A DNA stretch of 64,000 nucleotides from Flammeovirgaceae bacterium (GTDB taxonomy: Bacteria; Bacteroidota; Bacteroidia; Cytophagales; Cyclobacteriaceae), in contig CP054185.1 in the NCBI GenBank assembly GCA_015180985.1, positions 2,039,001 to 2,103,000 of the forward strand, written 5' to 3'. A program made the position numbers and the translations under genes. Shown piece by piece: positions 1 to 64,000 of this stretch. The notes under the pieces are model-generated. The model was not told the origin of the DNA, ran no database searches, and was given only the letters and a program-made list of their open reading frames with translations. Positions within the stretch are counted from its first letter, which is position 1; every line of letters starts with the position of its first letter.

Positions 1-244
1 GTTTTCGGGCGAACTCGGCTGTTAACTCAGCGTAGGTGTGCACCGAAATATTCGGATAGGCGTTGAATGTTTTTTTTATATGCTCCACCATTTCAGCAAT
101 TGCAAAATATCGCACACTTTTTCCGCTGTTGTATCCGATGGCAATAATAATTTCATCAAAAAGTTTCAGGCCCCGGAGTACAATATCTTCATGGCCTTTC
201 GTAAATGGATCAAAAGAACCCGGAAACAGCGCGATACGTTTCAT
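1..244 (-). CDS. coaD: Phosphopantetheine adenylyltransferase, 3' part outside window
   Basis: CoaD transfers AMP from ATP to 4'-phosphopantetheine, the penultimate cytosolic step of coenzyme A synthesis. The ATG is at 244 and the frame stays open to the window edge, giving the first 81 residues. Residues 1-20 show the nucleotidyltransferase signature: GSFDPFTKGH, with the phosphopantetheine/ATP-binding GSFDP and the T/HxGH-type motif TKGH. The family is about 155-160 residues, so roughly half is missing. It lies 48 bp downstream of the DUF3822 gene on the same strand, a common pairing in Bacteroidota. The intact N-terminal motifs make the call secure; the rest is unseen. Confidence 0.93.
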   Translation of the reverse strand, partial: MKRIALFPGSFDPFTKGHEDIVLRGLKLFDEIIIAIGYNSGKSVRYFAIAEMVEHIKKTFNAYPNISVHTYAELTAEFARK

Positions 245-292
245 GGTGCGGAGGTTGTGGCAGTATAAAGATTGGCAAATAGCATGGCATTA

Positions 293-1186
293 TCAACCCT
301 GACGGCACAGGTAAATGCCATATAAATCCAGAAAGTGCTGATCCTGAATTTCATCAAAAAGGTATCCAAAGCGAAGAAAATCAGGACGCCCGCCATAGGT
401 AACGTTATTAATGTATTTATAAAATTCGTGATAGTGTGGTGAGTTTTTGCCAATGTAGCCCCACAGCAGCACTTCGCTGGTTTTCTGGTCCATACCCAGC
501 AGTTTCATTACCAGCATAATATACTTCACATAATCAGAAAAATTCTGAATGGCAAATTGGTTGTAGAACCGGAGCGCATTATCCTGCACGGAAAGAATGT
601 GCAGTTTAAACCGGTCAACATAAATGTAAAGCGGGTTATCCTGCCGTTTTTTTGCATGATGCAGGGTGGCCTCAATTAACGCAGCTGATTGATGTGTGTA
701 AACGGGTTTATTGTTGGCGTAAACTGATTCGAGCCATCCTTTTAAATTTTTTGGTACGGCAAATACGGTTACAGCCTGGCTTTGTGGAAGCACTGCATAC
801 AGCAATTCCTCGGTATCCGTATCCGGTTTGGCGTTAAATCGAAGATACTCGCTCAAGGATGTATCAACGAACAACGCCTGGGGCACCTGGACAAATTTTT
901 GGTTTTTAAATGCAATGGTTATTGACTTCCAGAAGCCCGCCTGCAGCAAGGCATGACTATCGAACAGGTTATCAAGAACAGCCAGCAGGTCGGAGGGAGA
1001 ACCTACGGAAGGAAGCACATAGTCTTCCAGGTAAAGCGCACGGTTATCAGTATGCTCAACAATGAGTGTCTGGAAATCACGGCTGCCGATATTGATCAGC
1101 AGGTGGTATAGATGAATGTTTTCTTCATCAAAACGTTCATCCTTTATTTTTTTTATCAGCTTATATTGAGCAGTGCTGGTTTGCAA
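293..1186 (-). CDS. DUF3822 family protein
   Basis: A 297-residue protein of unknown biochemical function. Recognition rests on overall similarity to DUF3822, a Bacteroidota family usually found next to coaD and rsmD. The sequence alternates hydrophobic strands and helices (residues ~20-60 and ~110-260), has no signal peptide or membrane segment, and is presumably cytosolic. No ATG exists at the 5' end. The first usable codon is TTG at 1186, one base after the TAA of the preceding gene (TAA-C-TTG), which suggests translation is coupled to that gene. rsmD, often part of this cluster, is absent. Confidence 0.78.
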   Translation of the reverse strand: MQTSTAQYKLIKKIKDERFDEENIHLYHLLINIGSRDFQTLIVEHTDNRALYLEDYVLPSVGSPSDLLAVLDNLFDSHALLQAGFWKSITIAFKNQKFVQVPQALFVDTSLSEYLRFNAKPDTDTEELLYAVLPQSQAVTVFAVPKNLKGWLESVYANNKPVYTHQSAALIEATLHHAKKRQDNPLYIYVDRFKLHILSVQDNALRFYNQFAIQNFSDYVKYIMLVMKLLGMDQKTSEVLLWGYIGKNSPHYHEFYKYINNVTYGGRPDFLRFGYLFDEIQDQHFLDLYGIYLCRQG

Positions 1187-1187
1187 G

Positions 1188-2000
1188 TTACTCCCAGTTT
1201 CCGGCCGTAGTTACATCGGTTCTTGAACCGAAGCGCAGGGGCTTCCGGTTTTTGGCTTCGTTGGTTTCTTTCCGGTCGGGGTTGATGGGGGCCGGATCCT
1301 TCACTTCAATTACCCAGACTTTTATGCCGCTCCGGTCAATAGTCCCTGTAAAAATATCGAACATTTTATCCGAGCCGGGTACTTTACCCAGGTTTTTTAT
1401 ATCTACATTCGGATTAAGCTGGTAATCCCAGAAACTGATCAGGTTTTGTCCTTTGGTAACCCGATCACCCGATTTAACCGGAGCCAAAGAAGATACAGTA
1501 CCTTTCTCCAGAAAGCTATACTCTTCAACCCGGTCGCTGCCATCTCTGCGCAGTGAATATGACTTTTTACCTTTCACCACAAAATCGCCAACATTAACCG
1601 CATAACCTAAAAAGGTACCATTATCAGCAGCATTGACTGAATAGGTCTTCTTAAAAATCTTATCCTTTGCCGAGATAAAGCCAAGGGTATCCACAAAAAC
1701 TTTTACACAGTCAACCCCATAACTACCTTCTTTAATAATTTCTCTTCGCTGCAGAATGGGAACCTCAGCCGTTTCAATGAAATTAATTAATGAATCCCAA
1801 TTGCTGGTATACCGCCTGTTTTGTTCAAGAAACACCTTTTGAGCCTCACGGATTACCGACAGTTTGTCGATGATTTGCTGCTCGGTGGCTTTGATGTTTT
1901 CGGTTACTTCAATGGTGGTGGCAATACTGTTGTAGAGGTAGTAGGCCAGTGCAAGCGAGGCGATAAACAAAACAATGGCAACAATCTTGGTCAGGTTCAT
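1188..2000 (-). CDS. Membrane-anchored protein of unknown function
   Basis: A 270-residue protein I do not recognise. Residues 5-25 form one hydrophobic segment (an uncleaved anchor or signal), followed by a heptad-rich helix (~30-65) and then a mainly beta, soluble domain to the C-terminus with no second membrane span. That topology suggests an inner-membrane anchor with a periplasmic body. It is the first gene of a co-directional run with DUF3822 and coaD, with 1 bp to the next start. The ATG at 2000 is the only reasonable start because the hydrophobic segment follows directly. Function cannot be inferred; conserved linkage to the DUF3822 gene is the best clue. Confidence 0.7.
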   Translation of the reverse strand: MNLTKIVAIVLFIASLALAYYLYNSIATTIEVTENIKATEQQIIDKLSVIREAQKVFLEQNRRYTSNWDSLINFIETAEVPILQRREIIKEGSYGVDCVKVFVDTLGFISAKDKIFKKTYSVNAADNGTFLGYAVNVGDFVVKGKKSYSLRRDGSDRVEEYSFLEKGTVSSLAPVKSGDRVTKGQNLISFWDYQLNPNVDIKNLGKVPGSDKMFDIFTGTIDRSGIKVWVIEVKDPAPINPDRKETNEAKNRKPLRFGSRTDVTTAGNWE

Positions 2001-2019
2001 TTTCGAAGGTTTAAGGCCA

Positions 2020-2052
2020 CAAGTATAGGTATTTTACAAGGTAAAAAACAAG
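2020..2052 (-). promoter_or_regulatory. Possible promoter for the 270-aa membrane protein operon
   Basis: Minus-strand CTTG (2049-2052), 21 bp, then TATACTTG (2020-2027). This resembles the Bacteroidota TTTG-N19-21-TAnnTTTG promoter with one mismatch in each element, and lies 20 bp upstream of the ATG at 2000. Confidence 0.35.
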
Positions 2053-2072
2053 GCAAAACCGGGTTTGCGGCT

Positions 2073-2549
2073 TTAAATTCTGAAAAATCCGGTCAATTTT
2101 TTCAGGTCATCGGCCTGCCGGCAAAAACTAAAAATTCCGTGTTTTTCAGAAGGCGGAATGGCTTCAATTTCAGGCCATGATAAAAATTTAACCTCCTTTA
2201 TAATTTGTGTACCGGCTTCCATTTCCGGATCGCTTCCCTTGACTAACGAGCCCCCGGTTTTAGGGGTAAAAAAAAATAATTCAACCGCATGCAGGGGATG
2301 ATGAACATACTCACACGCGAATTGCAGGTGTGCTACCCGTACGGTCAGGCCTGTTTCTTCTCCGATTTCGCGCATCAGGGCATCGGTAGCAGATTGCCCG
2401 AATTCAACACCCCCGCCTGGTGGCGACCAAAAATTATTGGCATGTAACCCCTGGTGGTTAACCATCAGCAGCCGGTCATCGTCCCAGCATAAGCCACATA
2501 CGCGTACACGTACCCGGTTTCCAAATTTTTCTTCGATATCCTGTTTCAT
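2073..2549 (-). CDS. NUDIX hydrolase
   Basis: A 158-residue hydrolase of nucleoside-diphosphate-linked compounds; the substrate cannot be told from sequence. The Nudix box spans residues ~45-69 (GGGVEFGQ...REIGEETGL). The metal-binding REIGEE core is intact, but the first conserved Glu of the GX5EX7REUXEE consensus is Gln. The domain starts after a short N-terminal strand and has the usual alpha-beta-alpha length. The ATG at 2549 lies 113 bp from the divergent DUF1573 gene. Its end is 72 bp upstream of the next minus-strand gene, so it is probably a separate transcription unit. Confidence 0.88.
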   Translation of the reverse strand: MKQDIEEKFGNRVRVRVCGLCWDDDRLLMVNHQGLHANNFWSPPGGGVEFGQSATDALMREIGEETGLTVRVAHLQFACEYVHHPLHAVELFFFTPKTGGSLVKGSDPEMEAGTQIIKEVKFLSWPEIEAIPPSEKHGIFSFCRQADDLKKLTGFFRI

Positions 2550-2640
2550 TTTGGGTTACCAGTTTGCAACCAGACTTATGGATGTTGCCTATCAGGTTAA
2601 ATTTTATGAACGCCTGTGGCTTAATTGTTGTTGATATCGG

Positions 2641-2648
2641 TAAATTTG
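2641..2648 (+). promoter_or_regulatory. -7 box upstream of DUF1573 gene
   Basis: TAAATTTG, an exact TAnnTTTG match, ends 14 bp before the ATG at 2663. No convincing TTTG lies at the right distance upstream. Confidence 0.5.
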
Positions 2649-2662
2649 TTAAAAATAAGCGT

Positions 2663-3061
2663 ATGAAAAACTTTCTGATTCTTTTATTGATGGCTATACT
2701 GGCCTACCCGGTATTTGCCCAGGATGCCCAAAAGGCTAAAGGACCAGTGCTTACCCTGGAGAAGACGGCCCATGATTTTGGCGATATTCAGCAAGGCGAA
2801 ATTGTTGAGCACGTATTTAAATTTACCAATACCGGTAATGAGCCCCTGATTATTACCAATGTGCAGGCCAGTTGCGGCTGTACTACCCCGCAATGGACTA
2901 AAGAACCGGTGATGCCGGGTGGCAAAGGTGAAATTAAAGTGGGCTTTAACAGTGCCGGCCGCATGGGCATTCAGTCAAAATCGTTGCCCGTAATTTCAAA
3001 TGCTGTTAACGATGTGGTTATCAATTTCACCACAAACGTGTTGCCCAAAAATCCCCAATAA
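2663..3061 (+). CDS. DUF1573 domain secreted protein
   Basis: A 132-residue exported protein. Residues 1-20 are a clean signal peptide (MKNFLILL...AYPVFAQ). The rest is a single DUF1573 domain (ASH/Ig-like fold) with the family hallmarks HDFGDI, FKFTNTGNEPLII and the cysteine-containing SCGCT turn near residue 73. The frame is open further upstream, but the ATG at 2663 is chosen because it begins the signal peptide and follows a -7 box. DUF1573 proteins are common and numerous in Bacteroidota, and their function is not established. It is monocistronic, ending in a strong terminator at 3086-3113. Confidence 0.88.
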   Translation: MKNFLILLLMAILAYPVFAQDAQKAKGPVLTLEKTAHDFGDIQQGEIVEHVFKFTNTGNEPLIITNVQASCGCTTPQWTKEPVMPGGKGEIKVGFNSAGRMGIQSKSLPVISNAVNDVVINFTTNVLPKNPQ

Positions 3062-3085
3062 ATAAAGTGGAATACAATAGCCCAG

Positions 3086-3113
3086 AGCCATTCCTTAGCC
3101 GGAATGGCTTTTT
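3086..3113 (+). terminator. Rho-independent terminator of DUF1573 gene
   Basis: A perfect 9-bp stem (AGCCATTCC at 3086-3094 with GGAATGGCT at 3101-3109) and 6-nt loop, followed by TTTT. Its stem and loop also encode the last codons and stop of the convergent DUF423 gene. Confidence 0.85.
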
Positions 3114-3484
3114 GATTTCAATACTCCGGTTAACAGCAGAAGCCACCCGCCAATAAGGAGAGTACCGCCAAACGGAGTGATAAACGCAATCCATGTATGC
3201 CCGGTAAAGCAAAGCGCGTACAGGCTGCCACTGAACAACAGGATGCCCGAAGTAAAACCAATTGCCGAAAGACGCAGGTAAGCCGATTGATATAGAGATT
3301 GTGCGATGCCGGTAAAGAGCAAGGCCAGGGTATGATAAAACTGATAGCGGACGGCCAGTTCAAAGGTATCGAGTCGGCCGGTTTCCAGCAGCATAGGCTT
3401 CAGGGCGTGGGCGCCAAAAGCTCCCAGTGCAACCGCGAGTGCGCCAGACAAGGCCGCAGTTTTGATGGAAGTGTGTTTACTCAT
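3095..3484 (-). CDS. DUF423 family membrane protein
   Basis: A 129-residue inner-membrane protein with four predicted hydrophobic helices (about residues 9-28, 48-64, 72-92 and 99-121). It carries the DUF423 pattern: GALAVALGAFGAHAL near the N-terminus and a YHTLALL segment. The biochemical function is unknown (YwdK/YgdD-type). Its ATG overlaps the TGA of the upstream yggS-type gene (ATGA), so the two are almost certainly co-translated. The last five codons and stop lie inside the terminator hairpin of the convergent gene. Confidence 0.88.
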   Translation of the reverse strand: MSKHTSIKTAALSGALAVALGAFGAHALKPMLLETGRLDTFELAVRYQFYHTLALLFTGIAQSLYQSAYLRLSAIGFTSGILLFSGSLYALCFTGHTWIAFITPFGGTLLIGGWLLLLTGVLKSKSHSG

Positions 3485-4149
3485 GCCTCTCTGGCCCCAA
3501 AGATAGCAGAACCAATCCGAACCATTGTGCTTCCTTCTTCAAGGGCAATGCGGAAATCATGGCTCATGCCCATGGATAGCTCAGTCATTTCAATGCGACC
3601 CGACAAGGTATACGCTTTAAATTTCTCGAATAGTGTTTTTAAGCCGCTAAACTCCTTTCGGATTGTTGAAGTGTCGTCCGTATAAGTAGCCATCCCCATT
3701 AACCCGGTAATTTTAATATGGTTAAGATTTTTTATGTTGAAATCCTTAATTAGACCTTCTGCTTCGTCCGCTGAGAGTCCAAACTTGGTTTCTTCGCTGG
3801 CAATATGAATTTGCAGCAATACCGGTATAATGCGGTTGCAGCGTTCAGCCTGCTTGTTAATTTCCTGCAGCAACTTCAGGCTGTCAACCGAGTGGATGAG
3901 GCTTACAAACGGGGCGATATATTTTACTTTATTGGTTTGTAAATGGCCAATCATGTGCCATTCAATGTCTTTGGGCAAGGCCTGGTATTTTGGCACCAAC
4001 TCCTGCACTTTATTTTCGCCAAAACAACGCTGACCAAGCCGGTAAACCTCCAGCACACGGTCAGGTGGATGCGTTTTGCTTACCGCAATAAGTTTTACGT
4101 TTGCTGGCAGTGTAGCCTGTAATTCCCGGATGTTATTTTTATCACTCAT
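3481..4149 (-). CDS. YggS-family PLP homeostasis protein
   Basis: A 222-residue alanine-racemase-fold, PLP-binding protein (YggS/PROSC/YBL036C family), cytosolic and linked to pyridoxal phosphate and amino-acid homeostasis rather than to a catalysed reaction. The PLP lysine is K25 in IAVSKTHP. Other hallmarks are GENKVQE, WHMIGHLQTNK and the C-terminal MGMSHDF plus VRIGSAIFG phosphate-binding region. Length matches the family (220-235). The ATG at 4149 follows directly on the divergent GH3 region. It is translationally coupled to the DUF423 gene by a 4-bp overlap. Confidence 0.95.
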   Translation of the reverse strand: MSDKNNIRELQATLPANVKLIAVSKTHPPDRVLEVYRLGQRCFGENKVQELVPKYQALPKDIEWHMIGHLQTNKVKYIAPFVSLIHSVDSLKLLQEINKQAERCNRIIPVLLQIHIASEETKFGLSADEAEGLIKDFNIKNLNHIKITGLMGMATYTDDTSTIRKEFSGLKTLFEKFKAYTLSGRIEMTELSMGMSHDFRIALEEGSTMVRIGSAIFGAREA

Positions 4150-4195
4150 TGCGTATTTTTAGCACCGCTAAAAAACAAAAAAACTGCGGCACCAC

Positions 4196-5752
4196 ATGGC
4201 AATTATCGGAAACTTGCTTAAAAAAGGAATACGGCTGCGGGAGATGATGGAGCAGGAGTACACCGCTCCGTTCGATTTACAGAAACGTGAATTAAAAGAG
4301 TTGCTGATAACCGCCAGTCAGACGGAATTCGGCAAGCATTACCGGTTTAACGATATTCTGAGCGCTTTTCGAAAAGGACAAGCCGATTTTTATAAACTGT
4401 ATAGTTCTGAGGTGCCCGTTCACGATTATAACAAGATTTACAACGAGTGGTGGAAGTACACAATTGAAGGGAAAAAGAACATTTGCTGGCCTGGTCGGGT
4501 AAAGTACTTTGCATTAAGTTCAGGCACCAGCGAAGCTACCTCCAAGCACATCCCGGTAACGAAGGATATGACAAAGGCTATTCAAAAGACGAGCATCCGG
4601 CAGATCCTTACTCTTTCTAAATATGATTTACCGAGCGCATTTTTCACGTCCGGTATTCTGATGCTGGGCGGCAGTACCCACCTGCACAAAGTAGGCAATT
4701 ACTTCGAAGGCGACCTGAGCGGTATCCAGGCGGCCAAACTGCCGTTTTGGTTTCAGCATTTTTACAAACCCGGTAAGAAGATAGCCCGAAACCGCAACTG
4801 GGAATCAAAATTGAATGAAATCGCCCGCAAAGCACCCGAGTGGGATATCGGGATAATTGTTGGTGTGCCGGCCTGGCTGCAGATTATGATGGAGAAAATC
4901 ATCGCCTACCATAAACTCAGCCATATACACGAGGTGTGGCCCAATATGCAGGTGTATGTGCACGGTGGCGTTTCATTTGACCCGTACCGGAAGAGCTTTG
5001 AAAAATTGCTTGGCAGGCCTGTACACTACATCGAAACTTACCTGGCGTCCGAAGGCTTCATTGCTTTTCAGGCCTATCCTAACCGCAGGTCAATGCGCCT
5101 CGTACTGAACAATGGCATCTTTTATGAATTTGTGCCGTTTGATGATCAGCATTTTGACGCGACTGGTGAGATTAAACCAAATGCACAGGCTGTTATGATT
5201 GACCAGGTTGAGGAAGGAAAAGAATATGCACTGTTGCTCTCCACCTGTGCAGGGGCCTGGCGTTACCTGATTGGCGATGTAATCAAATTTGTGTCAGTGG
5301 ACGAATCCGAGATTGTAATTACCGGTCGCACCAGGCATTTTTTGAGTTTATGCGGTGAACACTTGTCGGTTGAAAATATGAACCGGGCTATTGAAATAGT
5401 TTCGAACGAACTGAATGTTGAAGTGCCTGAGTTTACGGTAGCCGGTGTACCGCACGATTCGTTATTTGCACACCATTGGTTTATCGGCTCCTATCAACCC
5501 ATTGACGCGCACCTGTTCAGGCAAAAGCTGGATGAACGCCTGAAGGAGTTAAACGATGATTATGCCGTTGAACGAAGTGCTGCGCTCAAAGAAATTAAAG
5601 TAGAGGTTCTTCCGGTTAAAACCTTTTACGATTGGATGGAATCGAAGGGAAAAGTTGGAGGGCAAAATAAATTTCCGCGGGTGATGAAGGCCACACAACT
5701 ACAGGAGTGGCAGCAGTTTATTCAAAACCACCGGCATGGAAATAGTTATTAA
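4196..5752 (+). CDS. GH3-family acyl-acid amido synthetase-like protein
   Basis: A 518-residue member of the GH3 branch of the adenylate-forming (ANL) superfamily. Plant GH3 enzymes adenylate a carboxylic acid and transfer it to an amino acid; bacterial substrates are unknown. The phosphate-binding loop SSGTSEATS is at residues 108-116. The GG(S/V)xxDPY-like segment and an ETYLASEGF motif follow in the middle. The mobile C-terminal domain starts near residue 400 with TGRTRHFLSLCGEHLS. There is no signal peptide or membrane span. It overlaps the downstream LysE-type exporter by 17 bp, implying a joint role (inference: an amide product or its amino acid is exported). Confidence 0.9.
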   Translation: MAIIGNLLKKGIRLREMMEQEYTAPFDLQKRELKELLITASQTEFGKHYRFNDILSAFRKGQADFYKLYSSEVPVHDYNKIYNEWWKYTIEGKKNICWPGRVKYFALSSGTSEATSKHIPVTKDMTKAIQKTSIRQILTLSKYDLPSAFFTSGILMLGGSTHLHKVGNYFEGDLSGIQAAKLPFWFQHFYKPGKKIARNRNWESKLNEIARKAPEWDIGIIVGVPAWLQIMMEKIIAYHKLSHIHEVWPNMQVYVHGGVSFDPYRKSFEKLLGRPVHYIETYLASEGFIAFQAYPNRRSMRLVLNNGIFYEFVPFDDQHFDATGEIKPNAQAVMIDQVEEGKEYALLLSTCAGAWRYLIGDVIKFVSVDESEIVITGRTRHFLSLCGEHLSVENMNRAIEIVSNELNVEVPEFTVAGVPHDSLFAHHWFIGSYQPIDAHLFRQKLDERLKELNDDYAVERSAALKEIKVEVLPVKTFYDWMESKGKVGGQNKFPRVMKATQLQEWQQFIQNHRHGNSY

Positions 5753-6368
5753 GGGCATTGTTTCAGGAATAATCCTGGCCTTTCTTATCGGGCCGGTGTT
5801 CTTCACCATTCTTCAAACCAGTGTTGAACGAGGTTTTGGCAGCGGGGTGCTGGTGGCAGCCGGTGTGGCGTTGAGCGATACGGTTTATATTGCTATCGCC
5901 TACCTCGGCATATCGCAGGTATTTCACGATCCTCGAACACAGGTTTATCTGGCTTATGGCGGTGGCCTTGTGCTTTTTTGTCTCGGCCTCTATTACCTGC
6001 TTATTAAGAGCCGTAAACTCAGCGGGTTTCAGGTTGAGCATATACGTGAACAAAATCCGCTCCGCCTGATGGCGAAAGGCTTTTTTATTAACGGGCTAAG
6101 CCCGATGGTGCTGGTATTCTGGGTGGGCACGGTTGGGCTGGCCACCAGCGAACTGGGTTACACCACACCGGCCAAAGCGCTTACTTTTTTTGGCGCTATT
6201 ATCGGCACAGTTTTTATAACCGATGTATTGAAAGCCAAACTGGCTGATAAGTTGCGCAGGATATTAACTCCCCGGTTTATCCGGTTGCTTAACATCGTGT
6301 TGGGTATCGTGCTGGTAATTTTTGGAGGCCGTTTAGTTTTGTTTGCCGAAAATGTCAGCACCCTGTGA
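5736..6368 (+). CDS. LysE/RhtB-family amino acid exporter
   Basis: A 210-residue inner-membrane protein with six predicted hydrophobic helices (about 8-28, 37-60, 67-88, 114-134, 148-168, 183-204). It has the LysE signature near the N-terminus (FLIGPVFFTILQ) followed by GVALSDTVYIA. LysE proteins export amino acids or related small molecules by proton antiport; this substrate is unknown. The ATG at 5736 lies inside the GH3 gene, a 17-bp overlap, so translation is coupled. It converges on the batA gene with only 1 bp between stops, and no separate terminator is visible. Confidence 0.9.
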   Translation: MEIVIKGIVSGIILAFLIGPVFFTILQTSVERGFGSGVLVAAGVALSDTVYIAIAYLGISQVFHDPRTQVYLAYGGGLVLFCLGLYYLLIKSRKLSGFQVEHIREQNPLRLMAKGFFINGLSPMVLVFWVGTVGLATSELGYTTPAKALTFFGAIIGTVFITDVLKAKLADKLRRILTPRFIRLLNIVLGIVLVIFGGRLVLFAENVSTL

Positions 6369-6369
6369 T

Positions 6370-7419
6370 TTAGTCATGCAGCACGTTGCTGATAAAGGTA
6401 AGTTTGGTAAACAACCAGGCCAGCAGCAGTACAATTGCCCAGGTCAGATAGATTGTATAATAATCTGCGGTGTCCTTAAACCGTGTTTCTTTTATTTCTG
6501 CTTTTTCTAATTTATCGATCTGGCTAAATACCCGTTCAAGCGCCCGGTTATCCAGAACCCGGTAAAATTCTCCGTTACCGATTTCGGCAATTTTACGCAT
6601 GGTGGTTTCGTCAACATTATTTTCAATCATGTTAGGTCTGCCAAAAAAATCTTTACCGAAGGGCACCATGCCTTCTTTACCGATAACGATGGTATAGATT
6701 TTAATACCAAAAGCTGCTGCCAGTTCGGCTGCCGTTAAGGGATCAATGTTGCCGGCATTGCTGTCACCATCGCTTAACAGGATGCACACTTTTGATTTCG
6801 AATCCGATTCGCGCATGCGGTTGGTAACCACGGCCAGTGCGCTGCCAATGGCCGTACCGCGCGACTCAATCATGCTAAAGGTCATTTCATTAATCAGCGA
6901 CTTGAGCATGCTGTAATCGGTGGTAAGCGGAGCCAGCGAAAAGGCATCCCCCGAGAACACCACAATGCCGATTCGGTCCTGCAGGCGGCCATCAATAAAT
7001 TCAGTAGCCACTTTTTTGGCGGCATCCAGCCGGTTGGGCGTAAAGTCGGCAATCTCCATCGAGCGGGAAATGTCGATAGCCAGCATAATGTCAATTCCTT
7101 CCGTCCATTGCTCTACTTTTTCATTGGTTTTTTGTGGGCGGGCCAGGGCAACCAGCAAAAGCGCCAGGCAAAGGATAAGCAACAGGCCGGGCAGCAGCCG
7201 GATTAAGTTGAGGGCCGAATTTTTGAGATCTTTTTGTGTTAACGCTACCGGCAACTTTTGCGAGGTTTTTAATTGCCATAACCAGCGCATAAGAAACAAC
7301 AGGGGAAGCCCTGCAAGCGCATATAAAATTTCCGGATTATTCCAGGTAAATGCTTTTAGTGTGGATGGCAAGAACCAATACAGCGAATACCAGGGCAGGG
7401 TGGTGTCCATGTTATCCAT
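6370..7419 (-). CDS. BatA-type VWA domain membrane protein
   Basis: A 349-residue inner-membrane protein of the Bat (Bacteroides aerotolerance) family. There are two N-terminal hydrophobic helices (~33-49 and 72-94), then a VWA domain with the MIDAS motif DISRS at residues 116-120, the later Thr and Asp positions of the domain (LTTDYS, LSDGDSN), and a C-terminal helix (~325-345). The domain faces the periplasm between the membrane segments. Bat proteins are thought to act as metal-dependent adhesion or chaperone modules in the envelope. The start overlaps the preceding gene by 8 bp. batB, C and D do not follow; the cluster ends here. Confidence 0.88.
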   Translation of the reverse strand: MDNMDTTLPWYSLYWFLPSTLKAFTWNNPEILYALAGLPLLFLMRWLWQLKTSQKLPVALTQKDLKNSALNLIRLLPGLLLILCLALLLVALARPQKTNEKVEQWTEGIDIMLAIDISRSMEIADFTPNRLDAAKKVATEFIDGRLQDRIGIVVFSGDAFSLAPLTTDYSMLKSLINEMTFSMIESRGTAIGSALAVVTNRMRESDSKSKVCILLSDGDSNAGNIDPLTAAELAAAFGIKIYTIVIGKEGMVPFGKDFFGRPNMIENNVDETTMRKIAEIGNGEFYRVLDNRALERVFSQIDKLEKAEIKETRFKDTADYYTIYLTWAIVLLLAWLFTKLTFISNVLHD

Positions 7420-8317
7420 GTTTTACATCGTTTAATTTTTTAAGGAACCGCTGTTCTGCCATTTTACCCAGTTGTTCCATCGGTTTATCAATGCTTGTTT
7501 GGTGGCCGTAGATGGCGCCATCGAGGGCTTTTAACGCGGGGCCTAAAGCGCTGTCGGTCTCAAGTAAAAGCATTTCACGTGTGGTAAGTTTGGTATAGGG
7601 TTTCTGCTCCAGTTTTTCCAGGTATTTTTTCCACAAGGCCAACGCCCGTTCAGCCAGTTGCGGATCGAATTGCCTGCTGATTTCCGTGAGGTAGCCCGTA
7701 AAGGTTTGTGAAAACGCTGCGTAATCCTTTTGTAAACGTCTGATGTAAAAATATTTCTTTATCCGCTTGCCAAAAATGAACCAGGTTAACGCGGCTATAA
7801 TCACTAAGGAGATAGAACCAATAACAACTACCGGGTAGTTAAATAGAAATTCTACTAACTGATACTCGGTATCTGTTTTGAGCGGAAGCTGTGGAAGCGG
7901 AATGGTATCGGGTGGCAATACCTTTACCTGGCTAATCAGGCGAATGCTGTCGGGTATGCTTTCAAAGCGCAGGCTGTCGGTACCACGGGGTACAAATACA
8001 GGCAGGGCCAGTTGCTGTACGGCATCCAGTTCAAATGTTCGAAGGGTATATACCACACTGTCGTAGCTGGTGCCGTTGGTGGTTTGTGTTGGGAAGTACT
8101 TCTTCGAAACGTATTCGAAAGGTGTAAACGAAAAGGTTGAATCAGGAAACAGCACGTTAAGATTTTCCGGGTAGCGGGCGGTTAGAAAATAATTAACCGG
8201 CTGGCCGATGGCTATGCTGTCCTGGTAAAATCCGCTATTAACCTTTACTGGCTGTGCTAATGCAAGGTATTTGGTTAATGCCAACGTTAAAAACAGTAAG
8301 CGCCTCAACATCACCAT
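7412..8317 (-). CDS. BatD/DUF4381-like membrane protein of Bat cluster
   Basis: A 301-residue protein with a signal peptide (residues ~1-22, ending ALAQ), a periplasmic beta-rich domain (~25-145), one membrane helix (~158-180) and a charged cytoplasmic tail (~185-301) rich in helices. This architecture (periplasmic Ig-like part, one span, cytoplasmic helical tail) is that of BatD-like proteins flanked by DUF58 and BatA genes. Exact family assignment is tentative because the sequence is divergent. It lies 4 bp from the DUF58 gene and overlaps batA by 8 bp, so all three are one operon. Confidence 0.72.
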   Translation of the reverse strand: MVMLRRLLFLTLALTKYLALAQPVKVNSGFYQDSIAIGQPVNYFLTARYPENLNVLFPDSTFSFTPFEYVSKKYFPTQTTNGTSYDSVVYTLRTFELDAVQQLALPVFVPRGTDSLRFESIPDSIRLISQVKVLPPDTIPLPQLPLKTDTEYQLVEFLFNYPVVVIGSISLVIIAALTWFIFGKRIKKYFYIRRLQKDYAAFSQTFTGYLTEISRQFDPQLAERALALWKKYLEKLEQKPYTKLTTREMLLLETDSALGPALKALDGAIYGHQTSIDKPMEQLGKMAEQRFLKKLNDVKHG

Positions 8318-8321
8318 GCGA

Positions 8322-9200
8322 TTACGTAGTTTTTACTGTTCGGTTTCTTACTTTAAATAACTTCAGCAGTTTAGGCACGTAATCTTCATCGGTATCAATT
8401 GAAATAAAATTGATCTGATGTTTCCTGCTGAAGGACTCCAGGGCGGCAATCCGTTCGGCTAACTGCCTGCTGATTTTCTGGCGGAAATCGCCAAAGGATG
8501 TATTCACCCAAAGGGTTTTCCGGCTTTCTTTATCAAGCACGGGCACAATGCCCAGTTTGGGCAACCGTGTTTCGCGTTTATCGCTGATGTGAATCATCAC
8601 CAGGTCGTGCTTGCGGGCCAGTGCCTTCAGGTTGTGCTTATAGCCTTCGTCAATAAAATCCGAAATCAGAATAACCACACTCCTTCGCTTAATGGTATTC
8701 AGTGCAAACAACAAAGCCCGTGTCAGGTTGGTTTGTAAGGACCGCGGATGAAGATTAACCAGGCCGTGAATAATCTGGTAGGCTTGTGCTGTGCCTTTAC
8801 TTGGTTTGATATACAATTCACGTTGGTCCGAAAAACAAATTAACCCGACATGGCTGGATTCTTTTACGGCCGAAAGTGCCAGCACTCCGCAAATTTCTCG
8901 GCCAATATCTATTTTGGTTTTACCCTCGGCTCCAATTTCCTGTGATGCACTCACATCAAGAACGAAGAATACCGTTTGTTCTTTTTCTTCACGAAATGTT
9001 TTAACAAACGTGCCGTGTCCTTTGGCTGATACGTTCCAATCGATGGTACGGATGTCATCGCCATACTGGTAGGGGCGTACATCGTCAAACTCCAACCCGG
9101 TGCCTTTAAACACCGACCGGAAATCGCCCTGCATCTGGCTGTTTATGGCCTTGCGAATCCGTATTTCGTACTTGCGCAGTTTCTTCAGTAAAGCCTTCAT
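8322..9200 (-). CDS. DUF58 domain protein
   Basis: A 292-residue cytosolic protein. The DUF58 core is at residues 33-59 (GTGLEFDDVRPYQYGDD, then RTIDWNVSA). It is followed by a VWA-like fold whose MIDAS-like motif is DVSAS (82-86). No membrane span is present. In Bacteroidota, DUF58 proteins are usually encoded between a MoxR AAA ATPase and Bat genes; here it is the first gene of the operon and no moxR is upstream, because the neighbour is divergent. The ATG at 9200 lies 11 bp from an exact -7 box. Confidence 0.92.
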   Translation of the reverse strand: MKALLKKLRKYEIRIRKAINSQMQGDFRSVFKGTGLEFDDVRPYQYGDDIRTIDWNVSAKGHGTFVKTFREEKEQTVFFVLDVSASQEIGAEGKTKIDIGREICGVLALSAVKESSHVGLICFSDQRELYIKPSKGTAQAYQIIHGLVNLHPRSLQTNLTRALLFALNTIKRRSVVILISDFIDEGYKHNLKALARKHDLVMIHISDKRETRLPKLGIVPVLDKESRKTLWVNTSFGDFRQKISRQLAERIAALESFSRKHQINFISIDTDEDYVPKLLKLFKVRNRTVKTT

Positions 9201-9211
9201 ACCGGTGCCCG

Positions 9212-9219
9212 CAAAAATA
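9212..9219 (-). promoter_or_regulatory. -7 box of the Bat cluster
   Basis: Minus-strand TATTTTTG, exact TAnnTTTG, 11 bp before the DUF58 ATG. It abuts the plus-strand -7 box at 9220-9227. Confidence 0.5.
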
Positions 9220-9227
9220 TAGATTTG
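9220..9227 (+). promoter_or_regulatory. -7 box of DUF4296-mutS2 operon
   Basis: TAGATTTG, exact TAnnTTTG, 15 bp before the ATG at 9243. It is back-to-back with the minus-strand box at 9212-9219, so both promoters compete for the same DNA. Confidence 0.5.
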
Positions 9228-9242
9228 TATGTACTTTGCGGG

Positions 9243-9626
9243 ATGTTTCGGATGTCCGGTGAATTTAGTTTACCCTCCGCTTGGCGGATAGCCCTGTTAT
9301 TTGTGCTGGGCCTGTCTGCCTGTAAACCAAAGCAGCCCCCCGGTGTGCTTAATGAGCAGGCGATGGTTAAGGTATTGATGGAAATTTACCTGGACGAAGA
9401 AAAAATCAGCCGGGCTTATATTCCGTATGATTCGGTAACCCGGATTTCTCCCGTTATCCGTCAGCGGATACTCAACCGGCTAAATGTGCCCGACTCTGTT
9501 TTTAAAACGTCTATGGAATACTACATGGCCCACCCCCAGGTGCTTGAACGCATTTATGGTGCTTTGATTGATTCATTGAGTTTCAGGGAACACCGAATGC
9601 CCGTACCCGATGCTGCACCCCGGTGA
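9243..9626 (+). CDS. DUF4296 lipoprotein
   Basis: A 127-residue predicted lipoprotein. An N-terminal hydrophobic segment ends in the lipobox LSAC (Cys ~24), followed by a short DUF4296 domain (residues ~35-115) with the family pattern MVKVLMEIYLDEE and YMAHPQVLERIYGALIDSL. DUF4296 is Bacteroidota-specific and of unknown function. A second ATG at 9252 is also possible; both lie just downstream of the -7 box at 9220-9227. The 3' end overlaps mutS2 by 17 bp, a pairing suggesting only coexpression. Confidence 0.85.
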   Translation: MFRMSGEFSLPSAWRIALLFVLGLSACKPKQPPGVLNEQAMVKVLMEIYLDEEKISRAYIPYDSVTRISPVIRQRILNRLNVPDSVFKTSMEYYMAHPQVLERIYGALIDSLSFREHRMPVPDAAPR

Positions 9627-11985
9627 CATTGAACGGAAACTCGGGTTCGATCAAATCCGGGAAAAGCTAAAGGCCCACTGCTTATGCACACTCGGCACTT
9701 CGGCCGTAGATGCAATGACTTTTCTGGCATCATCGGTGCCTATTAGCCGGATGCTGAAGGAAAATTGGGAATTCAGGCAATTGCTTGACCGTTGCGATGA
9801 CTTTCCTTCAAATCATTACTTTGATCCGACTTCGCTGCTGGCAACCGCTGCCGTTGACGGTGCCTGGCTTGAGCCGGCCGATTTTCTGCGAATCAAACAA
9901 TCGCTCGAAACCATTGTAGCGTGTATTGCTTATTTACACAAGCAAAAAGATGATTTTCCGGCCTTGTTTAATCTAGCCTTACCCGTTATTGTTGATCCGG
10001 GAATCATAACGGAGATTAACCGCACTATTGATGATGAAGGCCAGGTAAAAGATTCGGCTTCGGATGAGTTGAAGAATACCCGTAAACTTCTTCGTGAGGC
10101 ACGGACCAGGCTGCGCACACAAATTGAAAAAGCGTACCGGTTGGCGGTTGCCGAGCAGTGGGTGCCTGAAGGCGGGCTTCCCGCCATCCGGCAAGGCAGG
10201 TTGACCATACCCGTATTGGCAGAGTACAAACGAAAATTGAAGGGGTACATCCTTGATGAATCGGCCACCGGACAAACGGTGTACATTGAGCCGGTAGAGG
10301 CCATTGAAGCAAACAATGAAATCCGCGACCTGGAGCATGCCGCCCAGCGTGAGGTGATCCGTATTTTAAAAAGCCTGACCAGTGAACTGCGCAGTCGCAT
10401 GGATGAACTTAACAACGCTTACCGGTTTCTTGGTTACATTGATTTTACACGGGCCCGTGCAAAATTTTCTATTGCCATTGATGCTGTGTTACCCGTTGTA
10501 AAGGATGAACCCATACTGCAGTGGATGGAAGCGCGGCATCCGCTGCTTCAGTTTACGTTGGCAGGCAAACGCAGCGTAGTACCGCTTACTATTAACCTTA
10601 CTGATGCAGACCGCATGCTGCTCATCAGCGGGCCCAATGCCGGAGGTAAATCGGTGTGCCTGAAAACCGTTGGGTTATTGCAATACATGCTTCAATGCGG
10701 CTTGCTGATTCCGGTATCGGCCGATTCAACGGCTGGTATTTTTAACGATATGTTTATTGATATTGGCGATCAGCAATCGATTGAAAATGACTTGAGTACT
10801 TACAGCAGCCACCTGAAGAACCTGGCGTTTTTTATCAAACACTCCGGACCGCAGTCGCTTGTTTTGCTTGATGAACTGGGTTCCGGTACTGATCCGAATT
10901 TCGGAGGCGCTATTGCTGAAGCTGTGCTTGAAACGCTGCTGAGTAAAAAGGTGTGGGCGGTGGCAACCACGCATTATTATAACCTGAAATTATTTGCGGG
11001 TAATCATCCCGGCATCCGTAACGGGGCTATGCGGTTTGATGAACAAAATCTGACTCCGCTGTTCATTCTTGATATTGGTAAGCCGGGCAGTTCGTTTGCA
11101 TTGGAGGTTGCCCGTAAAACCGGTTTGCCCGAAGAGGTGCTGGAAAGGGCCGGACAATTAGTAGGCAACGATTTACTGGGTTTCGATCAGATCGTTCGAA
11201 ACATAGAGAAAGAAAAGCAGGAGTTGGCAGAAAAACTAAAGCAACTTACCGTGCAACAAGAACAACTGGAAGAGTCCATCAGTAAATACAAAGACTTACA
11301 CGCCAATCTTGAACAGCGCAAAAAGGATATACTGGACCGGGCAAAGCAGGAGGCGGCTGCGTTATTGCAGCAAACCAACCGTGAAATTGAGAAAACCATC
11401 CGGCACATTCGCGAAAACCAGGCCCAGCGCAGCGAGACTGTTAGAGTTCGAAAGAATCTTCAGCAGTTAGAAAAAAAAGTTGGCCGTGATAGCAGCCAGC
11501 TATCATCAGCTCCTTTGATAATAATTAAGCCGGGCGATATGGTTTCAATTATCGGGCAGGAGGGTGCAGGCACGGTGCTGTCAATTAAAGGCAAACATGC
11601 CATGGTTCAGTTTGGTGAATTGAAGTCGAAGGTACCGATAGTTAAACTTCAGAAGGCAGGTCGGAAATCGTTAAAGAATGTTTCGTCCGAATCGGGCAAA
11701 CCGGCAACAGGTGGGTTAAAACTTTATGAGAAGCAGGCAACATTTAACCCTTTGCTGGATGTTCGTGGCAAACGGGCTGAAGAGGTAATACGGGTACTGG
11801 AGGAATTTTTGGATACCGCAGTGTTGCTGGGTTACCGCGAATTAAAAATCCTCCATGGTAAAGGCGAGGGAGTATTGCGTGCGGTGGTGCGTAATGAATT
11901 AAAAAAAAGCAACCATATTGAGTCTTTTGCAGACGAACATGTTGATCGGGGTGGTGCGGGGGTTACGGTGGTGGTGCTTAAATAA
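9610..11985 (+). CDS. mutS2: Endonuclease MutS2
   Basis: A 791-residue MutS2. This family does not do mismatch repair. It suppresses recombination and, in some bacteria, resolves collided ribosomes. The ATPase has Walker A GPNAGGKS at residues 341-348, Walker B LVLLDELGSGTDP and a TTHYY signature. A long coiled coil follows (~525-640), then the C-terminal Smr nuclease domain beginning DVRGKRAEE at 717 and containing the LHGKGEG motif. Length is typical (780-800). It overlaps the DUF4296 gene by 17 bp and shares its promoter. Confidence 0.96.
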   Translation: MLHPGDIERKLGFDQIREKLKAHCLCTLGTSAVDAMTFLASSVPISRMLKENWEFRQLLDRCDDFPSNHYFDPTSLLATAAVDGAWLEPADFLRIKQSLETIVACIAYLHKQKDDFPALFNLALPVIVDPGIITEINRTIDDEGQVKDSASDELKNTRKLLREARTRLRTQIEKAYRLAVAEQWVPEGGLPAIRQGRLTIPVLAEYKRKLKGYILDESATGQTVYIEPVEAIEANNEIRDLEHAAQREVIRILKSLTSELRSRMDELNNAYRFLGYIDFTRARAKFSIAIDAVLPVVKDEPILQWMEARHPLLQFTLAGKRSVVPLTINLTDADRMLLISGPNAGGKSVCLKTVGLLQYMLQCGLLIPVSADSTAGIFNDMFIDIGDQQSIENDLSTYSSHLKNLAFFIKHSGPQSLVLLDELGSGTDPNFGGAIAEAVLETLLSKKVWAVATTHYYNLKLFAGNHPGIRNGAMRFDEQNLTPLFILDIGKPGSSFALEVARKTGLPEEVLERAGQLVGNDLLGFDQIVRNIEKEKQELAEKLKQLTVQQEQLEESISKYKDLHANLEQRKKDILDRAKQEAAALLQQTNREIEKTIRHIRENQAQRSETVRVRKNLQQLEKKVGRDSSQLSSAPLIIIKPGDMVSIIGQEGAGTVLSIKGKHAMVQFGELKSKVPIVKLQKAGRKSLKNVSSESGKPATGGLKLYEKQATFNPLLDVRGKRAEEVIRVLEEFLDTAVLLGYRELKILHGKGEGVLRAVVRNELKKSNHIESFADEHVDRGGAGVTVVVLK

Positions 11986-12016
11986 AAACACTTCTGCCAC
12001 TTTAGGCGGCAGGAGT
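11982..12016 (-). terminator. Rho-independent terminator of the 169-aa lipoprotein gene
   Basis: On the minus strand, a 9-bp stem with one G-U pair (12008-12016 with 11990-11998) and a 9-nt loop, followed by a T-rich tract (TGTTTTTATTT). The plus-strand side lacks a T-run, so it mainly serves the minus-strand gene. Confidence 0.65.
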
Positions 12017-12020
12017 AAAT

Positions 12021-12530
12021 TTATTGAAGTATAAAATTCCAGGTACCGTTCACCAGGCTTACCCGGCTGCCGGCATAATTGCAACTGGTGCAGGTAAAGG
12101 TAAGATTCAGTTTGCCGGTGGAGTCTATAAAATACGTCATGGAGAGGTCACCGCTGTCTTGTGTGCCGCTGTTATTTTCATCACGTATTAGCTGCGATTC
12201 GGGATCACCCCCGAAAAACCAGTTACCGCTTGCCGGCCAGGGGCTGGGGGTAGGCCTGGTACCGCTAACTGAGAACGTATAAGGGCCTTTGGGGTTGCTC
12301 GAATTAAATGTGCCGCCAATAGTCAGGGTGAAACCTGAAAAATCTGCGGTACGGTCGGTCGCGTCAAGTGTTGCCCCTCCGGAAGTTACTATTGTCCAGG
12401 TTTTCTTCAGTTTATCAAGTTGTATTTGTTCCGGTGCTTTGTTAGGCCCGTCATCGTTACAATGCGTGAATGCTATTACGGTAACAATAAGAATTGCAAG
12501 AGAGAGAAGTGGTTTAATAAAATGGCTCAT
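12021..12530 (-). CDS. Secreted lipoprotein of unknown function
   Basis: A 169-residue predicted lipoprotein. The frame is open further upstream, but the ATG at 12530 gives a proper signal segment (SHFIKPLLSLAILIVTVIA) ending in the lipobox FTHC, followed by Asp-Asp, which fits an exported lipoprotein. The mature part (~25-169) is Thr/Ser/Gly-rich, beta-strand-like and lipocalin-like in size, with a CTSC pair near residue 148. I do not recognise a family with certainty. It is monocistronic with its own terminator. Confidence 0.7.
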   Translation of the reverse strand: MSHFIKPLLSLAILIVTVIAFTHCNDDGPNKAPEQIQLDKLKKTWTIVTSGGATLDATDRTADFSGFTLTIGGTFNSSNPKGPYTFSVSGTRPTPSPWPASGNWFFGGDPESQLIRDENNSGTQDSGDLSMTYFIDSTGKLNLTFTCTSCNYAGSRVSLVNGTWNFILQ

Positions 12531-12660
12531 TTTTACGTGTTTTTGAAGATACAAGTTGCGATTTCTTCTGCATAAAATCAAACAAGAAGAGTCCTTCAAG
12601 GTCGAATTCAGGCGTTTATGACGCCAGAACGCTGGATGTAACCTTAGAATTGCAGTGTAA

Positions 12661-13332
12661 TTAGCAGTTTACTGATTTATAGTCCATTATGGAAATCATC
12701 TGTGTGTTTTCAGGATATTCTTTTTTGTTGTTGGAAGCAATAAGTACAACCCTGTTTGCCGCCTGTTTTTTAAGCAGGTCAAGGTACCATTGAAAAGCCT
12801 GGTCATCCAGGTTGGTACCCGGTTCATCCAGAAAAATAACCGGAGCATCGGTATAGAAAGCCAGCCCCAGTTTCAGGCGTTGCTTCATGCCGGATGAAAA
12901 ATTGCCGATGGGTTTTGCTGCAGCTTCTTCAAGGTACATCGCTCTTATCACTTGCTGAGCCGAATAACCCGGCCATACTGATTTTAATCTGAAATGGAAG
13001 TCAACCATTTCGGCCAGTGTAAATTCATCAATCAAATCCATGTACGGTGCTGCAATAGCCACCTTATTAAATAGCGTATCCAGTTCAAGGATTTTTTTAT
13101 CAGTTTCATACGCTATGGTTCCTTCGGTTGAAGGTAGTTGTCCCCACAGCATCTGCAACAAGGTGGATTTACCTGAGCCATTGGGGCCGGTTACGGCATA
13201 AATATTACCGGAAATGAACGTGTAGTTAAAATTTCTGAAAAGCCAGCCGGTCGTAAATTTTTTTCCCAGGTTAGTTGCCCGTATGGTTAGTTGGGCATTG
13301 GAGTTCAGTTGTGTATCAATCGGCTGCGCCAT
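12661..13332 (-). CDS. ABC transporter ATP-binding protein
   Basis: A 223-residue stand-alone nucleotide-binding domain. Walker A GPNGSGKS is at 49-56, the signature is FSSGMKQRLKLG, Walker B is VIFLDEPGTNLD, and a terminal SNNKKEYP replaces the canonical H-loop His with Asn. The permease partner is not in the window. It overlaps lpxA by 17 bp at the end of the lipid A block, so a role in handling an envelope lipid or polysaccharide is possible but unproven. The ATG at 13332 is inside lpxA. The Asn at the H-loop position may reduce ATPase activity. Confidence 0.9.
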   Translation of the reverse strand: MAQPIDTQLNSNAQLTIRATNLGKKFTTGWLFRNFNYTFISGNIYAVTGPNGSGKSTLLQMLWGQLPSTEGTIAYETDKKILELDTLFNKVAIAAPYMDLIDEFTLAEMVDFHFRLKSVWPGYSAQQVIRAMYLEEAAAKPIGNFSSGMKQRLKLGLAFYTDAPVIFLDEPGTNLDDQAFQWYLDLLKKQAANRVVLIASNNKKEYPENTQMISIMDYKSVNC

Positions 13333-14104
13333 AGCCTTTCATGATACCGCGTTCAGAACTTTGAATAAAGTTAATGATGTAGTCACGCTCTGTGCTTTCC
13401 GGAACGGATTGCCTCACTACATCAAGTGCTTTCAGGTTGTTGAGGCCTTTCAGGAATATGTAACGATAAATCTCCTGAATCTCAGAAATTTTTTCAGAGG
13501 AGAAACCCCGCCTGCGAAGTCCAACGGAGTTTACACCGGCATAAGCCAATGGTTCGCGTGCAGCCTTGGTGTAAGGCGGAACATCCTTTCGCACAAGCGA
13601 TCCACCGGAAACCATTACGTGCGCACCCACTTTTACAAACTGGTGCAAGGCACTTGCTCCGCCAATTATCGCCCAGTCGTCAATGGTAACGTGGCCGGCA
13701 ACCTGAACGGAGTTAACCAGGATGCAATGATTACCGATAATGCAATCGTGGGCTACATGAACATACGCCATGAGCAGGCAGTTTTTTCCGATAACGGTTT
13801 TCATTTTATCGGTGGTGCCCCGGCTGATGGTAACATACTCCCGGATAACGGTATTATCGCCAATATGGGTTTCGGTTTTTTCTCCTGCAAACTTCAGATC
13901 CTGGGGGATAGATGAGACAGATGCCCCCGGATAGACTTTAACATTTTTGCCAAGGCGGGCACCATCCCACAGGATAGCGTTCGGGCCAATCCAGCATCCG
14001 TCATCAATTACTACATCGCGCTGGATGGTGGCAAATGCTTCAATGGTTACATTGTTGCCGATTTTGGCTTCGGGGTGAACGTTGGCTAGCGGGTGGTGGC
14101 TCAT
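13316..14104 (-). CDS. lpxA: UDP-N-acetylglucosamine O-acyltransferase
   Basis: LpxA transfers the 3-hydroxyacyl group from acyl-ACP to UDP-GlcNAc, the first step of lipid A synthesis. It is 262 residues long, the standard length. The left-handed beta-helix hexapeptide repeats run from the N-terminus (HPEAKIGNNVTIEAFATI) to ~190, and the helical C-terminal tail follows. The catalytic His lies in MAYVHVAHDC (~residue 125). The start overlaps the TGA of lpxC-fabZ (ATGA), so the two are translationally coupled, as expected for consecutive pathway steps. Confidence 0.96.
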   Translation of the reverse strand: MSHHPLANVHPEAKIGNNVTIEAFATIQRDVVIDDGCWIGPNAILWDGARLGKNVKVYPGASVSSIPQDLKFAGEKTETHIGDNTVIREYVTISRGTTDKMKTVIGKNCLLMAYVHVAHDCIIGNHCILVNSVQVAGHVTIDDWAIIGGASALHQFVKVGAHVMVSGGSLVRKDVPPYTKAAREPLAYAGVNSVGLRRRGFSSEKISEIQEIYRYIFLKGLNNLKALDVVRQSVPESTERDYIINFIQSSERGIMKGYGAAD

Positions 14105-15498
14105 GCGTCTTTGCGTACAATACTTGCTGTCATTGTGCCCTCACACACCAGTGTGTTTCCAACAAATGCACGACCGTACATTTTAGCAATACCGCGCTTG
14201 ATGGGCGCTACCAAATCACATTGAATTACCATGGTATCTCCTGGCAAAACCATTTTTCTGAAACGGAAATTCTCAATCCCTAAAAAGTAGGTCCAATAGT
14301 TTTCCGGGTCGGGCACGGTATTCAAAACGAGTATGCCGCCAATTTGCGCCATGGCTTCAACCTGAAGAACTCCCGGAAATACCGGGTTGCCCGGAAAGTG
14401 ACCCAGGAAAAAATGCTCGTTCATGGTAACATTTTTCACACCGGCCACGCTTTCGTTGTCGAGGTAGATGATTTTATCAATAAGGAGGAACGGATACCGG
14501 TGTGGAAGGATTTGTGCTATCTTGTTGATATCCATTACCGGAGGAAGGTTGGGGTTGTACTTTGGTCTTCCCACCTTGTCGGCCTCCGACATGGCTTTCT
14601 TCAGTTTTTTTGCAAAGGCAACATTGGCGGCATGGCCCGGCCGCGCGGCCAGCACCTGCGCTTTAAGCGGACGCCCCGCCAGGGCCAAATCGCCCACTAC
14701 ATCGAGCAGTTTGTGGCGTGCCGGTTCATTTTTATAACGGAGGTCAACATTGTTTAAAATACCTTCGTGCCTTACCTCAACTTTGGGTTTGTTGAGCATT
14801 TTGGCAATGTTATCGAGTTCGTCATCTTTAACAACCCGATCGACAATAACAATTGCATTATTTAAATCACCTCCTCGGATCAGGTTGTTTTTGTAAAGCA
14901 TTTCCAATTCGTGTAAAAAGCAAAATGTTCGGCAACTGGCAATTTCCTTTTCGAACTGCCGAATGTCGTTCAGTGAAGCATGCTGGCTGCCCAATACGGG
15001 TGAGTTGTAGTCGATCATTACGGTAACCCGGTAGTCGTCCAGCGGCAGTGCGGCAATTTCTACATTGCGTGCGGCTTCACGATAGAAAACGGGCTCCTGT
15101 ACTTCGAAGAAATCACGGATGGCATTCTGTTCCTCTGTTCCAGCTTCTTTCAGTATGTCGATAAACTGAATAGAACTGCCATCCATGATCGGGCATTCCG
15201 GGCCGTCCAGTTGAATTATTACATTATCAATTTCAAGGCCTACAAGTGCTGCCAACGTATGTTCAATGGTGCTTACGCGTGCACCGCTTTGTTCGATTGT
15301 TGTTCCCCGCGAAACATCCACCACGTTATCGCAATCGGCATTGATAAACGGTGCCCCCGGCAGGTCAACCCGCTGAAATTTGATGCCGTGATTTGGCTTG
15401 GCCGGTACGAACGTCATATTGGTTTTGGCACCGGTATGCAGGCCAACACCCGAAAGCGTAACCGATTTATGAATGGTTTGCTGCTTGATATTCAACAT
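14101..15498 (-). CDS. lpxC/fabZ: Bifunctional LpxC deacetylase / FabZ dehydratase
   Basis: A 465-residue fusion of two enzymes that share hydroxyacyl substrates. Residues 1-~305 are LpxC, the zinc UDP-3-O-acyl-GlcNAc deacetylase; zinc-ligand H80 sits in STIEHTLAAL, and the later His/Asp ligands in RHKLLDVVGDLAL. Residues ~320-465 are FabZ, the 3-hydroxyacyl-ACP dehydratase, with the active-site His in LPHRYPFLLID and the catalytic Glu in GVLQVEAMAQ. The fusion is characteristic of Bacteroidota. A TTG upstream (15507) was set aside in favour of the ATG at 15498, where LpxC similarity begins. It has its own strong promoter. Confidence 0.97.
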   Translation of the reverse strand: MLNIKQQTIHKSVTLSGVGLHTGAKTNMTFVPAKPNHGIKFQRVDLPGAPFINADCDNVVDVSRGTTIEQSGARVSTIEHTLAALVGLEIDNVIIQLDGPECPIMDGSSIQFIDILKEAGTEEQNAIRDFFEVQEPVFYREAARNVEIAALPLDDYRVTVMIDYNSPVLGSQHASLNDIRQFEKEIASCRTFCFLHELEMLYKNNLIRGGDLNNAIVIVDRVVKDDELDNIAKMLNKPKVEVRHEGILNNVDLRYKNEPARHKLLDVVGDLALAGRPLKAQVLAARPGHAANVAFAKKLKKAMSEADKVGRPKYNPNLPPVMDINKIAQILPHRYPFLLIDKIIYLDNESVAGVKNVTMNEHFFLGHFPGNPVFPGVLQVEAMAQIGGILVLNTVPDPENYWTYFLGIENFRFRKMVLPGDTMVIQCDLVAPIKRGIAKMYGRAFVGNTLVCEGTMTASIVRKDA

Positions 15499-15515
15499 AA
15501 TAGGCAAAAAGTGGG

Positions 15516-15548
15516 CAAATTTAACCTTTAACCCACCGATATTCCAAA
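15516..15548 (-). promoter_or_regulatory. Promoter of lpxC/fabZ-lpxA-ABC operon
   Basis: Minus-strand TTTG (15545-15548), 21-bp spacer, TAAATTTG (15516-15523), an exact match to the Bacteroidota consensus, ending 17 bp before the ATG. It lies in the 74-bp gap after lpxD, so lpxC can be transcribed independently of lpxD. Confidence 0.72.
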
Positions 15549-15572
15549 CTTAATTATTGGGCCCGGTTCGCG

Positions 15573-16652
15573 TTATCCGGCTGATTCAGATACGGTGCGC
15601 GACTCCTGCTCCTGGCTGTTGCCGTAAATGCGATCTTCAAGTTGTTTAAGCCGGTAGCTGATGCTCGGTAATTTTTTAAATACCGTGTAAGCCCTGAAAT
15701 ACTCTTTTATATCGAATGCCGGATAGCCCAGTATGCGCTGGCCTTCTTCTTTAATGGATTTTGAGATGCCGGACTGGGCACCAATGTGGGTGTTATTGGC
15801 AATAACCAGATGGCCGGCAATGCCCACCTGGCCGGCTATCATATTGTTTTCGCCTACTTTGGTAGAGCCGGATATTCCCGCCTGCGCGGCAATAACGGTG
15901 TTCTTGCCGATTTCAACATTGTGGGCAATCTGGATGAGGTTGTCTAGTTTAACGCCTTTGCGGATAACGGTTGAATCGCCAAACAAGGTGGCGCAATCAA
16001 TTACTGTGTTAGCACCAATCACCACGTCATCTTCAATTACCACGTTGCCCAGTTGCGGAATGGTTTTGTATGATCCATCGGCTTGCGGTGCAAAACCAAA
16101 CCCATCGCTTCCGATAACCGTGCCCGAATGAATTACGCAATTATTGCCAATGCGCGTGCCGGCATAGAGTTTCACATTTGGGTGTAAGATTACGTTGTTT
16201 CCGATTTGTACATTATCGCCAACAAATACATGGGGATAAATCTTAACGTTGTCACCAACCCTTACATTGTTGCCGATATACGAGAACGCCCCCCGGTAAA
16301 TGGCTTTGCCGGTTTGTGAATCTTTGCCGATATAGCTTGGTTCTTCAATTCCCGATTTCTGAAAACTAATCAGTTTGTGGTATTCCTCCAGTAAAACAGT
16401 AAAACTGATATACGGATCATCGACCTGGATAAGTGTGGTTGTAATCGGTTTGCGCGGGGTAAATTGTTTACTGACAATGACTGCGGTTGCCCCCGTGGTG
16501 TAGATGTAGTTTTCGTACTTGGGGTTCGACAGAAAAGCAACCTGTCCGGCTTTGGCATCCTGAATTTTAGCCAGCATAGTAATGCGGCCTTTACCATCGC
16601 CTTGTATGGTACCGCCCAGCATGGCGGCAATCTGTTCAACTGTAAATTCCAT
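15573..16652 (-). CDS. lpxD: UDP-3-O-acylglucosamine N-acyltransferase
   Basis: LpxD adds the second hydroxyacyl chain in lipid A synthesis. It is 359 residues long, with a uridine-binding N-terminal domain (1-~100), then hexapeptide beta-helix repeats (~110-315) and a helical C-terminus. The catalytic His is in [10 protein letters not shown] (~residue 250), and FGFAP is the conserved acyl-binding loop. The ATG at 16652 is the natural start ([14 protein letters not shown]). It precedes the lpxC/fabZ-lpxA operon, completing three of the early lipid A steps here. Confidence 0.96.
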
Positions 16653-16723
16653 AAGGATTTGCCAGGAGTATTACAGGCTTAGCTCAACCCGGTGCAACCC
16701 CTGGTAACGCACCGAAGCCCATC

Positions 16724-17950
16724 TTACAAAGATACATTTTTAGGCCAGCAGAGGTAGTTTTTTTTAACGATTTTACTGATGGCCTTGATGCTCGGTAAAT
16801 CGGATGCCTGAGCAATGTCCAGCAATTCGCCCGACCGCATCAGTACATTTATTTTCTGCCCTTCGGTATAGGCTTCGTTGCTCACCAGGCCCGTAGAAAA
16901 CAGGTAGGGCGCATCCGACCGGTATACTTGATACCGGCTCACAATACCTTCGCGAACAGCGGCAAGTTGTGATTTCCGAATGGGCTCGTTGCCCAGTACG
17001 ATCTGAAAAAGTTTTCGCTGCATCAGCATTTGTGACAGCGTTTTTAAAATTAAGTCAGAAGAGTTTTGCCACAGTTTAATGGCACCCCATATATCCAGGT
17101 CGTCCAGTTGGCCGTATAAGGCAAGTGTTGATTTGTTCTCTTTAAACGACTCTACGCTGGCGGTATTTTTTAAAAAGTGCATCAACGCTTCGCTGCACGT
17201 TACCTTTTCGCCTGCCTGCACCAGGTTGCGCGCCCGCCTTATCAGGTTCACCACCATCCGCTCGGCACTTAGTGTGGTTTTATGCAGGTACACCTGCCAG
17301 TACATCAGCCTGCGTGCATTTAATAAGTTTTCGATGCTGTAAATACCTTTCTCTTCCACTACCAGTTGATCTTTATGTACACCCAGTACCTCCACAATCC
17401 GGTCAACGCCAATGGTGCCTTCGGGTACTCCGGTAAAGAAGCAATCGCGGTTCAGGTAATCCAGCCGGTCAATATCCAGCTGGCTCGAAACAAGCTGGTT
17501 AAAGAATTTACGTTTGTAACTGTTTCTGAAGATTTTCAGGCTCAGATCAAGCGCACCATTAAATTGTCTGTTCAACTCGTTCATGAACAGGTAGGAAATA
17601 CTCTCGTGCTTTATACCGGGCAGCAGGCTCTCTTCGAGGGCGTGCGACAGCGGGCCGTGGCCGATATCGTGTAACAAAACAGCAATTGAAGCGGCTTCGA
17701 ATTCATCATCGGAAACAGAAACACCTTTAAGCCGGAGCGTGTCAAGTACGCGTCCCATCAGGTGCAGCGCACCCAGGGCATGCTGAAAGCGGGTGTGTTG
17801 CGCACCAGGGTACACCAGGTCGGTAAGGCCCAGTTGTTTAATATGGCGAAGGCGCTGAAACCACGGATGTTCGATAATATCGTACACCAATTCGCTTCGA
17901 ATCCGGATAAACCCGTACACCGGGTCGTTAATGATCTTCTTCTTGTTCAA
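16724..17950 (-). CDS. HD-domain phosphohydrolase (dNTPase-like)
   Basis: A protein of about 408 residues related to deoxynucleoside triphosphate triphosphohydrolases (SAMHD1/dGTPase-like). The HD metal motif is HTRFQHALG plus LLHDIGHGPLSHALE, with the final Asp in SQLDIDRLDYLNRD. These would hydrolyse phosphate esters, plausibly dNTPs. No ATG exists near the start. The best initiation codon is TTG at 17950, which makes the protein begin NKKKIINDPVYGF, the usual beginning of this family. A longer start at 18007 (also TTG) would overlap the porX start and is less likely. It diverges from porX. Confidence 0.88.
   Translation of the reverse strand: MNKKKIINDPVYGFIRIRSELVYDIIEHPWFQRLRHIKQLGLTDLVYPGAQHTRFQHALGALHLMGRVLDTLRLKGVSVSDDEFEAASIAVLLHDIGHGPLSHALEESLLPGIKHESISYLFMNELNRQFNGALDLSLKIFRNSYKRKFFNQLVSSQLDIDRLDYLNRDCFFTGVPEGTIGVDRIVEVLGVHKDQLVVEEKGIYSIENLLNARRLMYWQVYLHKTTLSAERMVVNLIRRARNLVQAGEKVTCSEALMHFLKNTASVESFKENKSTLALYGQLDDLDIWGAIKLWQNSSDLILKTLSQMLMQRKLFQIVLGNEPIRKSQLAAVREGIVSRYQVYRSDAPYLFSTGLVSNEAYTEGQKINVLMRSGELLDIAQASDLPSIKAISKIVKKNYLCWPKNVSL
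16727..16734 (-). promoter_or_regulatory. -7 box for lpxD
   Basis: Minus-strand TATCTTTG, exact TAnnTTTG, located over the last codons of the HD gene and 74 bp before the lpxD ATG. No clear -33 element was seen. Confidence 0.45.
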
Positions 17951-17998
17951 GGATTTCGAATCAAGGTAACAGATGAGTAACTTCGGGCAAATATTTGT

Positions 17999-19567
17999 AT
18001 GATGCAAAGATACAGCATTTTGTGGGCTGATGATGAGATTGATTTGTTAAAGCCGCACATCCTGTTCATGGAACAGCGCGGGTATGACATTACCCCGGTC
18101 AATAACGGTTCGGATGCGGTGGAGTTGTGTGAAACAAAACACTTTGATGTGGTTTTTCTGGATGAGCATATGCCCGGACTTTCCGGTTTGGAGGCTCTCA
18201 GCCAGATCAAGGCAAGTAAACCCAATCTTCCGGTAGTGATGATTACAAAGAATGAAGAAGAACAAATTATGGAAGAGGCCATCGGGTCCAAGATTGCAGA
18301 TTACCTCATCAAGCCGCTTAACCCTAGCCAGATATTACTGTCGGTTAAAAAAATTCTAGACAACAAGCGGCTGGTGATTGAAAAGGCCAACCTCTCTTAT
18401 CAGCAGGAGTTCCGAAAAATCAGTATGGAGTTGCTGGACGACATGAACCACGAGGCCTGGGCCGAGATTTATAAAAAACTGGTGCACTGGGAACTGCAGC
18501 TTGACCAGGACGATAACCGCGACATGGCCGAAGTGCTTGAGTCACAAAAAACCGAAGCCAATGCCGGCTTTGCCAAATTTGTGATCAGGAATTATGAAAA
18601 ATGGCTGAACGACCCCAATGCCGATAAGCCGTTGCTGTCGCACCAGCTGATGAAGCGAAAGGTTTTCCCGGAAATTGGCAAGGGTAAGCCGGTCTTCGTA
18701 ATCCTGATTGATAACCTCAGGCTTGACCAGTGGAGAATGATTGAGCCGGTGGTTGCTGAGCATTTTACAATTACTAACGAGGCAACCTACTATTCTATAT
18801 TGCCCACTACCACCGCCTACTCGCGTAATGCCATCTTTTCCGGTATGCTGCCGGCCGAGATGGCCAAGAGTCACCCGGAAATTTGGGTGGGCGAAGACGA
18901 AGAAGAAGGAAAGAATAATTTTGAAGACGAGTTCCTCGAAAAACAATTGCGCAAGAATAACCTGAACATCCGGTACTCCTACCACAAAATCAAAATTCTC
19001 GAAGAGGGTAAGGCGCTGGCTGATTCAGTAAACAATTTGTTTCAAAATGATCTGAATGTTATCGTTTACAATTTCGTTGACATGCTCTCGCATGCCCGTA
19101 CCGACATGGCCATGATACGAGAGCTCGCACCCGATGAATCGGCTTACCGTTCCATCACCAAATCATGGTTTATCCATTCGCCCCTGCTCGACATTATGAA
19201 GGAAATTGCCGCTAAGCCGGCCCGGATAATCATCACCACCGACCACGGCACCATCCGGGTGAAGCGCCCTTTTAAAATTGTGGGCGATCGGAGCGTTAAT
19301 TCAAACCTCCGTTATAAACAGGGTAAAAACCTGGGCTTTGAAGGCGATAAGATTATGCATGCCGCCAAACCCGAACGCCTTTACCTACCGAAGGTAAATG
19401 TCTCTACCTCGTATGTTTTTGCCATCGAAGATCAATTCTTTGCGTACCCCAATAACTATAACTACTATGTTAATTTTTATAAAGACACCTTCCAGCATGG
19501 CGGGGTAAGCTTGGAAGAGATGATAATCCCTATTATTTTCTTAAATTCGAAAAATGCGGCCGGTTGA
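17999..19567 (+). CDS. porX: PorX, T9SS two-component regulator with PglZ domain
   Basis: A 522-residue cytosolic regulator of the type IX secretion system. The N-terminal receiver domain (~5-120) has the phosphoacceptor D55 in VVFLDEHMPG and the acid pair D11-D12. The C-terminal PglZ/alkaline-phosphatase-like domain (~205-515) has metal-binding residues in FVILIDNLRLDQW and ITTDHGTIRV. In Porphyromonas and Flavobacterium, PorX with PorY/SigP controls T9SS genes and gliding. A second ATG at 18002 is an alternative start. The 3' end overlaps tsaE by 14 bp. Confidence 0.96.
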   Translation: MMQRYSILWADDEIDLLKPHILFMEQRGYDITPVNNGSDAVELCETKHFDVVFLDEHMPGLSGLEALSQIKASKPNLPVVMITKNEEEQIMEEAIGSKIADYLIKPLNPSQILLSVKKILDNKRLVIEKANLSYQQEFRKISMELLDDMNHEAWAEIYKKLVHWELQLDQDDNRDMAEVLESQKTEANAGFAKFVIRNYEKWLNDPNADKPLLSHQLMKRKVFPEIGKGKPVFVILIDNLRLDQWRMIEPVVAEHFTITNEATYYSILPTTTAYSRNAIFSGMLPAEMAKSHPEIWVGEDEEEGKNNFEDEFLEKQLRKNNLNIRYSYHKIKILEEGKALADSVNNLFQNDLNVIVYNFVDMLSHARTDMAMIRELAPDESAYRSITKSWFIHSPLLDIMKEIAAKPARIIITTDHGTIRVKRPFKIVGDRSVNSNLRYKQGKNLGFEGDKIMHAAKPERLYLPKVNVSTSYVFAIEDQFFAYPNNYNYYVNFYKDTFQHGGVSLEEMIIPIIFLNSKNAAG

Positions 19568-20018
19568 AAAGACGCTGGTTTTCAGAAATATAAAATTGGC
19601 TGATTTAGACCGGGTTGCCAAAGCGGTGTTGCAGGCTGCCAGAGAGTGGCGTGTTTTTACCTTTACCGGTGAGTTGGGTACAGGTAAAACAACATTTATC
19701 AAAGCCATGGGTAACGTGCTTGGCGTAGTAAGTGTGATGAGCAGTCCCACGTTTTCGATTGTTAACGAGTATGAACTGAAAGATGGAACGCGTTTTTTGC
19801 ATTTCGATTTTTATCGGATTGCATCGGAAGCCGAGGCAGCAGAACTAGGCGTAGAGGAATATTTTGATTCGGGCGATTACTGTTTTATAGAATGGCCCGA
19901 CCGGATTACCTCGTTACTGCCGGATCGCTATGTTAACATAAGGATTGCCGTGCAGCCGGATAACCAACGACAACTGGAATTTTCAATTCATGGCGGAGAA
20001 AAAAAAGAGCGGATTTGA
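19554..20018 (+). CDS. tsaE: tRNA threonylcarbamoyladenosine ATPase TsaE
   Basis: TsaE is the P-loop ATPase that drives the TsaD/TsaB complex in N6-threonylcarbamoyl-adenosine modification of ANN-decoding tRNAs. It is 154 residues long with Walker A GELGTGKTT at 39-47, SSPTFSIVNEY and the HFDFYR motif. It is an essential housekeeping function. The start ATG lies inside porX (14-bp overlap) and the end overlaps ald by 29 bp, so porX-tsaE-ald is one operon. Confidence 0.96.
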   Translation: MRPVEKTLVFRNIKLADLDRVAKAVLQAAREWRVFTFTGELGTGKTTFIKAMGNVLGVVSVMSSPTFSIVNEYELKDGTRFLHFDFYRIASEAEAAELGVEEYFDSGDYCFIEWPDRITSLLPDRYVNIRIAVQPDNQRQLEFSIHGGEKKERI

Positions 20019-21213
20019 AACACTGGCCCAGGCAGGCCTGGCCACCCAGGAACAGATGCTTGCGGTAAAGAAAAAGAAGGGTACCTTCTTTCTTGGGCTT
20101 CCACGCGAAATATCCCTGCAGGAAAATCGGATTACGTTAACACCCGATGCGGTGGCCATTCTGGTAAATAACGGCCACCAGGTGTGGGTGGAAACAAAGG
20201 CCGGTGCCGGCTCCAAGTTTTCCGATCAGCAGTACAGCGAAGCAGGGGCAACCATTGTTTACTCCCCCCAGGAAGTTTATAAAGCCGATGTTATTCTGAA
20301 AATTGAGCCACCCACACTCGAGGAAACAGAATATATGCGGCCGGGCCAAACGCTGATATCGGCCATTCAATTAGGGCACCTGCAGCCGGAATACATACAA
20401 GCATTGCTTAAAAAGAAAGTTACCGCCCTGGCTTTTGAATTTATTGAAGATAAAGTGGGCGGCATGCCCATCATCCGGGCCATGAGCGAAATTGCCGGCA
20501 GCTCGGTGATGCTCATCGCAGCCGAGTATTTAAGCACTGCCAACAACGGCAAAGGCGTTATTCTTGGCGGCATTACCGGAGTACCGCCTACCAAGGTTGT
20601 GATTATCGGGGCAGGAACGGTGGCCGAGTATTCAGCCCGGGCCGCCCTGGGTATGGGCGCTGATGTTCAGATTTTCGATAACCACCTGTATAAACTCAGG
20701 CGCATTAAACATTTATTGGGCCAGCAGGTGTACACCTCCACCATTGATACGCTTACGCTGAGCGAGTCGCTAAAAACAGCTGATGTGGTAATTGGCGCAC
20801 TGCGGGCCGAAAAGGGCAGGGCACGCATTGTAGTTTCGGAGGAGATGGTAAGCAAAATGAAACCTGATTCACTGATTATTGATTTGAGTATCGATCAGGG
20901 CGGTTGTGTGGAGACCTCGGAAATTACTACGCTAAAGAAGCCGGTGTTCAGAAAGTACGATGTGATTCATTACTGCGTACCCAATGTGGCCTCGCGGGTA
21001 GCGCACACTGCTGCAACGGCCCTCAGCAATATTTTTACGCCCACCATTTTACGGGCAGCCGAAGAAGGCGGGGTAGAGCAGATGATTTTCTCCAGCAAAT
21101 GGTTTATGAAAGGCGTTTACACCTACAAGGGCAGCCTGACCAACGAGGCGGTGGGCCGCAAGTTTGGTATGAAGTACAAAAACATTGAGCTGCTGCTGGC
21201 CGCGCGGTTTTAG
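19990..21213 (+). CDS. ald: Alanine dehydrogenase
   Basis: A 407-residue NAD-dependent L-alanine dehydrogenase (AlaDH/pyridine-nucleotide transhydrogenase N-terminal fold), interconverting alanine with pyruvate and ammonia. The N-terminal catalytic domain contains GLPREISLQENRI, and the NAD-binding domain has the Rossmann motif VIIGAGTVAEYSARAA. The frame is open upstream, but the ATG at 19990 is chosen because the family's FETLAQAGL start follows. It overlaps tsaE by 29 bp and converges on valS with 5 bp between stops. Confidence 0.9.
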   Translation: MAEKKKSGFETLAQAGLATQEQMLAVKKKKGTFFLGLPREISLQENRITLTPDAVAILVNNGHQVWVETKAGAGSKFSDQQYSEAGATIVYSPQEVYKADVILKIEPPTLEETEYMRPGQTLISAIQLGHLQPEYIQALLKKKVTALAFEFIEDKVGGMPIIRAMSEIAGSSVMLIAAEYLSTANNGKGVILGGITGVPPTKVVIIGAGTVAEYSARAALGMGADVQIFDNHLYKLRRIKHLLGQQVYTSTIDTLTLSESLKTADVVIGALRAEKGRARIVVSEEMVSKMKPDSLIIDLSIDQGGCVETSEITTLKKPVFRKYDVIHYCVPNVASRVAHTAATALSNIFTPTILRAAEEGGVEQMIFSSKWFMKGVYTYKGSLTNEAVGRKFGMKYKNIELLLAARF

Positions 21214-21218
21214 AACGT

Positions 21219-23849
21219 TCAAAGTTCACTCAACGTTTTCTCAAGCGCCTTGATTTTCGCCTCGGCATCGGCTTTTTTCTTTTTCTCCATTTCAATTACC
21301 TGAGGAGGGGCGCTGCTCATAAACCGTTCGTTGCTGAGTTTGCTGTTCACAGCATTCAAAAATCCACGCTGGTAGTCTATTTCTTTCTGTAACGCCACGC
21401 GCTGCGCCTCGGCATCAACTTTGCCGTTCAGCGGTATTGAAAATTCGGTTGACTGAATAACAAAATTGATTCCTCCGGGCACAGCCGGCTGGCCAAAACT
21501 TACATCGCTCAGGTTGCCCAGTTTTTTTATTACGCCTAAAAAAGCACTGCTCTGCAAGGCTGTATTATTTTTCACCTGAATTTTCAGTGGCTCCTTTGGC
21601 GACAGGTTTTTGGAGTTGCGGGTGTTGCGTATTTCGGCAATCACGTCAAACGCAAAGGCTGCTTCTTTTAAAACCGATGAGTCATACGGCTTAACCTTCG
21701 GCCAGTTTGAAACAATCAGGTACTCGCGCTCACCGCGGTTACGCAACTCGTGCCACAGTTCTTCAGTAATAAAAGGCATAAACGGGTGCAGCATTTTCAG
21801 AGCGCTTTCGAAAAACGAAACGGTTTTATCGTACGTAACCTGATCGATAGGTTGGTTGAACCCCGGCTTTACCATTTCGAGGTACCACGAACAGAAATCT
21901 TCCCAGGTGAGTTTATACACCGTCATCAGCGCATCCGAGATGCGGAATTTTTCAAAATGGTCATCCAGTTCCTGCAACGCCTGGTTGAGCCGGCTTTCAA
22001 ACCAGGCACAGGCCGTTTGGTTTTCGGCAGGCTGTGGTGCAGGGTGTGTACTCCAGCCCTTCACCAGCCGGAAGGCGTTCCAGATTTTATTGGCAAAGTT
22101 GCGGCCCTGTTCGCACAGTTTCTCATCAAAAAGTAAGTCGTTACCGGCCGGAGAACTGAACAGCATACCGGTGCGCACGCCATCGGCACCATACCTGGCC
22201 ATCAGTTCAAGCGGGTCGGGCGAATTGCCCAAGGACTTCGACATTTTGCGGCCCTGCTTGTCGCGTACAATGCCGGTGAGGTACACATTTTTAAAGGGCA
22301 TTTCGCTCCGGTATTCATAGCCGGCTATGATCATACGGGCCACCCAGAAGAAGAGAATTTCGGGCGCAGTAACCAGGTCGTTGGTAGGATAGAAGTAGTT
22401 TAAATCCTTGTTACCCTTGTTGCCATCTTTAAATACTGAGCAATCAAAAACAGCTATCGGCCAGAGCCAGCTTGAGAACCACGTATCGAGTACATCCTCA
22501 TCCTGCTTCAGCGACTCTTCATGCAGGGTAGGATTTTTCAGACTCAGTTGCTCGTAGGCTTCCTGGCGGGTTTTGGCAACAGCAAAGGTACCGTCAGGCG
22601 CATACCAGGCCGGAATGCGGTGCCCCCACCAGAGCTGGCGCGAAATGCACCAGTCGCGCACGTCTTCCATCCAGTGGCTGTAGGTGTTTTTAAATTTTGG
22701 CGGTATCAGCCGGATGGTGTCGTTCATCACGTTATCGAGTGCCGGTTTGGTAATGGCCTTCATTTTTACAAACCACTGCAGCGAAAGGCGCGGCTCAATT
22801 ACGGCATCGGTGCGCTCCGAAAAGCCTACGTTGCTTTTGTAGTCTTCCACCTTGCTCAGGTAATTGCCTTCTTCGAGCAGTTTGGCAATTTTTTTACGGG
22901 CAATAAATCGATCTTCGCCTATGAGTATCTGCGCTTTTTCATTCAGGGTGCCATCATCGTTCAGGATGTCGATGAGATCGAGGTTGTGCTTTTTGCCTAA
23001 CTCGTAATCATTCAAATCGTGCGCAGGGGTTACTTTCAGGCAGCCCGTACCGAACTCCATGGTTACGTACTCATCTTCGATGATCGGGATAGATCGGTTA
23101 ATCAACGGTATGAGGGCACGCTTTCCTTTCAGGTGTTTGTATCGTTCATCGTTCGGGTTAATACAAATGGCTGTATCGGCCATAATGGTTTCGGGCCGTA
23201 CTGTGGCGATGGTGACGAAGTCGTTAGTGCCTTCAATGGGGTAGTTGATGTAATACAGTTTTGACTGCACATCTTTATAATTCACCTCGTCATCCGAGAG
23301 AGCGGTTTTACCAACCGGGTCCCAGTTAATCATCCGCAGCCCGCGGTAGATGTAGCCTTTCCGGTACAGATCGATAAATACATCAATCACAGCATCGTAA
23401 TAATCGGCATCCATGGTAAACTTCGTACGGTTCCAGTCGCACGAAGCACCCAGCTTTTTAAGTTGTTCCAGAATGATGCCTCCGTATTTTTCTTTCCACT
23501 CCCACGCATACTTAAGAAATTGTTCGCGGGTGAGGTCTGATTTCTTGATTCCCTTTTCACGCAGCATGGCCACCACCCGTGCTTCTGTAGCAATGGAGGC
23601 GTGGTCGGTGCCGGGTACCCAGCAGGCTTCCTTTCCCTGCATACGGGCCCTGCGGATGAGCACATCCTGTATGGTGTTGTTAAGCATGTGGCCCATGTGC
23701 AGTACACCGGTAACATTGGGCGGAGGAATTACAATGCAATAGGGCTCCTTTTGCGGGTTGACGGATGCACTGAAAAAACCCTTGTCCATCCACTGCTGGT
23801 ACCACTTTCCTTCAACATCGGCAGGGTTATATTTAGTCGATAAGGCCAT
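21219..23849 (-). CDS. valS: Valyl-tRNA synthetase
   Basis: An 876-residue class I synthetase charging tRNA-Val. The HIGH-type motif is [14 protein letters not shown] near residue 40 and KMSKS appears as [10 protein letters not shown]. The large CP1 editing insert is present, followed by a DALR-type anticodon-binding domain and a coiled-coil C-terminal arm. The ATG at 23849 starts [17 protein letters not shown], the family's usual beginning; a TTG-type extension upstream was rejected. A -7 box at 23870-23877 precedes it. Confidence 0.97.
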
Positions 23850-23869
23850 ACAAAAACAAGAATGAGGGG

Positions 23870-23877
23870 CAAAATTA
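23870..23877 (-). promoter_or_regulatory. -7 box of valS
   Basis: Minus-strand TAATTTTG, exact TAnnTTTG, 20 bp before the valS ATG and within the 49-bp gap after the methyltransferase gene. Confidence 0.5.
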
Positions 23878-23898
23878 AGCAAAAGCGTCAACTGCCGG

Positions 23899-25254
23899 TT
23901 ATGGCTTCATGCGGATTCGCCAGGCCGATGGATAGAGGTTATTGACCCGGTTGGCAAGTACGTTTACCCAGCCTAATGGAATGGTTTTGTAAGTAACAAG
24001 TGCAAAACCCGTATGAGTTGAATCAACGGGAATGCTTTCTTTCCGAAGATAGGCCAGGGCTTGTGGCAGGGATAGGTCAATGCATGGAAAGTTTTGAGTA
24101 TTCAGGTGGACGGAAAGTGCGGCAGCATGTTCGGGTACCAGTTTATCCCGACCGGCCGTGGCAACTGCAGTGCCGGCCAGCAGCACGTTGAGGTGCTGAG
24201 TAAGGAATTCAATTTCATCAGCCCGATCACCAGGTAGTGCCCGAATAAGATTATTGTGCAGAAAAAAAGAAAACCCGTCATGATTTTTTAGCCAGTCACT
24301 TATCCTATCCCGTTCCTCTTTTTTAAGAGGTGCGATGTTGCTTTTTGGTTTTATCCGTATTTCGCTTTGCAGGGCTAACTTGCGGATGGCGGCCAGAAAA
24401 AAGCCTTCGCCTTTAACGCGGTGCGGATAAAACCGGTAACCGATAGCCTTACCGGTACTCACCCCGATGTTCCAGGATTTCTGAATGTTTAGGGCAACTG
24501 GCTCGGCTTCCCGGGTTTTTATCAGTCGTTCAATTACTTCTTCATTTTCTGAACGGTTATGGGTACAGGTGCTGTAAACAAGAATTCCGTTTTCTTTCAG
24601 TGCGGGCCATGCATCGTCAATAATCCGTTGTTGCCTGCGCGAGCATAACTGCACGTTATTCAACGACCATTCGCTTCGTGCATTTTCGTCTTTTCTGAAA
24701 AGCCCTTCGCCCGAGCAGGGTGCATCTACAACAACCATATCGAAGAACCCTTTCAGTTCACCAAAATCTTGCGGATCGTTATGCGTAACCAAAACATTGG
24801 CATGCCCCCACTTGATGATGTTTTCGGTAAGTATGGCTGTACGCCCGCGGATGGTTTCATTAGCAATAAGCAGACTATCCGGATGGAGTAAGCTGAGCAG
24901 GTGGGTTGATTTACCTCCGGGGGCAGCGCACAGATCGAGTACCCGTAAAGGTTTTTCTGTCAGTGCTGTTTGCCGGATTACCTGTTCCGGAAACATGGAG
25001 CTGGCTTCCTGAACATAATAGGCCCCAGCATGAAGCAGCGGGTCAAGGGTAAATACCGGTCGTTCGGCAAGGTAATATCCATACATGCTCCACGGCACGG
25101 GTTCGCCCTGGATGGTGACCGGTTTATGCGGATTGATCCGGATGCTGGTGCTTGCAGGTTGTGAAAGGCTTTGTTTATAGTTAACATAGCTGTTGCCCAA
25201 AAGGGCCTGCATCTGCACTTCAAACTCGGGCGGTAAGGTTACAGCATCAGCCAT
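23899..25254 (-). CDS. RsmF/RsmB-family RNA m5C methyltransferase
   Basis: A 451-residue SAM-dependent RNA cytosine-5 methyltransferase of the NOL1/NOP2/Sun family. The SAM-binding motif [10 protein letters not shown] is at 107-116, the catalytic cysteines are C180 in DAPCSGEG and C230 in YSTCT, and a C-terminal PUA-like, RsmF-type domain (~300-451) follows. It probably modifies 16S rRNA; the exact position is not deducible. The frame is open 76 codons further, but the ATG at 25254 ([11 protein letters not shown]) matches the family and clears the divergent fahA promoter. Confidence 0.92.
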
Positions 25255-25319
25255 CCGGTTAAAGTTAATAGTTTTTGTTGCCGTGGTACCTGAGCAATCG
25301 TAATATCGGTAATCATTTC

Positions 25320-25327
25320 TATTTTTG
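25320..25327 (+). promoter_or_regulatory. -7 box of fahA operon
   Basis: TATTTTTG, exact TAnnTTTG, 18 bp before the fahA ATG in the gap from the divergent methyltransferase gene. Confidence 0.5.
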
Positions 25328-25345
25328 ACTGATTCATTGCTGAGC

Positions 25346-26620
25346 ATGATTAGCGCAAACAATCCGAAACTGAAAAGCTGGGTAGAAGTACCCGCGGGGT
25401 CCGACTTTCCTATCCAAAACCTGCCGTTTGGTATTTTTAAAACCAAGTACCTCTCACCGGTAGCCGGAGTGGCTATCGGCAATTATGTGCTTGACCTGGT
25501 GTACTTGCATGAGCACGGGTTTCTGGATGGCCTCGGTCTGCCTCCCGGAGTATTTAATCAAACTTACCTGAACAGTTTTATGGCGCTCGGGCGAAAAAAG
25601 GCGCGTGAGGTACGTAACCGCATTTCGGAACTGCTTCGCCACGATAATGAGGAGTTGAAGGCCCACGTTGCCGCCCGCGAAATTGCTTTGATTCCGATGA
25701 GCGAGGTGCAAATGCTGATGCCCGTGCGGGTTGGTAACTACACCGATTTTTACAGTAGCGAGGAGCATGCCACCAATGTGGGCAGTATGTTTCGAGATCC
25801 GAAAAATGCATTACTACCCAATTGGAAGCATTTGCCGGTGGCTTATCATGGCAGAGCTTCATCCATTGTTGTATCCGGAACATCGCTGCACCGGCCGAAA
25901 GGACAGATTAAACTTCCGGATTCCGAAAACCCGATATTCGAACCAACCCGTAAACTGGATTTTGAACTGGAGATGGCCTTCATAACCTGTCAGGATACAA
26001 AACTGGGTAAACCGGTTTCGGTAGCAGAGGCTGATGATATTATTTTCGGGATGGTGTTGTTTAACGATTGGAGCGCGCGCGATATTCAGCAATGGGAGTA
26101 CGTTCCGCTTGGGCCATTTCTGTCGAAAAATTTTGGTTCCTCTATTTCTCCCTGGATCGTTACACTGGATGCGCTTGAACCCTTCCGAGTGGCCGGTCCG
26201 GAACAAAAGCCGGAAGTATTACCTTACCTCAAAACAACCGGCACAAAAAATTTTGACATCAACCTGGAGGTAAGCCTGAAACCACAACAGGGTGAGGCGA
26301 TTACCATTTGCCGCTCAAACACGAAATACCTGTACTGGAACATCAACCAGCAGCTGGCCCACCATACGGTTAATGGGTGCAACATCCAGGTAGGCGATGT
26401 GTATGCATCGGGCACGATTAGCGGTCCCACACCGGAGTCCTATGGTTCATTGCTTGAGTTAACCTGGAACGGATCAAGGCCGTTGCAATTACCCGATGGA
26501 AGCAAACGCAGCTTTATTGACGATGGCGACACGGTGGTGCTTCGGGGCTATGCCGAACGAGATGGAGTGCACATTGGCTTTGGTGAGTGCAGAGGAACAA
26601 TTTTACCGGCTTTACAATAA
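25346..26620 (+). CDS. fahA: Fumarylacetoacetase
   Basis: A 424-residue hydrolase splitting fumarylacetoacetate to fumarate and acetoacetate, the last step of tyrosine/homogentisate catabolism. It has the N-terminal SH3-like domain (~1-120) and the FAH catalytic domain. Features include YTDFYSSEEHATNVG, YHGRASSIVVSGT, the metal-binding acids around DFELEMAFI, and NDWSARDIQ. Length matches the family (~420). The ATG at 25346 is preferred to TTG codons upstream. It lies 3 bp from a flavin reductase gene; upstream enzymes such as hmgA are not in the window. Confidence 0.96.
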   Translation: MISANNPKLKSWVEVPAGSDFPIQNLPFGIFKTKYLSPVAGVAIGNYVLDLVYLHEHGFLDGLGLPPGVFNQTYLNSFMALGRKKAREVRNRISELLRHDNEELKAHVAAREIALIPMSEVQMLMPVRVGNYTDFYSSEEHATNVGSMFRDPKNALLPNWKHLPVAYHGRASSIVVSGTSLHRPKGQIKLPDSENPIFEPTRKLDFELEMAFITCQDTKLGKPVSVAEADDIIFGMVLFNDWSARDIQQWEYVPLGPFLSKNFGSSISPWIVTLDALEPFRVAGPEQKPEVLPYLKTTGTKNFDINLEVSLKPQQGEAITICRSNTKYLYWNINQQLAHHTVNGCNIQVGDVYASGTISGPTPESYGSLLELTWNGSRPLQLPDGSKRSFIDDGDTVVLRGYAERDGVHIGFGECRGTILPALQ

Positions 26621-26623
26621 ACT

Positions 26624-27454
26624 ATGCAGATAGACCCCAAAGAAACACCGGTACCTAAAATGCACAGCTACCTGCTTGGTGCTGTTGCCCCAAGGCCCAT
26701 AGCTTTTGCCAGCACTGTAGATAAGGAAAGCAAAGTAAACCTGAGTCCGTTTAGTTTCTTTAATGTATTCAGCGCCAACCCGCCTATTCTTATCTTTTCA
26801 CCCGCCCGCAGGGGAAGAGATAATACAGTAAAAAATACATACGAGAATGTACTGGAAGTACCGGAGGTGGTTATCAATGTTGTGAGTTACTCTATAGTGC
26901 AACAAACCTCTTTAGCCAGTGCCGAATACCCCAAAGGCGTGAATGAGTTTATCAAAGCCGGATTAACCCAAATCCCTTCCGTAAAGGTAAAGCCTCCGAG
27001 AGTTGGTGAATCAAAAATCAGCATGGAGTGTAAGGTGAATAATGTGATTAGCCTTGGCGATGGAGGTGCAGCCGGTAACCTGGTTATTTGCGAAGTCCTG
27101 CTGATGCACATTGATGACAGTGTGCTGGATGCTGAAGGAAAAATCGATCCGTTTAAACTGGATGCCGTGGCCCGTATGGGTGGTGATTGGTATTGTCGCG
27201 CAAACGGGGATAGTTTGTTCCGGCTGCCTCAACCGGGATTGAAACTGGGCATTGGCATTGAACAACTGCCGGAGGCCGTTCGAAACAGCCCGGTGTTCAG
27301 CGGTTCCGATCTGGCTTTGCTGGCCGGGGTCGAGCAACTTCCATCAGTTGTTCAGCCTGGTAAATGGGCTTCAGATACAGCCATTCATCAAAAAGCTAAG
27401 GAAGTACTTGTCCGTGGCGATGTTGCAGGCGCTTGGAGGATTCTTGCCGGCTAA
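26624..27454 (+). CDS. Flavin reductase family protein
   Basis: A 276-residue FMN-binding split-barrel protein of the flavin reductase (DIM6/NTAB-like) family, probably binding FMN and NAD(P)H. The N-terminal part carries the family pattern LLGAVAPRPIAFASTVD, LSPFSFFNVFSANPPILIF and VINVVSYSIVQQ. Length exceeds the minimal domain (~160) by a C-terminal extension of about 100 residues of unknown role. It is encoded 3 bp after fahA, hence an aromatic-degradation operon is likely; which monooxygenase it serves is unknown. Confidence 0.88.
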   Translation: MQIDPKETPVPKMHSYLLGAVAPRPIAFASTVDKESKVNLSPFSFFNVFSANPPILIFSPARRGRDNTVKNTYENVLEVPEVVINVVSYSIVQQTSLASAEYPKGVNEFIKAGLTQIPSVKVKPPRVGESKISMECKVNNVISLGDGGAAGNLVICEVLLMHIDDSVLDAEGKIDPFKLDAVARMGGDWYCRANGDSLFRLPQPGLKLGIGIEQLPEAVRNSPVFSGSDLALLAGVEQLPSVVQPGKWASDTAIHQKAKEVLVRGDVAGAWRILAG

Positions 27455-27468
27455 TTAACTGCGTGGTC

Positions 27469-28449
27469 TTAATCCCTGTACATCACTGCTTTCACTGCTC
27501 GCACCGTGCGTTCAACATTTGGCAGTATGGCCTGGATTAACGTTGGCGCGTAAGGCAGGGGTGCATCTGCACTTGTTATGCGATGGATGGGAGCATCCAG
27601 GTAATCAAATGCGTGCTTCTGTATGTGGTAGGTAATTTCGGTTGAAATAGAAGACAACGGCCAGGCTTCTTCAACAATTACCAGCCGGTTGGTTTTCTTT
27701 ACCGATTCCACCACCGTTGCATAATCAATCGGGCGTACACTGCGCAGGTCAATCACTTCGGCCGATATGCCGTCCTTTTCCAGCTCCAGTGCCGCGGCCA
27801 GTGCTACTTTCATAATCTTGCCAAAGGAAACGATCGTTACATCGGTGCCTTGTCGTTTTACATCGGCCACCCCGATGGGGATGAGGTATTCTTCAGCCGG
27901 TACATCGCCCTTGTCGCCATACATCAGTTCACTTTCCATGAAAATAACGGGATCGTTATCGCGGATGGATGTTTTTAGCAAGCCTTTGGCATCGTACGGG
28001 TTGGAGGGTACTACTACTTTTAAACCCGGGCAGTTGGCATACCAGTTTTCAAAGTTCTGCGAGTGTTGTGCGCCAAGCTGGCCGGCATTTCCGGTGGGTC
28101 CGCGGAACACGATCGGGACGTTGTATTGTCCGCCCGACATGGAGTACATTTTGGCGGCTGAATTAATCACCTGGTCAATAGCCACCAGCGAGAAATTGAA
28201 GGTCATAAATTCAACAATAGGCCTCAAACCATTCATAGCTGCGCCAACGCCAACTCCGGCAAAACCAAGTTCTGATATAGGCGTATCGATTACCCGTTCC
28301 GGCCCGAACTCATCAAGCATTCCCTGGCTTACTTTGTAGGCGCCATTATATTCGGCTACTTCTTCACCCATCAGCAGCACGGCAGGGTCTCTGCGCATTT
28401 CTTCGCTCATGGCTTCGCGCAGGGCTTCACGGAACTGGATTTCTCGCAT
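27469..28449 (-). CDS. pdhB: Pyruvate dehydrogenase E1 component beta subunit
   Basis: A 326-residue E1 beta subunit. Together with alpha it decarboxylates pyruvate with thiamine diphosphate and passes the acetyl group to E2. It has the transketolase-like pyrimidine-binding domain (MGEEVAEYNGAYKVS, the catalytic-type Glu and ThDP contacts; ISELGFAGVGVGAAM) and the C-terminal transketolase domain (VIDLRSVRPIDYATV). The alpha subunit and E2 genes are not adjacent, so pdhB stands alone here. A branched-chain E1 beta is possible but less likely. The plus-strand flavin reductase gene converges on it 14 bp away. Confidence 0.93.
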   Translation of the reverse strand: MREIQFREALREAMSEEMRRDPAVLLMGEEVAEYNGAYKVSQGMLDEFGPERVIDTPISELGFAGVGVGAAMNGLRPIVEFMTFNFSLVAIDQVINSAAKMYSMSGGQYNVPIVFRGPTGNAGQLGAQHSQNFENWYANCPGLKVVVPSNPYDAKGLLKTSIRDNDPVIFMESELMYGDKGDVPAEEYLIPIGVADVKRQGTDVTIVSFGKIMKVALAAALELEKDGISAEVIDLRSVRPIDYATVVESVKKTNRLVIVEEAWPLSSISTEITYHIQKHAFDYLDAPIHRITSADAPLPYAPTLIQAILPNVERTVRAVKAVMYRD

Positions 28450-28524
28450 ACAAAACTTTGTTGAAAGGCTGTAAAAATAAGGGATGGAATCAGGCTATAA
28501 AATGAATTTCTGTAAATCTGAAAT

Positions 28525-28557
28525 AAAAAAAGAACCCTGACGCAGGGCCAGGGTTCT
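28525..28557 (-). terminator. Rho-independent terminator of OmpA/TPR lipoprotein gene
   Basis: On the minus strand, a perfect 9-bp stem AGAACCCTG (28549-28557) / CAGGGTTCT (28531-28539), 9-nt loop, then TTTTTT. It lies 20 bp downstream of the stop of the 589-residue lipoprotein gene. Confidence 0.88.
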
Positions 28558-28577
28558 TATTGGTTAAGCGAACCTTA

Positions 28578-30347
28578 TTATTTCAATGCATTGCGGAATG
28601 CCTCGGTAGTATTCCATTTTGCAAACTCAAGGTCGGTTAATGCCATTTCCTTCAGCGAAGGATCGGCTTTAACGGCATTGGTCAGGTTGCTCACTACGCC
28701 ATCGGCATTACCCAAACGGGCGGATGCCACGGCAGCACCGTAGTAAGCAAGGGCGTGATTGCTGTTGAGGCGGGTGGCCTCGTTAAACGAAGTAATGGCG
28801 TTTTGATATTCTTTATTGAGTACTTGCGCCAGCCCTTTGTTAAAGAGGTTATCAGCTGTATTGGCGGCTGATGACAACGCGCTTACTGCTTCGCGGTAGC
28901 GGGCAGTAGTAATGGCGGCCGAACCTTTTACACCGTTTAATCCGGCTGCATTGTCGCCACGCAGTGCCGAAGCACGGTTAGCGTAGTTATAGGCTGCATA
29001 CGCATTGCCTTTAAACAGGGCTACGGAAGCCAGGTTGGCATTTACTTCGGGTGCTGCATTGAGGCGTGCGGCAATGTCCAGTTGGGCCTGGGCTTTATCC
29101 ATCAATGAAGATGCATTGGAAGGGTTGGCGAGAGCCTGCCCGATGTAAGCAGCAGCCAGGTTGTTGTGTGCGTTCCAGTAGGTTCCCTTTTTCGTAGCGG
29201 CTTCGTAGATGGCTGCTTTTTCTTCTACCGAAGGAGTAAGCGTAGCTGAATACATCAGCTCTTCAAACGAAAGCGCATCGGCAGCAGCCTGGCCGGTTGT
29301 GATTTGTTTTGCCAATACAGAAATTTCTTCATCAGTTTTTTTGTCTTTGATGGTCAGGATTTCTGTTTTAGCTGTACGCAAACCAGGGTAAACTTCCTTG
29401 AACACTTTTTTGTAAGTAGGCAGTTTCTTCATTTGTTTCTCCTGGTCTTCAAAGCTACCGCCAGCGTTAATAATATTCAGGTATTCAGCTTTTTCTTCAG
29501 ATGAAATTCCCTGGTATGCTGACAATGCAGTTTTAAATTCGTTCCACTCGCGGATGATGGGTTTCAGAACAAACTGAATGGAATCAGCCTTGCCCTTATA
29601 ATCATACTTCTTCATCTGATCGCGGTAGAACTTTTCAATGGCTTTGGCGCGATCAGGCGAAAGCTTGCTGTTTATGCGCTCGGCACCTTCGGGTGAGTGG
29701 GTACCGGTGATGGTAACGGTTTTGGTTACATTTTTTGATGCGATGAAGGCATCCAGTTGCTTTCCCTTATCGCTCTGGATTTCGGATTTACGCAACACCG
29801 AACGACCCTGTTCAAAAATAAAATCAGGGATCACTACAGGAATAATTTCTTCCTGGTTGTTATAACCGTGAGCAGCATAGGCGGCAAAGTAAACGGGTTT
29901 AACCAGCTTGGAAGTGGTAATGATACCCACTGCAACGTCCATGCGCGGAGTGGCTTTTGATTTGCTGCCTTTGGTGGCTACACCTTCTACCTGAACAATA
30001 CCCGACTTCATGGCCGGCTTATAGGCAAATGAAAAATCCTTGCTTACGCGCGGTTGTTCGGTTGAACTGTTCGGATAATCGTTGGCGTTGAAGGTAATCG
30101 GATCCAGGGCAGTTTCCTGATCACCGTATTTATAGAAAGTATTAAGGGTGTAAACCGTTCCTTTCTTGAGCATCTTCACAGGCAGGTTGGCTGCCATTGA
30201 AAATACTACGGTATCCTTATGCACCTCAAGGGGGTTGGGTGTAACGGTTAATTGCTGGTCTTTCGCCATTTTCACCATCTGGGGGAGGGTACACCCCGCA
30301 AGGTTTAACACGCCTGCGATTAGAAATGCGTAAACTAATTTTCTCAT
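28578..30347 (-). CDS. Lipoprotein with OmpA-like and TPR domains
   Basis: A 589-residue predicted outer-membrane lipoprotein. The ATG at 30347 starts a signal segment ending in the lipobox LAGC (Cys19). Residues ~175-245 are an OmpA/peptidoglycan-associated-like domain (FIFEQGRSVLRKSE, TGTHSPEGAERIN and LSPDRAKAI, the peptidoglycan-contact region). Residues ~390-585 are TPR-like helical repeats (YWNAHNNLAAAYIGQA, AYYGAAVASARLGNADG). It likely tethers the outer membrane to the cell wall. Architecturally it recalls TPR-OmpA proteins associated with the T9SS (PorE-type), but the domain order differs, so this is only a suggestion. A consensus promoter and strong terminator suggest high expression. 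Confidence 0.85.
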   Translation of the reverse strand: MRKLVYAFLIAGVLNLAGCTLPQMVKMAKDQQLTVTPNPLEVHKDTVVFSMAANLPVKMLKKGTVYTLNTFYKYGDQETALDPITFNANDYPNSSTEQPRVSKDFSFAYKPAMKSGIVQVEGVATKGSKSKATPRMDVAVGIITTSKLVKPVYFAAYAAHGYNNQEEIIPVVIPDFIFEQGRSVLRKSEIQSDKGKQLDAFIASKNVTKTVTITGTHSPEGAERINSKLSPDRAKAIEKFYRDQMKKYDYKGKADSIQFVLKPIIREWNEFKTALSAYQGISSEEKAEYLNIINAGGSFEDQEKQMKKLPTYKKVFKEVYPGLRTAKTEILTIKDKKTDEEISVLAKQITTGQAAADALSFEELMYSATLTPSVEEKAAIYEAATKKGTYWNAHNNLAAAYIGQALANPSNASSLMDKAQAQLDIAARLNAAPEVNANLASVALFKGNAYAAYNYANRASALRGDNAAGLNGVKGSAAITTARYREAVSALSSAANTADNLFNKGLAQVLNKEYQNAITSFNEATRLNSNHALAYYGAAVASARLGNADGVVSNLTNAVKADPSLKEMALTDLEFAKWNTTEAFRNALK

Positions 30348-30382
30348 TTGAATTTGATTTAAGGTTGCTTTTAATCGAGTCG

Positions 30383-30414
30383 CAAAAGTACATTTAGCGA
30401 CCTTTTTTTGCAAT
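30383..30414 (-). promoter_or_regulatory. Promoter of OmpA/TPR lipoprotein
   Basis: Minus-strand ATTG (30411-30414), 20-bp spacer, TACTTTTG (30383-30390). The -7 box is exact and the -33 box has one mismatch. It lies 35 bp upstream of the ATG. Confidence 0.68.
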
Positions 30415-30466
30415 TATAGTCAAAAAATAAAGATTTTAGCCCTGGATTAAGCATGGGTCGGAACCC

Positions 30467-30474
30467 TATATTTG
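30467..30474 (+). promoter_or_regulatory. -7 box of PspC gene
   Basis: TATATTTG, exact TAnnTTTG, 55 bp upstream of the PspC ATG at 30530. No clear -33 element. Confidence 0.5.
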
Positions 30475-30529
30475 TATTCGTGTTTTTAATCGTTAAATAA
30501 CCCCATTACCGGTTAAGAGGCCATTAATT

Positions 30530-30757
30530 ATGGGTAAACTGATTGACCGCATTCAGCTTTTTTTTGAAGGATATGCCTTTGGCGTATGTACGCGACTGGG
30601 CGAAAAACTGGGTATTGCTACATCTACGGTTAGGTTGTTTTTTATTTATGCCTCGTTTATCACGTTTGGCTCGCCTATTATTATTTATCTGGGCCTGGCG
30701 TTTATTATGAACCTGCGTAAATACCTGCGCAGGCGTAATCCTGTTTGGGATTATTAA
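30530..30757 (+). CDS. PspC-domain small membrane protein
   Basis: A 75-residue inner-membrane protein. It has an N-terminal amphipathic stretch, then the PspC domain (residues ~15-66): GYAFGVCTRLGEKLGIATSTVRL leading into a single hydrophobic helix pair (FFIYASFITFG, PIIIYLGLAFIM) and a basic C-terminal tail (RKYLRRR). PspC proteins sense envelope stress in enterobacteria; a stand-alone Bacteroidota copy has no proven partner. There is no PspA or PspB gene nearby. The ATG at 30530 is in a 183-bp gap between divergent genes. Confidence 0.85.
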   Translation: MGKLIDRIQLFFEGYAFGVCTRLGEKLGIATSTVRLFFIYASFITFGSPIIIYLGLAFIMNLRKYLRRRNPVWDY

Positions 30758-30767
30758 ACGGCCTAAA

Positions 30768-31772
30768 CTATTTCAATTGGATGCTTTTTCTGCCCAGCAG
30801 GTAGTACAACAATACCACTGAACCCCGGTAGATATTGTGTATTGAATAGGGGAGTTGTTGCCTTAATCGCCTCCGCTTCTTAACAGTATTTAACAGCGAG
30901 GTAACAACGCGGAAATGTGCTTTTAACACCGAACTTGCATGACTGGCGTTTCCTTCAACCAGGAACTTTACGGCCGCCAGGTAGTCTAAGCCAATACGCA
31001 GCGGAAGCGTTAACACAAGTCTCCATCCGGGCAGGTGATGGATGAGCAGGTTAAGGCCGTTGCGAAAGTTATAATACGTTTTAACCGGGCTTGATTGTGA
31101 CAGCGTACCTCCCCCGACATGGTAAACAGCACTGATACCGCAATAGAGTACCTGCCTGCCGCTTCGGTGTATTTTCCAGCACAGGTCAATTTCTTCCATG
31201 TGTGCAAAAAAGTCTTCATCCAAACCGCTGAACTGGCGGTAAACTTCTGACCGGATAACCAGACAGGCACCACTTGCCCAGAATACCGGGCGGATGTCAT
31301 TATATTGGCCTTCGTCTTTCTCGGTGTAATTAAATAACCTTCCCCTGCAAAACGGGTAGCCGAGTGCATCCAGGCAGCCGCCTCCGGCTCCGGCATATTC
31401 AAAGTGATCTTTTCGGTGATAAGACAAAATTTTGGGCTGAACTGCCGCTACCCCGGGCTGCTGCTCCAGTAACGCAAGCATCGGCTGCAGCCAGCCTTCG
31501 GTAACTTCTACATCGGAGTTTAGCAATACATAGTATTTTGCCTCAACCTGGCTGAGTGCACGGTTGTATCCACCGCAGAATCCAAAGTTATGATCGAGTT
31601 TAATCAGGTTAACTTGCGGAAAATCTTTTTGCAGCATTGCAACCGAATTGTCGGTTGATGCATTATCGGCTACAATAATACGGGCATGGGGTGAATTCCG
31701 GATAACACCGGGTAAAAACTGTTGGAGTAATTTTTCTCCGTTGTAGTTGAGGATTACAATGGCGGTATTCAA
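30768..31772 (-). CDS. Glycosyltransferase family 2 protein
   Basis: A 334-residue GT-A fold glycosyltransferase. It has AIVILNYNGEK at the start, the nucleotide-sugar DNASTDNSV motif, the DxD-like LLNSDVEV, and a typical rhamnosyltransferase-like DEDFFAHMEEIDLCWK segment. The C-terminus is basic with a weak membrane-association helix. It probably adds a sugar to a cell-surface glycan; the donor is unknown. No in-frame ATG precedes the motif, so the start is TTG at 31772. It follows the YbaB gene by 22 bp and probably shares its promoter. It converges on the PspC gene. Confidence 0.87.
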   Translation of the reverse strand: MNTAIVILNYNGEKLLQQFLPGVIRNSPHARIIVADNASTDNSVAMLQKDFPQVNLIKLDHNFGFCGGYNRALSQVEAKYYVLLNSDVEVTEGWLQPMLALLEQQPGVAAVQPKILSYHRKDHFEYAGAGGGCLDALGYPFCRGRLFNYTEKDEGQYNDIRPVFWASGACLVIRSEVYRQFSGLDEDFFAHMEEIDLCWKIHRSGRQVLYCGISAVYHVGGGTLSQSSPVKTYYNFRNGLNLLIHHLPGWRLVLTLPLRIGLDYLAAVKFLVEGNASHASSVLKAHFRVVTSLLNTVKKRRRLRQQLPYSIHNIYRGSVVLLYYLLGRKSIQLK

Positions 31773-31794
31773 GGTGGGTAAGTATAGTATGCAG

Positions 31795-32130
31795 TTATCC
31801 CATCATGCTTCCTAAATCCATTCCGGGTATATTGGGCAGTAATCCTTCGGTGCTTTTGCGCAACGATTCTTTGGCCAGCATTTCAGCCTCTTCCATCGCT
31901 TTATTGATTGCAGCAACAATCAGATCCTGAACGATGACTTTGTCATCGGCTTTGAGCAAACTGGCGTCCACATCCAGTGCAATAAGTTGCTTTTTTCCGT
32001 TTACCGTGGCCTTCACCATGCCGCCTCCTGATTCGCCTTGGGCTCGGATGTTTACCAGGTTATCCTGCGCTTCTTTTAAACGGGCCTGAACTTCCTTCAT
32101 TTTGCCCATCATTTTCATCATGTCAATCAT
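31795..32130 (-). CDS. YbaB/EbfC family nucleoid-associated protein
   Basis: A 111-residue YbaB/EbfC-type DNA-binding protein. These form dimers with a tweezer-like shape and coat DNA. It has an N-terminal Met-rich helix (MIDMMKMMGKMKEVQ), a central GGMVKATVNGKKQL strand core and a C-terminal helix. The ATG at 32130 starts 4 bp after an exact -7 box (32135-32142), suggesting a leaderless or near-leaderless mRNA. dnaX and recR, the classical neighbours elsewhere, are not here. Confidence 0.92.
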   Translation of the reverse strand: MIDMMKMMGKMKEVQARLKEAQDNLVNIRAQGESGGGMVKATVNGKKQLIALDVDASLLKADDKVIVQDLIVAAINKAMEEAEMLAKESLRKSTEGLLPNIPGMDLGSMMG

Positions 32131-32134
32131 GGTG

Positions 32135-32142
32135 CAAAGGTA
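32135..32142 (-). promoter_or_regulatory. -7 box immediately before ybaB
   Basis: Minus-strand TACCTTTG, exact TAnnTTTG, ending 4 bp from the ATG. It lies in the 45-bp gap after the T9SS cargo gene. Confidence 0.55.
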
Positions 32143-32175
32143 AGGTATGCGGGTGTGCTTAAAAATCGGGGCTGG

Positions 32176-34065
32176 CTATTTCTTTCGGAGCAGTACCACC
32201 GATCCGCTGCGGGTAAATGATCGCCCGGCCAGGTCGGTCAGGCTGGCCACAAAGGCATACGTGCCTTCGGGTTGTTCTTTTCCTTTAAAGGTGCCGTCCC
32301 ATCCGGTATCAAGGTTATCGGATACAAATAACAGTTCTCCCCAGCGGTTGTAAATTTTCATTTCAAAGCGGGCAATGTACCGGCCGAATACTTTAAAAAT
32401 CTCATTGCCTGGCGGTCCCTGGTTATCGGGCGTAAAGGCGGTCGGGTAATACAGTTTGGGTTCTTTGATGATACTTATTTCGTTGGATACGGCCTGGCCC
32501 AGTCCACCATCGTTTGCGTTTGCTTTAACCACATAGCGAAAAACCTGGTTAGCCGGATCTTCGGCATCATCAAACAAGGTTGTACTTGTACCGGTATTAA
32601 ACACCTGAACCAGACTGCCACCGGCATCGTATTTCTCCACCACGTAGTTGCTCACTCCGTTACGCCAGCCTGCGTAGGGTGTCCAACTGAGGTTAACGGC
32701 ATTTTCGTTGGTCAGGCTGCCTGCCAGCCTGATCGGACAAACTTCCAAACCCGGTGAGGACGCATTTCCACACACATCGCGGTAATTAATCAGGTAGCAA
32801 AATTCACCGGCTGTGGTGTACTGGTTGTCGGTAAAATTTTGAACAGTAGTTTGGCCTATCTGTCCGAATGAACCTGATCCTGACTTTCGGAACACCGTGT
32901 ATTCCACCGGTGTGAAGGCCACATCCTGCAGCCAGGTGAGGGCCACACCGGCTGTACTCACAACCGCGGTAACATTATTGGTGGCTGTAGGTATATCGGT
33001 GGATATGGCTTGTCCGCATTTTTGTAGCGAAATACTTTGGCTGCCATTGGCGTAGCTTGATGTAACCTGGTAACAGTAGGTGGTTCCGCAGGTAATATTG
33101 GTATCGCTGTAAGGTGATGCAACTGGTGTGGCGAGGGTAGTTCCATCGCGGTTTACCGAAAAATTGGCAATGCCTGCCGGATGCGTTACCCAGGTTAGGT
33201 TGTTTACATTGTTTTGAATGGCCAAATCAAAATTGGTGCTGCATATAATGTTAGAATAGGCTGTGGTGGTGTTGGTACACATATCAAACGCGCCCAACCT
33301 GAAACAGTAGTAGTTGTCATCGGGTCGGAGATTGGTTAGCGATGCTGCTGTTGAATTATATACTGTCTGCGCCAGTTGAAAGGTGCTGTTGTTATTGGTG
33401 GCTATTTCGAGCCGGTATTGAATGTTGGCCCCGGTAACCAGGTCCTGATCGATTTGGCTGCCGCTTACTACGCGTAGTTCATCAATAAACGGAGTGGGCA
33501 AGGTGGCCAGGGCCACAACCGATTGAGTATTCGACATGCAATTATCTGCTGCATTTACATCTTTGCCCCGTACCGAAATATTTTTTGAGCCTCCGGATCC
33601 GAACGTATGATTATTAACAGCCAGGCTGCCTTTGGGCACCTGTACCTCGGGCGAGGCATCGTTGTAGTTAATGATGTAGGCATCGTAGTTGGTATCGGTT
33701 ACCCGAACCTGAACCTGGTTGCCGTTGCAGGTAAAAATGTTGAATTCAGGCGGCAGGTTGGGTCTGACTGTTATCTGGATTTGATCCGGGCCGATATTCT
33801 GATAATTAACCTGCAAGGTATAGGTGCCCGGTTGGGTGTAGGTGTGGGAAAACACATTTTGCTGTATTGGAGTACCATCGCCCCAAACCATGTCGCATGG
33901 TTTCAGGCCGGTGCACTCGCCCGTGGTTATCAGGTTGGCGTTGGTAATGGTTACTGTTAGGGCTGCGCATCCTTTCCGCTGGTCAATTTCAAAGCGGCCG
34001 CCTGTGCTTACGAATTGCCCGAAGCCCAGGGTTGGCAGAACTACCAGAAGAAAACTGAGGCGCAT
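32176..34065 (-). CDS. Secreted protein with T9SS type B sorting domain
   Basis: A 629-residue secreted protein. Residues 1-17 are a signal peptide (MRLSFLLVVLPTLGFGQ). The N-terminal ~120 residues hold a PKD-like segment (VFSHTYTQPGTYTLQVNY), then repeated FN3-like modules (~185-530). The C-terminal ~85 residues are a T9SS type B, gliding-motility-associated domain: YPTAFTPDN, EMKIYNRWGELLF, GWDGTFKG and PEGTYAFVA. It would pass the inner membrane by Sec and the outer membrane by T9SS. No enzyme motif was found, so an adhesin or surface-matrix role is likely. It is 3 bp after hutH in the same operon. Confidence 0.88.
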   Translation of the reverse strand: MRLSFLLVVLPTLGFGQFVSTGGRFEIDQRKGCAALTVTITNANLITTGECTGLKPCDMVWGDGTPIQQNVFSHTYTQPGTYTLQVNYQNIGPDQIQITVRPNLPPEFNIFTCNGNQVQVRVTDTNYDAYIINYNDASPEVQVPKGSLAVNNHTFGSGGSKNISVRGKDVNAADNCMSNTQSVVALATLPTPFIDELRVVSGSQIDQDLVTGANIQYRLEIATNNNSTFQLAQTVYNSTAASLTNLRPDDNYYCFRLGAFDMCTNTTTAYSNIICSTNFDLAIQNNVNNLTWVTHPAGIANFSVNRDGTTLATPVASPYSDTNITCGTTYCYQVTSSYANGSQSISLQKCGQAISTDIPTATNNVTAVVSTAGVALTWLQDVAFTPVEYTVFRKSGSGSFGQIGQTTVQNFTDNQYTTAGEFCYLINYRDVCGNASSPGLEVCPIRLAGSLTNENAVNLSWTPYAGWRNGVSNYVVEKYDAGGSLVQVFNTGTSTTLFDDAEDPANQVFRYVVKANANDGGLGQAVSNEISIIKEPKLYYPTAFTPDNQGPPGNEIFKVFGRYIARFEMKIYNRWGELLFVSDNLDTGWDGTFKGKEQPEGTYAFVASLTDLAGRSFTRSGSVVLLRKK

Positions 34066-34068
34066 TCT

Positions 34069-35553
34069 TTAAAATAGAGTTTCACGGATAAATTTTTCAG
34101 CCCGCTGCATGTCGTTGTGCAGCACACGGTCCTGTTCTACAAACGGAACCACCTGGCGGAAAGTATTTACAAACTTTTCAATCCGGGGCGATGATTTTAT
34201 CGGCCTGCGGAATTCAAGGGCCTGTGCTGCCGTAAGTAATTCGATGGCGAGAATGGAATACAGATTATTTACGACTCGGTAAGCTTTGGTGGCGGCATTG
34301 GCGCCCATGCTTACGTGATCTTCCTGGCCGTTGGAAGAAACAATGGAATCAACTGAAGCGGGCGTACTGAGTTGTTTGTTTTGGCTTACCAGCGAAGCGG
34401 CTGTGTATTGCGGAATCATCATGCCTGAGTTAATACCCGGGTTGGCCACTAAGTAATTGGGCAGGTCGCGGGCGCCCGAAATAAGCTGAAACGTTCTGCG
34501 TTCGGAAATGCTGCCCAGTTCGCTTAATGCGATGCATAAAAAATCCAGTGCCAGCGCCAGCGGCTGGCCGTGAAAATTACCGGCCGAAATAATCTGGTCT
34601 TCTTCCGGAAAAATATTCGGGTTGTCGGTAACACTATTTACCTCGATGAGAATCGTGTTGGTTATGTGATCAAGTGCATCGAAAGTAGCTCCATGAACCT
34701 GGGGGATGCAACGGAAGGAGTAGGGATCCTGCACGTGTTTTTTTGGGTGTGCAATAAGTTCGCTGCCGTGAAGCAGTTCAACAATTTCTTTGGCAATGCG
34801 GCCTTGCCCGGTATGTAGACGAATAGCGTGAACATTCGGTAAAAAGGGTTCAATCCGTCCGTCAAAGGCATCCAGCGAAAGTGCTGAAATTAAATTAGCC
34901 AGCTGCAGCAGGCGGTGGGCATGGTATGTACACCACACGCCATAGGCCAGCATAAACTGTGTTCCGTTTAACAGAGCCAACCCTTCTTTGGCTTTGAAAT
35001 GGATGGGCTGCCAGTTGAATTTTTTATTCAGTTCGGCACCGGTTAGTGTTTTATCCTGGTGGTGAACTTCACCTAAACCGATAAGTGGCAACGACAAATG
35101 GGCCAGTGGGGCAAGGTCGCCCGAAGCCCCCAGAGAACCCATTTCGTAAATCAGTGGAAAGATGTTGTTATTGTAGAATTGAACCAGTCGCTCAACGGTT
35201 TGAAGTTGTACACCCGAGTGCCCATAGCCCAGCGACCGGATTTTCAGAAACAACATCAGTTTTACAACTTCATCCGGAACCAGCGGGCCGGTGCCGCAGG
35301 CATGCGACTTCACCAGATTTTCCTGAAGTTTTTCGAGGTCATCCGCTGAAATGTATTTGTTATACAGTGATCCGAAACCGGTATTAATGCCATAAATCGG
35401 GTGGGTGTTGTCTTTCAGTTTTTCATCGAGATAGGAACGGCACCGCTCAATTTTCTTCTTCACCTCATCGGACAGCTGTAACTGTACTTCTTTTTCAATG
35501 AGGACAGAGAGTTGTTCCAGGCCAAGGGGTTCAGGTCTAAGGGAGAAGATCAC
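34069..35553 (-). CDS. hutH: Histidine ammonia-lyase
   Basis: A 494-residue MIO-dependent lyase converting histidine to urocanate and ammonia. The MIO cofactor triad is Ala143-Ser144-Gly145 (SLGASGDLAPL). SHACGTG (residues 83-89) holds the HAL-type active-site His, and the catalytic Tyr is in YGINTGFG. The His in the SHACG position argues for HAL over PAL/TAL. Start is GTG at 35553, which overlaps the hisS TGA (GTGA), so translation is coupled. hutU and hutI are not adjacent. Confidence 0.93.
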   Translation of the reverse strand: MIFSLRPEPLGLEQLSVLIEKEVQLQLSDEVKKKIERCRSYLDEKLKDNTHPIYGINTGFGSLYNKYISADDLEKLQENLVKSHACGTGPLVPDEVVKLMLFLKIRSLGYGHSGVQLQTVERLVQFYNNNIFPLIYEMGSLGASGDLAPLAHLSLPLIGLGEVHHQDKTLTGAELNKKFNWQPIHFKAKEGLALLNGTQFMLAYGVWCTYHAHRLLQLANLISALSLDAFDGRIEPFLPNVHAIRLHTGQGRIAKEIVELLHGSELIAHPKKHVQDPYSFRCIPQVHGATFDALDHITNTILIEVNSVTDNPNIFPEEDQIISAGNFHGQPLALALDFLCIALSELGSISERRTFQLISGARDLPNYLVANPGINSGMMIPQYTAASLVSQNKQLSTPASVDSIVSSNGQEDHVSMGANAATKAYRVVNNLYSILAIELLTAAQALEFRRPIKSSPRIEKFVNTFRQVVPFVEQDRVLHNDMQRAEKFIRETLF

Positions 35554-36917
35554 GATTTGGTTTTTTTGATGATTTCTTCTGGTGTCAGATTCTCCTGCTC
35601 ACCGGTGTTCATGTTTTTAACGGCCGGTTTGCCTGTAGTAATTTCTTCCGGGCCAATCACAACAGCAAAAGGTATCTGCTTTTTGTTGGCATAGTCAAGT
35701 TGTTTTTTGAGTTTGGCGGTCTCAGGGTAAATTTCAGCAGCAATACCTTTGCTTCGGAGTTGTGCAAGTACTCCGATTCCGTAGGCAAAGCTGGTCTCAT
35801 CAAAATGACACACCAGCACGGTGGCTGCAGCCTGTGTGCTTGCCGGAAACAGCTTTAGTTCTTCAAGTGCATCATAGATGCGGTCAATACCAAACGAAAT
35901 TCCCACACCTGAAAGTTTTTCCTTTGATCCAAAGGCCTGGGTAAGGTTATCGTAGCGTCCGCCACCGCTAACGCTGCCGATGGCTACGCCATTGATTTTC
36001 ACTTCGAAGATGCACCCGGTATAATAACTGAGGCCGCGGGCCAGGGCCAGATCGAAATCAACGTGTGTATCATCCTGTTTGTAAAGGTCAAGTAATTCAA
36101 GTACCTTGTTTATATCGGCAAGTCCTTTTTGGCCGTGTGGTGAGCGTTTAAATACATCCGCCAGCGATTGAAGCCTGGCTTTGTTGTTGCCACCGGTTCG
36201 CAGAAGTTTAAATAAGTTATCACACTGTGCGTTTGTAAATCCTTTAGTCTGCAACTCGTGTTGCACGCCTTCTTCACCGATTTTATCCAGTTTATCAATC
36301 GCCACAAACAAGCTTGTTTCCTTTCCGGATGCGCCAAGTACTTCGGCAATGCCGTTTAAAATTTCGCGGTGGTTTACTTTAATGGTATAGTCCGGAATTT
36401 GAAGTCCTCTCATCACCTCTTTTATCATCAGAATGAGCTCGGCTTCGCAGATAAGTGAATCGGTTCCTACCACATCGGCATCGCACTGGTAAAACTCGCG
36501 GTAGCGGCCCTTTTGCGGCCGGTCGGCCCGCCACACGGGCTGCATCTGGTAGCGCTTGAAGGGCATCGTAATGTCATGCCGGTTCATGACCACGTAACGG
36601 GCAAAGGGAACGGTAAGGTCGTAGCGGAGTCCTTTTTCAGCAATGTGTTGTACTAAACTTTTTGATTCAGACTTTTGATTTTCAGGAACGTCTTTTAAAA
36701 AGTCACCGCTGTTTAAAATACGGAATAACAACTGGTCGCCTTCATCGCCATACTTACCGGTAAGGGTTTCGATGTTTTCCATGGCCGGTGTTTCAAGTGG
36801 CTGGAAGCCATAGTGCTGAAAGACGGTTCGGATAATTCTAAAAATATAATTCCGCCTGGCCATAACCTGCGGACCGAAGTCGCGTGTGCCTTTTGGGAGA
36901 CCGGGTTTTTCCATCAT
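35550..36917 (-). CDS. hisS: Histidyl-tRNA synthetase
   Basis: A 455-residue class II synthetase. Motif 1 is in GLPKGTRDFGP...IFRIIRTVFQHYGFQPLETP, motif 2 is YQMQPVWRADRPQKGRYREFYQCD, the His-specific segment is in DLALARGLSYYTGCIFE, motif 3 is GISFGIDRI, and the anticodon-binding domain is at ~360-455. Two consecutive ATGs (36917, 36914) are possible starts, 5-8 bp after the -7 box at 36922-36929. It is the first gene of the hisS-hutH-T9SS cargo operon. Confidence 0.97.
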   Translation of the reverse strand: MMEKPGLPKGTRDFGPQVMARRNYIFRIIRTVFQHYGFQPLETPAMENIETLTGKYGDEGDQLLFRILNSGDFLKDVPENQKSESKSLVQHIAEKGLRYDLTVPFARYVVMNRHDITMPFKRYQMQPVWRADRPQKGRYREFYQCDADVVGTDSLICEAELILMIKEVMRGLQIPDYTIKVNHREILNGIAEVLGASGKETSLFVAIDKLDKIGEEGVQHELQTKGFTNAQCDNLFKLLRTGGNNKARLQSLADVFKRSPHGQKGLADINKVLELLDLYKQDDTHVDFDLALARGLSYYTGCIFEVKINGVAIGSVSGGGRYDNLTQAFGSKEKLSGVGISFGIDRIYDALEELKLFPASTQAAATVLVCHFDETSFAYGIGVLAQLRSKGIAAEIYPETAKLKKQLDYANKKQIPFAVVIGPEEITTGKPAVKNMNTGEQENLTPEEIIKKTKS

Positions 36918-36921
36918 CGCC

Positions 36922-36952
36922 CAAAACTAAGCAGGAATATTCAAGGTTCAAG
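36922..36952 (-). promoter_or_regulatory. Promoter of hisS operon
   Basis: Minus-strand CTTG (36949-36952), 19-bp spacer, TAGTTTTG (36922-36929, exact -7). The -33 box falls in the heptamer repeat at 36940-36957. The ATG is 4 bp downstream, suggesting little or no leader. Confidence 0.62.
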
Positions 36953-36957
36953 GTTCA
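36940..36957. repeat. Short heptamer tandem repeat
   Basis: TTCAAGGTTCAAGGTTCA, about 2.5 copies of the 7-bp unit AAGGTTC, flanked by GAATA/TATTC inverted ends. A degenerate relative lies at about 47340-47358 in the accB-accC spacer. Confidence 0.75.
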
Positions 36958-36993
36958 GTATTCGTTGTTATTGATAACCCGCTAAGGGTAGTT

Positions 36994-37025
36994 GTTGTAA
37001 ATCCAGAATTTCCTGAGCATTTTTG
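36994..37025 (+). promoter_or_regulatory. Weak promoter of the 53-aa basic protein
   Basis: GTTG (36994-36997), 20 bp, CATTTTTG (37018-37025). One mismatch per element; 22 bp upstream of the ATG at 37048. Confidence 0.35.
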
Positions 37026-37047
37026 CGCCCGCTAAACACGAAATACC

Positions 37048-37209
37048 ATGGCAGTTACCCGATTAAAGCGCAAAAACCGCAAAGACCGTTCGAAAAGTGC
37101 CGTAAGGCGCCAAACCCTGAAGATTCAGAACGCCAAGCCGGTTATCAAGAATGTTGATATCGAAAAGATAAAGGAAGAGTTCAAGGCAAAGAAAGATAAG
37201 AAAAGCTAA
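37048..37209 (+). CDS. Small highly basic protein, 53 residues
   Basis: A 53-residue protein with about 20 Lys/Arg residues, running from ATG 37048 to TAA 37209. The N-terminal half is arginine/lysine-rich (AVTRLKRKNRKDRSKSAVRR) and the C-terminal half is a lysine-rich helix (NVDIEKIKEEFKAKKDKK). No family is confidently recognised, but small basic proteins of this type occur in Bacteroidota and could bind RNA or the ribosome. Support for expression comes from a Bacteroidota-like promoter upstream and an intrinsic terminator (37237-37267) just after the stop. Confidence 0.72.
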   Translation: MAVTRLKRKNRKDRSKSAVRRQTLKIQNAKPVIKNVDIEKIKEEFKAKKDKKS

Positions 37210-37236
37210 GCGCCCCCATCCTTCCCGCTGATTCAT

Positions 37237-37267
37237 AATCCTGGCCTGAGCCGGGATTTTTATTTTT
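37237..37267 (+). terminator. Rho-independent terminator of the 53-aa gene
   Basis: A 9-bp stem with one G-U pair (37237-37245 with 37250-37258) and a 4-nt loop, followed by TTTATTTTT. The T-run overlaps the xthA -7 box. Confidence 0.8.
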
Positions 37268-37268
37268 G
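37261..37268 (+). promoter_or_regulatory. -7 box of xthA
   Basis: TATTTTTG, exact TAnnTTTG, 19 bp before the xthA ATG at 37288, inside the T-tract of the preceding terminator. Confidence 0.5.
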
Positions 37269-37287
37269 TAAACAATCCACACCAACC

Positions 37288-38064
37288 ATGCCCATGCTTC
37301 ACCTGGTTTGCTGGAACGTAAACGGTATCCGGTCTATTATTAAGAAAGATTTCCTGAAGGACATTAAAACCCTTAACCCCGATATGCTGTGCCTGCAGGA
37401 AACGAAGGCCTCGGTGGAAGAAGTAAAAAATGTACTGGAGTTGCTGCCGGGCTATAGGGGTTTTGTTAACTCATCAAAAGCCCGGCAAGGGTATTCGGGC
37501 ACGGCCATTATTACCAAAACCGAACCGCTGGCTGTAACCTACGATATGAACTATGCCGAACACGACCAGGAAGGGAGGGTGGTTACAGCCGAGTACCCGT
37601 GGTTTTTCCTGGTAACGGTGTACACGCCCAACTCAGGCGAGGGGCTTAAGCGGCTTGATTACCGCGAGCGATGGGATGAGGAGTTCCGCAAGTACCTGGT
37701 TGAACTGCAACAAAAGAAACCGGTTGTTGTTTGTGGCGATTTGAATGTGGCGCATCAGCCCATTGATATTGCGCGGCCAAAAGACAACTACAATAAATCG
37801 GCCGGCTATACACAACGCGAGATTGACGGCTTTCAACGTTTACTCGATGCCGGGTTTGTGGATACCTTCCGGCATTTCCACCCCGAAGCGGTAAAATACA
37901 CCTACTGGAACTACATGTTTAACGCACGGGCCCGCAACGTGGGCTGGCGCATTGATTATTTCCTGGTGAGTAAAGAATTACTTCCTTCGGTTAAGCAGGC
38001 CATGATTTACAATGAATATTTTGGATCAGACCATTGCCCGGTGGGGTTGCGTGTTGAGGTATGA
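37288..38064 (+). CDS. xthA: Exodeoxyribonuclease III (AP endonuclease)
   Basis: A 258-residue exonuclease III/APE1-family enzyme of base-excision repair: 3'-phosphodiesterase and AP endonuclease. Motifs: WNVNGIRS, LQETKA (Mg-binding Glu), YTPNSGEGLKRLDYR, VVCGDLNVAHQPID, GWRIDYFLVS and GSDHCPVGL (catalytic Asp/His). A second ATG at 37294 is possible. It is preceded by its own -7 box and converges on a minus-strand outer-membrane gene 3 bp away. Confidence 0.96.
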   Translation: MPMLHLVCWNVNGIRSIIKKDFLKDIKTLNPDMLCLQETKASVEEVKNVLELLPGYRGFVNSSKARQGYSGTAIITKTEPLAVTYDMNYAEHDQEGRVVTAEYPWFFLVTVYTPNSGEGLKRLDYRERWDEEFRKYLVELQQKKPVVVCGDLNVAHQPIDIARPKDNYNKSAGYTQREIDGFQRLLDAGFVDTFRHFHPEAVKYTYWNYMFNARARNVGWRIDYFLVSKELLPSVKQAMIYNEYFGSDHCPVGLRVEV

Positions 38065-38067
38065 GCG

Positions 38068-38745
38068 TCAGAGGCCGATGCCCAGGTGCACTCCGAATTT
38101 CGGAATAATTCCCTGGTACCCCGGGTCGGATACGGCATCCCGGTAAAAGGAATCAAAACCGTATTGCGGCAGTTGGCCTGCGCGTGTAACGTCTGCAAAC
38201 TGAAGGCCGCCACCTACGTAGATATCAACATAAACCACCTGCCAGAGCGTGCGGTGCCAACCAAGGGTGAATCCGAATGCAACATTTGAAATGGATTCCT
38301 TGTAATCATAATTAACCACTTTAATGGTGGCCCCGGTGGTTTGGTCGATGGTAAAATAAGCAGAGTAGCGGTCGGCACTGTAGCGGCCGCTCTGTACGAA
38401 TCCTGCAAAATAAATTCCCTGGTAGTACTCATTATCCTTCTTACTCACCTGCAATTTCATTGGCTTTATGTACTTGCGGTACTGCAATTCGGCACCCAGG
38501 CCATTGTATCCGTATGAATAATAATCGTAGTCTTCAGTTCTGTCACCGAGCATGCCGGACAGGTAGAAGACCATACTTTTTGAAAAATCCCTGTTGAACC
38601 GCTCAACGCCCATTTTCAGTGTGTTCTGGGCAAAGTTTTGCGGGGCCAGCTTGAAAAGCGATCTCGAACCCGGTACTTCGGAAGAATCCTGTGCAAAAAC
38701 ACTCCATCCGTTAAGGATGAGTATGATGGCAAGTAAGTTTTTCAT
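38068..38745 (-). CDS. Outer-membrane beta-barrel-like protein
   Basis: A 225-residue exported protein. It has a signal peptide (residues 1-18, ending VFAQ), then alternating amphipathic strands rich in aromatic residues with tyrosine-rich turns (DYDYYSYGYNGLG) and a C-terminal hydrophobic strand pattern. It resembles DUF3575-type or porin-like small barrels of Bacteroidota, but the family is not certain. No enzymatic motif. It is followed by the murA gene in the same direction, 67 bp upstream. Confidence 0.68.
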   Translation of the reverse strand: MKNLLAIILILNGWSVFAQDSSEVPGSRSLFKLAPQNFAQNTLKMGVERFNRDFSKSMVFYLSGMLGDRTEDYDYYSYGYNGLGAELQYRKYIKPMKLQVSKKDNEYYQGIYFAGFVQSGRYSADRYSAYFTIDQTTGATIKVVNYDYKESISNVAFGFTLGWHRTLWQVVYVDIYVGGGLQFADVTRAGQLPQYGFDSFYRDAVSDPGYQGIIPKFGVHLGIGL

Positions 38746-38812
38746 GGCTACAAGATTTTAGTTCAGAACGTACTTGTGAAGGTTATTTGTATTTAGGAAG
38801 CGGGAATAAAAA

Positions 38813-40117
38813 TTATACCCGTTCAATATCTGCCCCGAGTTTCTTTAAGCGCTCATCAATTTTTTCGTAGCCGCGGTCAATCTGGTCAATGTTTGATATT
38901 TCACTTGTTCCATTAGCCGAGAGGGCGGCTATCAGCAAGGCTACTCCAGCCCGTATATCAGGCGAAGCCATTTTGATTCCGCGCAGCGCCTGTTTGCGGT
39001 TAAGCCCGATTATAGTTGCCCGGTGCGGGTCGCACAAAATGATTTGCGCACCCATGTCAATCAGTTTATCTACAAAGAACAGGCGGCTCTCAAACATTTT
39101 CTGGTGAATGAGCACCGTTCCTTTGGCTTGTGTAGCCACCACCAAAACGATACTTAACAAATCGGGCGTAAAGCCCGGCCAGGGTGCATCGGCAATGGTA
39201 AGGATGGAGCCATCTATAAAGGTTTCTATTTCGTAGCTGCTTTGTGCCGGTATAAAAATATCATCGCCCCGGAATTCCATTTTTATACCGAGCCGCTTAA
39301 ACACATCGGGTATAATGCCCAACATATCAATGCGGCAGTTTTTAATAGTCAGTTCCGACTGTGTCATGGCGGCCAGGCCGATAAAACTGCCGATCTCGAT
39401 CATATCGGGCAGCAGGGTATGCTCTGTGCCGCCCAGTTTGGCAACGCCTTCGATGGTTAACAGGTTAGAACCGATGCCGCTGATTCGGGCACCCATGCGG
39501 TTGAGCATCAGGCACAGTTGCTGGATGTACGGTTCGCAGGCCGCATTATAAATGGTGGTTTTGCCTTTGGCCAGTACTGCGGCCATAATAATGTTGGCCG
39601 TTCCGGTAACCGAGGGTTCATCCAACAGCATGTAACAACCGGTAAGATGCGAGGCATCGATGTGAAAAAGTTGTTCGTCTGCATTAAAGTTGAATTTCGC
39701 ACCCAGTTTCTCAAACCCCAGAAAGTGTGTGTCCAGCCGCCTTCTGCCTATTTTATCACCTCCGGGTTTAGGCAGGCTGGCTTTGCCGAAGCGCACCAGG
39801 ATGGGCCCCAGCAGCATAACCGAGCCGCGAAGGGCTGCTGCTTTTGTTTTATACTCCTCAGTTTCGAGAAATTTTGTATTGACCGAGGCCGCGGTGATTT
39901 GCCAGGAATGATGATCTGTTTTTTTAACGCTGCAACCCAGGTCGGCCACCAGTTCCAGTAACTTGTTAACATCACGGATGTCGGGCAGGTTGTGAAGAGT
40001 AACGGGTTGATCCGTTAGCAAGGTGGCGCAAATTACCTGGAGTGCCTCATTCTTGGCGCCTTGCGGAATGATTTCGCCATTTAGTTTTTTACCGCCTTTA
40101 ATTCTAAAGACACTCAT
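38813..40117 (-). CDS. murA: UDP-N-acetylglucosamine 1-carboxyvinyltransferase, Asp variant
   Basis: A 434-residue MurA adds enolpyruvate from PEP to UDP-GlcNAc, the first committed step of peptidoglycan synthesis. The EPSP-synthase-like inverted beta-alpha barrel is present over the full length with KNEALQVICATLL and LRGSVMLLGPIL. The position of the catalytic Cys (E. coli C115, in GGCAIG) is Asp here: D121 in PGGDKIGRR (codon GAT at 39755-39757). Asp at this site is known to keep activity and give fosfomycin resistance. It is 3 bp downstream of the DUF4290 gene. Confidence 0.96.
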   Translation of the reverse strand: MSVFRIKGGKKLNGEIIPQGAKNEALQVICATLLTDQPVTLHNLPDIRDVNKLLELVADLGCSVKKTDHHSWQITAASVNTKFLETEEYKTKAAALRGSVMLLGPILVRFGKASLPKPGGDKIGRRRLDTHFLGFEKLGAKFNFNADEQLFHIDASHLTGCYMLLDEPSVTGTANIIMAAVLAKGKTTIYNAACEPYIQQLCLMLNRMGARISGIGSNLLTIEGVAKLGGTEHTLLPDMIEIGSFIGLAAMTQSELTIKNCRIDMLGIIPDVFKRLGIKMEFRGDDIFIPAQSSYEIETFIDGSILTIADAPWPGFTPDLLSIVLVVATQAKGTVLIHQKMFESRLFFVDKLIDMGAQIILCDPHRATIIGLNRKQALRGIKMASPDIRAGVALLIAALSANGTSEISNIDQIDRGYEKIDERLKKLGADIERV

Positions 40118-40120
40118 CGG

Positions 40121-40789
40121 TTATTGATTGTCTCTGCGCCTGCGGTTTTTGTTTTTGTGTTTGAATTTGCGGTGGCCGCCTTCGCGCGGACCGCCATTGC
40201 CGAGCGGCTTTAGTTGTTTCTTCTCCCGGTACAGTTTTTCAAACAGGTTGTCTTCTCGAACCTTATCAAGGTCCATGTTCAGTTTACCGTTTGACATGGC
40301 CCGAAGGTCGTTTACAATTACGGAGTCATCCAGTGTTTCCTTATTCCAGTTACCGTAGAATGTTTTCATCAGTTTACCCAGGTAGATGGCCGCTTCTTCA
40401 CGCTCTTTCGGATCTTCTTTCTTCATGGCCTCTTTTACCAGGTACTCGATGTTTTTGCCGTAGTGCTTGTACCGGATGTTGGTTTGCGGGTACTCCACTT
40501 TCATCGGCTTTTTAAACAGTACATCCCGCTGGGGTACGGGGTAGGGATTGTTTACATCCAAATTGAAATCAGCAATAATATAAAGGTCATCCCATAGGCG
40601 CTGCGGATTTTCGGGCTGGTCTTTCAGGCTGGGGGTGAGTTGTTTTATCAGTTCAATGAGGGTGTAAGCCAGTTCAGTACGCTTCTCTTTGTCTTTTACG
40701 GTTCGGATGTATTCCACTAACTTCTGAACGTTGCGGCCGTACTCTTTTAAAATAATCTGGGGCCGTTGTGAGTTGTATTCTGCAATCAT
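40121..40789 (-). CDS. DUF4290 family protein
   Basis: A 222-residue cytosolic protein of the Bacteroidota-specific family DUF4290. It is mostly helical with AEYNSQRPQIILKEYGRNVQKL and YPQTNIRYKHYGKNIEYLV repeats. The C-terminal 25 residues are strongly basic (KFKHKNKNRRRR), suggesting RNA or membrane binding. Function is unknown. It is encoded 3 bp upstream of murA, so a link to early cell-wall synthesis is likely. The ATG at 40789 follows a 15-bp tandem repeat. Confidence 0.85.
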   Translation of the reverse strand: MIAEYNSQRPQIILKEYGRNVQKLVEYIRTVKDKEKRTELAYTLIELIKQLTPSLKDQPENPQRLWDDLYIIADFNLDVNNPYPVPQRDVLFKKPMKVEYPQTNIRYKHYGKNIEYLVKEAMKKEDPKEREEAAIYLGKLMKTFYGNWNKETLDDSVIVNDLRAMSNGKLNMDLDKVREDNLFEKLYREKKQLKPLGNGGPREGGHRKFKHKNKNRRRRDNQ

Positions 40790-40793
40790 TTTT

Positions 40794-40845
40794 AGTCTTG
40801 AGTTTTTTAGTCTTGAGTTTTTTAGTCTTGAGTTTTTTAGTCTTA
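40794..40845. repeat. 15-bp tandem repeat
   Basis: Three full copies of the 15-bp unit agtcttgagtttttt (40794-40838) plus a 7-bp partial copy ending at 40845. The partial copy provides the TAA stop of the IVP-like gene. Copies are identical, so it is recent or prone to slippage. Confidence 0.9.
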
Positions 40846-41205
40846 TGATTTTGTTTGATTAAGGGATCGCTTAAGTGCCCAATGCATTTTTTGAATTTCA
40901 TTAATATCGTTTTGAATCGTTGTCAACATTGCTTCGGTGATCAGTTTAACTTTAAAAGCGATTGTAACTTGAGTATCTAATTCACAGGAGGAACCATATG
41001 AAATACCAAGGAATCTGCTAAAATCCTTTTTGGTATTACGCCCGGCTCCCTCGGCAATATTCGATGATATGGAAACCACTGATCTTCGCATTTGTGAGGT
41101 AAGGCCGTAAATTTCATCACCTGGAAAACCTTTTGTTATTTCATAGATCTTAACAGCAAGTTCAACCGACTTCTGCCAAAGTATTAATTCTTTGTAATTG
41201 TTCAT
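40843..41205 (-). CDS. Four-helix-bundle protein (23S rRNA IVP family)
   Basis: A 120-residue helical protein of the 23S rRNA-intervening-sequence/S23 four-helix-bundle family. Motifs: ELILWQKSVELAVKIYE, LTSQMRRSVVSISSNIAEGAGR and RFLGISYGSSCELDTQ. In other bacteria such genes lie inside rRNA genes or are scattered as accessory copies; this one is chromosomal and not near rRNA. Function is unknown. The stop codon is formed by the adjoining 15-bp repeat. It is downstream of uvrD on the same strand. Confidence 0.9.
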   Translation of the reverse strand: MNNYKELILWQKSVELAVKIYEITKGFPGDEIYGLTSQMRRSVVSISSNIAEGAGRNTKKDFSRFLGISYGSSCELDTQVTIAFKVKLITEAMLTTIQNDINEIQKMHWALKRSLNQTKS

Positions 41206-41266
41206 TCAGGGTCTTCAATGAGAAAATGAAAAATTACTAAAAAACTCTATACTATTAAACTCAGTA

Positions 41267-43522
41267 CTACGCATGTATTCTGAGTTTGGCAAAACTAAGT
41301 AATAAGGTCTTCTCGCCAAAATCGTCAAATTCTATTTTGGCTTTCCGTTCGGCTCCGGCTGTATCCAGGGCGATAACTTTTCCGAAGCCGAATTTAGGAT
41401 GTTCCACGCGCATGCCTGCGGCAAGTTCAGAAGTATCGCTGGGAATAAAATCAGCCGGGGGTCTATAGGCCGATTTTGATTGAGCAACGGTTGTTGTTGA
41501 TTTGCGGATGCCGTTTACAAGTGTACGGGCATAATTGCCTGTATTGACCGGAGTTGATTCAATGCCGGTAAAACGGGTGCTTACTTTCAGGTAAGCGGGG
41601 TTTACATCGTCAATAAAACGACTGGGTTCGCAGTTCTTCAACCGACCAAAGCGGTACCGTGTAAGTGCGTAGGAGAGGAACACTCGTTTTTGCGCACGGG
41701 TAAGTGCCACGTAAAAAAGTCTTCGTTCTTCTTCCAGTTCAGACCGGCTGCTCAGCATCATTTGCGAGGGGAACAGGTCTTCTTCCATACCCACAATATA
41801 CACGTACTTAAACTCAAGCCCCTTGGCCATGTGGATGGTCATGAGGGTTACTTTTTCTGGGTCGCTGTCTTTGTCTTCATCCTGGCCTGTTATCAGTGAT
41901 ACTTCCTGCAAAAATGCGCCCAGTGATTTATCGGGTTTTTCCGGATCGTCCACGTACTCCTTGATGGCATTTAGTAGTTCCTGAACATTTTCGTGTCGGT
42001 TTAAACCTTCTTCGGTTTTATCTTCGTACAGTTCGCGCAGTAAACCGGAACCTTTCACTATTTCAAACGCGGCATCGTAGGCATCCTTGCGGGTGGTTTC
42101 GAGCGTGAACCGCCTGATCATGGTTACAAAATTCTCGATGGGTACAGCGGCCCGCACCCCGATAAAGGCATTGGCATGTTGCAGCACCTCCCAAATGGAA
42201 ATGCCGTGATCGTTGGCGGCCACAATAATTTTATCAACGGTGGAGTCGCCAATGCCGCGCTTGGGCAGGTTGATGATTCGCCTGAAAGAGGCTTCATCAT
42301 TTTGGTTAAGCGAAAAACGAAGGTAGGCCAGCACGTCTTTGATTTCCTTGCGTTGGTAGAAGGAGAGTCCGCCTACTACTTTGTATTTGATGTTCATCCT
42401 GCGCAAGGCTTCTTCCATCGCCCGCGATTGGCTGTTGGTGCGGTAAAGGATAACGAAGTCGCTGAACCGGAGTTGGTGTTGCATTTTTTCTTCGAAGATG
42501 GATGAGGCCACCAGGCGCCCTTCTTCATTATCCGAAACGGCTTTGATGAGTTCAATCAGGTTGCCTTCTTCATTGGCCGTCCAGATGTTTTTAGGTAACT
42601 GCTCCCGGTTTTTCCGGATAACCGAGTTGGCGGCTTCTACAATGTTTTGAGTGGAGCGGTAGTTTTGTTCAAGTTTGAAAATTTTCAAATCTGCATAGTC
42701 GCGTTCAAAGTTAAGGATGTTGGTGATGTCCGCCCCGCGGAAGGCATAGATGCTTTGGGCATCATCGCCCACTACGCAAATATTCTGCCGCATGCTGGCC
42801 AGTTTACGGATGATGAAGTACTGGCACAGGTTGGTATCCTGAAACTCATCTACCAGCACATAGTGAATTTTGTACTGGTACTTATTCAGTACGTCAAGGT
42901 GTTCTTTAAAAAGTTTATCGGTATTGAATAACAGGTCATCAAAATCCATGGCGCCTGCTTTAAAACACCGCTGGGCATACGTGCGGTAAATGTTGCCGAA
43001 TTCGGGGCGCATGTTGGCGGCATCTTCACTAATTAACTCCGGGTCGGCCAGGTACTGCTGCCAGCTGATAAGACGGTTTTTAGCAGATGAAATCCTGTTG
43101 TACACTACATTGGGTTTGTAGGTGGCTTCATCCAAGCCCAGTTCCTTCACAATGTTTTTTAACAGGCTTTTTGAGTCATCGGTGTCGTAAATGGTGAAGT
43201 TGTGCGGGTAGCCCAGGTAATGCGCTTCGGCCCGGAGTATGCGGGCAAACACTGAGTGGAAGGTGCCCATCCAGATGTTGCGTGCATCCGGCCCGACAAC
43301 CCGTTCAATACGGTCGCGCATTTCTTTAGCTGCTTTGTTGGTGAAGGTAAGCGCCATAATGTTGAACGGATCAACCGCTTTGGCTTTGATGAGGTGCGCA
43401 ATGCGGTAGGTGAGCACGCGGGTTTTACCGGAGCCTGCCCCGGCAATAATCATGGTAGGGCCTTCGGTATTGATAACCCCTTCGCGTTGTGCATCATTTA
43501 ACTGGTTCAGGTAATCCGTCAT
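41267..43522 (-). CDS. UvrD/PcrA-type DNA helicase
   Basis: A 751-residue superfamily 1A 3'-5' helicase. Walker A GAGSGKT is at 28-34, then LTFTNKAAKEM, GTFHSVFARILR, DEFQDTN (Walker B), GDDAQSIYAFRGAD, QNYRST, VTLMTIHMAKGLE and FYVALTRAQKRVFLS. The C-terminal ~100 residues carry the PcrA-type RNA-polymerase-binding Tudor-like domain (MRVEHPKFGFGKV). Its role is nucleotide-excision repair, removal of stalled complexes and replication restart. Length is typical (~720-780). It diverges from the TcmP-like gene. Confidence 0.96.
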   Translation of the reverse strand: MTDYLNQLNDAQREGVINTEGPTMIIAGAGSGKTRVLTYRIAHLIKAKAVDPFNIMALTFTNKAAKEMRDRIERVVGPDARNIWMGTFHSVFARILRAEAHYLGYPHNFTIYDTDDSKSLLKNIVKELGLDEATYKPNVVYNRISSAKNRLISWQQYLADPELISEDAANMRPEFGNIYRTYAQRCFKAGAMDFDDLLFNTDKLFKEHLDVLNKYQYKIHYVLVDEFQDTNLCQYFIIRKLASMRQNICVVGDDAQSIYAFRGADITNILNFERDYADLKIFKLEQNYRSTQNIVEAANSVIRKNREQLPKNIWTANEEGNLIELIKAVSDNEEGRLVASSIFEEKMQHQLRFSDFVILYRTNSQSRAMEEALRRMNIKYKVVGGLSFYQRKEIKDVLAYLRFSLNQNDEASFRRIINLPKRGIGDSTVDKIIVAANDHGISIWEVLQHANAFIGVRAAVPIENFVTMIRRFTLETTRKDAYDAAFEIVKGSGLLRELYEDKTEEGLNRHENVQELLNAIKEYVDDPEKPDKSLGAFLQEVSLITGQDEDKDSDPEKVTLMTIHMAKGLEFKYVYIVGMEEDLFPSQMMLSSRSELEEERRLFYVALTRAQKRVFLSYALTRYRFGRLKNCEPSRFIDDVNPAYLKVSTRFTGIESTPVNTGNYARTLVNGIRKSTTTVAQSKSAYRPPADFIPSDTSELAAGMRVEHPKFGFGKVIALDTAGAERKAKIEFDDFGEKTLLLSFAKLRIHA

Positions 43523-43589
43523 TCAACCTGCAAGTTAACGGGCTGCATTAATCCTACGGATGCATACCTGATTTTTATTTTTTGCCGAA

Positions 43590-43621
43590 GTTGATGTTCA
43601 CAATTTGCTAATGTACTTTTG
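43590..43621 (+). promoter_or_regulatory. Promoter of TcmP-like/DUF3109 operon
   Basis: GTTG (43590-43593), 20-bp spacer, TACTTTTG (43614-43621). The -7 box is exact. Its position rules out the TTG at 43619 as a start codon because that TTG is the end of the box. Confidence 0.68.
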
Positions 43622-43636
43622 TTAAACGATAGTATT

Positions 43637-44488
43637 TTGGATTTTCATTCTTCAGTGCTTCCTGCTTTTCCGGATGACGGCTTTGTCACCACCGCGGCTG
43701 AGCCCTGGTTTAAAGTAAAGGTTCAACGAATACAGCAGTACCTGAGTGCTTTTATCGCCAATCTGGCCCCTCATGTTAATGAGGTTATTGTTATTGATTT
43801 GTTTGCCGGCAATGGGTTGTACTCCATCGGACACCAAAAGGAAAAATTTGCTGCTACGGCCCTGGCTGTGCTGGGTGAAGAGACGCTGGTTTCAAAGTGG
43901 ATTTTTTGCGAACGCGATGCGGAGAATGCCCGCGTATTGAAGATTCGGGTAAAGAAATACTTTAAAGACCGCACGGTATTTATTTTTGATGATCCGCTGG
44001 ATAAACTGCCGGAAAAATTGGCGTACTATGTTCCGAAATCTAAAGCCGGCTACCGGGTAGCTGTTTTTTGCATCGTTGATTCGTTTTCAATGGAAGTACC
44101 TTTTGCTTTGATTGATAAGTTTCAGCACCTGGGCTTTAGTTTTCTTATTCCGTTCACTTTTTGTATTAACGACCAGCACAATTACCGGTTTTACCTGGAG
44201 CATCAGCGCGAAAAACTTCGCAAATTCATGGGCGGCTTTCAGGATGCGGATGTGTTGGATAAATCGAACAGCAACCTGGAGTTTTATAAACGGTTGGTGC
44301 AGCTCTATCAGAACAACATGCTGGTTATCGGCCTTAATGCCTCACTTACTGCGCAAAAACTCGACTCCGGACTGATGGAACTGCCAATCTACTACATGGG
44401 ACTTTTTTCAAAGCATCCGGTATTAAAAAATATTCAGCACGATATACAGGAAAGCACCCATCAACAAATCAGTTTGTTTCAACATTAA
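43637..44488 (+). CDS. TcmP-like (three-Cys-motif partner) protein
   Basis: A protein of about 283 residues with a Rossmann-like nucleotide/SAM-binding core. The N-terminal helix WFKVKVQRIQQYLSAF is followed by the motif-I-like DLFAGNG (residues 54-60), as in TcmP proteins (KxxxVxxYL...DxFAGxG). The TcmP DPFG-type motif is represented by VDSFSMEVPF. No ATG is available; TTG 43637 or GTG 43655 are possible starts downstream of the -7 box. Activity is unproven. TcmP proteins usually accompany a three-Cys-motif protein with a possible defence role; here a cysteine-rich DUF3109 protein follows by 3 bp instead. Confidence 0.68.
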   Translation: MDFHSSVLPAFPDDGFVTTAAEPWFKVKVQRIQQYLSAFIANLAPHVNEVIVIDLFAGNGLYSIGHQKEKFAATALAVLGEETLVSKWIFCERDAENARVLKIRVKKYFKDRTVFIFDDPLDKLPEKLAYYVPKSKAGYRVAVFCIVDSFSMEVPFALIDKFQHLGFSFLIPFTFCINDQHNYRFYLEHQREKLRKFMGGFQDADVLDKSNSNLEFYKRLVQLYQNNMLVIGLNASLTAQKLDSGLMELPIYYMGLFSKHPVLKNIQHDIQESTHQQISLFQH

Positions 44489-44491
44489 GCT

Positions 44492-45061
44492 ATGATGCAG
44501 GTAGGACAGGTTTTAGTGACGGATGATATAAAGGATAAAGAATTTGTTTGCAACCTGGAGAAGTGCAAAGGTGCCTGCTGTGTTGAGGGAGATTTTGGTG
44601 CGCCCCTGGAGGATGACGAGTTGCCGATACTGCGTGCGATTTATGAGCAGGTTAAACCCTACTTATCGGAAGCCGGTGTTAAGGCTATTGAACGCCAGGG
44701 AACTTATGTGCTGGATGATGATGGCGACTTCTCAACGCCCACCATTGGTGGGCGGGAGTGCGCGTACGCAATCTATGACGAAAACAGGGTATTGAAATGC
44801 GGCATTGAGCAAGCGTACCTCGATGGAAAGATTAGCTGGAAGAAACCCATTTCCTGCCACCTGTATCCCATCCGCATTACCAAAAAGAAAAATCTTGAGG
44901 CTGTGAATTACCACAAGTGGAGCATCTGTTCACCGGCCTGTTCGCTGGGCAAGGAGTTACAGGTGCCGTTGTATAAATTTCTTAAAGAAGCACTGGTAAG
45001 AAAATATGGCCAGGTGTGGTATGATGCACTTGTTGATTTAATCGAATCGAAATCATCGTAA
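44492..45061 (+). CDS. DUF3109 cysteine-rich protein
   Basis: A 189-residue cytosolic protein of family DUF3109. Nine cysteines are visible: C20, C25, C29, C30 ([11 protein letters not shown]), C90, C103, C122, C146 and C150. Their spacing recalls YkgJ-type metal or Fe-S cluster-binding proteins. Two ATGs are adjacent at 44492; the first is used. It is 3 bp after the TcmP-like gene in the same operon, suggesting joint action. The function is unknown; I infer redox or metal-cluster binding from the cysteines only. Confidence 0.87.
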
Positions 45062-45078
45062 TTACGAAAAGACCTGCA

Positions 45079-45570
45079 CTACTTTATCAGGATTAGATTA
45101 ACATGCTTATTTCTTTTTTTGTAATACAGAATTAGGCGGTTACTGTTAAAGTAGGTTACTCTGAAAATCTGGTTAGATATTTTTGGGATAGTTGCTGTAA
45201 CCCAGATTTTATCACCCTGAAACTCGTAGGATTTGAGTTTTACTTTTTGGGTTTCTTTAAAATGATGGTAATTTGGACGGCTTGCGTTATTAGGAAAAGT
45301 GATTTTACTTATAAATGTATAGGGCTCGTCAGTTTTTACTTGATTAGCAAAAGCGTCCTGATCAATATTAAATGAGGTGTATACAGTGCCTAATACTTGC
45401 GTGCGTGATGAGCGGAATAAAAACAGGTTGCCCTCAACTGCTGATTCTTTGATATAGACCAAATTACCCCCATCATAGCAGAGGCCATTTTTATTTTTTT
45501 CATAGCTCTGTTTACAACATTGGTGACACTGGAAAGTCCCGTGGTACCTGATGCTTTGATTGAGAGAAAA
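45079..45570 (-). pseudogene. C-terminal part of a broken secreted-protein gene
   Basis: An open frame of 163 codons plus stop with no ATG, GTG or TTG before codon ~37 (TTG at 45462). It reads as real protein: IRYHGTFQCHQCCKQSYEK followed by an ordered beta-rich domain with TGTVYTSFNI-like and KLKSYEFQGDKIWVTA segments. The 45576-45779 fragment upstream has a signal peptide but stops at TAG 45576-45578. This frame starts after TGA 45571-45573, so both stops must be removed to join them. A second, shorter gene starting at TTG 45462 (127 residues) is the alternative. AT-rich relative to neighbours, so it may be recently acquired. Confidence 0.5.
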
Positions 45571-45575
45571 TCAAT

Positions 45576-45779
45576 CTATTGAAGCCCCTCGGTTTCAGAT
45601 TCTTTTAGTGCCAGTTCTACGAAAAGCCAATCCTCTGGTCCATTTAATTTTTTTAATGTGAATCCACCGGTATTTACTCCTCCTGGAGTTTGGGCTAAAC
45701 TTTGTATAAATAAGAATGCTTGAGAAATGAAAATGATAAAAGGCAGAATCAATAATGACCGGTTTGTCGTATAGCTCAT
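45576..45779 (-). pseudogene. N-terminal part of a broken secreted-protein gene
   Basis: A 67-residue reading frame from ATG 45779. A signal peptide (SLLILPFIIFISQAFLFIQSLAQ) is followed by about 40 residues (GFTLKKLNGPEDWLFVELALK) before a TAG. It looks like the start of a longer protein. The next minus-strand frame (45079-45570) continues with a CxxCC-containing domain, in a different frame beyond both stops. A -7 box at 45843-45850 and a normal start suggest it was expressed once. It could also be an independent small secreted protein. Confidence 0.5.
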
Positions 45780-45842
45780 GGCTGGTTCAACTAATGGTAA
45801 CTTGCAACTAAAAGAATGAAGTCAATTGAAAATGACTTTGTG

Positions 45843-45850
45843 CAAAAGTA
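45843..45850 (-). promoter_or_regulatory. -7 box of the broken secreted-protein gene
   Basis: Minus-strand TACTTTTG, exact TAnnTTTG, 64 bp upstream of ATG 45779. The -33 spacing is uncertain. Confidence 0.45.
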
Positions 45851-45922
45851 AAGAAAAAATCCGCAGCCAAGTGAATGGAACTAAAAATCCGAAAGTGAAC
45901 CTCCTGATTAGGATTAAAATAC

Positions 45923-47272
45923 TTACTTCAAATCCGAAAAATCAAACGAAGTTTCAAGGAACTTGGTAGTAAACTTGCCCGACCGGAACACTGCGTTATC
46001 CATCAGTTTAATATGGAAAGGAATGGTTGTTTTTATTCCTTCAATTACAAACTCCTGTAAAGCCCGCTTCATCCGGGTGATCACTTCTTCGCGCGATTGC
46101 CCGCTTACGATGAGTTTGGCAATCATCGAATCGTAATTGGGCGGAATGGTGTATCCGGCATACACGTGGCTGTCAACCCGTACACCGTGGCCCCCCGGCA
46201 TGTGCAGGTGCGTGATTTTGCCGGGCGAGGGCCTGAAGCCGTTGGCCGGATCTTCGGCATTGATGCGGCACTCCATGGCAAACAGGTTCGGGAAGTAATT
46301 TTTACCCGATATGGGCACACCGGCTGCTACTTTAATCTGCTCCTTTATAAGGTCGTAGTCGGTAACTTCTTCGGTAATCGGGTGTTCCACCTGGATACGC
46401 GTGTTCATTTCCATGAAGTAGAAGTCGCCATGCTTATCTACCAGAAACTCAATGGTGCCTGCGCCTTCATAGTTAATAGCCTGCGCCCCTTTAATAGCGG
46501 CTTCGCCCATGCGTTCGCGCAACTCCTGACTTACAATGGGCGAGGGTGTTTCTTCTACCAGCTTCTGGTGCCTGCGCTGGATGGAGCAATCGCGCTCCGA
46601 CAGGTGACACACTTTTCCGTACTGGTCGCCCACCACCTGTATTTCGATGTGGCGGGGTTCTTCCACAAATTTTTCAAGGTAAAGTCCATCGTTGCCAAAG
46701 GCTGCGCCTGCTTCGCGCCTGGCATCGTCCCATGCTTTTTTAAATTCGCTTTCATCGTTAATGATGCGCATGCCTTTTCCGCCACCGCCTGCCGTAGCTT
46801 TAATGATAACCGGGTATTTGATGTCTTTGGCGAGTTTAACGCCCTGCTCCATAGACTCCAGCAAACCATCGGAACCGGGGATTGTAGGCACTCCGGCTTT
46901 CTTCATGGTATCCTTGGCAGTGGATTTATCGCCCATGGCTTCGATCATGGCCGGGGTAGGGCCGATGAACTTGATGCCGTACTCGTGGCAGATGGAAGAA
47001 AACTCGGCACGCTCAGAAAGAAAGCCGTAGCCGGGGTGAATGGCATCGGCATTGGTTATTTCGGCCGCAGAAATAATACGCGGTATATGCAGGTATGAAT
47101 CTTTGCTTGGGGCATCGCCAATGCAAACCGCTTCATCGGCAAAGCGTACGTGCAGGCTTTCGCGGTCGGCCGTGGAATACACGGCAACGGTTTTAATGCC
47201 CATTTCTTTACAGGTGCGGATTACCCGTAATGCAATTTCTCCGCGATTGGCGATTAGTATTTTTTTAAACAT
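45923..47272 (-). CDS. accC: Biotin carboxylase subunit of acetyl-CoA carboxylase
   Basis: A 449-residue AccC carboxylates the biotin of AccB using ATP and bicarbonate, feeding malonyl-CoA synthesis. The N-terminal domain is [15 protein letters not shown], the ATP-grasp segment has [13 protein letters not shown] and the catalytic [23 protein letters not shown] (metal-binding Glu/Asn and biotin contacts). Length is typical. It lies 93 bp downstream of accB in the same direction, a larger spacer than elsewhere in this operon, with a hairpin at 47327-47365. Confidence 0.97.
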
Positions 47273-47326
47273 ATAGGCTGATTCAAAAATTTTGATTCAA
47301 TGATTCGGAGTTATCACCCGATGATC

Positions 47327-47365
47327 CGATTAACTAACTTCGAACTTGGAACCTTGAATTAATCG
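47327..47365 (-). other. Possible stem-loop in accB-accC spacer
   Basis: Inverted repeat CGATTAA (47327-47333) / TTAATCG (47359-47365), loop 25 nt with degenerate heptamers related to AAGGTTC (compare 36940-36957). It starts next to the accB stop codon. No U-run follows, so it is not an intrinsic terminator; RNA processing or stability is possible. Confidence 0.4.
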
Positions 47366-47950
47366 TTAATCAGGCTCCACCACAAAAAGCACCTGGTCGT
47401 ATTCAACCGGTGAAGCATTTTCAACCGGCGCTTTTATAATCGTTCCGGAAACTTCTGATTCAATTTCGTTGAAGAGTTTCATAGCCTCGATGATACACAC
47501 TGTTTGGCCTTTGGTAACTTTGTCGCCAACCGAAACAAAAGGCGGTGAATCCGGATTGGCCGAACGGTAGAAGGTGCCAATCATGGGTGATTTAATTTCA
47601 ACTGTTTTTTTGCCTGATGCCTGCTCCGCGGCAGGTGCGGGTTTAGCTGCAGGGGCTGTTGCAGGTTGAGCGGCAACAGGCGCGGCTACCGGTGCCGGTG
47701 CCTGAGCTACCGGTGCGGCCGCAACAATGGGTGCAGCCGATTTCAGTACTTTCTGATCGGGTTCGCGCTTAACATGCAGTTTCAGTTCGCTGGTTTCGAT
47801 GTTCACCTCGTTCAATCCTGATTTGGAAATGAAATCGATAAGGTCTCGGATTTCGGATGTTTTCATTGCGGCAGGGTTAGTTGCTGATTTGGCATCGGCA
47901 CGAGTGGGTTTGCTTTTCAGTCTGTTGTTTCCGTTGCGTGATTTAGCCAT
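47366..47950 (-). CDS. accB: Biotin carboxyl carrier protein of acetyl-CoA carboxylase
   Basis: A 194-residue carrier. The C-terminal biotinyl domain has biotin-accepting K158 in [13 protein letters not shown] and is preceded by an Ala/Pro-rich linker (~72-112), as usual. The family normally begins [17 protein letters not shown], which is residue 29 here (ATG 47866). The preceding 28 residues are basic ([15 protein letters not shown]), unusual, and may be an N-terminal extension or untranslated. The ATG at 47950 is kept because it is 6 bp after efp, implying coupling. It cooperates with AccC. Confidence 0.93.
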
Positions 47951-47956
47951 ATCAAA

Positions 47957-48520
47957 TTATTTAACACGTTCAACATAGTCACCGGTGCGGGTATCTACTT
48001 TAATGTTATCACCGGAGTTTATAAACAGCGGCACGCGGATTTCGGTACCGTTTTCAAGGGTGGCGGGTTTCAGCGTTCGGGTGGCGGTATCGCCCTGAAT
48101 GCCGGGTTCGGTGTATTGCACCTGCATAATAACATGGGCGGGTGCTTCGGCTGTAATAGGTTGCGTACCGTTTTCAAAAGCAATCAGCAGGGTTACCCCT
48201 TCTTTAATAAAGCGGGCCGAGTCGCCCAGCAGGGCTTTATCCAGATAAATCTGGTCGAACGTTTCATTGTCCATACACACCAGGCTGTCGCCATCGCTGT
48301 ACAGGTATTGGTATTCTTTTGTTTCAACGCGCAATTGATCCACTTCGTCACCGGGCCTGAACCGGTTTTCCAAAACTTTACCATTGCGTACGTTGCGCAT
48401 TTTTACCTGGTAAAAGGCCCGCAGGTTACCGGGTGTGCGGTGTTGCAATTCTTCCACCTGTACAATTTCGCCATTGTAGCGTATGTAATTCCCTCTGCTC
48501 AGATCAGCTATAGTTGCCAT
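47957..48520 (-). CDS. efp: Elongation factor P, Asn-tip variant
   Basis: A 187-residue EF-P (three-domain) relieves ribosome stalling at consecutive prolines. Domain I has HRTPGNLRAF where the E. coli tip is VKPGKGQAF: the modified Lys34 corresponds to Asn32, so neither Lys nor Arg is available for beta-lysylation or rhamnosylation. Domains II (~65-125) and III (DTATRTLKPATLENG, VPLFINSGDNIKVDTRTGDY) are normal. It lies between fabH and accB; the operon is DUF177-rpmF-fabH-efp-accB-accC. Confidence 0.95.
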   Translation of the reverse strand: MATIADLSRGNYIRYNGEIVQVEELQHRTPGNLRAFYQVKMRNVRNGKVLENRFRPGDEVDQLRVETKEYQYLYSDGDSLVCMDNETFDQIYLDKALLGDSARFIKEGVTLLIAFENGTQPITAEAPAHVIMQVQYTEPGIQGDTATRTLKPATLENGTEIRVPLFINSGDNIKVDTRTGDYVERVK

Positions 48521-48544
48521 AGAAAAAAACGACTTAAGTTACAT

Positions 48545-49561
48545 TTATTTTTTATTCGATACGGCTGCGCCATCGTAGGCCCATTTTACATAAATGGCGC
48601 CCCAGGTAAATCCTCCTCCAAAGGCGGCCAAAATAAGGTTATCGCCTTTTTTTAGTTTGCTTTCATAATCCCAGAATAACAGGGGGATGGTGCCCGCGGT
48701 GGTATTACCGTACTTTTCGATGTTCATCATCACTTTGTCATCGCCAATGCCCATACGACTGGCGGTAGCGTCAATAATGCGTTTGTTGGCCTGGTGCGGT
48801 ACGAGCCACTGGATGTCTTCGCCTTTCAGGTTGTTACGCCCGGCTATTTCGGCCGAGACCTCGGCCATTTTGGTTACGGCAAATTTGAATACCGGCTGGC
48901 CATCCTGAAATACATAATGCAGGTTGGCATCCACTGAAGCATGCGTGGCCGGCATACGACTGCCTCCGGCTTTCATGTTCAGGTAAACGGCACCGGAACC
49001 ATCGCTGCGCAGAATGGAATCCAGTACACCAAGGTTCTCGGTGGTAGGCTCCAGTAATACAGCCCCCCCGCCATCGCCAAAAATAACGCAGGTGGTGCGG
49101 TCTTTATAATTAATAATAGATGACATTTTATCGGCCCCCGCCACAATAACTTTTTTGTACGAACCCGACTCAATGTATTTGGCACCGGTGGTGAGAGCGT
49201 ATAAAAAGCCCGAACAGGCTGCGCTTAAGTCATAGCTGAATGCATTAACGGCACCCACCTGATCGGCCACCAGGTTGGCGGTTGCCGGAAAGGGCATATC
49301 TGGGGTAACGGTAGCTACAATGATGGCGTCAATTTCCTTCGGATCGGTTTTGGTTTTTTGTAACAATTCCTTTACGGCTTTGGTAACTATGAAAGAAGTT
49401 CCAAGCCCTTCGCCTTTCAGAATTCTTCTTTCCTTAATACCTGTACGGGTGGTAATCCATTCGTCATTGGTATCCACCATGGTTTCAAGTTCTTTGTTGG
49501 TCAGGATGTAGTCGGGAACATAACCACCGACTCCGGTAATGGCTGCGTGAAGTGTTTTCAT
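48545..49561 (-). CDS. fabH: 3-oxoacyl-ACP synthase III
   Basis: A 338-residue condensing enzyme starting fatty-acid synthesis from acetyl-CoA (or a branched primer) and malonyl-ACP. The catalytic triad is C116 (SAACSGF), H256 (PHQAN) and N286 (YGNTTAG). Length is typical. The start ATG at 49561 lies 30 bp after a terminator/attenuator hairpin (49591-49621) that separates it from rpmF, so its expression relative to ribosomal-protein synthesis may be tuned. plsX, often between rpmF and fabH, is absent. Confidence 0.97.
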
Positions 49562-49590
49562 TGTGGCGGTGCCTTCAGGATTATTGTTTC

Positions 49591-49621
49591 AAAAAACAAA
49601 AGCCCGATAAAAAATCGAGCT
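49591..49621 (-). terminator. Intrinsic terminator or attenuator between rpmF and fabH
   Basis: On the minus strand, an 8-bp stem AGCTCGAT (49614-49621) / ATCGGGCT (49601-49608, one G-U pair), 5-nt T loop, then TTTGTTTTTT. A second 8-bp hairpin just upstream (49619-49644, GCTGTTAT/ATAACAGC) shares three bases with it, so the two cannot both form fully. Confidence 0.72.
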
Positions 49622-49701
49622 GTTATTCTGGCTTGTATAACAGCCGGTGCCTTTGTTGCTATCGGCAAACCGGATGGTACACGAGTGGCCGACCTGATGC
49701 A

Positions 49702-49893
49702 TTAAGCGAGAACTTCTTTCTCTAACACCACTTTACCGTTGTAGTAAAGTTTGCCTTCGTGCCAGTAGGCGCGGTGGGGCAGGTGGTGTTCACCGGTAGT
49801 GGGGCATACCACCATTTGCTTGGCGGTGGCTTTGTAGTGTGTTCTACGCTTATCTCTGCGGGTCTTCGAGGTTTTACGTTTCGGATTTGGCAT
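49702..49893 (-). CDS. rpmF: 50S ribosomal protein L32
   Basis: A 63-residue L32, basic, with the conserved [21 protein letters not shown] beginning, then [16 protein letters not shown], where only one Cys of the zinc-ribbon remains. It is a late-assembled large-subunit protein and follows the DUF177 gene by 12 bp, the conserved yceD-rpmF arrangement. The ATG at 49893 is secure. It is separated from fabH by a 140-bp gap with the attenuator-like hairpins. Confidence 0.96.
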
Positions 49894-49905
49894 AACTCTA
49901 TAAAA

Positions 49906-50397
49906 TTAATTCTTCAGTTTCTTTAAAACATCCCATCGTGGATCCGTTCCTTTTTTTTCACCTGAAGAGTAAACAATTCCTTCGTTTTGCTCTTCATCTC
50001 GAAACCGGGGATGCAGTTTTTTCATAGGCACTTCCAGCCCGATGAATTCAAACAGGTGCTGCCCCAGTCTCAGGGTGTCGGTATTACGTTGAATCATCAG
50101 CACGTCTTCGCTGATTTCTTTGTCCTCATCCCCGAATTTGAATATAATCTTCCGGCTGATGCTCATCGGCTGATCGTATTCCTCCAGGCTGCGGTCGCAC
50201 ACCAACCGTGCGTGCCCCGTAATCTGAAAGGTAGCTTCAATAAAGGTTTCCCGCTTGTCCAGCGCTACCGCGGCATGAAATGTTCCGCGGGACAGTATCT
50301 CCATTCCATATTGCTTAAAAAATGCATCGCCAAAATCGTAATGAAAGTGGTGAATGGCATAGCTTAAGCCCTGAATATGAACGCTGTACAGATCCAA
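49906..50397 (-). CDS. DUF177/YceD family protein
   Basis: A 163-residue protein of the DUF177 (YceD) family, invariably upstream of rpmF and thought to aid 23S rRNA processing or L32 assembly. The conserved core is FGDEDKEISEDVLMIQRNTDTLRLGQHLFEFIGLEVPMKKLHP. No ATG is available: TTG at 50397 (Met-DLYSV...) is chosen because a full Shine-Dalgarno-like AAAGGAGG sits 7 bp upstream; a TTG at 50421 would include that sequence in the coding region. An exact -7 box lies at 50432-50439. Confidence 0.88.
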   Translation of the reverse strand: MDLYSVHIQGLSYAIHHFHYDFGDAFFKQYGMEILSRGTFHAAVALDKRETFIEATFQITGHARLVCDRSLEEYDQPMSISRKIIFKFGDEDKEISEDVLMIQRNTDTLRLGQHLFEFIGLEVPMKKLHPRFRDEEQNEGIVYSSGEKKGTDPRWDVLKKLKN

Positions 50398-50404
50398 CCC
50401 CAAA

Positions 50405-50412
50405 CCTCCTTT
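50405..50412 (-). promoter_or_regulatory. Shine-Dalgarno site of DUF177 gene
   Basis: Minus-strand AAAGGAGG, 7 bp before TTG 50397. Canonical Shine-Dalgarno sequences are rare in Bacteroidota, and this one may compensate for the TTG start. Confidence 0.72.
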
Positions 50413-50431
50413 CAGGCCCAAAATGGGTCGG

Positions 50432-50439
50432 CAAATTTA
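50432..50439 (-). promoter_or_regulatory. -7 box of DUF177-rpmF operon
   Basis: Minus-strand TAAATTTG, exact TAnnTTTG, 34 bp before TTG 50397. The upstream region is AT-rich but has no clear TTTG. Confidence 0.55.
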
Positions 50440-50482
50440 GGAGAATTAATGAGATTATAAAAAAACCGACTTAGAGGGGTTT

Positions 50483-50869
50483 TCAGATGTAGGTGCTGAG
50501 TGCTGCGGCTTTAAATTCCTCCCGGGTTTTCTTACCGTAGTTCTCGACAAAGTAATCAACAACGCCTTTCTTAAAGCCAAGTTTAATGGCAATGTTTTTA
50601 CAAAAAAGTATTTCGCTTTCAAAAATGTTATGGTCGGCAAACACCAGGTCGATGCACGACATGAGGTAATCAAATTTCTGGTCGGGCGAGAGGGCGCCCA
50701 GGGTTTCGATGGGCTGCGGATTGCGGATGAGATTTTGTACTAGTTCCTCGGGGAAGTTGCGTTCGCGGGCAATCTTAAAAATCATTTCCCGCTCAATTTT
50801 GGCGAAGTGCTTGTCGGCTTCGGCCAGTTGAATCAACACGTTTAGTTGTTTTTGAGTAACAATGTCCAT
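50483..50869 (-). CDS. TerB-like protein
   Basis: A 128-residue, all-helical protein resembling the TerB/tellurite-resistance-like fold. It has AEADKHFAKIEREMIFKIA and CIDLVFADHNIFESEILFCKNIA helix pairs containing acidic positions that could bind metal. Assignment is by pattern and not secure. No secretion signal. Function is unknown. It lies between pdxA and DUF177 with a 60-bp gap to the latter. Confidence 0.68.
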   Translation of the reverse strand: MDIVTQKQLNVLIQLAEADKHFAKIEREMIFKIARERNFPEELVQNLIRNPQPIETLGALSPDQKFDYLMSCIDLVFADHNIFESEILFCKNIAIKLGFKKGVVDYFVENYGKKTREEFKAAALSTYI

Positions 50870-50958
50870 GGCTACGATGATGCTTAAAGATAAGCAAAAT
50901 ATTGCCGGAGTGGGGTTAGGGTGGTCGTTAACCAGATTGACTGGCGGGTAAGCTGGTT

Positions 50959-51987
50959 TTATTTTTCTGTGGATAGTTCTTTGCGGATGCGTGCGATGTC
51001 CATGGCGGTGTAAATAGCCTGGCGCATGGATCCTTCCATAGCCTGATTTTTTCCGGCAATGGAATACCCGGTGCCGTGGTCGGGCGAGGTGCGGATTACA
51101 GGTAAACCCGCGGTAAAATTTACCCCGCTTTCAAAAGCCATGGTTTTGAAAGGGATTAAGCCCTGGTCGTGGTACATGGCCAGGATGCCATCATACCGGG
51201 CATATTGCCCGGAGGCAAAAAATCCGTCTGCAGCAAACGGGCCATATACCAGTTTGTTTTTGTTTTTCAGGTCGTTGATGGCCGGCTTGATTACACTGTC
51301 TTCTTCCTGTCCCAGCAGTCCGCCATCACCGGCATGCGGGTTCAGGCCAAGCACGGCAATTTTTGGTTTGCTAATTCCAAAGTCTTTTTGAAGGGTTTGT
51401 TCCAGAATCATCAGTTTGATGTTTATCCGATCGCGGGTAATCATCAGCGGAATTTCTTTTACGGGTATGTGTTCGGTAACCAGGCCAACCCGCAGCTTTT
51501 CGCTCACCATCAGCATCAGGTAGTCGGAAGTATCAAAATACTCGGCCAGAAATTCGGTATGTCCTTTAAAGGGAAATTCATCACTGTGAATAGTGCTCTT
51601 GTCAATAGGTGCAGTAACGAGGGCATCCAGCAATCCATCTTTCAAATCTTGTGCGGCCTGCTTCAGGCTTAACAAGGCCGCACGGCCGGTTTCGCGCGAA
51701 GCGTTTCCCGGGTTTATTTCAATTACTTCGTCCCAGCAGTTAACCACGTTAACCACCTTGGGTATAAACTGCCCCCTGCTTTTCACATGGCTGTAGGCAA
51801 AGTCTTCCAGGTTGACCAGTTTTTTATAGAATGAAAGTACGCGTGTGGAACCATATACCACCGGTGTAATGAGTGCGAGTATGCGGCTGTCGTGCAGGGA
51901 TTTAATGACCACCTCCGGTCCGATGCCGTTTATATCGCCCAGGGTGATGCCAATGCGTGGTTTTTCAGATTTAGCCGTTGGGATCAT
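50959..51987 (-). CDS. pdxA: 4-hydroxythreonine-4-phosphate dehydrogenase
   Basis: A 342-residue enzyme of the DXP-dependent pyridoxal 5'-phosphate pathway; it oxidises 4-phosphohydroxy-L-threonine with NAD. The family pattern is GITLGDINGIGPEVV at the start, VTAPIDK (substrate Lys), FKGHTEFLAEYF (metal His), LGLNPHAGDGG and ILAMYHDQGLIPFK with metal-binding His, ending PDHGTGYSIAGK. The ATG at 51987 has a 14-bp palindrome next to it (51989-52002). It diverges from rsmA, whose ATG is 67 bp away. Confidence 0.96.
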   Translation of the reverse strand: MIPTAKSEKPRIGITLGDINGIGPEVVIKSLHDSRILALITPVVYGSTRVLSFYKKLVNLEDFAYSHVKSRGQFIPKVVNVVNCWDEVIEINPGNASRETGRAALLSLKQAAQDLKDGLLDALVTAPIDKSTIHSDEFPFKGHTEFLAEYFDTSDYLMLMVSEKLRVGLVTEHIPVKEIPLMITRDRINIKLMILEQTLQKDFGISKPKIAVLGLNPHAGDGGLLGQEEDSVIKPAINDLKNKNKLVYGPFAADGFFASGQYARYDGILAMYHDQGLIPFKTMAFESGVNFTAGLPVIRTSPDHGTGYSIAGKNQAMEGSMRQAIYTAMDIARIRKELSTEK

Positions 51988-51988
51988 G

Positions 51989-52002
51989 GAATGTTAACAT
52001 TC
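51989..52002. promoter_or_regulatory. Perfect 14-bp palindrome before pdxA
   Basis: GAATGTTAACATTC, perfectly self-complementary, in the pdxA-rsmA intergenic region directly upstream of the pdxA ATG. It could be an operator. Confidence 0.55.
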
Positions 52003-52054
52003 GGGTAAAATTATCAATTTGTTTTATAGTACTTTACTTTTTTAAAACGGGTGC

Positions 52055-52858
52055 ATGCAGCAACGTGTAAAGCCGAAGAAATTTTTAGGGCAGCATTTTC
52101 TGCACGATCAGCGAACGGCCGTGCGTATAGTTCAATCGCTACGGGTGGGTGCCCGTCCGGAAGCCGTTTTGGAAATCGGGCCTGGTATGGGTGTGCTTAC
52201 CCGGTACCTGATGCAACTTCACGCAGTTAACCTGAAGGTTGTTGAGTTGGATCGCGACTCGGTGGCTTACCTGCGGGGGCACTTTCCAGAACTGGAGGTT
52301 ATTGAAGGCGACTTCCTTGAACTGGCCTTGAATAAGATTTTTGCCGGCCCCTTTTCCATCATCGGAAACTTTCCCTACAACATCTCCTCGCAGATTTTTT
52401 TCTCCATCCTTACCTACCGCAACCAGGTAAAGCAGGTAGTATGCATGTTGCAGAAGGAAGTTGCCGAGCGGATAGCTGCACCGCATGGTTCCAGAACCTA
52501 CGGAATTCTAAGCGTTCTGCTGCAAACATTTTATCAGGTTGAATTTCTTTTTAAGGTTTCGCCCGGGGTATTTAATCCACCACCCAAAGTCATGTCAGCG
52601 GTGATTCGGCTGATCCGTAACGAGCGTTCAACCTTACCCTGCAATGAAGATTTCTTTTTTCAGGTGGTTAAACAGGCATTCAATACCAGGCGCAAAACCT
52701 TGCGTAACGCACTAAAAAATCTAACTTTGGCCGCCCAATTGCAAGATGCCCGACTGGCAACTTTTTGGGATAAACGGGCCGAACAACTTTCGCCAGATGA
52801 CTTTATTGAATTAACCACACTAATGCAGCGCGGCCGTGGAAACAACCCAGCACTTTGA
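52055..52858 (+). CDS. rsmA: 16S rRNA dimethyltransferase RsmA (KsgA)
   Basis: A 267-residue SAM-dependent enzyme dimethylating A1518 and A1519 of 16S rRNA. Motifs: KKFLGQHFLHD, VLEIGPGMGVLTRYLM (motif I), VELDRDS, GDFLEL, IIGNFPYNISSQI (motif IV, NLPY-like) and KVSPGVFNPPPKV. Length is typical. The ATG at 52055 gives QQRVKPKKF. The 3' end overlaps mgtE by 23 bp, implying coupling with a magnesium transporter. Confidence 0.96.
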   Translation: MQQRVKPKKFLGQHFLHDQRTAVRIVQSLRVGARPEAVLEIGPGMGVLTRYLMQLHAVNLKVVELDRDSVAYLRGHFPELEVIEGDFLELALNKIFAGPFSIIGNFPYNISSQIFFSILTYRNQVKQVVCMLQKEVAERIAAPHGSRTYGILSVLLQTFYQVEFLFKVSPGVFNPPPKVMSAVIRLIRNERSTLPCNEDFFFQVVKQAFNTRRKTLRNALKNLTLAAQLQDARLATFWDKRAEQLSPDDFIELTTLMQRGRGNNPAL

Positions 52859-54191
52859 GTTAACCCGCGAGTTTGTTGAGCGCTTTCAACAGGCGTTGGA
52901 TGCACACGACAGTGAATTTATACGGGCATCGTTGGAGCATGTTGATCCTGCTGATATTTCCACGCTCTTATATGAGTTCAATTCAGAAGAGTCCAAGTAT
53001 GTCATGGATCTGCTGCCGCTGGAAGTTCAGGCCGAAATCATTAACGACCTGGATACCGATACGCGGATACGCTTTTTAAAAATCTATTCTCCCCGCGAAA
53101 TAATCGGGTTTGTTAACCTCCTTAATTCAGATGATGCCGCGGACATCCTGAATGAACTGCCCATTAAGGTGCGCGAAGAAGTGCTGGCCGGTTTGGATGT
53201 TGACCTGAAATCGCAGGTGATTGACCTGCTGCGCTTTGAAGAAAACGTAGCAGGCGGATTGATGGCCAAGGAATTGATTAAGGTACGCGACAACTGGACG
53301 GTGGTACAATGTATTGATGAAATCCGCAAGCAGGCCGAGAATGTGGACACGTTTTATGCCGTGTATGTTGTTGACGAACGCGATAAACTGGTAGGCCGGG
53401 TTTCGCTCAAAGACCTGGTACTCTCCGATGCCCGAAAAGTAGTTTCTGAAATTTGCGAGAAAGATATTGTTTCGGTTGATACCTTTCTGGCCGACAGGGA
53501 GGTGGCCGAAATCATGCGCAGGTACGACCTGGAATCCATACCCGTGGTGAACGTGAATGGTCAACTCGTTGGCCGGATTACCATTGATGACGTAGTGGAT
53601 GTTATTACCGAACAAGCCGAAGAAGATCGGCAACTCATGTCGGGTATCAGCGAAGATGTGGAAGAAGATGACAGCGTGTGGCGAAACACCCGTGCGCGCC
53701 TGCCCTGGCTGCTTATCGGCATACTGGGTGGGCTGATGAATGCCAAGTTTATGGGCTTTTTCGAAGACGAACTGGCCCGCGTAACGGCTATTGCTTTTTT
53801 TACACCGCTTATTCAGGCAACGGGCGGTAATGTAGGTATCCAGTCATCGGCATTAATTGTGCAGAGCCTGGCCAGTTCAGTTTTTGTTTATGAAGGCTTG
53901 TGGATGCGGCTGGGTAAAGTTTTTTCGGTTGCCCTGCTGAACGGATTTTTTCTCTCGGCCCTTGTGTATGGTGCCAACGTGTTGTTGTTTAACGAACTGC
54001 ATTTATCGCTTATCGTTTCGGTGGCGCTATTCAGCGTGGTTGTATTTGCCTCGTTTATCGGCACCTTAACACCCCTGGTGCTTAATAAACTTGGTTTCAA
54101 TCCTGCCCTGGCGGCAGGCCCGTTTATAACTACCATTAACGATATGCTGGGGCTATCCGTGTATTTCCTTACGGTACACCTGATGATTTAA
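52836..54191 (+). CDS. mgtE: Magnesium transporter MgtE
   Basis: A 451-residue Mg2+ channel/transporter. The N-terminal MgtE-N superhelix domain (1-~130: DPADISTLLYEF, LNSDDAADILNEL) and two CBS domains (~135-255: VSLKDLVLSDAR, SIPVVNVNGQLVGRITIDDVVDVI) precede five membrane helices (~285-451) with the selectivity-type PLIQATGGNVGIQSS motif. The CBS and N domains close the channel at high Mg2+. The start is GTG 52836 inside rsmA; no ATG is present upstream of the conserved N domain. Confidence 0.96.
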   Translation: METTQHFELTREFVERFQQALDAHDSEFIRASLEHVDPADISTLLYEFNSEESKYVMDLLPLEVQAEIINDLDTDTRIRFLKIYSPREIIGFVNLLNSDDAADILNELPIKVREEVLAGLDVDLKSQVIDLLRFEENVAGGLMAKELIKVRDNWTVVQCIDEIRKQAENVDTFYAVYVVDERDKLVGRVSLKDLVLSDARKVVSEICEKDIVSVDTFLADREVAEIMRRYDLESIPVVNVNGQLVGRITIDDVVDVITEQAEEDRQLMSGISEDVEEDDSVWRNTRARLPWLLIGILGGLMNAKFMGFFEDELARVTAIAFFTPLIQATGGNVGIQSSALIVQSLASSVFVYEGLWMRLGKVFSVALLNGFFLSALVYGANVLLFNELHLSLIVSVALFSVVVFASFIGTLTPLVLNKLGFNPALAAGPFITTINDMLGLSVYFLTVHLMI

Positions 54192-54239
54192 TGGTAATAA
54201 AAATAGCCCGGGGTCATGTAAGGTTACCGGCATTTTGGA

Positions 54240-54272
54240 TTTGTAAGCGCATTTCAATTACTGTTAACTTTG
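54240..54272 (+). promoter_or_regulatory. Promoter of pentapeptide-repeat gene
   Basis: TTTG (54240-54243), 21 bp, TAACTTTG (54265-54272), an exact consensus match 28 bp upstream of GTG 54301. Confidence 0.75.
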
Positions 54273-54300
54273 TTTTGCCAACCAGTCAAGAAGGTACACT

Positions 54301-55146
54301 GTGCAGTTGCTTAGAAACAGGCTTAAACAACTTTCCGATGCCTTTAACCGGGTTATCGAAAAGCCTTTACTCACCTCCACGCTGGTGCTGATAGCCGTTA
54401 CACTGGTGGTTTTATCGTTAAGTCTGAGGTACTATTTAAACGATTTTGATGCGTTTTGGGCCCAGATTTTAGCGGAAGCCCACGGAATGATCTTTGATAT
54501 TGCCGTTATCGGTATTCTTATCTTCTGGTTAAACCAGAATGGGCAGACCCGCCAGCGCATCCGGTTTTATAAAGATGAGATTGACGACTTCCGGCTGTGG
54601 GAGTCGGAAGAAGCAGCCTTCCGCACGGTAGGTAACATCAAACGATTGAACCGGCATCATATTTTTGAGATTAACCTGGTAAACTGCTTTCTGGCAAAAA
54701 CAAACCTCAACTATGTTAACCTGAAGGGCTCAAACCTGAACTCGGCCAACATCTCGCAGTCGTCCATGATAGAAGCAAACCTTGAGAACACCCGGCTTAA
54801 CCAAACCAATTTTGAAAACTCCAACCTTAACCAGGCCAACCTGAAAGGCGCATATGCCAGCGGAGCAAATTTTAAAGATGCTTTTTTGATAAAGACACAA
54901 TTCGAGAACGCGTTTTTGATAAAAGCCAATTTTAACAACGCCTATTTAATGGAAGCGAACCTCAGCAACAGTTACCTGATGGGCGCTGATTTGGAAAACG
55001 CCAGTTTATACAAAGCCGATTTGCGGGGTGCTAAAGGACTTACCATTGACCAGCTGGCCAAAGCCAAAACGTTATACCTGGCCAAATTTGATGATGAACT
55101 GATGGAGCAGGTAAAGGGCCTGATTCCCGAACTGGTGGGCGCATAG
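54301..55146 (+). CDS. Membrane-anchored pentapeptide-repeat protein
   Basis: A 281-residue protein. Two hydrophobic helices (~24-42 and ~63-80) anchor it, a short helical linker follows, and from ~120 to 245 there are about 25 pentapeptide repeats (A/S-N/D-L/F-x-x, e.g. NLKGSNLNSANIS, ANLENTRL). Such repeats form a four-sided beta-helix resembling DNA in shape; in Qnr/MfpA they bind gyrase, but here the membrane anchor argues for a different role. GTG 54301 is the start since no ATG precedes the first helix. It has its own consensus promoter and is probably followed by the hairpin at 55192-55226. Confidence 0.85.
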   Translation: MQLLRNRLKQLSDAFNRVIEKPLLTSTLVLIAVTLVVLSLSLRYYLNDFDAFWAQILAEAHGMIFDIAVIGILIFWLNQNGQTRQRIRFYKDEIDDFRLWESEEAAFRTVGNIKRLNRHHIFEINLVNCFLAKTNLNYVNLKGSNLNSANISQSSMIEANLENTRLNQTNFENSNLNQANLKGAYASGANFKDAFLIKTQFENAFLIKANFNNAYLMEANLSNSYLMGADLENASLYKADLRGAKGLTIDQLAKAKTLYLAKFDDELMEQVKGLIPELVGA

Positions 55147-55154
55147 CCTATCGT

Positions 55155-55185
55155 TTTGCATCGTGCAGTTAAAACACTACCTTTG
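55155..55185 (+). promoter_or_regulatory. Promoter of greA-HIT operon
   Basis: TTTG (55155-55158), 19 bp, TACCTTTG (55178-55185), exact consensus. It lies upstream of the hairpin at 55192-55226 and 80 bp before the greA ATG. Confidence 0.75.
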
Positions 55186-55191
55186 CCAAGG

Positions 55192-55226
55192 CAACGGTCT
55201 TCCAAAGAGGCCGTTGTTTTATTTTT
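55192..55226 (+). terminator. Terminator-like hairpin in the greA leader
   Basis: Outer stem CAACGG (55192-55197) / CCGTTG (55211-55216), inner TCT/AGA with a two-base bulge, 5-nt loop, followed by TTTTATTTTT. It lies between the greA promoter and greA and also downstream of the pentapeptide gene. Confidence 0.78.
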
Positions 55227-55265
55227 AGTTGCTTCAGGTAACGAAGCTCATCAATACGGTTTTGT

Positions 55266-55742
55266 ATGTCCAAGAAAATTTCATATTACACCAAGGAAGG
55301 TCTGGATAAACTGAAAGCCGAACTGGCCGAACTGAAAGGCAAGGGGCGCGCTGAAATTGCACGGCAAATTGCCGAGGCACGCGACAAAGGCGATTTGAGC
55401 GAGAATGCCGAATACGATGCTGCCAAAGATGCCCAGGGGCATCTTGAAGCCAAAATTGCTCAGCTTGAAGAATTGCTGTCCAATGCCCGCCTGCTGGATG
55501 AAACCAATGTGGATACTTCCAAGGTTTCAATACTCTCTAAAGTAACGATCAAGAATAAAAAGAACGGTGCTTCATTCACTTACACATTGGTTTCGGAAGA
55601 AGAAGCCGATTTAAAGGCCGGAAAGATTTCTACCCAATCGCCAATTGGAAAAGGGTTACTGGGTAAGAAGAAAGGTGACACGGCAACCATTAAAACACCG
55701 GCCGGAGAAATGATATTTGAGGTAACAAACATCTCGGTTTAA
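55266..55742 (+). CDS. greA: Transcription elongation factor GreA
   Basis: A 158-residue GreA rescues backtracked RNA polymerase by stimulating cleavage of the nascent RNA. The coiled-coil N-terminal domain (~1-75) has its acidic tip in AEARDKGDLSENAEYDAAK (catalytic Asp/Glu). The C-terminal FKBP-like domain (~80-158) ends SPIGKGLLGKKKGDTATIKTP. Length is typical. ATG 55266; the leader holds a terminator-like hairpin. A HIT-family gene follows by 2 bp. Confidence 0.97.
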   Translation: MSKKISYYTKEGLDKLKAELAELKGKGRAEIARQIAEARDKGDLSENAEYDAAKDAQGHLEAKIAQLEELLSNARLLDETNVDTSKVSILSKVTIKNKKNGASFTYTLVSEEEADLKAGKISTQSPIGKGLLGKKKGDTATIKTPAGEMIFEVTNISV

Positions 55743-55744
55743 GT

Positions 55745-56137
55745 ATGCCCAGCATTTTTACCCGCATTATTAACCGCGAAATACCCGGGCACATCGTGGC
55801 TGAAGATGACCAGTTTATTGCCTTCCTCGATATCATGCCTCTTGTCGAAGGGCATGTGCTGGTGGTGCCCAAGAAAGAAGTGGACTATATTTTTGATCTG
55901 GATGACGCTACATTGGCCGGTCTGCATGTGTTTGCCAAAAAGGTGGCAGTGGCCATTAAAAAAGTAATACCCTGCAAACGTATTGGTGTGGCGGTAATCG
56001 GGCTGGAAGTGCCGCACGTGCATGTTCACCTGGTGCCCATGAATAGCATGGGCGACATTAATTTCACCAGGCCGAAATTGAAGCCATCAAACGAAGAACT
56101 GGCAGCGGTGGCTGAAAAAATCCGCAGCACGCCTTAA
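55745..56137 (+). CDS. HIT family protein
   Basis: A 130-residue histidine-triad hydrolase of nucleotidyl phosphoramidates or dinucleoside polyphosphates. The HIT signature is HVHVHL (H91, H93, H95; ordinary HIT HxHxH). The N-terminal SIFTRIINREIPGHIVAEDD is the usual substrate-binding start. It is coupled to greA (2 bp) and converges on gpsA with no gap, a tight 0-bp junction. The substrate is unknown. Confidence 0.94.
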   Translation: MPSIFTRIINREIPGHIVAEDDQFIAFLDIMPLVEGHVLVVPKKEVDYIFDLDDATLAGLHVFAKKVAVAIKKVIPCKRIGVAVIGLEVPHVHVHLVPMNSMGDINFTRPKLKPSNEELAAVAEKIRSTP

Positions 56138-57199
56138 TCAATCCAGGAAATCAATATCCACATTGAGGGGGTAACGCATCAGGTAGCTGAGCGCCTGCTT
56201 AACGGTAAGGTCCTCAAATAGTACCTGGTACAGCGTGTTGGTAATGGGCGCACGAACGCGATAATAATCGGCACACTTTTTTGCAATGCGCACGGTGTTA
56301 ACCCCTTCGGCCACTTCATCCATACTCTCCAGGATTTCTTTCAGCGTCATACCCTGCGCCAGTTTATTGCCTACCTGGAAATTACGACTTAGTTCGCTGT
56401 TGCTGGTGGTTACCAAATCACCAATGCCGGCCAGGCCTAAAAATGCTTTGGTATTGCCACCAAGTGCACGGCCCAGGTGAATCATCTCCACCACGCCCCG
56501 GCTGATGAGCAGCCCCCGGGCATTTTCGCCATAGCCCATGCCGTGCAATGCGCCTGATGCTATAGCAATTATATTTTTTAACACACCGGCCAGTTCAACA
56601 CCCACCAGGTCGTTATTGCCATACACCTGAAACCGATCATTGCGAAGCAGGCGCTTGCCGATGCTGATAACTTCGTTGAAGTGGCTGGCGATAACGGTTG
56701 CGGCCGGATGCCGGGCAGCCAGCTCTTTCGATAGGTTTGGGCCGGCCAGGCAACCAACGCGAACAACTACGCTTTCTTCGCGGATGACTTCACTCATGGT
56801 TTTAACCTGGCTGCGGTTAAGTTTTGTTACCGATTCAATGGTGTGCCCTTTCGGCAGGGTAATGTCAAAGCCCTTGGTGCCGTGAATCAAAACATGGTAC
56901 GGATGCAGGTAGGGTGAAAGTTGGCGCATCATGCTGCGAAAGTGCGAAGAAGGGACAATCGGAAACAGGATGTCGCATTCGCAGGCAAGTTGTTTTAAAT
57001 CGTTAATGGGGGTAACGTTTTTTTTCATTTTGTGCCCCCGGTTTTCCCGCTTCTTCAGGATGCGCTCAATGGTCTTCTCATCGCGGGCGTACAGCAACAC
57101 ATTGCGTTGGCGGGCCAACAGGTTGGCTACCGCGCTGCCGAAGTTACCCGCACCGATTACGCCTACCGGTTTTTCGTCAGATAACTTTTTCGAGGTCAT
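56138..57199 (-). CDS. gpsA: Glycerol-3-phosphate dehydrogenase (NAD(P)+)
   Basis: A 353-residue GpsA reduces dihydroxyacetone phosphate to sn-glycerol-3-phosphate, the backbone of phospholipids. Rossmann motif GVIGAGNFGSA (residues ~13-23), the substrate Lys region in HGTKGFD and LSGPNLSKELA-type CLAGPNLSKELAARHP, and AGVLKNIIAIASGALHGMGYGENA (catalytic Lys region) are all present. The ATG at 57199 lies inside the acyltransferase gene (23-bp overlap); G3P is the substrate of that enzyme class. Confidence 0.96.
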   Translation of the reverse strand: MTSKKLSDEKPVGVIGAGNFGSAVANLLARQRNVLLYARDEKTIERILKKRENRGHKMKKNVTPINDLKQLACECDILFPIVPSSHFRSMMRQLSPYLHPYHVLIHGTKGFDITLPKGHTIESVTKLNRSQVKTMSEVIREESVVVRVGCLAGPNLSKELAARHPAATVIASHFNEVISIGKRLLRNDRFQVYGNNDLVGVELAGVLKNIIAIASGALHGMGYGENARGLLISRGVVEMIHLGRALGGNTKAFLGLAGIGDLVTTSNSELSRNFQVGNKLAQGMTLKEILESMDEVAEGVNTVRIAKKCADYYRVRAPITNTLYQVLFEDLTVKQALSYLMRYPLNVDIDFLD

Positions 57200-58868
57200 A
57201 GCCGGTAAGGCGGTTGTGGTAATAATACAGCAGCGACAGGTCTTGTGTAATGATATTGCCCTCTTTATTGAACAGCAGCGGCCGGTTCAGGTGAAAAATG
57301 CCTACGTTTTCCATGCCGTGGCGGATCACCAGATCAATCTTTCCTTTCAGGTGGGTGGCATGATTTACTTTACCATTTTCCTTGAGCCGGTAAATCTGCT
57401 TACGCACCCGCTTACACGCCTGCCTGAATTCGGCATACTCAATTACCTGGTCTTCTTCCGGCAGGCGCAATAGTCCGAACAAGTCGAGTTTCGGATGTTT
57501 CTGTTGCCAGAGTTCAAATGCCACAAAGGCTACCAGGTGGCTGGCAAATACGCGGTTAATCCGATGGTATTCCGATACAATTCGCTGGCTGAGCATGCGG
57601 GTGTACTCGTCTTCGCGTTGTTTATCGATGGTGATGTATCCGTTTGAAAGAAAATAGTCGCGGGTTTGAATAACGCGGCCCTGGGCATCCATGCTTTGCC
57701 CTTCATCGTTTACGTAATTGCCCATTACATCGAGCCCGCGGCCGATGGAAACAGAAATGTTGGATCCTTTACCGAAGAATTTGATCAGAAAACGCAGCAG
57801 TTGAAAACTGCCGTATTTATCCTGCTCTGGCAAATACCGGTCCTGCCCTTTCACCGACAGGTATTCTTCAATCAGGTCGGGGGCTTCCAGTACAAAGTGG
57901 TAGTTGAGTGTTACCGGAACGATAAAAATCTTGCGGGGTTCTTCGCCATCGGGGGTGTTCAGGTAAATGTTGCGCTGCGCTTCGATGGCGGTTGAAAGCA
58001 AACCCAGCTTGAGTGTTTTTTCGATAGCGCCAGAGCGGGAACGGGTGCCTCCGGGGAAGAACAGGCTGTGCGCACCTTTTTGAATAGCCAGGCTGGAGTA
58101 CATCTTCAGCGTTTCCAGATAGGGCAGGTTCTTCTTTCTTCTATCTACTTTATAGGCCCCCAGGCTGTTCATGAAGTAGGCGAAGATTTTAATGTTAAAC
58201 AGGTTAAGGCCTGCGCCATAAATAAATGCGGGTAATCCCAACGCGTGTATTACCCACCCGATAAGGATGCTGTCCAGGTTGCTGAAATGGGTGGGCACCA
58301 TTACAATGGTTCCCTGGCGGGCGAGTTTGCGCAACTGTTTTACCTTGCCGACAATCTGGATTTTATCGCGTAACGTGTATTTGCTTCTGAAAATCGCTCC
58401 GAATTTTTTTACCCGTGCGGCATTCAGCAACCGGTTAAACCAGAAGGTGGTAATGCTGCGGGCCAGCCTGTACGAACTGGGTTTAAAGTTGCCGGCAATT
58501 TCGTTGGCATACCGGATAACAATGCGTTGAAGTACCTTATCCTCATCGGCCGTATCCTCGCCCGGTTTGTTTGAGAGTTCAACCAGTTTCTCTTTTATGC
58601 GTGCCCAAAATCGTTGTTCATCGGGTGGGTCAACGCGCCAGCGGTTACGCTTCATCCGCTGCTGTTCGCGGTACACCGTTGCCTGCAGGTCATCGAGCAA
58701 CTGCTTTCGGTTGGGGCGCAGTTGTTTAATGCGCTCAAACGATTTTTGGGCAACCTCTTCAATAAATTCCTTGCGGTTACGGCTAAGCTGGTACACCGGC
58801 CAGTCGGGGATGCCGTCAAGGATGGGCCGGTACTTTTTGTTTTTGTTCTTCTTCTCTAAAACTTCCAC
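57177..58868 (-). CDS. PlsB-like 1-acylglycerol/glycerol-3-phosphate acyltransferase
   Basis: A 563-residue acyltransferase with the HX4D motif HFSNLD (H194, D199) and FPGGTRSRSG (glycerol-phosphate binding), typical of PlsB-type glycerol-3-phosphate acyltransferases. N-terminal ~140 residues and C-terminal ~150 residues are helical and not assigned. It could be a lysophosphatidate acyltransferase instead; the large size resembles PlsB. GTG 58868 is the only start. It overlaps gpsA by 23 bp, consistent with use of G3P. Confidence 0.88.
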   Translation of the reverse strand: MEVLEKKNKNKKYRPILDGIPDWPVYQLSRNRKEFIEEVAQKSFERIKQLRPNRKQLLDDLQATVYREQQRMKRNRWRVDPPDEQRFWARIKEKLVELSNKPGEDTADEDKVLQRIVIRYANEIAGNFKPSSYRLARSITTFWFNRLLNAARVKKFGAIFRSKYTLRDKIQIVGKVKQLRKLARQGTIVMVPTHFSNLDSILIGWVIHALGLPAFIYGAGLNLFNIKIFAYFMNSLGAYKVDRRKKNLPYLETLKMYSSLAIQKGAHSLFFPGGTRSRSGAIEKTLKLGLLSTAIEAQRNIYLNTPDGEEPRKIFIVPVTLNYHFVLEAPDLIEEYLSVKGQDRYLPEQDKYGSFQLLRFLIKFFGKGSNISVSIGRGLDVMGNYVNDEGQSMDAQGRVIQTRDYFLSNGYITIDKQREDEYTRMLSQRIVSEYHRINRVFASHLVAFVAFELWQQKHPKLDLFGLLRLPEEDQVIEYAEFRQACKRVRKQIYRLKENGKVNHATHLKGKIDLVIRHGMENVGIFHLNRPLLFNKEGNIITQDLSLLYYYHNRLTGYDLEKVI

Positions 58869-58916
58869 AGGGGCAAAATACTATAATTTATTCCTTTCCT
58901 GACAGGCCATTTATTA

Positions 58917-59156
58917 TCAGCGGTGCAGCAAGGCCTGGTTCCAAATGGCCTCCATCGACTGGAATAGCGCAAGCGTCTGCCGGATAAACGCCTCGTTTAC
59001 AACAGCGTGTAGGGTATCTTCACCGGCAATATCAAATTGGTTAATCTTATAGGTTTGCTCAAACAATCCTTTTTCAACCTTTATAAGATACCGGTTGTTC
59101 CAGCTGTAGAGGGTTATCTTACAGTCAGGATGGGGTATTTCACCGACAATGCGCAT
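58917..59156 (-). CDS. Small conserved hypothetical protein
   Basis: A 79-residue cytosolic protein. It begins with strands (MRIVGEIPHPDCKITLYSWNN) and ends in helices (RQTLALFQSMEAIWNQALL). No domain is recognised. The ATG at 59156 is in a 130-bp gap from the divergent T9SS cargo gene. It lies 48 bp upstream of the acyltransferase gene in the same direction, so it may be cotranscribed with acyltransferase-gpsA. It resembles short hypothetical proteins in Bacteroidota. Confidence 0.65.
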   Translation of the reverse strand: MRIVGEIPHPDCKITLYSWNNRYLIKVEKGLFEQTYKINQFDIAGEDTLHAVVNEAFIRQTLALFQSMEAIWNQALLHR

Positions 59157-59287
59157 CGCGTTTCAGGTTAGGGCAGTAACAAGATAAATGAATAAAGTGT
59201 TAAAAATAAAAGTCGGTTATAAATCGTTATGGGCATGGATTTTTTCCAACCGGCTTAGGGTTTTATATTGTAACCGCATTTGTGGCA

Positions 59288-62230
59288 ATGACAGTACAAT
59301 TAACAGGCAGGGGCGATATCAGGGCGAGGTGGCTTATCCTTTTCACGCTGATTATAGTACAAGTCCTTGCATCATTTACCACGCTTGCCACGCACCTGCG
59401 GGCAGGGCAAATCACTGTTCGTAAACTCACTCCAAACTGCGGAGATTTGCGCTACGAAATTACTGTTCGCGTATATACCAATTCCGGTTCCCCGGTGTTG
59501 TTCGGGGGTGAGCAGGATGTCCTTGATTTTGGAGATGGTAACTTTATTCTGGTGCCTGAAACGCCCAACACTTTATTACCGGAATTCGGGCCAAACATTG
59601 CCACTGCTTCTTACACCTATATTCATACCTACAGCAGTCCGGGTGTATACATCATTTCCTATAATGAGCCTAACCGGAATGAAGGCGTTTTAAACATGGT
59701 TAACTCGGTAAACACCATGTTTTACCTCGAAACTCAACTGATCATTGACCCGTTCTTGTGTAACAAAAACAGCCCGCAATTACTTATTGCCCCTATCGAT
59801 CGTGCCTGCAGCGGTCAGGCTTTTTTTCACAATCCTGGCGCGTTCGATCCGGATGGCGACAGCCTGTCGTATGAAATGGTCATCCCGTTTTCTGAAAAAG
59901 GAACTCCGGTTGTGGGGTATAAGGCACCCAATCATCCTGATTTTTATGCAACCTGCCTCCCGGGTAATGAAAATGGCGATGGCCCGCCCACGTTTACCAT
60001 CAACCCTTCTGATGGAACCATTGTGTGGGATGCGCCCTGCCGGGTAGGGGAATACAACATTGCTTTTGTCGTTATTGAATGGCGTAAAGTGAACGGGCAA
60101 TGGGTACGGATAGGGTTTGTGCGCAGGGACATGCAGATTATTGTAGATGATTGCGATAACGACCGGCCTGACCTGATTGTACCGGAAGATATATGTGTTG
60201 ATGCCGGCACGGTAATTAACGAAACCATTTTTGGCATTGACCCCAATAACGATGAAGTGAAACTGGAAGCCTTTTCTGAAATTTTTGGTGAAACGTTTCC
60301 TTCGCGCGCAACCGTTACGCCTTTCCCGGCTGAATTTCAACCTTCTAATCCACCAGCCGAATTACAATTTTCATGGACAACCACCTGTGAACACATTAAA
60401 GAGCAGCCCTACCAGGTTGTATTTAAAGTTACTGATAAAGGCACACCACGGCTGGTAACCTTTAAAACGTGGCGCATCAAAGTAGTGGGTCCGCCACCGG
60501 TTTGGAATTCGGCTAATGTTGATTTAGCCCAACGCCATGCCCTCCTGGAGTGGCAGCCGTATGCTTGCCCTAACGCAACTTCCATTCAAATCTGGCGAAG
60601 GGTTGACAGCATTACCTTTACACCCGACAGTTGCCAGACCGGCATGCCTGAGTTTTTGGGTTATAGCCAGATTGCGACAGTTGGCATCAGTTCCAACACG
60701 TTTACGGATACCAACGGGGGGCGCGGGTTGGATGTCGGAGCAAAATTCTGTTATCGGCTGGTAGCCGTATACCCGGCACCCGGTGGTGGCGAAAGTTATG
60801 TGTCGCAGGAAATTTGCATACCACCTATTCTGGCCGATGCGCCTGTAATCACACATGTTACGGTTGATAAGACAGGTTCTGGCAATGGAGAAATCCGGGT
60901 GAGTTGGCGGTCACCGTTTGATATTGATAAGTTGCAGTTTCCAGGCCCGTATGAATATAAAGTGTGGCGTGCCAATGGGTTTGCCGGCAACGCAGGCCTC
61001 ACCGAAGTTCACCCCGGTACCCTTCCGGGTGATACGACCGTAGTGGATGATGAAATAAACTCGGAAGAGAATGTTTTTAATTACCGCATTGTGCTCTATT
61101 CCAATACAGTTACTGAGCCCACTACCTGGTCGCCTATTGATACATCCTCTACCGCATCATCGGTACGGCTTGAATTGCGACCGTCAACCAAACGCATTCA
61201 ATTAAACTGGAGTGCAGTGGTACCCTGGTCGAATCAAATTCAGGCACACCCCCGTCACCTGATTTACCGCGGACCGGAAGGCGCCACCGAAAATGACATG
61301 GTACTGATTGACAGCGTGGATGTATTTACTGAGGGTTTAGTTTATGTTGACAGCGGGCAGTGGAATGGTGTACCCCTGGATGATAATACTTTTTACTGCT
61401 ACCGGGTAAAGGTACGGGGAGGTTACGGCAACCCTGCCATTGGTGAGCCGCTTGAGAATTACAGCCAGATTATCTGCGCCAAACCGCGTGATGATGACCC
61501 GCCCTGCAAGCCTGTACTGACACCGTTTGTAATTAACTGTGATGAGTTTTACGACCAATACGGTTGTAGCCCGACTTCGTTTGTTAATGTAGTGAAATGG
61601 AGTCGCCCGACTGACCCCGATTGCCGCGATGACATCCGCAGTTACAACCTGTATGCCTCCGGCTCCACTACGGGCGAGTACTTCCTGCTGGCCAGCAACA
61701 TCCGCGACACGGTTTATTACGACAGCGCCTTGTCATCATTTGCCCGCTGCTATAAACTTTCGGCAATAGATAGATCCGGCAACGAAAGCGAATTAAGCGA
61801 AGCGGCTTGCAACGATAATTGCCCGAATTATGAACTACCTAACTTGTTTACACCGAATGGCGACTTTTGTAACGATGTGTTTGCCGCGTATGGTTACCGC
61901 CCGGAGTTCGACAGTAGTGTTCCTGAAACCTATCCATGCAGAAACCTGACTATTGGATTAAAGGGTGAGAACCTGGCCAGGCGATGTGCACGCTTCGTGC
62001 AGGCAGTTAACTTCAGGGTATACAACCGTTGGGGCGATGAAGTATATACCTATACAGGTAAACTCGGAGATGATCGCAACACCATTTATATTGAGTGGGA
62101 TGGACGCAATAAAAATGGAACACCACTGGCTTCGGGCGTATACTTTTACGTTGCCGATGTTACCTTTAATGTGGTTGACCCGAAAAAGCGGCTGCAAACC
62201 ATAAAAGGATGGGTTCACTTGGTGCGATAA
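59288..62230 (+). CDS. Large secreted protein with T9SS type B sorting domain
   Basis: A 980-residue secreted protein. Residues ~15-35 are a signal segment (ARWLILFTLIIVQVLASF). Repeated Ig/PKD-like and FN3-like beta domains follow (~40-830): FGDGNFILVP, DPDGDSLSYEM, DPNNDEVKLEAF and several FN3 strands. The last ~110 residues are the T9SS type B domain: NLFTPNGDFCNDVF, NFRVYNRWGDEVY, EWDGRNKNGTPLASGVYFYVADV. It contains many cysteines. GTG at 59282 is set aside in favour of ATG 59288. The C-terminal 22 bp overlap a DCC oxidoreductase gene. Confidence 0.88.
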   Translation: MTVQLTGRGDIRARWLILFTLIIVQVLASFTTLATHLRAGQITVRKLTPNCGDLRYEITVRVYTNSGSPVLFGGEQDVLDFGDGNFILVPETPNTLLPEFGPNIATASYTYIHTYSSPGVYIISYNEPNRNEGVLNMVNSVNTMFYLETQLIIDPFLCNKNSPQLLIAPIDRACSGQAFFHNPGAFDPDGDSLSYEMVIPFSEKGTPVVGYKAPNHPDFYATCLPGNENGDGPPTFTINPSDGTIVWDAPCRVGEYNIAFVVIEWRKVNGQWVRIGFVRRDMQIIVDDCDNDRPDLIVPEDICVDAGTVINETIFGIDPNNDEVKLEAFSEIFGETFPSRATVTPFPAEFQPSNPPAELQFSWTTTCEHIKEQPYQVVFKVTDKGTPRLVTFKTWRIKVVGPPPVWNSANVDLAQRHALLEWQPYACPNATSIQIWRRVDSITFTPDSCQTGMPEFLGYSQIATVGISSNTFTDTNGGRGLDVGAKFCYRLVAVYPAPGGGESYVSQEICIPPILADAPVITHVTVDKTGSGNGEIRVSWRSPFDIDKLQFPGPYEYKVWRANGFAGNAGLTEVHPGTLPGDTTVVDDEINSEENVFNYRIVLYSNTVTEPTTWSPIDTSSTASSVRLELRPSTKRIQLNWSAVVPWSNQIQAHPRHLIYRGPEGATENDMVLIDSVDVFTEGLVYVDSGQWNGVPLDDNTFYCYRVKVRGGYGNPAIGEPLENYSQIICAKPRDDDPPCKPVLTPFVINCDEFYDQYGCSPTSFVNVVKWSRPTDPDCRDDIRSYNLYASGSTTGEYFLLASNIRDTVYYDSALSSFARCYKLSAIDRSGNESELSEAACNDNCPNYELPNLFTPNGDFCNDVFAAYGYRPEFDSSVPETYPCRNLTIGLKGENLARRCARFVQAVNFRVYNRWGDEVYTYTGKLGDDRNTIYIEWDGRNKNGTPLASGVYFYVADVTFNVVDPKKRLQTIKGWVHLVR

Positions 62231-62640
62231 GTCAGCCACCCCATACTTCAGTAGTTTTGTTTGATGGTGTTTGTAACCTGTGCAGTGGGGCTGTGCAGTT
62301 TATTTTAAAACGCGATCCGGAAGGCACCTTCAGGTTCGCCTCGCTGCAATCTGAAATCAGCAAACAATTGCTGGCGAATCGGGGGTTTGAATTCTCCGAG
62401 TTGAATACCCTGGTACTCATAAAAGATCAAAAGATTTTTACAAAGAGTGATGCCGCTCTTGAAATTGCGCGCAACCTTACCGGGTTGTGGCCTCTTTGTT
62501 ATGTTTTTAAAATTATTCCGCGGGTTATCCGCAATCCGGTTTACGACTGGATAGCGCGTAACCGGTACCGGTGGTTCGGCAAAAGAGAAACGTGCTGGCT
62601 GCCCTCAGTGAAATGGAAAGACCGATTTTTAGATCAGTGA
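62209..62640 (+). CDS. DCC (DUF393) family thiol-disulfide oxidoreductase-like protein
   Basis: A 143-residue thioredoxin-like protein of the DCC/DUF393 family with the defining DGVCNLCS motif (C22 and C25) and FRFASLQS, a likely disulfide oxidoreductase. Residues ~88-112 (LTGLWPLCYVFKIIPRVI) are hydrophobic. No signal peptide. The ATG at 62209 lies inside the T9SS cargo gene (22-bp overlap), so both are translated together; a role in forming disulfides of the secreted partner is possible but unproven because it has no export signal. Confidence 0.9.
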   Translation: MGSLGAISQPPHTSVVLFDGVCNLCSGAVQFILKRDPEGTFRFASLQSEISKQLLANRGFEFSELNTLVLIKDQKIFTKSDAALEIARNLTGLWPLCYVFKIIPRVIRNPVYDWIARNRYRWFGKRETCWLPSVKWKDRFLDQ

Positions 62641-62674
62641 TCCGATCGCTATTTTGCCTGTTTAAATAATTCTT

Positions 62675-63550
62675 ATGAAAGCATACATTTTTCCGGGCCA
62701 GGGTGCGCAGTTCAGCGGCATGGGTAAAGACCTGTACGAATTGAACCCCAAAGCAAAATTCTATTTTGATAAAGCAAACGAAGTGCTGGGTTTTGCTATT
62801 ACCCAAACCATGTTTGCCGGTACTGCCGAGGAACTGAAGCAAACCAAAATAACGCAGCCGGCCATATTTATTCATTCGGTTGCTGTGGCGCTATCGAGCG
62901 ACTCCTTCCGTCCGGATATGGTGGCAGGCCATTCGCTTGGCGAGTTCTCGGCTTTGGTAGCAAACCGTTCGCTTGGGTATGAAGACGCTCTGGCCCTGGT
63001 TTACAAACGCGCTATGGCTATGCAGAAGGCCTGTGAGATTACTCCTTCAACTATGGCGGCTGTGCTTGGACTGGATGATAACGTTGTTGAAGAAGTGTGT
63101 GCTTCGGTAACAGGCGAAGTAGTGGTGGCGGCAAACTATAATTGCCCGGGGCAATTGGTTATATCGGGTTCTATTAAAGGAATTGAACTTGCTTCCGAAA
63201 AATTAAAGGCAGCCGGAGCCAAACGCGTATTGCCCCTTCAGGTAGGCGGTGCTTTTCATTCGCCATTGATGGAACCGGCCCGTAAAGAACTTGCTGCAGC
63301 CATTGAGGCGACTACTTTTCATAAGCCGGTTTGCCCGGTATATCAAAACGTAAATGCAATGCCGGCTTCGGATGTTGATACCATTAAAAAAAACCTGATT
63401 GCTCAACTTACGGCCCCGGTTCGTTGGACACAGTCTGTTCAGCAAATGGTTAAAGACGGAGCAAAAACATTTATCGAATGCGGTCCGGGCAAAGTGCTGC
63501 AGGGCCTGGTTAAGAAGATAGCGCCCGAGGCGGAAGCCATGAGCCTTTAG
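62675..63550 (+). CDS. fabD: Malonyl-CoA-ACP transacylase
   Basis: A 291-residue transferase moving malonyl from CoA to ACP for fatty-acid chain elongation. Active-site Ser87 is in GHSLGEFSAL, catalytic His195 is in AFHSPLM, and the N-terminal FPGQGAQFSGMG binds malonyl. Length is normal. The ATG at 62675 is 34 bp after the DCC gene. It converges with folK, whose stop overlaps by 4 bp. Confidence 0.97.
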   Translation: MKAYIFPGQGAQFSGMGKDLYELNPKAKFYFDKANEVLGFAITQTMFAGTAEELKQTKITQPAIFIHSVAVALSSDSFRPDMVAGHSLGEFSALVANRSLGYEDALALVYKRAMAMQKACEITPSTMAAVLGLDDNVVEEVCASVTGEVVVAANYNCPGQLVISGSIKGIELASEKLKAAGAKRVLPLQVGGAFHSPLMEPARKELAAAIEATTFHKPVCPVYQNVNAMPASDVDTIKKNLIAQLTAPVRWTQSVQQMVKDGAKTFIECGPGKVLQGLVKKIAPEAEAMSL

Positions 63551-64000
63551 GTAATCCGGGTAACCGGCAGGTTATCGGTACATTCAGCAAGCAACTGGTT
63601 TACAGATTTACCAATTACCGGATGCATAAAATCCGGTGCAATTTCATTGAGCGGCTCAAGAGTAAAGCGCCTGCTTTGCAGTGCCGGATGTGGAAGAGTT
63701 AGTTCGGGCGTGTTAAGTATTTCATCATTATAAAACAACAGGTCTATATCAATTACACGCGGGCCGAATTTATCGTTGCTCCGAATCCGGCCCAGTACAG
63801 TTTCAATAACCAAAGTATTGGCAAGCAACACCCGGGGCTGTAACGTAGTGTTTATTTCAACCACCTGGTTATAAAACATCCCCTGGTTTTCATTGCCCCA
63901 GGGTGCCGTTTCGTAAACTGATGAAGCTGTAACTATTGGCCCTACCTGCCGACTGATATGCTGCCGTGCGTTTTCGAGGTTTATCAGCCGGTTGCCCAGG
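63547..64000 (-). CDS. folK: HPPK, 6-hydroxymethyl-dihydropterin pyrophosphokinase, 5' end outside window
   Basis: FolK transfers pyrophosphate from ATP to the pterin alcohol in folate synthesis. The frame is open to the window edge. The visible part carries the HPPK signature: GNRLINLENARQHI, VYETAPWGNENQGMFYNQV, and RVIDIDLLFYNDEI (metal-binding Asp pair), then LPHPALQSRRFTLEPLNEIAPDF. Only the first few residues (including the initial LLxLGSN) are missing. It converges on fabD with a 4-bp overlap of the stops. Confidence 0.95.
   Translation of the reverse strand, partial: LGNRLINLENARQHISRQVGPIVTASSVYETAPWGNENQGMFYNQVVEINTTLQPRVLLANTLVIETVLGRIRSNDKFGPRVIDIDLLFYNDEILNTPELTLPHPALQSRRFTLEPLNEIAPDFMHPVIGKSVNQLLAECTDNLPVTRIT

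Follow-up and report, generated by a model that had tools for sequence, protein, structure and literature searches.

A TcmP-family gene in a conserved slot between pcrA and DUF3109 in Cytophagales is a candidate stand-alone methyltransferase

Results

Gene order and promoter of the TcmP locus

The window, which is the whole 64,000-nucleotide stretch of Flammeovirgaceae bacterium DNA analysed here, carries a TcmP-family gene in the position between a divergent pcrA helicase gene and a DUF3109 gene, a position that we call the slot. The features of the locus are as follows.

41267..43522, minus strand: pcrA/uvrD-type helicase gene (Pfam UvrD-helicase and UvrD_C), divergent, the upstream flank of the slot
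43591..43621, plus strand: putative promoter, with TTG at 43591-43593, 20 bases and TACTTTTG at 43614-43621
43619..44488, plus strand: slot TcmP gene (289-aa ORF, TIGR04474), stop codon TAA
43796..43816, plus strand: TcmP motif I, DLFAGNG, residues 60-66, a predicted SAM-binding signature
44075..44089, plus strand: TcmP motif IV, VDSFS, residues 153-157, with D154 invariant and residue 155 Ser, usually Pro
44492..45061, plus strand: DUF3109 gene (PF11307), with nine conserved cysteines

A first-pass annotation of this DNA had described a TcmP-like gene followed after 3 bp by a DUF3109 gene, and both ORFs were confirmed, on the plus strand and with 3 bp between the TcmP stop and the DUF3109 ORF. 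The TcmP protein matched NCBIfam TIGR04474 with 73 bits (E 3.5e-20, cut-off 53) and is thus a member of that family, while no Pfam match was found for it at E <= 1. Three of four slot relatives scanned against TIGR04474 also passed (89.2, 63.1 and 56.1 bits), and the fourth, L016, failed (46.2). The DUF3109 protein matched PF11307 over residues 1-180 of 189 with 268.4 bits (E 4e-80, gathering cut-off 33.5). Just beyond the end of pcrA, at 40843-41205, lies a gene of the 23S rRNA intervening-sequence (IVP) family (PF05635), and at 45079-45462 there is a 127-aa ORF without a Pfam match, which was present in one of the 27 named slot relatives (L058, 81%).

The promoter has the form TTG-N20-TACTTTTG, which we take to be the Bacteroidota-type consensus. 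A match to this consensus by itself was close to chance level, with 10 in the window against 7.9 expected from first-order Markov sequences, so the evidence for a promoter is the conservation of its box. The box TAnnTTTG was found on the TcmP strand in all 31 slot loci whose pcrA-TcmP gap could be read, where shuffles gave 3.9 expected, although these loci are related and hence not independent; on the pcrA strand of the same gap it was found in 2 of 31. The promoter proposed in the first-pass annotation therefore stood as a conserved box, but not as a consensus match alone. Candidate in-frame TcmP starts are present at 43619, 43637 and 43655. Because TTG 43619 overlaps the -7 promoter box TACTTTTG, translation probably begins at the in-frame TTG 43637, as judged from these positions. 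TTG starts were also the only ones on offer near the 43637 position in several TcmP relatives.

The slot TcmP is conserved in one clade and under purifying selection

A scan of named genomes gave 27 slot loci from Cytophagales and MAGs, and the hosts included Chryseolinea, Ohtaekwangia, Chryseotalea, Parachryseolinea, Pseudochryseolinea and Dawidia, with two MAG records bearing the names Chitinophaga and Bacteroides. pcrA was divergent upstream of TcmP in 25 of these 27 loci and was not found in the other two, where the contigs begin within TcmP or shortly ahead of it. DUF3109 followed TcmP on the same strand, likewise in 25 of 27, so that the adjacency, whose rarity in relatives had been named beforehand as a point against the pairing, was the rule within the clade. 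Two loci departed from this: in L068 the contig breaks off within a different gene, and in L067 TcmP is followed by genes other than DUF3109. TcmP and DUF3109 of L073 are separated by a DUF4442 gene. pcrA is as constant a neighbour of the slot TcmP as DUF3109. In the family set, the order pcrA-TcmP-DUF3109 was seen in 18/18 slot genomes, a count that includes five divergent copies (25-28% identity) and the degenerate copy L021. The pcrA-TcmP gap reached 1257 bp in L015.

Slot copies were present in 18 of 148 family genomes, the copy in L021 is degenerate and that of the named-genome locus L083 is frameshifted, which indicated that the slot gene is dispensable. The L021 copy (1345-2007, genome G075) is a short, decaying TcmP remnant in which motif I and much of the C-terminal part are gone.

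A maximum-likelihood tree built from 50 TcmPs placed the 27 close slot rows in a clade with support of 100/100. These 27 rows joined with the five divergent slot rows (98/94), and the 18 DUF5131-linked rows fell outside; the tree program flagged long branches within the divergent group of five. L073 was absent from the tree (its frame was taken from before the stop), its ORF being open and included in the motif counts, while L021 was included in alignment A1 and excluded from the tree and the motif counts. L022 (genome G008), which overlaps a protein of a different kind, was left out of the TcmP count. Several independent insertions into the slot were rejected on this one-branch tree, with the long branches of the five divergent rows keeping some chance for them.

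TcmP distances tracked pcrA distances (Mantel r 0.87, none of 2000 permutations as high), and the correlation of DUF3109 with pcrA was similar (r 0.84). Both comparisons used 26 of 33 loci, leaving out L015, L057, L067, L068, L075, L082 and L083 for a missing gene or a short alignment. Mean divergence was 0.56 for TcmP, 0.27 for DUF3109 and 0.21 for PcrA, and the dN/dS of TcmP was 0.039-0.098 over seven pairs (simple counting method, dS > 1 in two pairs). All these results showed that the slot TcmP is under purifying selection and changes faster than its neighbours, yet is inherited vertically in step with pcrA.

DUF5131 adjoins TcmP elsewhere and is absent from the slot

TIGR04474 matches were found in 59 of 395 Bacteroidota-phylum genomes, 54 of them above the cut-off. 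Among the 66 phylum matches, context was taken for the 30 best-scoring, with the other 36 left out, and DUF5131 adjoined TcmP in all 30. The same was true of 16 non-slot phylum loci from a search with a slot profile and of family loci L019, L020 and L023, which overlap partly with those 30; the weak family matches G013, G040 and G031 were left out of the context counts. DUF5131 itself is similar to radical SAM mobile pair protein A (E 5e-25), although its 88 bits fall far short of the model cut-off of 355.

Since DUF5131 is the constant neighbour of TcmP, we equated it with the three-Cys-motif protein. No DUF5131 match was found in any slot locus examined, and so the slot lacks the usual partner next door. 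The first-pass annotation had the partner absent and a different cysteine-rich protein in its place. This holds at the locus, where a conserved DUF3109 gene adjoins TcmP throughout most of the clade, but not for the window genome as a whole, which has an intact DUF5131 gene at G000:C1:1626503-1627195 beside a second, N-terminally short TcmP. The second copy (L026 2200-2697; C1 ~1627200-1627700) matched profile positions 122-261 of 263 only and looks truncated at its N-terminus.

Among the 18 family slot genomes, DUF5131 was present in 4, the window genome being one of them, and not detected in 14. A full-length TcmP adjoins DUF5131 in G140, and no recognisable TcmP was found within 1.5 kb of DUF5131 in G104 and G117 (L183 and L184). 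Thus three of the four DUF5131-bearing slot genomes have no intact TcmP within 1.5 kb of DUF5131. The DUF5131 gene of L183 adjoins a macro-domain gene (PF01661, E 9.5e-24). The slot TcmP could serve DUF5131 in trans in the genomes that have both; in the 14 others no such service would be possible, unless a DUF5131 was missed.

The slot TcmP is predicted to have a class I methyltransferase fold

An AlphaFold2 model was built for the window TcmP from an 18-row alignment and had a mean pLDDT of 86.5 and a pTM of 0.86. Foldseek returned 394 matches at E <= 0.001, and VIA-align gave Z >= 8 for 983 of the 1000 chains ranked highest by Foldseek. By this model the protein is predicted to be a class I SAM-methyltransferase fold, seven-stranded and Rossmann-like. 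No solved relative was found by sequence at a meaningful E-value for TcmP, DUF3109 or DUF5131. The best VIA-align match was RlmJ, the 23S rRNA A2030 N6-methyltransferase (4blu_B, Z 15.4, 3.4 A, 211 residues aligned), with 9% identity over the aligned part. Other, unrelated methyltransferases reached Z 13-14. Because RlmJ leads them by about 1 Z unit, a substrate class read from this match is a guess. The catalytic tetrad of RlmJ is [DN]PP[YF], of the DPPY type; it is absent from the window TcmP, which has VDSFS, so the protein is not placed among RlmJ-like N6-adenine methyltransferases by this motif.

Class I methyltransferases are marked by a motif I of the form DxFxGxG and an acidic residue that ends strand 2, and the window TcmP has both (D60, F62, G64, G66 and E98). 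D60, G64 and G66 were present in all 26 close slot TcmPs that reach motif I, and E98 was invariant where readable. Over all slot TcmPs, both motif I glycines were kept in 31/31 and E98 in 32/32 reaching that part, and the motif I Asp was lost in two divergent copies, L017 and L018. A structure without a SAM pocket had been another point that would count against the pairing; the predicted fold with the usual SAM-motif residues suggests otherwise.

D154 was found in all 28 close and 5 divergent slot TcmPs (33/33) and in 18 DUF5131-linked TcmPs. Residue 155 was Pro in 23/28 close, 2/5 divergent and 18/18 DUF5131-linked proteins; Pro was therefore missing from 8/33 slot TcmPs and from none of the 18 DUF5131-linked ones. 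Ser at this position was seen in five close copies, namely the window, L057, L058, L064 and L068, so that a second slot branch, that of L064 and L068, has D-S too. The commonest form of motif IV in TcmP relatives was D-P-F-S. The earlier reading of a DPFG-like motif altered to VDSFS, with a possibly different activity, is correct for residues 153-157 of the window protein, but the change is local; VDSFS as the mark of a new activity for the whole slot group was rejected, as 23/28 close relatives keep D-P. With Pro155 gone from 8/33 slot proteins, and with L017 and L018 lacking the motif I Asp, the chemistry of the slot group may have altered or disappeared.

Slot TcmPs and the DUF5131-paired TcmPs (TIGR04474 beside PF07505) have similar length and methyltransferase motifs and are neighbouring groups in the tree. 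The slot proteins differ in their fixed chromosomal position and in the relaxed Pro of the DP motif, and the close clade also has a distinctive N-terminal EPWFKVKV stretch, unlike the DUF5131-paired proteins.

DUF3109 is a widespread cysteine-rich protein

The DUF3109 protein of the window is an ordinary, full-length member of PF11307, unusual only in its TcmP neighbour. Its nine cysteines (C20, C25, C29, C30, C90, C103, C122, C146 and C150), correctly placed by the first-pass annotation, were invariant in 89/89 distinct DUF3109 sequences, nearly all from the window's family. DUF3109 was found in 360/395 phylum genomes and 144/148 family genomes, usually once and sometimes twice. We then compared 70 DUF3109 loci, which were the 30 best-scoring and 40 from the following rows of the 144 genomes rather than a random draw. 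TcmP was upstream in 11, pcrA was directly divergent with no gene between in 20, and the remaining 39 had no pcrA match in the stretch examined, save two. Because pcrA and DUF3109 are directly divergent in 20/70 loci, DUF3109 was probably at the site before TcmP. In L032 (218-1504) and L044 (207-1493), a class-III aminotransferase gene (PF00202 for L032), presumably hemL, lies directly before DUF3109, with a 4-bp overlap and a 7-bp gap, respectively.

Residues 20-30 of the DUF3109 protein (C20, C25, C29 and C30) form a CX4CX3CC motif of the FliB type. One study reports CX4CX3CC as the motif that holds the [4Fe-4S] cluster in the methyltransferase FliB (PMC8598068). The likeness to this flagellin lysine methyltransferase is one of cysteine spacing, and the FliB-like layout is a lead and not a family membership. 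Going by the motif, DUF3109 probably holds an Fe-S cluster through CX4CX3CC.

No PF03692 match was found for the window DUF3109, which is thus not assigned to the CxxCxxCC family; 4/79 DUF3109 relatives matched it at E <= 10, the best at E 0.058. Later cysteines could be aligned between the two families, among them those in KPISCHLYP and in RPKACREYP, at an hhalign P of 0.015 and a probability of only 3%. A combined cysteine pattern was present in 168 of 2189 ORFs of at least 100 aa in the loci examined, comprising 144 DUF3109, 16 CxxCxxCC and 8 others, a count that includes loci covering the same DNA more than once; five of the eight others were inspected and were DUF3109 by sequence. The fold search for DUF3109 gave a best Foldseek E of 1.3 and no VIA-align Z >= 2 among 404 chains; as the model is weak around the cysteines, little can be read from this result.

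TcmP and DUF3109 are often separate transcription units

The gap between TcmP and DUF3109 was 3 bp in the window and L058 and -4 bp in L057, the last two being the nearest relatives, and none of the three had a box before DUF3109. These tight gaps and the missing box make transcription of DUF3109 from the TcmP promoter likely at the three loci. In genomes of the same genus the gap was already 44 bp (G122, L062) and 115 bp (G065, L059), and over 31 loci it ranged from -4 to 636 bp (<=20 bp in 6, 21-100 bp in 20 and >100 bp in 5). A TAnnTTTG box was found within 92 bp before DUF3109 in 15/31 loci, and 12 of these loci have it at -13 or -14. Since the gaps widen and these 15 loci have a box of their own for DUF3109, TcmP and DUF3109 are often separate transcription units.

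The first-pass annotation had proposed that the pairing may be an undescribed unit. In its favour, the adjacency is conserved within the clade (25/27 named loci and 18/18 family slot genomes), but the pairing is neither general nor proven, given the exceptions L067 and L073 and the 15/31 separate boxes. As a general Bacteroidota pair it was rejected, with DUF3109 in 360/395 and TcmP in 59/395 phylum genomes. The best reading is that DUF3109 is a neighbour of the slot TcmP and not a demonstrated partner; a functional pair is possible and not favoured.

Discussion

The reading that we favour, and hold to be somewhat more probable than its rivals together, is that the slot gene encodes a stand-alone, domesticated TcmP methyltransferase in a fixed core position, without need of DUF5131 in most hosts. 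In an ancestor of the Cytophagales group that includes Chryseolinea and Ohtaekwangia, a TcmP of the DUF5131-linked kind would have entered the space between pcrA and DUF3109, two divergent core genes, and most likely did so a single time. It would there have been freed from DUF5131 in most hosts, with a promoter of its own, and would then have passed by vertical descent under purifying selection with faster sequence change than its neighbours. The locus order, the single clade, the absence of DUF5131 next door and its non-detection in 14/18 slot genomes, the selection, the promoter box and the predicted fold are direct results of the analysis. What follows on function is inferred. The protein most likely binds SAM via the DxFAGxG loop and the acidic residue E98 and most likely transfers a methyl group with the help of the invariant Asp154. 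A nucleic acid, perhaps RNA, would be the likeliest substrate, since RlmJ, which headed the fold matches, methylates RNA. DUF3109 would be an independent core protein, probably with an Fe-S cluster, and in the window, L057 and L058 it would probably be co-transcribed with TcmP.

A different account takes TcmP and DUF3109 as a working pair, in which a core protein with a FliB-like [4Fe-4S] site replaced the radical-SAM-like DUF5131. The conserved same-strand adjacency, the tight spacing in the window and L058 (3 bp each) and in L057 (-4 bp), and the CX4CX3CC spacing reported for FliB (PMC8598068) are consistent with it, and so is a cysteine protein beside TcmP in both contexts, DUF5131 being similar to radical SAM mobile pair protein A. 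However, DUF3109 is in 360 phylum genomes and TcmP in 59, DUF3109 probably stood beside pcrA first, as in the 20/70 directly divergent loci, the gaps extend from -4 to 636 bp with a box before DUF3109 in 15/31 loci, L067 has the slot TcmP without DUF3109 downstream, and the two proteins differ in mean divergence (0.27 for DUF3109 and 0.56 for TcmP). We consider such a replacement unlikely, and its fuller form, in which TcmPs need a cysteine-cluster protein and FliB-like DUF3109 took over from DUF5131 in this clade to give a two-protein methylating system, slightly less likely still. If true, it would mean a SAM-methyltransferase fold and an Fe-S protein acting together as a methylating system. 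It is similarly doubtful that the slot protein is a catalytically dead methyltransferase fold that serves in binding or regulation, with pcrA or the helicase it encodes as a possible target. Loss of Pro155 in 8/33 slot proteins and of the motif I Asp in two would fit, as would pcrA upstream on the opposite strand in all 25 named loci where it was found; on the other hand, Asp154 (33/33), E98 (32/32) and the motif I glycines (31/31) are kept at a dN/dS of 0.04-0.10, and the common intergenic region is explained by the insertion site, with no regulation required and with a gap of 1257 bp in L015.

Defence genes usually move between lineages, whereas the slot copy is flanked by core genes and has descended together with pcrA. 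This argues against an anti-phage role, although some TcmP relatives are listed among candidate defence proteins. The other three neighbours searched against Pfam also speak against it, being a UvrD helicase, a member of the IVP family and an ORF that had no match. The slot protein did match the PADLOC model PDC-M41A (E 3.1e-13), and in an expression table of PMC12445080 a TcmP gene stands beside the phage-defence gene hna; even so, we regard a defence role as improbable. Least probable of all, and by our estimate very much so, is that the slot TcmP still works with a DUF5131 encoded elsewhere: the slot copy may substitute in the three of four DUF5131-bearing slot genomes without an intact TcmP beside DUF5131, but DUF5131 was undetected in 14/18 slot genomes. 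The stand-alone methyltransferase thus remains our preferred explanation.

Our literature search found no paper giving TcmP or DUF5131 a function, none naming DUF3109 or PF11307, and none on radical SAM mobile pair or TIGR terms. TcmP is nearly always accompanied by DUF5131, as far as examined here (59/395 phylum genomes have TcmP). A DUF5131-free TcmP branch that is under selection and has a fixed address would offer a clean way to probe TcmP acting alone, and with DUF3109 present in 360/395 phylum genomes, its FliB-like cysteine layout may serve as a usable lead to the role of this protein.
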